The notes beneath the pieces were generated by a model. The model ran no database searches. It saw nothing but the letters and a program-made list of their open reading frames with translations, and was not told the DNA's origin. DNA of 9,266 nt from an uncultured Pseudomonadota bacterium (GTDB lineage Bacteria > Myxococcota > UBA796). The translations under genes and the position numbers were made by a program. Below are positions 1-9,266 of the stretch, in pieces (positions within the stretch are counted from its first letter, which is position 1; each line of letters begins with the position of its first letter). The stretch is taken from the NCBI GenBank assembly GCA_913040875.1, contig CAJWHX010000108.1:1-9266 (forward strand). The letters are read 5' to 3'.

Positions 1-1
1 T

Positions 2-61
2 GGACCAGCGACTCTAGATAAAATTAAGCCAGACTGTACCGTCGGTGAAACAGCCAAGTAA
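2..61 (+). CDS. Possible 3' end of an unidentified gene (partial)
   Basis: Of the three plus-strand frames entering from the left edge, only frame 2 stays open to a useful stop; it encodes 19 residues (GPATLDKIKPDCTVGETAK) and ends in TAA at 59-61. A strong plus-strand terminator hairpin lies 49 bases further on, which is where the end of a plus-strand transcription unit would be expected. No family can be recognised from so short a tail. The stretch could equally be non-coding spacer downstream of the minus-strand shell gene, because 19 open codons are not statistically strong. Confidence 0.3.
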   Translation, partial: GPATLDKIKPDCTVGETAK

Positions 62-97
62 CGGTACCCTCCAGACAATAGTTTCAGGACAATTCTT

Positions 98-391
98 TCA
101 AGATAAAGAGGTGTTCGAAGACAGTAGATCTTCGAGCACCTTTTTTGTATCGGAATGAGGAATGGCAATCACGTGTTTGATGACTTCCACGCCAAACGAT
201 TGTGCCTGTCTCATACCAATCTCTAAGCTCGCACAAAGCGCATTGTACTCTCCCGAAAGAGCAATCAGCACCGTCTCACCATTGGTTCGGCTTCCCACAT
301 AGGACACCGAAGCAGATTTCACCATTGCGTCTGTAGCCTCAACGGATGCTAGCAACCCCTTGACTTCTAAAAGTCCAATACTGTGAGACAT
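98..391 (-). CDS. BMC-domain microcompartment shell protein (single domain, BMC-H size)
   Basis: This 97-residue protein is a single bacterial-microcompartment (BMC, Pfam PF00936 type) domain. Such subunits form hexamers that tile the protein shell of microcompartments. The sequence follows PduA/EutM closely: SIGLLEVKGLLASVEATDAMVKSA matches the family's ALGMIETRG..A.IEA.DAMVKAA start, the lattice Lys of AMVK is kept, and HVIAIPHSD matches HVIPRPH.D, although the usual Arg before PH is Ile. The pore loop (VGSRTNGETVLIALSGE) is about one residue shorter than in PduA and carries N-G-E-T instead of the Gly-rich motif. The last residues (SSNTSLS) are Ser/Thr rich. The start at 391 is preferred because TTGGAG lies 5 bases before this ATG; an in-frame ATG at 457 would overlap the kinase gene. 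It follows the kinase by 40 bases on the same strand and is probably co-transcribed. No cargo enzyme is in view. Confidence 0.9.
   Translation of the reverse strand: MSHSIGLLEVKGLLASVEATDAMVKSASVSYVGSRTNGETVLIALSGEYNALCASLEIGMRQAQSFGVEVIKHVIAIPHSDTKKVLEDLLSSNTSLS
110..146 (+). terminator. Rho-independent terminator, plus-strand direction, inside the 3' end of the BMC gene
   Basis: A 12-base stem (110-121 GGTGTTCGAAGA with 129-140 TCTTCGAGCACC, one G-T wobble) encloses a 7-base loop and is followed immediately by six T (141-146). This is the classic intrinsic terminator layout for plus-strand transcription. Read on the minus strand, the hairpin is followed by a weaker T-rich stretch (TCTTTATCTT), so it could work in both directions. 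However, minus-strand termination there would fall at or before the shell gene's own stop codon at 98-100, so plus-strand use is more likely. Confidence 0.8.
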
Positions 392-431
392 AGGTACTCC
401 AATTTTTCCATGGATATAACCGTTCTGTGAT

Positions 432-2393
432 TCAAGGTACAACAGAAGGTACACCATTTATATACAACAGATGATTGCTCGTACACTCTGCACAGGTCAC
501 GAGTCCTACCCAATCGATGATCCCATCTTGATTCCAATCACCAAGACCCTTCATTCGACCATACTCCTCGTCGCTCAGTTTCATTTTCCAACATGGAGAG
601 GAAGACAGCTCAATTAGTTTTTGGCTCCCGGCTTGAATTCCATACAGCCTCCACTCCCCATCAGCAAGTTCCACAGGCAACAGACGCTTCAAATCTGGCA
701 CTCGAGCCACTTCAGTCGGTGTGGACATCGATAAATTACGCTGAACATCACGGCGTAAGATTCTATCGCCATCCAGATACGCAACCCAAGGCTGGTTGGG
801 AACAAACACAACGTTCGGAACAGATCCAAGTGGTGAGTGCCCCATAAAGCCCTCCTTGGAACCCAGACGATACTGAATGTTTTGATCCAATATGGGCACG
901 GTAAACATCACGTCTAGCCAACCATCTTGATTCAAATCCACCAACGCACCCTGTCTGGGAGGAGGAGCTTGAAAATTTTTGCCAGAAACTTCCCATGTGC
1001 GAGCAGTCGTTTGCACATGAGTTTGAATGTTGGATTCATCCTCGTGTAACGTCACGAAATCCAACAAACCATCCCTATTCAAATCTCCAATTAACGGCAG
1101 CTGATTGATTCTTCCCACGTCGATTTCAACAAATGTCTCTAGAGCATAGTCTGAATTGCCCCAATATATCGAGATGGACTGATCCATTTGATTGGAATAT
1201 ACCGAATCGACAAATCCATCCCCATCTACATCCAATAGACCTGCTGCAACGGTTTCACGTGGTCCCAAACGTCGAAATTGGTGTTGGGTTTCGATGATTT
1301 GTTCACAGGCCGGTATTTCAACTTTTGATTCCTGTAAACCGATCGAAGTATTCTCCGGCGATAGACTCAACACTTGAATACTGAGTACCAATACAGTCAA
1401 CAGCATCACAACTAAAATGACCACAGCCCCTTTAATCCATCGATTGGTTTGTACCTGAAGCTGCTCCGTCGACACTGTACTCACGGGTTGGATCGGTTTG
1501 GAAGCAGACGATAACTGAGACTCATATCGATGAACGGACTGAAAATCGATGGGGGTGAGTCGTGTGTAGCGTTCACCATCTAGTGAACGTATTATCTGTT
1601 CTAAAGCGCTCTGCATCTCCTGCGCGGATTGAAATCGATCTTCCAAAGATTCAGATCCTGCACGCTCGAAGAACTTCAACAATTCAATCGGCCACTCTCT
1701 ATCTTTGACTTCTTCAGTCAAAAGCATCATTGTTCGGCTGGAAAACAAGTCCCCCTTCAATTCACCGAAGAGCACCCATTGCATCGTCATTGCCAAACTG
1801 TATAAGTCAGCCTGTGGGGTGACGTCTTTAAAAGACAGTCGCTGTTCTGGAGCCATGAATGCCACAGTCCCCGCCAACACTCCACTTTGGGTCAACACCA
1901 TCGAAGCATCCCGCAACGAAGCCAGACCAAAGTCGGTGAGTTTAAAAGATTTCCCGTTGAGTCCAACCAAAATATTATGGGGTTTAATATCTCGATGTAC
2001 GATTCCCTGTGTGTGAATCTCTTTCAGCGCGGATAAAATTTGGACTCCCATATCGAGTGCTGTGAGCAAAGAGAACGCCTCTCTTTGACCCACCCAATCT
2101 GCGATGCTGACCTGGCAAAGCTCCATCACGATACACAGCTGGTTTTCATGGTGAAAATGATCGTAAATATGGACGACATTTGGGTCGTGAATGCTCGCCA
2201 TAATACTGACTTCACGGCTCAAGCGGCGACTGGGTGAGAAGGATTCTACCCCTTCTTCTGCCGACTGCTGAAGTGGTACACACTTCATCGCACACTCTCG
2301 CTCCAAGTCTAGATCAATGACTCGGAACACATCCCCCATCCCACCAGAGCCAATCTTAGCAATTTTATGATAGCGATTGTATTTGTCAGACAT
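432..2393 (-). CDS. Membrane Ser/Thr protein kinase (Hanks/PknB type) with periplasmic FG-GAP/VCBS-like repeats
   Basis: The 653-residue protein is a eukaryotic-like Ser/Thr kinase. Visible motifs are the Gly-rich loop GSGGMG (15-20), the ATP Lys in AMK (37), the helix-C Glu (61), catalytic HRDIKPHN (133-140), DFG (154-156), GT..FMAPE (175-183) and ADLYS (195-199), so the kinase looks active; RD-type activation is expected. A linker (about 270-318) leads to one membrane span (320-344). The remaining 309 residues should lie outside the cytoplasm and contain four acidic calcium-loop repeats of FG-GAP/VCBS type: DVDGDGFVD (388-396), DLNRDGLLD (437-445), DLNQDGWLD (486-494) and DWNQDGIID (619-627). 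A Cys pair (634, 637) is near the end. Such repeats usually build a beta-propeller, so ligand or calcium sensing is a reasonable inference. No clear ribosome site precedes the ATG, but the kinase fold starts at residue 8, so little is missing. It is the first gene of a unit with the BMC shell gene. Confidence 0.93.
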   Translation of the reverse strand: MSDKYNRYHKIAKIGSGGMGDVFRVIDLDLERECAMKCVPLQQSAEEGVESFSPSRRLSREVSIMASIHDPNVVHIYDHFHHENQLCIVMELCQVSIADWVGQREAFSLLTALDMGVQILSALKEIHTQGIVHRDIKPHNILVGLNGKSFKLTDFGLASLRDASMVLTQSGVLAGTVAFMAPEQRLSFKDVTPQADLYSLAMTMQWVLFGELKGDLFSSRTMMLLTEEVKDREWPIELLKFFERAGSESLEDRFQSAQEMQSALEQIIRSLDGERYTRLTPIDFQSVHRYESQLSSASKPIQPVSTVSTEQLQVQTNRWIKGAVVILVVMLLTVLVLSIQVLSLSPENTSIGLQESKVEIPACEQIIETQHQFRRLGPRETVAAGLLDVDGDGFVDSVYSNQMDQSISIYWGNSDYALETFVEIDVGRINQLPLIGDLNRDGLLDFVTLHEDESNIQTHVQTTARTWEVSGKNFQAPPPRQGALVDLNQDGWLDVMFTVPILDQNIQYRLGSKEGFMGHSPLGSVPNVVFVPNQPWVAYLDGDRILRRDVQRNLSMSTPTEVARVPDLKRLLPVELADGEWRLYGIQAGSQKLIELSSSPCWKMKLSDEEYGRMKGLGDWNQDGIIDWVGLVTCAECTSNHLLYINGVPSVVP

Positions 2394-2548
2394 ATTGAAA
2401 AACTATCCGAACGAAGAAAATTTAACCACTTGGGCGGTGTCTATTCTACTGCTATTTTCACTGACGAATTGTCAACAATTCCGTATGGGGTTAATTTCTC
2501 TGTGTTATTTGAACGTTATATTGACAACAGCTATATCCGAGGATTCTC
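2394..2548. promoter_or_regulatory. Divergent intergenic region between kinase and lipoprotein genes
   Basis: The 155 bases must hold the promoters of both the leftward kinase/BMC unit and the rightward lipoprotein/glycosyltransferase/asnB unit. The region is AT-rich. On the minus strand TTGACA (complement of 2470-2475) lies 21 bases from TAGAAT (complement of 2443-2448), a good pair of hexamers but with over-long spacing. On the plus strand TATATT (2517-2522) resembles a -10 box but lacks a good -35. No promoter can be assigned firmly. Confidence 0.4.
2466..2481. promoter_or_regulatory. Perfect 16-base palindrome, candidate operator
   Basis: GAATTGTCAACAATTC consists of two perfect 7-base inverted arms separated by CA. 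It sits in the middle of the divergent intergenic region and includes a minus-strand TTGACA, so a bound dimeric regulator could control either or both units. A related sequence, ATTGACAACA (2520-2529), matches ATTGTCAACA (2468-2477) at 9 of 10 bases, 52 bases away, close to five helical turns. The regulator is unknown. Confidence 0.45.
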
Positions 2549-3205
2549 ATGCGCCTGCTTTCATTGCTCTCATTCTCACTATTAATCGGCTGCCCTGACC
2601 CCAACGCCTCCTCATCTGGTATGGAGTCCACCTCAACAGCAACTGGTGGCACAGACCCACAAGCGACCACTGGTTCACAAGAAACAGATCCAAGCGCTGC
2701 CCGACTTAGCTGCGCAGAAGGGGACACAAACTGCATCACCATATCTGGAAGCATGGTCTACGACGGCACACCCAACGGATCAATTCGGTTGGATGTACAA
2801 AAAGTACGAAAAGGCTCTGCGCCCATGCTGGTACACACATTGGAAATGCAATCTGTTGATGAATTCTCTTTTGATGCCCCCAAAGGATATGGTCCCATCA
2901 TCATCACTGGATTCATCGATGAGGCAGGTGATGGTCCTTCTGCTTCTGATCCACAAGGTCGATTGAGCATCGATATCGGTGAAGAATCTCAGATAGATCT
3001 CAAGATTGAAGTCAAGTCCGACAATGCACCTGTACAGCCCAAACCACCATCGGACAAACCCGACGACAAATCTGGAAGCGCTTCAAACAACAAAGATGCA
3101 CCGACTGAAAATGGTTCTGAGAAGCCTGCCGCTGCTCCACCTGCAGATGCACCTCCCGCTGACGATGCACCTCCCGCTGACGATGCCCCCCCCGCTGACG
3201 AATAA
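2549..3205 (+). CDS. Putative envelope lipoprotein with Pro/Asp-rich C-terminal repeats
   Basis: The 218-residue product starts with a short lipoprotein signal (MRLLSLLSFSLLIGC) whose lipobox LIGC places the lipidated Cys at residue 15. The mature N-terminus is a Ser/Thr-rich linker. A Cys pair (RLSCAEGDTNC) opens a roughly 100-residue beta-rich domain, with alternating segments such as ITISGSMVYDG, SIRLDVQKV, GPIIITGFIDEAGDGPSASDPQG and SQIDLKIEV. It ends in a charged, low-complexity tail with tandem APPADD units. GAGGA (2539-2543) lies 5 bases before the ATG and supports this start. I recognise no named family; the domain resembles small beta-sandwich surface modules. It leads a unit with the glycosyltransferase and asnB genes, 11 bases upstream of the former, so it may sit at the cell envelope where those products act. 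Outer-membrane location is likely because residue +2 is Pro rather than Asp. Confidence 0.8.
   Translation: MRLLSLLSFSLLIGCPDPNASSSGMESTSTATGGTDPQATTGSQETDPSAARLSCAEGDTNCITISGSMVYDGTPNGSIRLDVQKVRKGSAPMLVHTLEMQSVDEFSFDAPKGYGPIIITGFIDEAGDGPSASDPQGRLSIDIGEESQIDLKIEVKSDNAPVQPKPPSDKPDDKSGSASNNKDAPTENGSEKPAAAPPADAPPADDAPPADDAPPADE
3146..3199 (+). repeat. Three tandem 18-base repeats with a C8 tract
   Basis: Three units of GATGCACCTCCCGCTGAC (3146-3163, 3164-3181, 3182-3199) encode the DAPPAD repeats at the end of the lipoprotein. The first two are identical. The third has A-to-C and T-to-C changes that create a run of eight C (3186-3193). A degenerate earlier unit (GCTGCTCCACCTGCA) precedes them. 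Repeat number and tract length are candidates for slippage. Confidence 0.85.
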
Positions 3206-3216
3206 GCAGTTTATAC

Positions 3217-4182
3217 ATGAGTGATACACCCTATCTCAGCCTCATCGTTCCTGTATACGATGAAGAAGACAACTTGCGTCAATTACACAACGCGATTGTG
3301 GCTGCTCTAGCCAATCAAACCTTTGAAGTCATCTACGTTAACGATGGGTCTAGAGATGCATCTGCACAAGTATTGGAAAGGATTGCCAAAGAAGATGAGC
3401 GGGCACGAGTCATTCACTTCGTTCGAAACTATGGTCAAACAGCAGCCTTAACCGCTGGCATTCGTTCTGCTCAAGCGGAATTACTGGTCACTCTTGATGC
3501 CGATCTTCAAAACGACCCCAGTGATATTCCAATGATGCTAACTCATTTAAAAGATGCTGATGTTGTTTGTGGATGGAGAAAAGACAGGAAAGATTCCTAC
3601 CTCTCTAGAACATTCCCTTCTAAGATAGCCAACTGGCTTATCTCACGGTTGTCCAATGTATACATGCATGACTATGGGTGTACACTGCGCATTTATCGAA
3701 AAGAATTTATCCAAGACATCCCTTTGTACGGTGAAATGCATCGATTTATCCCAATCTATGTGACTTGGGCAGGGGCTCGTCTGGTTGAGGTCCCCGTTAA
3801 ACACCACGCAAGAACTCGGGGAGAGAGTAAATATGGGTTGTGGCGCATTCCAAAGGTCCTACTAGACCTAACGACGTTAAAATTCCTGCGAGATTTCTTT
3901 GTCACCCCAATCTACTTTTTTGGATGGCTTGGAATCGGATTTGTAGCTTTGGGACTGATGATGATGACGACAAGCATCGGCTTGTGGTTTCAGGGTTTAC
4001 ATCCAGAACTAGCCGCGTCATTAACCACTCTAGGACCGATTTTATGTGGGCTTGGTATCGTTGAGATTACGCTTGGCATTATTGCTGAGGTTTTAATTCG
4101 CATGCATTTTGAATTGCAACAAAAGGAACCGTATCGGATAGCCCGTCGCATCAATTTCCCTACTTCCAACAAAGAACAATAA
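3217..4182 (+). CDS. Family 2 membrane glycosyltransferase (DPM1/GtrB/ArnC-like)
   Basis: The 321-residue protein has a GT-A catalytic domain and two C-terminal membrane spans. The pattern is that of enzymes that transfer a sugar from a nucleotide donor to polyprenyl phosphate on the cytoplasmic side. Visible features are the N-terminal SLIVPVYDEEDNL, VNDGS (41-45), RNYGQTAAL (70-78), metal-binding DADLQNDP (94-101), DYGCTLR (152-158) and RGESKYG (201-207). The spans are at about 230-258 and 268-293. These match the GtrB/DPM-type subgroup in order and length. Donor sugar and specificity cannot be read from the sequence. No clear ribosome site precedes the ATG, which lies 11 bases after the lipoprotein stop, so translation may be coupled. 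The next gene, asnB-like, follows after 2 bases, suggesting the amidotransferase modifies the same sugar or glycan. Confidence 0.9.
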   Translation: MSDTPYLSLIVPVYDEEDNLRQLHNAIVAALANQTFEVIYVNDGSRDASAQVLERIAKEDERARVIHFVRNYGQTAALTAGIRSAQAELLVTLDADLQNDPSDIPMMLTHLKDADVVCGWRKDRKDSYLSRTFPSKIANWLISRLSNVYMHDYGCTLRIYRKEFIQDIPLYGEMHRFIPIYVTWAGARLVEVPVKHHARTRGESKYGLWRIPKVLLDLTTLKFLRDFFVTPIYFFGWLGIGFVALGLMMMTTSIGLWFQGLHPELAASLTTLGPILCGLGIVEITLGIIAEVLIRMHFELQQKEPYRIARRINFPTSNKEQ

Positions 4183-4184
4183 AC

Positions 4185-6080
4185 ATGTGCGGAATTATTG
4201 GGTGGTTCAATCCAAAAGGTGCATCACAGAAGTTCACGGATACTTTAAACGCCTCGCACCTCATACAACAGCTGGTTCATCGTGGTCCATCGGCTCAAGG
4301 CGATCAATCAATCCAGAACAACAGCACAATTTTTGCCACACTAGCCACCGCTCGTCTAGCCATCGTTGGAGTTGAAAATGGTGCTCAACCCGTACAAAGT
4401 CCTTGTGGACGATGGTGGGTGAGTATGAATGGAGAGGTCTACAATCACCATACACTCAGACGAGAGTGTCTAGGAAATGGGGTTGAGCCTCTCAATCAAT
4501 CCGATACCGCTGTCGTTGCAGCCCTTCTCACCTTCCTGCCCTTAGAGAAGGTGATTGAACGTTTACGAGGAATGTTTGCGCTGGCTATAGTCGATACACA
4601 CACCCAATCTGTCCATATTTTCAGAGATCGTTCGGGCCAAAAGCCACTCTACTGGACCACACTGCCTGATAATACACTCGTATGGAGCAGTGAAGTTCGA
4701 GTATTGGAAGACATTTATCGAAGGACGAATATCCCCTTAAGATACAATCACACGGCGATTTCTCACCTACTTTGTTTTGAATACATACCGGCTCCTCTAA
4801 GCATCTGGATAGGAATCCACAAGCTTCAGCCGGCACACTGCTTACAAGCAAATCCAGACCGATATTCAGAACCCAAGCCTTATTGGACATTCCCGACTCA
4901 ATCCACGGATACTTCTTCATCAAGATTGCATTGGGAACAGTCCTTGTACTTGGCTTTGCGCTCCTCAACACAGATTCGACTGAATGCCGACGTGGAGGTC
5001 GGTACATTATTGAGCGGCGGAATCGACTCCACCACCATTACGGCACTGGCAACAGAGATTCACCCCAACATTCGAAGCTTCTCCGTTGCTGTTCAAGCAG
5101 ACGGTTTTTCGGAACGAGATGCCATCCTTGAGAATCAAGCACATATCCAAGCTCAATCCAATTTACAATCTATACTCTGGTCCTTCGAGCAATCAGACTT
5201 TGACAAAGTCCTTTCCGATACACTCGATCACATGGATGAACCCTTGAGTGACTCTTCATTGATTGTCACTTGGTTTCTGTTTAAACAGATTCAATCTATG
5301 GGTCTAAAGTGCGTACTGTCAGGAGATGGCGCCGATGAAATATTTGCGGGATATCCAACCTATAAAGCCCATTGGATAAACCAGACAAAATTACCACGAA
5401 TTGGTCTTCGAAAGTTTCTCGCACCATTTGTACAACGCATACCTGCCAGTCACAAGAGCGTTTCATGGGAAGAGATGCTCAAGCGATGGACCAGCATCAA
5501 TCAAGATGGTCAGCTCGAATGGTGGCGAGAACACCAGCTCTGGATGGGGGCTTGGATGCCAACTGAGCTGTCTAGAATCGATGGTTTATGGGATATTGCA
5601 GATTTTTGGGCGAAACAAACCAACAGCTCACGAGTTGGAGACGCTTTGTTTCTGGATCAACGACTCTACCTTGCCGAAGGTGTACTGACCAAAGTAGATA
5701 GAGCCTCGATGGCGCATGGAATTGAAGTAAGATCACCATTTCTGGATCATCGAATCGTAGAGTTGGTCAGTCAGATACCGCTCCACTTCAAACTAAATCG
5801 ACACGGAAACAAACAAATCTTAAGAGGCCTACTTCCCCAGTTATCCAAGAATATCCAATCTCGACCAAAAAAAGGCTTCGGCTCTCCAGTCGCACAATGG
5901 ATGCTATCCTCTTGCGCAAACGAACTGGATGCCCTACCAGACAGACTGGATACTTGGATTCCCCAATCCCAGATGCGTACCATTGTATCGGAACACCGGA
6001 CAGGAAGTCACAATCATCGAAGACGCTTGTGGTCAGCATTTATACTCAGTGAATGGATGAAGAGACACCCTGAATCGTAA
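4185..6080 (+). CDS. asnB: Glutamine-hydrolysing asparagine synthase-like amidotransferase
   Basis: The 631-residue protein has both AsnB domains. The N-terminal class II glutaminase starts MCGIIGWF, with Cys2 the nucleophile after Met removal; HRGP (32-35), RLAIV (57-61), NGEVYNH (82-88) and SDT (106-108) follow. The C-terminal ATP-binding synthetase domain has the PP-loop SGGIDS (277-282), SGDGADEIFAGY (379-390) and the KVDRASMAHGIEVRSPFLDH segment, all intact. The family releases ammonia from glutamine and passes it to an adenylated carboxylate, classically aspartate. Its length and position beside a polyprenyl-phosphate glycosyltransferase resemble the paralogues found in surface polysaccharide clusters, so the acceptor may be a sugar acid or other glycan carboxylate rather than free aspartate (inference). 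The ATG lies 2 bases after the glycosyltransferase stop with no ribosome site, indicating coupling. The stop lies only 5 bases from that of the convergent gene, and no terminator is visible. Confidence 0.93.
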   Translation: MCGIIGWFNPKGASQKFTDTLNASHLIQQLVHRGPSAQGDQSIQNNSTIFATLATARLAIVGVENGAQPVQSPCGRWWVSMNGEVYNHHTLRRECLGNGVEPLNQSDTAVVAALLTFLPLEKVIERLRGMFALAIVDTHTQSVHIFRDRSGQKPLYWTTLPDNTLVWSSEVRVLEDIYRRTNIPLRYNHTAISHLLCFEYIPAPLSIWIGIHKLQPAHCLQANPDRYSEPKPYWTFPTQSTDTSSSRLHWEQSLYLALRSSTQIRLNADVEVGTLLSGGIDSTTITALATEIHPNIRSFSVAVQADGFSERDAILENQAHIQAQSNLQSILWSFEQSDFDKVLSDTLDHMDEPLSDSSLIVTWFLFKQIQSMGLKCVLSGDGADEIFAGYPTYKAHWINQTKLPRIGLRKFLAPFVQRIPASHKSVSWEEMLKRWTSINQDGQLEWWREHQLWMGAWMPTELSRIDGLWDIADFWAKQTNSSRVGDALFLDQRLYLAEGVLTKVDRASMAHGIEVRSPFLDHRIVELVSQIPLHFKLNRHGNKQILRGLLPQLSKNIQSRPKKGFGSPVAQWMLSSCANELDALPDRLDTWIPQSQMRTIVSEHRTGSHNHRRRLWSAFILSEWMKRHPES

Positions 6081-6085
6081 ACAAA

Positions 6086-7192
6086 CTATTTACTGGCAAA
6101 GTAACTTTTAGCATCTGCAAATGCAGCGACCAATCGCCCATGAGGCAAATCCACCCAAATCAGGTAGTCTGATGCTGTCGTCTCTACATACGCAGCTACC
6201 AACTGGCCTTCTTCAATTTGCCCGAACGCATCGATCACGGATAATGCTGCTACGGCATATTCCAATTGACCACTGATCAAAAACTTGGTTCTGTGGGATC
6301 TCCAAATTGCCCTCATCAAAGGTCGATCAAAGCTATCGAGCGCACTGGCAACGTGAAACTCTTTGAGGAGTGGAAGCTGTGTGCGAATCATTTCTTCTAT
6401 TCGAAGGATGAGTCGATTGCCCATCAATGGCTTAGAAGACGCAGGCTGATCCGTTTCCTTATCGACAGTCTGCACCATTTGTTTTACCGGTGATTTAGCG
6501 GCCGGTTGCGTTGCCTTCTGAGCTGATTTCGGTTGTTGGCTCTCCGCCGCAGCCGCGAGAAACAGATCCATCGCAGAGGGTGTTGATTTCTGCTGTGAAA
6601 TCTTGGTGTTGAGTTTCGCCAGACTGTCTTCGACTTGAGGACGAATGGACGGTGACTCTGAAACCTGAGACGAGGTTGGATTCGAGTCTGGGACTTCCCT
6701 AACACTCTCCGGACTCTTTTCGGCCTTATCCGCTTGTTGTTTTTTCAGAGCCAATCGCTGGCGATGCATTTTTTGCTGCAGCATCGCAATTTGAATTTGA
6801 GTTTGTACATCAATCTGAGATTTTTTCTCGGTTTTTTCAGGTACATCTACAGATTCAACGGTCTCTTCAGCAACTTCCTGTGTTGATCGTTCCTCCTCAG
6901 ATGCTTCACTCGTCAACGCTTCCTCATCAGAATCCATTTCTTCGATCTCAATATCAGAAGCATTGGATTCATATTCTTCACCCAAGTATCTAGGAGGACG
7001 TTTAGGCTGTTTCAAACCCGATGAGGACTTTTCGATCACAGGCGGAGTACGCTCTGTTGATGCGACCGGTAAATCAATCTGAAGAGGTGCTAAGGTCGAT
7101 TGTTTATTCTTTGGCTTCGATAGACCCGTCAGCTGAACATTGCTAAATAAATCTGCCAATGGATCCATTGGCTTGTTCGATGTTTCACCCAT
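6086..7192 (-). CDS. Hypothetical low-complexity/coiled-coil protein with compact C-terminal domain
   Basis: I do not recognise this protein. From the ATG at 7192 it has 368 residues, no signal peptide and no membrane span, so it should be cytoplasmic. After a short N-terminal segment (DPLADLFSNVQLTGL) comes a disordered acidic stretch rich in Glu/Ser. A predicted coiled coil (around TQIQIAMLQQKMHRQRLALK) follows, then a Gln/Lys/Pro/Ser linker. The C-terminal 110 residues are ordered, from LILRIEEMIRTQLPLL to AAFADAKSYF. This end has a helix-strand-helix-strand-strand-helix look (LVAAYVETTASDYLIWVDL, then GRLVAAFADAKSYF) that faintly recalls roadblock/LC7 domains; that is only a hint. ATG 7192 is chosen because AGGGAG (complement of 7202-7207) lies 9 bases upstream; the longer frame would start at a GTG at 7210 within this signal. 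It converges on asnB and diverges from the DsbD-like gene. Confidence 0.8.
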   Translation of the reverse strand: MGETSNKPMDPLADLFSNVQLTGLSKPKNKQSTLAPLQIDLPVASTERTPPVIEKSSSGLKQPKRPPRYLGEEYESNASDIEIEEMDSDEEALTSEASEEERSTQEVAEETVESVDVPEKTEKKSQIDVQTQIQIAMLQQKMHRQRLALKKQQADKAEKSPESVREVPDSNPTSSQVSESPSIRPQVEDSLAKLNTKISQQKSTPSAMDLFLAAAAESQQPKSAQKATQPAAKSPVKQMVQTVDKETDQPASSKPLMGNRLILRIEEMIRTQLPLLKEFHVASALDSFDRPLMRAIWRSHRTKFLISGQLEYAVAALSVIDAFGQIEEGQLVAAYVETTASDYLIWVDLPHGRLVAAFADAKSYFASK

Positions 7193-7374
7193 ATCTACAG
7201 TCTCCCTCACATGTTGTGTATAGTAGAATATAAACCCAACACGCTATTTTTCGTAGTGTGTACATCATTCTTGACATGGTTTTGATGAGTACCCATAAGT
7301 GAATGCAGTGGAATGATGCTCATACATCTTCAATCAGTGTTACTATGGTATCATTGACAGCCATCGAGGATACC
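7193..7374. promoter_or_regulatory. Divergent intergenic region with inverted repeat
   Basis: These 182 bases separate the hypothetical coiled-coil gene from the DsbD-like gene. An inverted repeat ACACGCTA (7239-7246) and TAGTGTGT (7254-7261), with one G-T mismatch and a 7-base T-rich spacer, lies between the two starts, just upstream of the plus-strand -35. It could be an operator. The minus-strand side (7213-7235) is AT-rich with TATACA/TACTAT-like hexamers, but no convincing -35, so the leftward promoter is not assigned. Confidence 0.35.
7271..7299 (+). promoter_or_regulatory. Sigma-70-type promoter for the DsbD-like gene
   Basis: A perfect TTGACA (7271-7276) is followed by a 17-base spacer and CATAAG (7294-7299), which matches TATAAT at four of six positions. 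Transcription would start near 7306 and leave a leader of about 70 bases before the ATG at 7375. No experimental support is available; the perfect -35, ideal spacing and position are the case for it. Confidence 0.55.
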
Positions 7375-7376
7375 AT
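7345..7376 (+). promoter_or_regulatory. Leader hairpin covering the start codon of the DsbD-like gene
   Basis: ATGGTATC (7345-7352) is perfectly complementary to GATACCAT (7369-7376), with a 16-base loop. In the mRNA the stem takes in the first two bases of the start codon (7375-7377) and the loop and stem hold the GAGGA ribosome site (7366-7370), so folding would hinder initiation. It could be a translational switch or, at DNA level, an operator with two 8-base half-sites. Either role is inference. Confidence 0.45.
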
Positions 7377-9266
7377 GACTGCATTCAAAACCGCCATCGC
7401 ATTTGGACTCATTTTCCCCTTCTCCACCATCGCCCATGCTGAGGGGGATGTCTTACCGCCGCCCAATCATTCTTCTCTAAGCGATTTTGATACGTCGACT
7501 CTGCCAACAGAGTCTATTTCAAGACCCTTGATGGGGAATGGTTTACCCCATCATGTTGAAGTTCGACTGATTTCCGACCATCAATCGATTGCCCCGGGTG
7601 TTAAAGTTCAGCTTGGTATTTGGCTAGAGCAAGACGATGAGTGGCACACCTACTGGAAAAGCCCCGGAACGATTGGTAAACCGACTTTAATCGATTGGAG
7701 CCTAGAGATCGGTGAAGGAAATTCTGTGGAGGAACTAGATGTAGCGGTCAGCGACCATGAGTATCCAATCCCAACAAAGTTTGATCAATCTGGAATTGTC
7801 TCCTATGGATATGAAGACTCCGTCCTGCTTGTTTCAACGGTGACGCTCCCCGAATCTTTAAATAGCGACACGTTGTTTATCAAAGCCGATGTTGAATGGT
7901 TGGTCTGTAAAGAAAGTTGTATTCCCGGAAGCACATCCGTTCGTTTACCCATCGCGATTGGAGAGGCAACGCCTTCCGTTCACGCTCCTTTGTTCAACAA
8001 GGTCAAAGAACAGCATCCATCTCATCCGATCGATGTTAAAGAATTCGCGATTGAGCGCGTTTCCTCCGTTGATGCAGTCGTCCCGGACAGTACGTTTACT
8101 CATGCCATTAAACTCACCCCGACATCGGATAGTCCTTTGGTGTTTGATACAACAAAAGACTGGCCTTTATTCACTCCGATCGCTGGTGACTGGTGGTGGA
8201 TCAACGAACAGCGACTCATCAAAACGGATGATGGTGGACTGCTCATCCAGCTGGACTGTGAATCGTTTGAAGCCGAAGAATTACCAAACACAGATCGTAT
8301 CGGCGGACTGATTCAGCTTCAAGTCGGTGAGAAGTGGATTCAAGTCGAAACTGTCTCCACACTGCAAATGGTTGCCAAAGATACAGCCGTTGGCAAGATT
8401 GAATCTCCTCTTTTTAGTGCCAGTGGAACCGCTCCGGAAACCAACACTGATTCAGCACAAAACACGGACGAAGAAACAAAGACTGCTGCCCCGCCTGAAA
8501 AGTCGATGCTTGAGGCTTTACTGCTTGCATTCTTTGGTGGGATGCTACTCAATATTATGCCTTGTGTGCTTCCTGTCCTCAGTCTCAAACTATTTAGCCT
8601 TGTAGAGCAAAGCGACATTACCTCTCGTCAGCAAAAGATGGCGGGACTGGCTTATTCCGGTGGAATTATCGCTTCGTTTCTGGTCTTGGCAATCGGCGTC
8701 ATCATCTTGCAAAGTTCTTTCGGACTCAATGTGGGTTGGGGCTTTCAGTTTCAGTATCCTGGGTACGTGATTGGTCTGGCAACCATCGTGTTTGTCTTTG
8801 GACTTTCTCTGTTGGGCGTCTTTGAGGTTCCTGCTATCGGAGCCAATAAAGCCAGTGAGATGTCGCAAAAGGATGGATGGCTGGAATATTTCATGATTGG
8901 TGTCTTTGCAACCCTGCTCGCCACACCTTGTTCAGCGCCATTTTTGGGAACTGGGATTGGATTTGCCTTTACACTACCACCAGCGGGAATTGTACTTTTC
9001 TTCTCTGTGGCTGGCCTGGGTCTTGCGTTCCCCTTCCTGCTCGTCGCCTTCGTTCCCGCTTTCTTCAAGTTTCTGCCAGAACCAGGAGCTTGGATGGATA
9101 CCTTCAAACAGATTATGGGCTTCACACTGATGGCGACTACCGTTTGGCTCGTGGACGTGTTGGGGGCCCAAACGGGTATGGTTGGCGTCACTGGATTTTT
9201 AAGTTTTCTCACCGTCGTGGGCATCAGCTGCTGGATTTTCGGGACTTGGGGATCGATCATTGCATC
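7375..9266 (+). CDS. dsbD: Thiol:disulfide interchange protein, DsbD/ScsB type (3' end beyond window)
   Basis: The frame is open to the right edge (630 codons seen). It starts with a cleavable signal peptide (MTAFKTAIAFGLIFPFSTIAHA). Then comes a periplasmic domain of the ScsB kind, with WHTYWKSPG (90-98) and WLVCKESCIPG holding the Cys pair 178/182. After a low-complexity linker (about 350-375) begins the DsbD/CcdA membrane domain. Its two key cysteines are visible in LLNIMPCVLPVLSLK (Cys397) and LATPCSAPFLG (Cys519), and several spans continue to the edge. Family members carry electrons from cytoplasmic thioredoxin across the inner membrane to periplasmic disulfide partners; the C-terminal thioredoxin-like domain expected in this family would lie outside the window. 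ATG 7375 is preferred over the in-frame ATG at 7345 because GAGGA lies 4 bases upstream and the signal peptide then has normal length. The N-domain is closer to ScsB than to E. coli DsbD, so scsB is an alternative name. Confidence 0.92.
   Translation, partial: MTAFKTAIAFGLIFPFSTIAHAEGDVLPPPNHSSLSDFDTSTLPTESISRPLMGNGLPHHVEVRLISDHQSIAPGVKVQLGIWLEQDDEWHTYWKSPGTIGKPTLIDWSLEIGEGNSVEELDVAVSDHEYPIPTKFDQSGIVSYGYEDSVLLVSTVTLPESLNSDTLFIKADVEWLVCKESCIPGSTSVRLPIAIGEATPSVHAPLFNKVKEQHPSHPIDVKEFAIERVSSVDAVVPDSTFTHAIKLTPTSDSPLVFDTTKDWPLFTPIAGDWWWINEQRLIKTDDGGLLIQLDCESFEAEELPNTDRIGGLIQLQVGEKWIQVETVSTLQMVAKDTAVGKIESPLFSASGTAPETNTDSAQNTDEETKTAAPPEKSMLEALLLAFFGGMLLNIMPCVLPVLSLKLFSLVEQSDITSRQQKMAGLAYSGGIIASFLVLAIGVIILQSSFGLNVGWGFQFQYPGYVIGLATIVFVFGLSLLGVFEVPAIGANKASEMSQKDGWLEYFMIGVFATLLATPCSAPFLGTGIGFAFTLPPAGIVLFFSVAGLGLAFPFLLVAFVPAFFKFLPEPGAWMDTFKQIMGFTLMATTVWLVDVLGAQTGMVGVTGFLSFLTVVGISCWIFGTWGSIIA

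Follow-up and report, generated by a model that had tools for sequence, protein, structure and literature searches.

Among the shell proteins of bacterial microcompartments (BMC), the closest described counterpart of the protein considered here is CcmK3. The relevant passages of PMC5853843 describe R79 as conserved across microcompartments and in all classes of CcmK except CcmK3, where Asn is found instead; they further attribute to CcmK3 an acidic pore residue, less conserved residues facing the hexamer edge, genes usually located off the main locus, and branches longer than those of the major shell proteins. According to modelling in the part of PMC6788708 considered here, CcmK3 gains stability by sharing hexamers with CcmK4; mixed hexamers also appear in part of PMC13249358, and satellite shell genes were proposed, in a passage of PMC8217296, to tune permeability. 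As for PduA, sections of PMC4139245 report that, at the hexamer edge, no residues change more in exposed area than K26 and R79 and that the R79A variant still formed layered sheets and no tubes; other edge mutants often still assemble, according to portions of PMC10109471. From these passages, therefore, loss of the arginine points at most to changed tiling, a loss of tiling being unproven. PMC5180212, the relevant part of which deals with engineered residues, was set aside. Since CcmK3 lacks the edge arginine, this residue is optional for BMC-H membership.

Where kinases are concerned, the comparison is with CcmM, which is not a BMC-domain shell tile. Loss of the Ser/Thr kinase SpkB lowers phosphorylation of the carboxysome-associated CcmM, according to passages of PMC10651672; two other cyanobacteria do not conserve the CcmM sites, and the authors of that paper considered it unlikely that these play a key part in the formation of carboxysomes. 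Among the papers listed in searches of the open-access literature, a scope outside which most subscription papers lie, none described the pairing of a gene for a BMC shell protein with one for a Ser/Thr kinase.

A membrane kinase gene followed by a shell gene

In the window, by which we mean the whole stretch of 9,266 nucleotides analysed, a kinase gene on the minus strand (2393..432) lies 40 bases ahead of a gene on the same strand (391..98) for a BMC-H protein of 97 amino acids. This pairing, the starting point of the first-pass annotation, was confirmed by open reading frames, Pfam matches and catalytic residues. The gap (392..431) contains a GGAG (400-397) that probably serves the BMC gene as ribosome-binding site, and the kinase gene is probably the first of the unit, because its upstream neighbour (2549, plus strand) points the opposite way. 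Promoter-like sites were fewer in the window than in shuffled sequences (2 versus 4.6) and terminator-like sites more numerous (7 versus 2.5), none of the latter falling in the 40-base gap or in positions 1-97. Two further proteins encoded in the window gave no Pfam or NCBIfam match at E<=1e-3: one of 218 amino acids with a repeated acidic, Pro-rich C-terminus (2549-3205, plus strand) and one of 374 amino acids (6086-7210, minus strand).

The kinase, a protein of 653 amino acids (432..2393), combines a Hanks-type kinase domain (residues 8-268; 1590..2372), identified by fold match and by Pfam (PF00069, Pkinase, 144 bits), with a single predicted membrane helix (residues 324-342; 1368..1424; hydropathy peak 3.06) and a putative outer sensor half of four FG-GAP-like, calcium-type repeats (435..1307; FG-GAP_3, 38.6 bits). 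The features expected of a Hanks-type transmembrane Ser/Thr kinase are all present, namely the catalytic Lys37, the HRD Asp135, the DFG Asp154 and the one membrane helix. In the structure model (pLDDT 78.3, pTM 0.50), a helix of residues 310-343 spans the predicted membrane segment. The best fold matches of the kinase domain, among the matches listed, are PknB/Stk1 of S. aureus, and the best 50 rows of a fold search with the whole model are all kinase-domain proteins. The PASTA-kinase (Stk1/PknB) equivalog model scored only 166.7 bits against a cut-off of 450, and the domain matches comprise FG-GAP repeats and no PASTA repeat. The FG-GAP half presumably lies outside the cell. Four of its cysteines (363, 601, 634 and 637) are present in all 17 aligned rows, as are the C, C, T, S, N and H of a CAECTSNH motif (residues 634-641; 471..494); with these features the outer half may bind calcium or an outside ligand.

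Edge, pore and candidate phosphosites of the lone BMC-H protein

The small protein (98..391) carries one BMC domain (PF00936) scoring 48.9 bits against a curated cut-off of 24.5, and its predicted model matches the BMC-H fold; its best sequence match in the PDB is 6ner, a BMC-H tandem fusion of Haliangium. We compared it and its relatives, hereafter the lone family, with 20 ordinary BMC-H proteins, namely the non-redundant sequences of loci L021-L074 (19 belonging to the order discussed below and one to genome G006), mostly the best-scoring ones rather than all 40 of the order. The full lone-family set of 24 rows leaves out three frameshifted or cut copies (P0015, P0145 and P0146) and two ordinary BMC-H proteins (P0147 and P0148), and the 25-row set used for the arginine count leaves out the frameshifted P0015 and the cut P0146. 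PduA positions were placed with a numbering offset that we take to be correct. With it, the columns corresponded to K26, N29 and R79, in agreement with PMC4139245 and PMC10109471.

The edge lysine, Lys25 in the window protein (317..319; PduA K26), is kept in 27 of 27 lone-family rows and in all 20 ordinary proteins. The edge arginine (PduA R79), present in 20 of 20 ordinary proteins, occurs in none of the 25 intact lone-family rows, which have Ile, Leu, Met, Ser, Val or Tyr at this position (Ile77 in the window protein, 161..163). The third PduA edge residue, Asn29, is scarce in both sets (2 of 27 lone rows and 1 of 20 ordinary ones, the others of which have Lys or Arg) and thus does not separate them. 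The pore loop (residues 34-43; 263..292) is one residue shorter than that of PduA and contains Glu or Asp, an acidic residue being found in all 24 full rows versus Gly-Gly-Gly in all 20 ordinary proteins. Both CcmK3-like traits, replacement of Arg79 in every member and an acidic pore residue, are therefore present throughout. These sequence comparisons support the view that the lone BMC-H differs from ordinary ones at places bearing on assembly, and the protein is an edge- and pore-altered shell protein, probably of accessory type. The term CcmK3-like is used here for a likeness in working, not in descent.

A recent origin of the lone family from the BMC-H of the order itself was considered. 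In a midpoint-rooted tree of lone and ordinary BMC-H proteins, built on 98 columns, with 24 of 45 inner branches open and with no CcmK rows included, the two groups stay apart and the lone family forms a separate group with 100/100 support. Its length is steady, at 97-99 amino acids in the 24 full rows, and family-specific positions such as Val10, Lys72, Ala76 and Thr82 are identical in all of them. Mean internal identity is 66% in the lone family and 90% among the 20 ordinary proteins, the two sets being unequal in depth.

The Ser/Thr-rich tail (residues 91-97; 101..121) had been proposed as an accessible target of the kinase, a proposal that the conservation counts do not favour. In the 24 rows, Ser91 is kept in 10, Ser92 in 21, Asn93 in 23, Thr94 in 21, Ser95 in 13 and Ser97 in 10, so that no Ser or Thr of the tail exceeds 21 of 24, against 24 of 24 for Thr82 (146..148); residues 94-97 have a pLDDT below 50 in the model. 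Ser26 is likewise found in all 24 rows; the ordinary proteins have Ala at its position and Ile, Leu or Val at that of Thr82. As PduA also has Ser at the position of Ser26, only Thr82 sets the family apart. It follows the R79 position by five residues and hence probably lies by the hexamer edge. Judged by conservation, Thr82 is the better candidate phosphosite.

Recurrence of the pair and BMC loci in related genomes

Searching with the single sequence gave 15 relatives of the BMC protein out of 16 candidates, and searching with a profile gave 28 out of 2057. The last two profile matches (P0147 and P0148) are ordinary BMC-H proteins, leaving 26 family BMC clusters. With the sensor half as query, 249 proteins matched at E<=1e-3 (the best 120 of the 249 being listed). 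The protein searches reach relatives that share exact words with the query, and the sensor-half search scored 7998 proteins of a larger set. We took as the kinase family the best 16 among the matches listed (P0016-P0031, E below 1e-30), because the next match has no listed kinase domain. A search of viral contigs gave 29 pattern matches, with no relative among them.

For four of the eight closest kinase clusters among the matches listed (P0016-P0023), the longest contig is exactly as long as that of a BMC cluster: 2576 bases (kinase P0020, BMC P0137), 3467 (P0022, P0141), 3859 (P0017, P0002) and 54436 (P0023, P0013). Adjacency in these relatives (P0001-P0031) thus rests on equal longest contigs and protein lengths rather than on observed gene order; on the 2576-base contig the two genes must adjoin, since only 305 bases remain besides their coding regions. 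The BMC proteins of the four contig-matched pairs are 58-93% identical to that of the window. No BMC cluster on a contig of equal size was found for the other four close kinases (P0016; P0018, a 463-amino-acid piece; P0019; and P0021) or for any of the eight more distant ones (P0024-P0031). On short contigs the BMC gene may have been cut off; the contigs of P0019 (18,479 bases) and P0024 (77,309 bases, the longest among the distant kinases) are long, so in these cases the gene may really be missing or have diverged too far. Conversely, 22 of the 26 family BMC clusters lack a kinase counterpart. Of these, 18 come from contigs of less than 1.9 kb, which could not hold the two genes together, P0138 is on a contig of 2,377 bases, and three are on long contigs (P0143, 10,632; P0145, 85,951; P0015, 46,672), the reading frames of P0145 and P0015 being damaged. 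The expectation that the pair would be conserved in relatives is accordingly borne out for half of the closest kinases and left unmatched for the other half: the pair recurs in some members of the clade and is not universal.

At E<=1e-24, with up to six candidates scored per genome, the sensor half was matched in seven of 377 genomes from the phylum to which G064 belongs; these seven fall in a single order, represented by 63 genomes. For the DsbD-like protein of the window, the 19 best matches (374-570 bits) among 235 genomes are in that order or its class, the next scoring 315 bits. The genes of the window thereby point to this order. A sensor-half scan of genome contigs yielded 20 loci, four of which (L001, L002, L003 and L011) hold kinases of the window family; none of the 20 showed a BMC match. 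The family of sensor kinases with an outer FG-GAP half also includes L051-L060 and L075-L077, and G037 has several of its members. A tie between kinase and BMC beyond the close clade did not hold up: the flanks examined at 13 distinct sensor-kinase places contain no BMC gene, and a link between the presence of the sensor family and that of BMC was rejected, a BMC match being found in 8 of the 11 genomes that match the sensor (E<=1e-14) and in 33 of the remaining 52 (Fisher p 0.73). The strongest sensor match of all is in G064, which has no full BMC-H match. Kinases as such are common: four genomes have 29-77 each (E<=1e-20).

BMC profile matches are present in 41 of the 63 genomes of the order and full BMC-H matches in 40, absence from the remaining 23 being unsure as their completeness is not given. 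Around the 40 BMC-H loci, EutN was found in 40, aldehyde dehydrogenase in 39 (at the remaining locus only 440 bases after BMC-H were examined) and class II aldolase in 23. On contigs that extend far enough, the gene order is BMC-H, EutN, aldehyde dehydrogenase, BMC-T, EutN, EutN, which resembles the HO-type BMC of Haliangium ochraceum as described in part of PMC8217296. With such loci in 40 of 63 genomes, the missing cargo genes need not mean a shell devoid of cargo, and the first-pass premise of a shell without cargo is weakened accordingly; it is probably just what the window shows, and a complete BMC is likely to be encoded elsewhere in the same genome.

At six of the 40 main loci (L100, L101, L121 and L125; L117 and L124), a divergently oriented Ser/Thr kinase gene lies 1.2-6 kb upstream, the kinases forming two groups with 55-84% and about 49-56% identity within the group. 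Given three to four expected by chance over 40 loci and 435 kb (a figure derived from a kinase density of one in about 105-133 kb, obtained for four genomes under a stricter, different model, with many loci ending at contig ends), these six were not counted as support, and the idea that kinases generally accompany BMC loci found none. In two main loci, a protein of 205-218 amino acids encoded directly before BMC-H (L082:743-1360 and L081:9194-9850) has a weak C-terminal BMC match (28.1 and 23.4 bits, respectively; cut-off 24.5). Off the main BMC locus, frames of 351-526 amino acids in G001:C85, G002:C167 and G003:C127 also show weak BMC matches, with two stretches each in the first and third and one in the second.

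Possible roles of the pair and comparison with known systems

The proposal that an outside signal read by the kinase controls shell assembly thus survives in part. The pair is real, it recurs and its BMC protein is altered; the no-cargo premise, the tail as target site and the wider kinase-BMC tie were weakened. The reading that we tentatively prefer, while holding it to fall somewhat short of probable, is a two-gene satellite unit in which a membrane Ser/Thr kinase that looks outward is encoded together with an accessory BMC-H of CcmK3-like type. As the pair recurs, its two products would act together, and the analogy with CcmK3 suggests a minor or mixed-hexamer role. The lone BMC-H would build no facets by itself and would instead join ordinary BMC-H encoded elsewhere, either by entering mixed hexamers or by serving as a minor tile, and would thereby alter permeability or cap the growth of the shell. 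The kinase would read an outside signal through its FG-GAP and cysteine domain and, as a guess, might switch the BMC subunit, most simply by phosphorylation on the cytoplasmic side, either at Thr82 near the edge or in the tail. A stronger version, which we consider rather unlikely, places the BMC-H ring under direct control of the membrane receptor kinase, phosphorylation of Thr82 or the tail deciding whether it enters, caps or leaves the shell or acts as a free signalling ring.

The same alterations could also mean that the ring has left the shell altogether and serves as a cytoplasmic hexameric kinase adaptor or scaffold, its acidic pore being a binding or gating site, with no compartment involved. 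Divergence as one separate group, loss of Arg79 together with the acidic pore, the position of a lone gene next to a signalling gene and the BMC-less G064 all agree with such an adaptor. We nevertheless doubt it, for the edge lysine, invariant in the family, would have no obvious use in a free ring, CcmK3 with similar changes is still counted as a shell component in the source passages, and a main BMC-H locus is present in most genomes of the order. Neither of these readings is needed if the two genes are simply co-transcribed neighbours, a satellite BMC-H happening to follow one of many sensor kinases. The abundance of kinases, the 13 sensor-kinase places with no BMC in the examined flanks, the absence of association over the 63 genomes and the four close kinases with no contig match to BMC all speak for chance; the four contig-matched pairs, despite BMC divergence down to 58% identity to the window protein, speak against it, as unlinked neighbours would rarely stay together for so long, and on balance we regard a mere neighbourhood as unlikely. 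Finally, the low internal identity (subject to the unequal depth of the sets) and the two frameshifted or cut copies (P0015 and P0145) could be taken as signs of a shell gene decaying under weak selection. Yet the length of the protein is kept in all 24 full rows, as are the family-specific residues, which makes decay highly improbable.

A second BMC-H family in which the edge arginine is missing and the pore is acidic, found in different bacteria and next to a sensor kinase, points to accessory shell subunits as a general class, and the kinase-BMC pair is a concrete candidate for signal-controlled shell composition. A satellite BMC-H is in itself of a known kind; its sensor-kinase partner is unusual. 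The kinase resembles PknB/Stk1 in the fold and sequence of its kinase domain and in its single membrane helix, whereas the outer half of PknB/Stk1 consists of PASTA repeats and that of the window kinase of FG-GAP repeats with four invariant cysteines and CTSNH. The lone BMC-H and CcmK3, as far as the latter is described in the relevant passages of PMC5853843, have in common the loss of the edge Arg79 throughout and the acidic pore residue. They differ in the replacement, which is Asn in CcmK3 and one of several residues, none of them Asn, in the lone family; in the bacteria that encode them; and in their setting, CcmK3 being a minor BMC-H of beta-carboxysomes encoded in a satellite locus with ccmK4, whereas the lone BMC-H sits with a sensor kinase.
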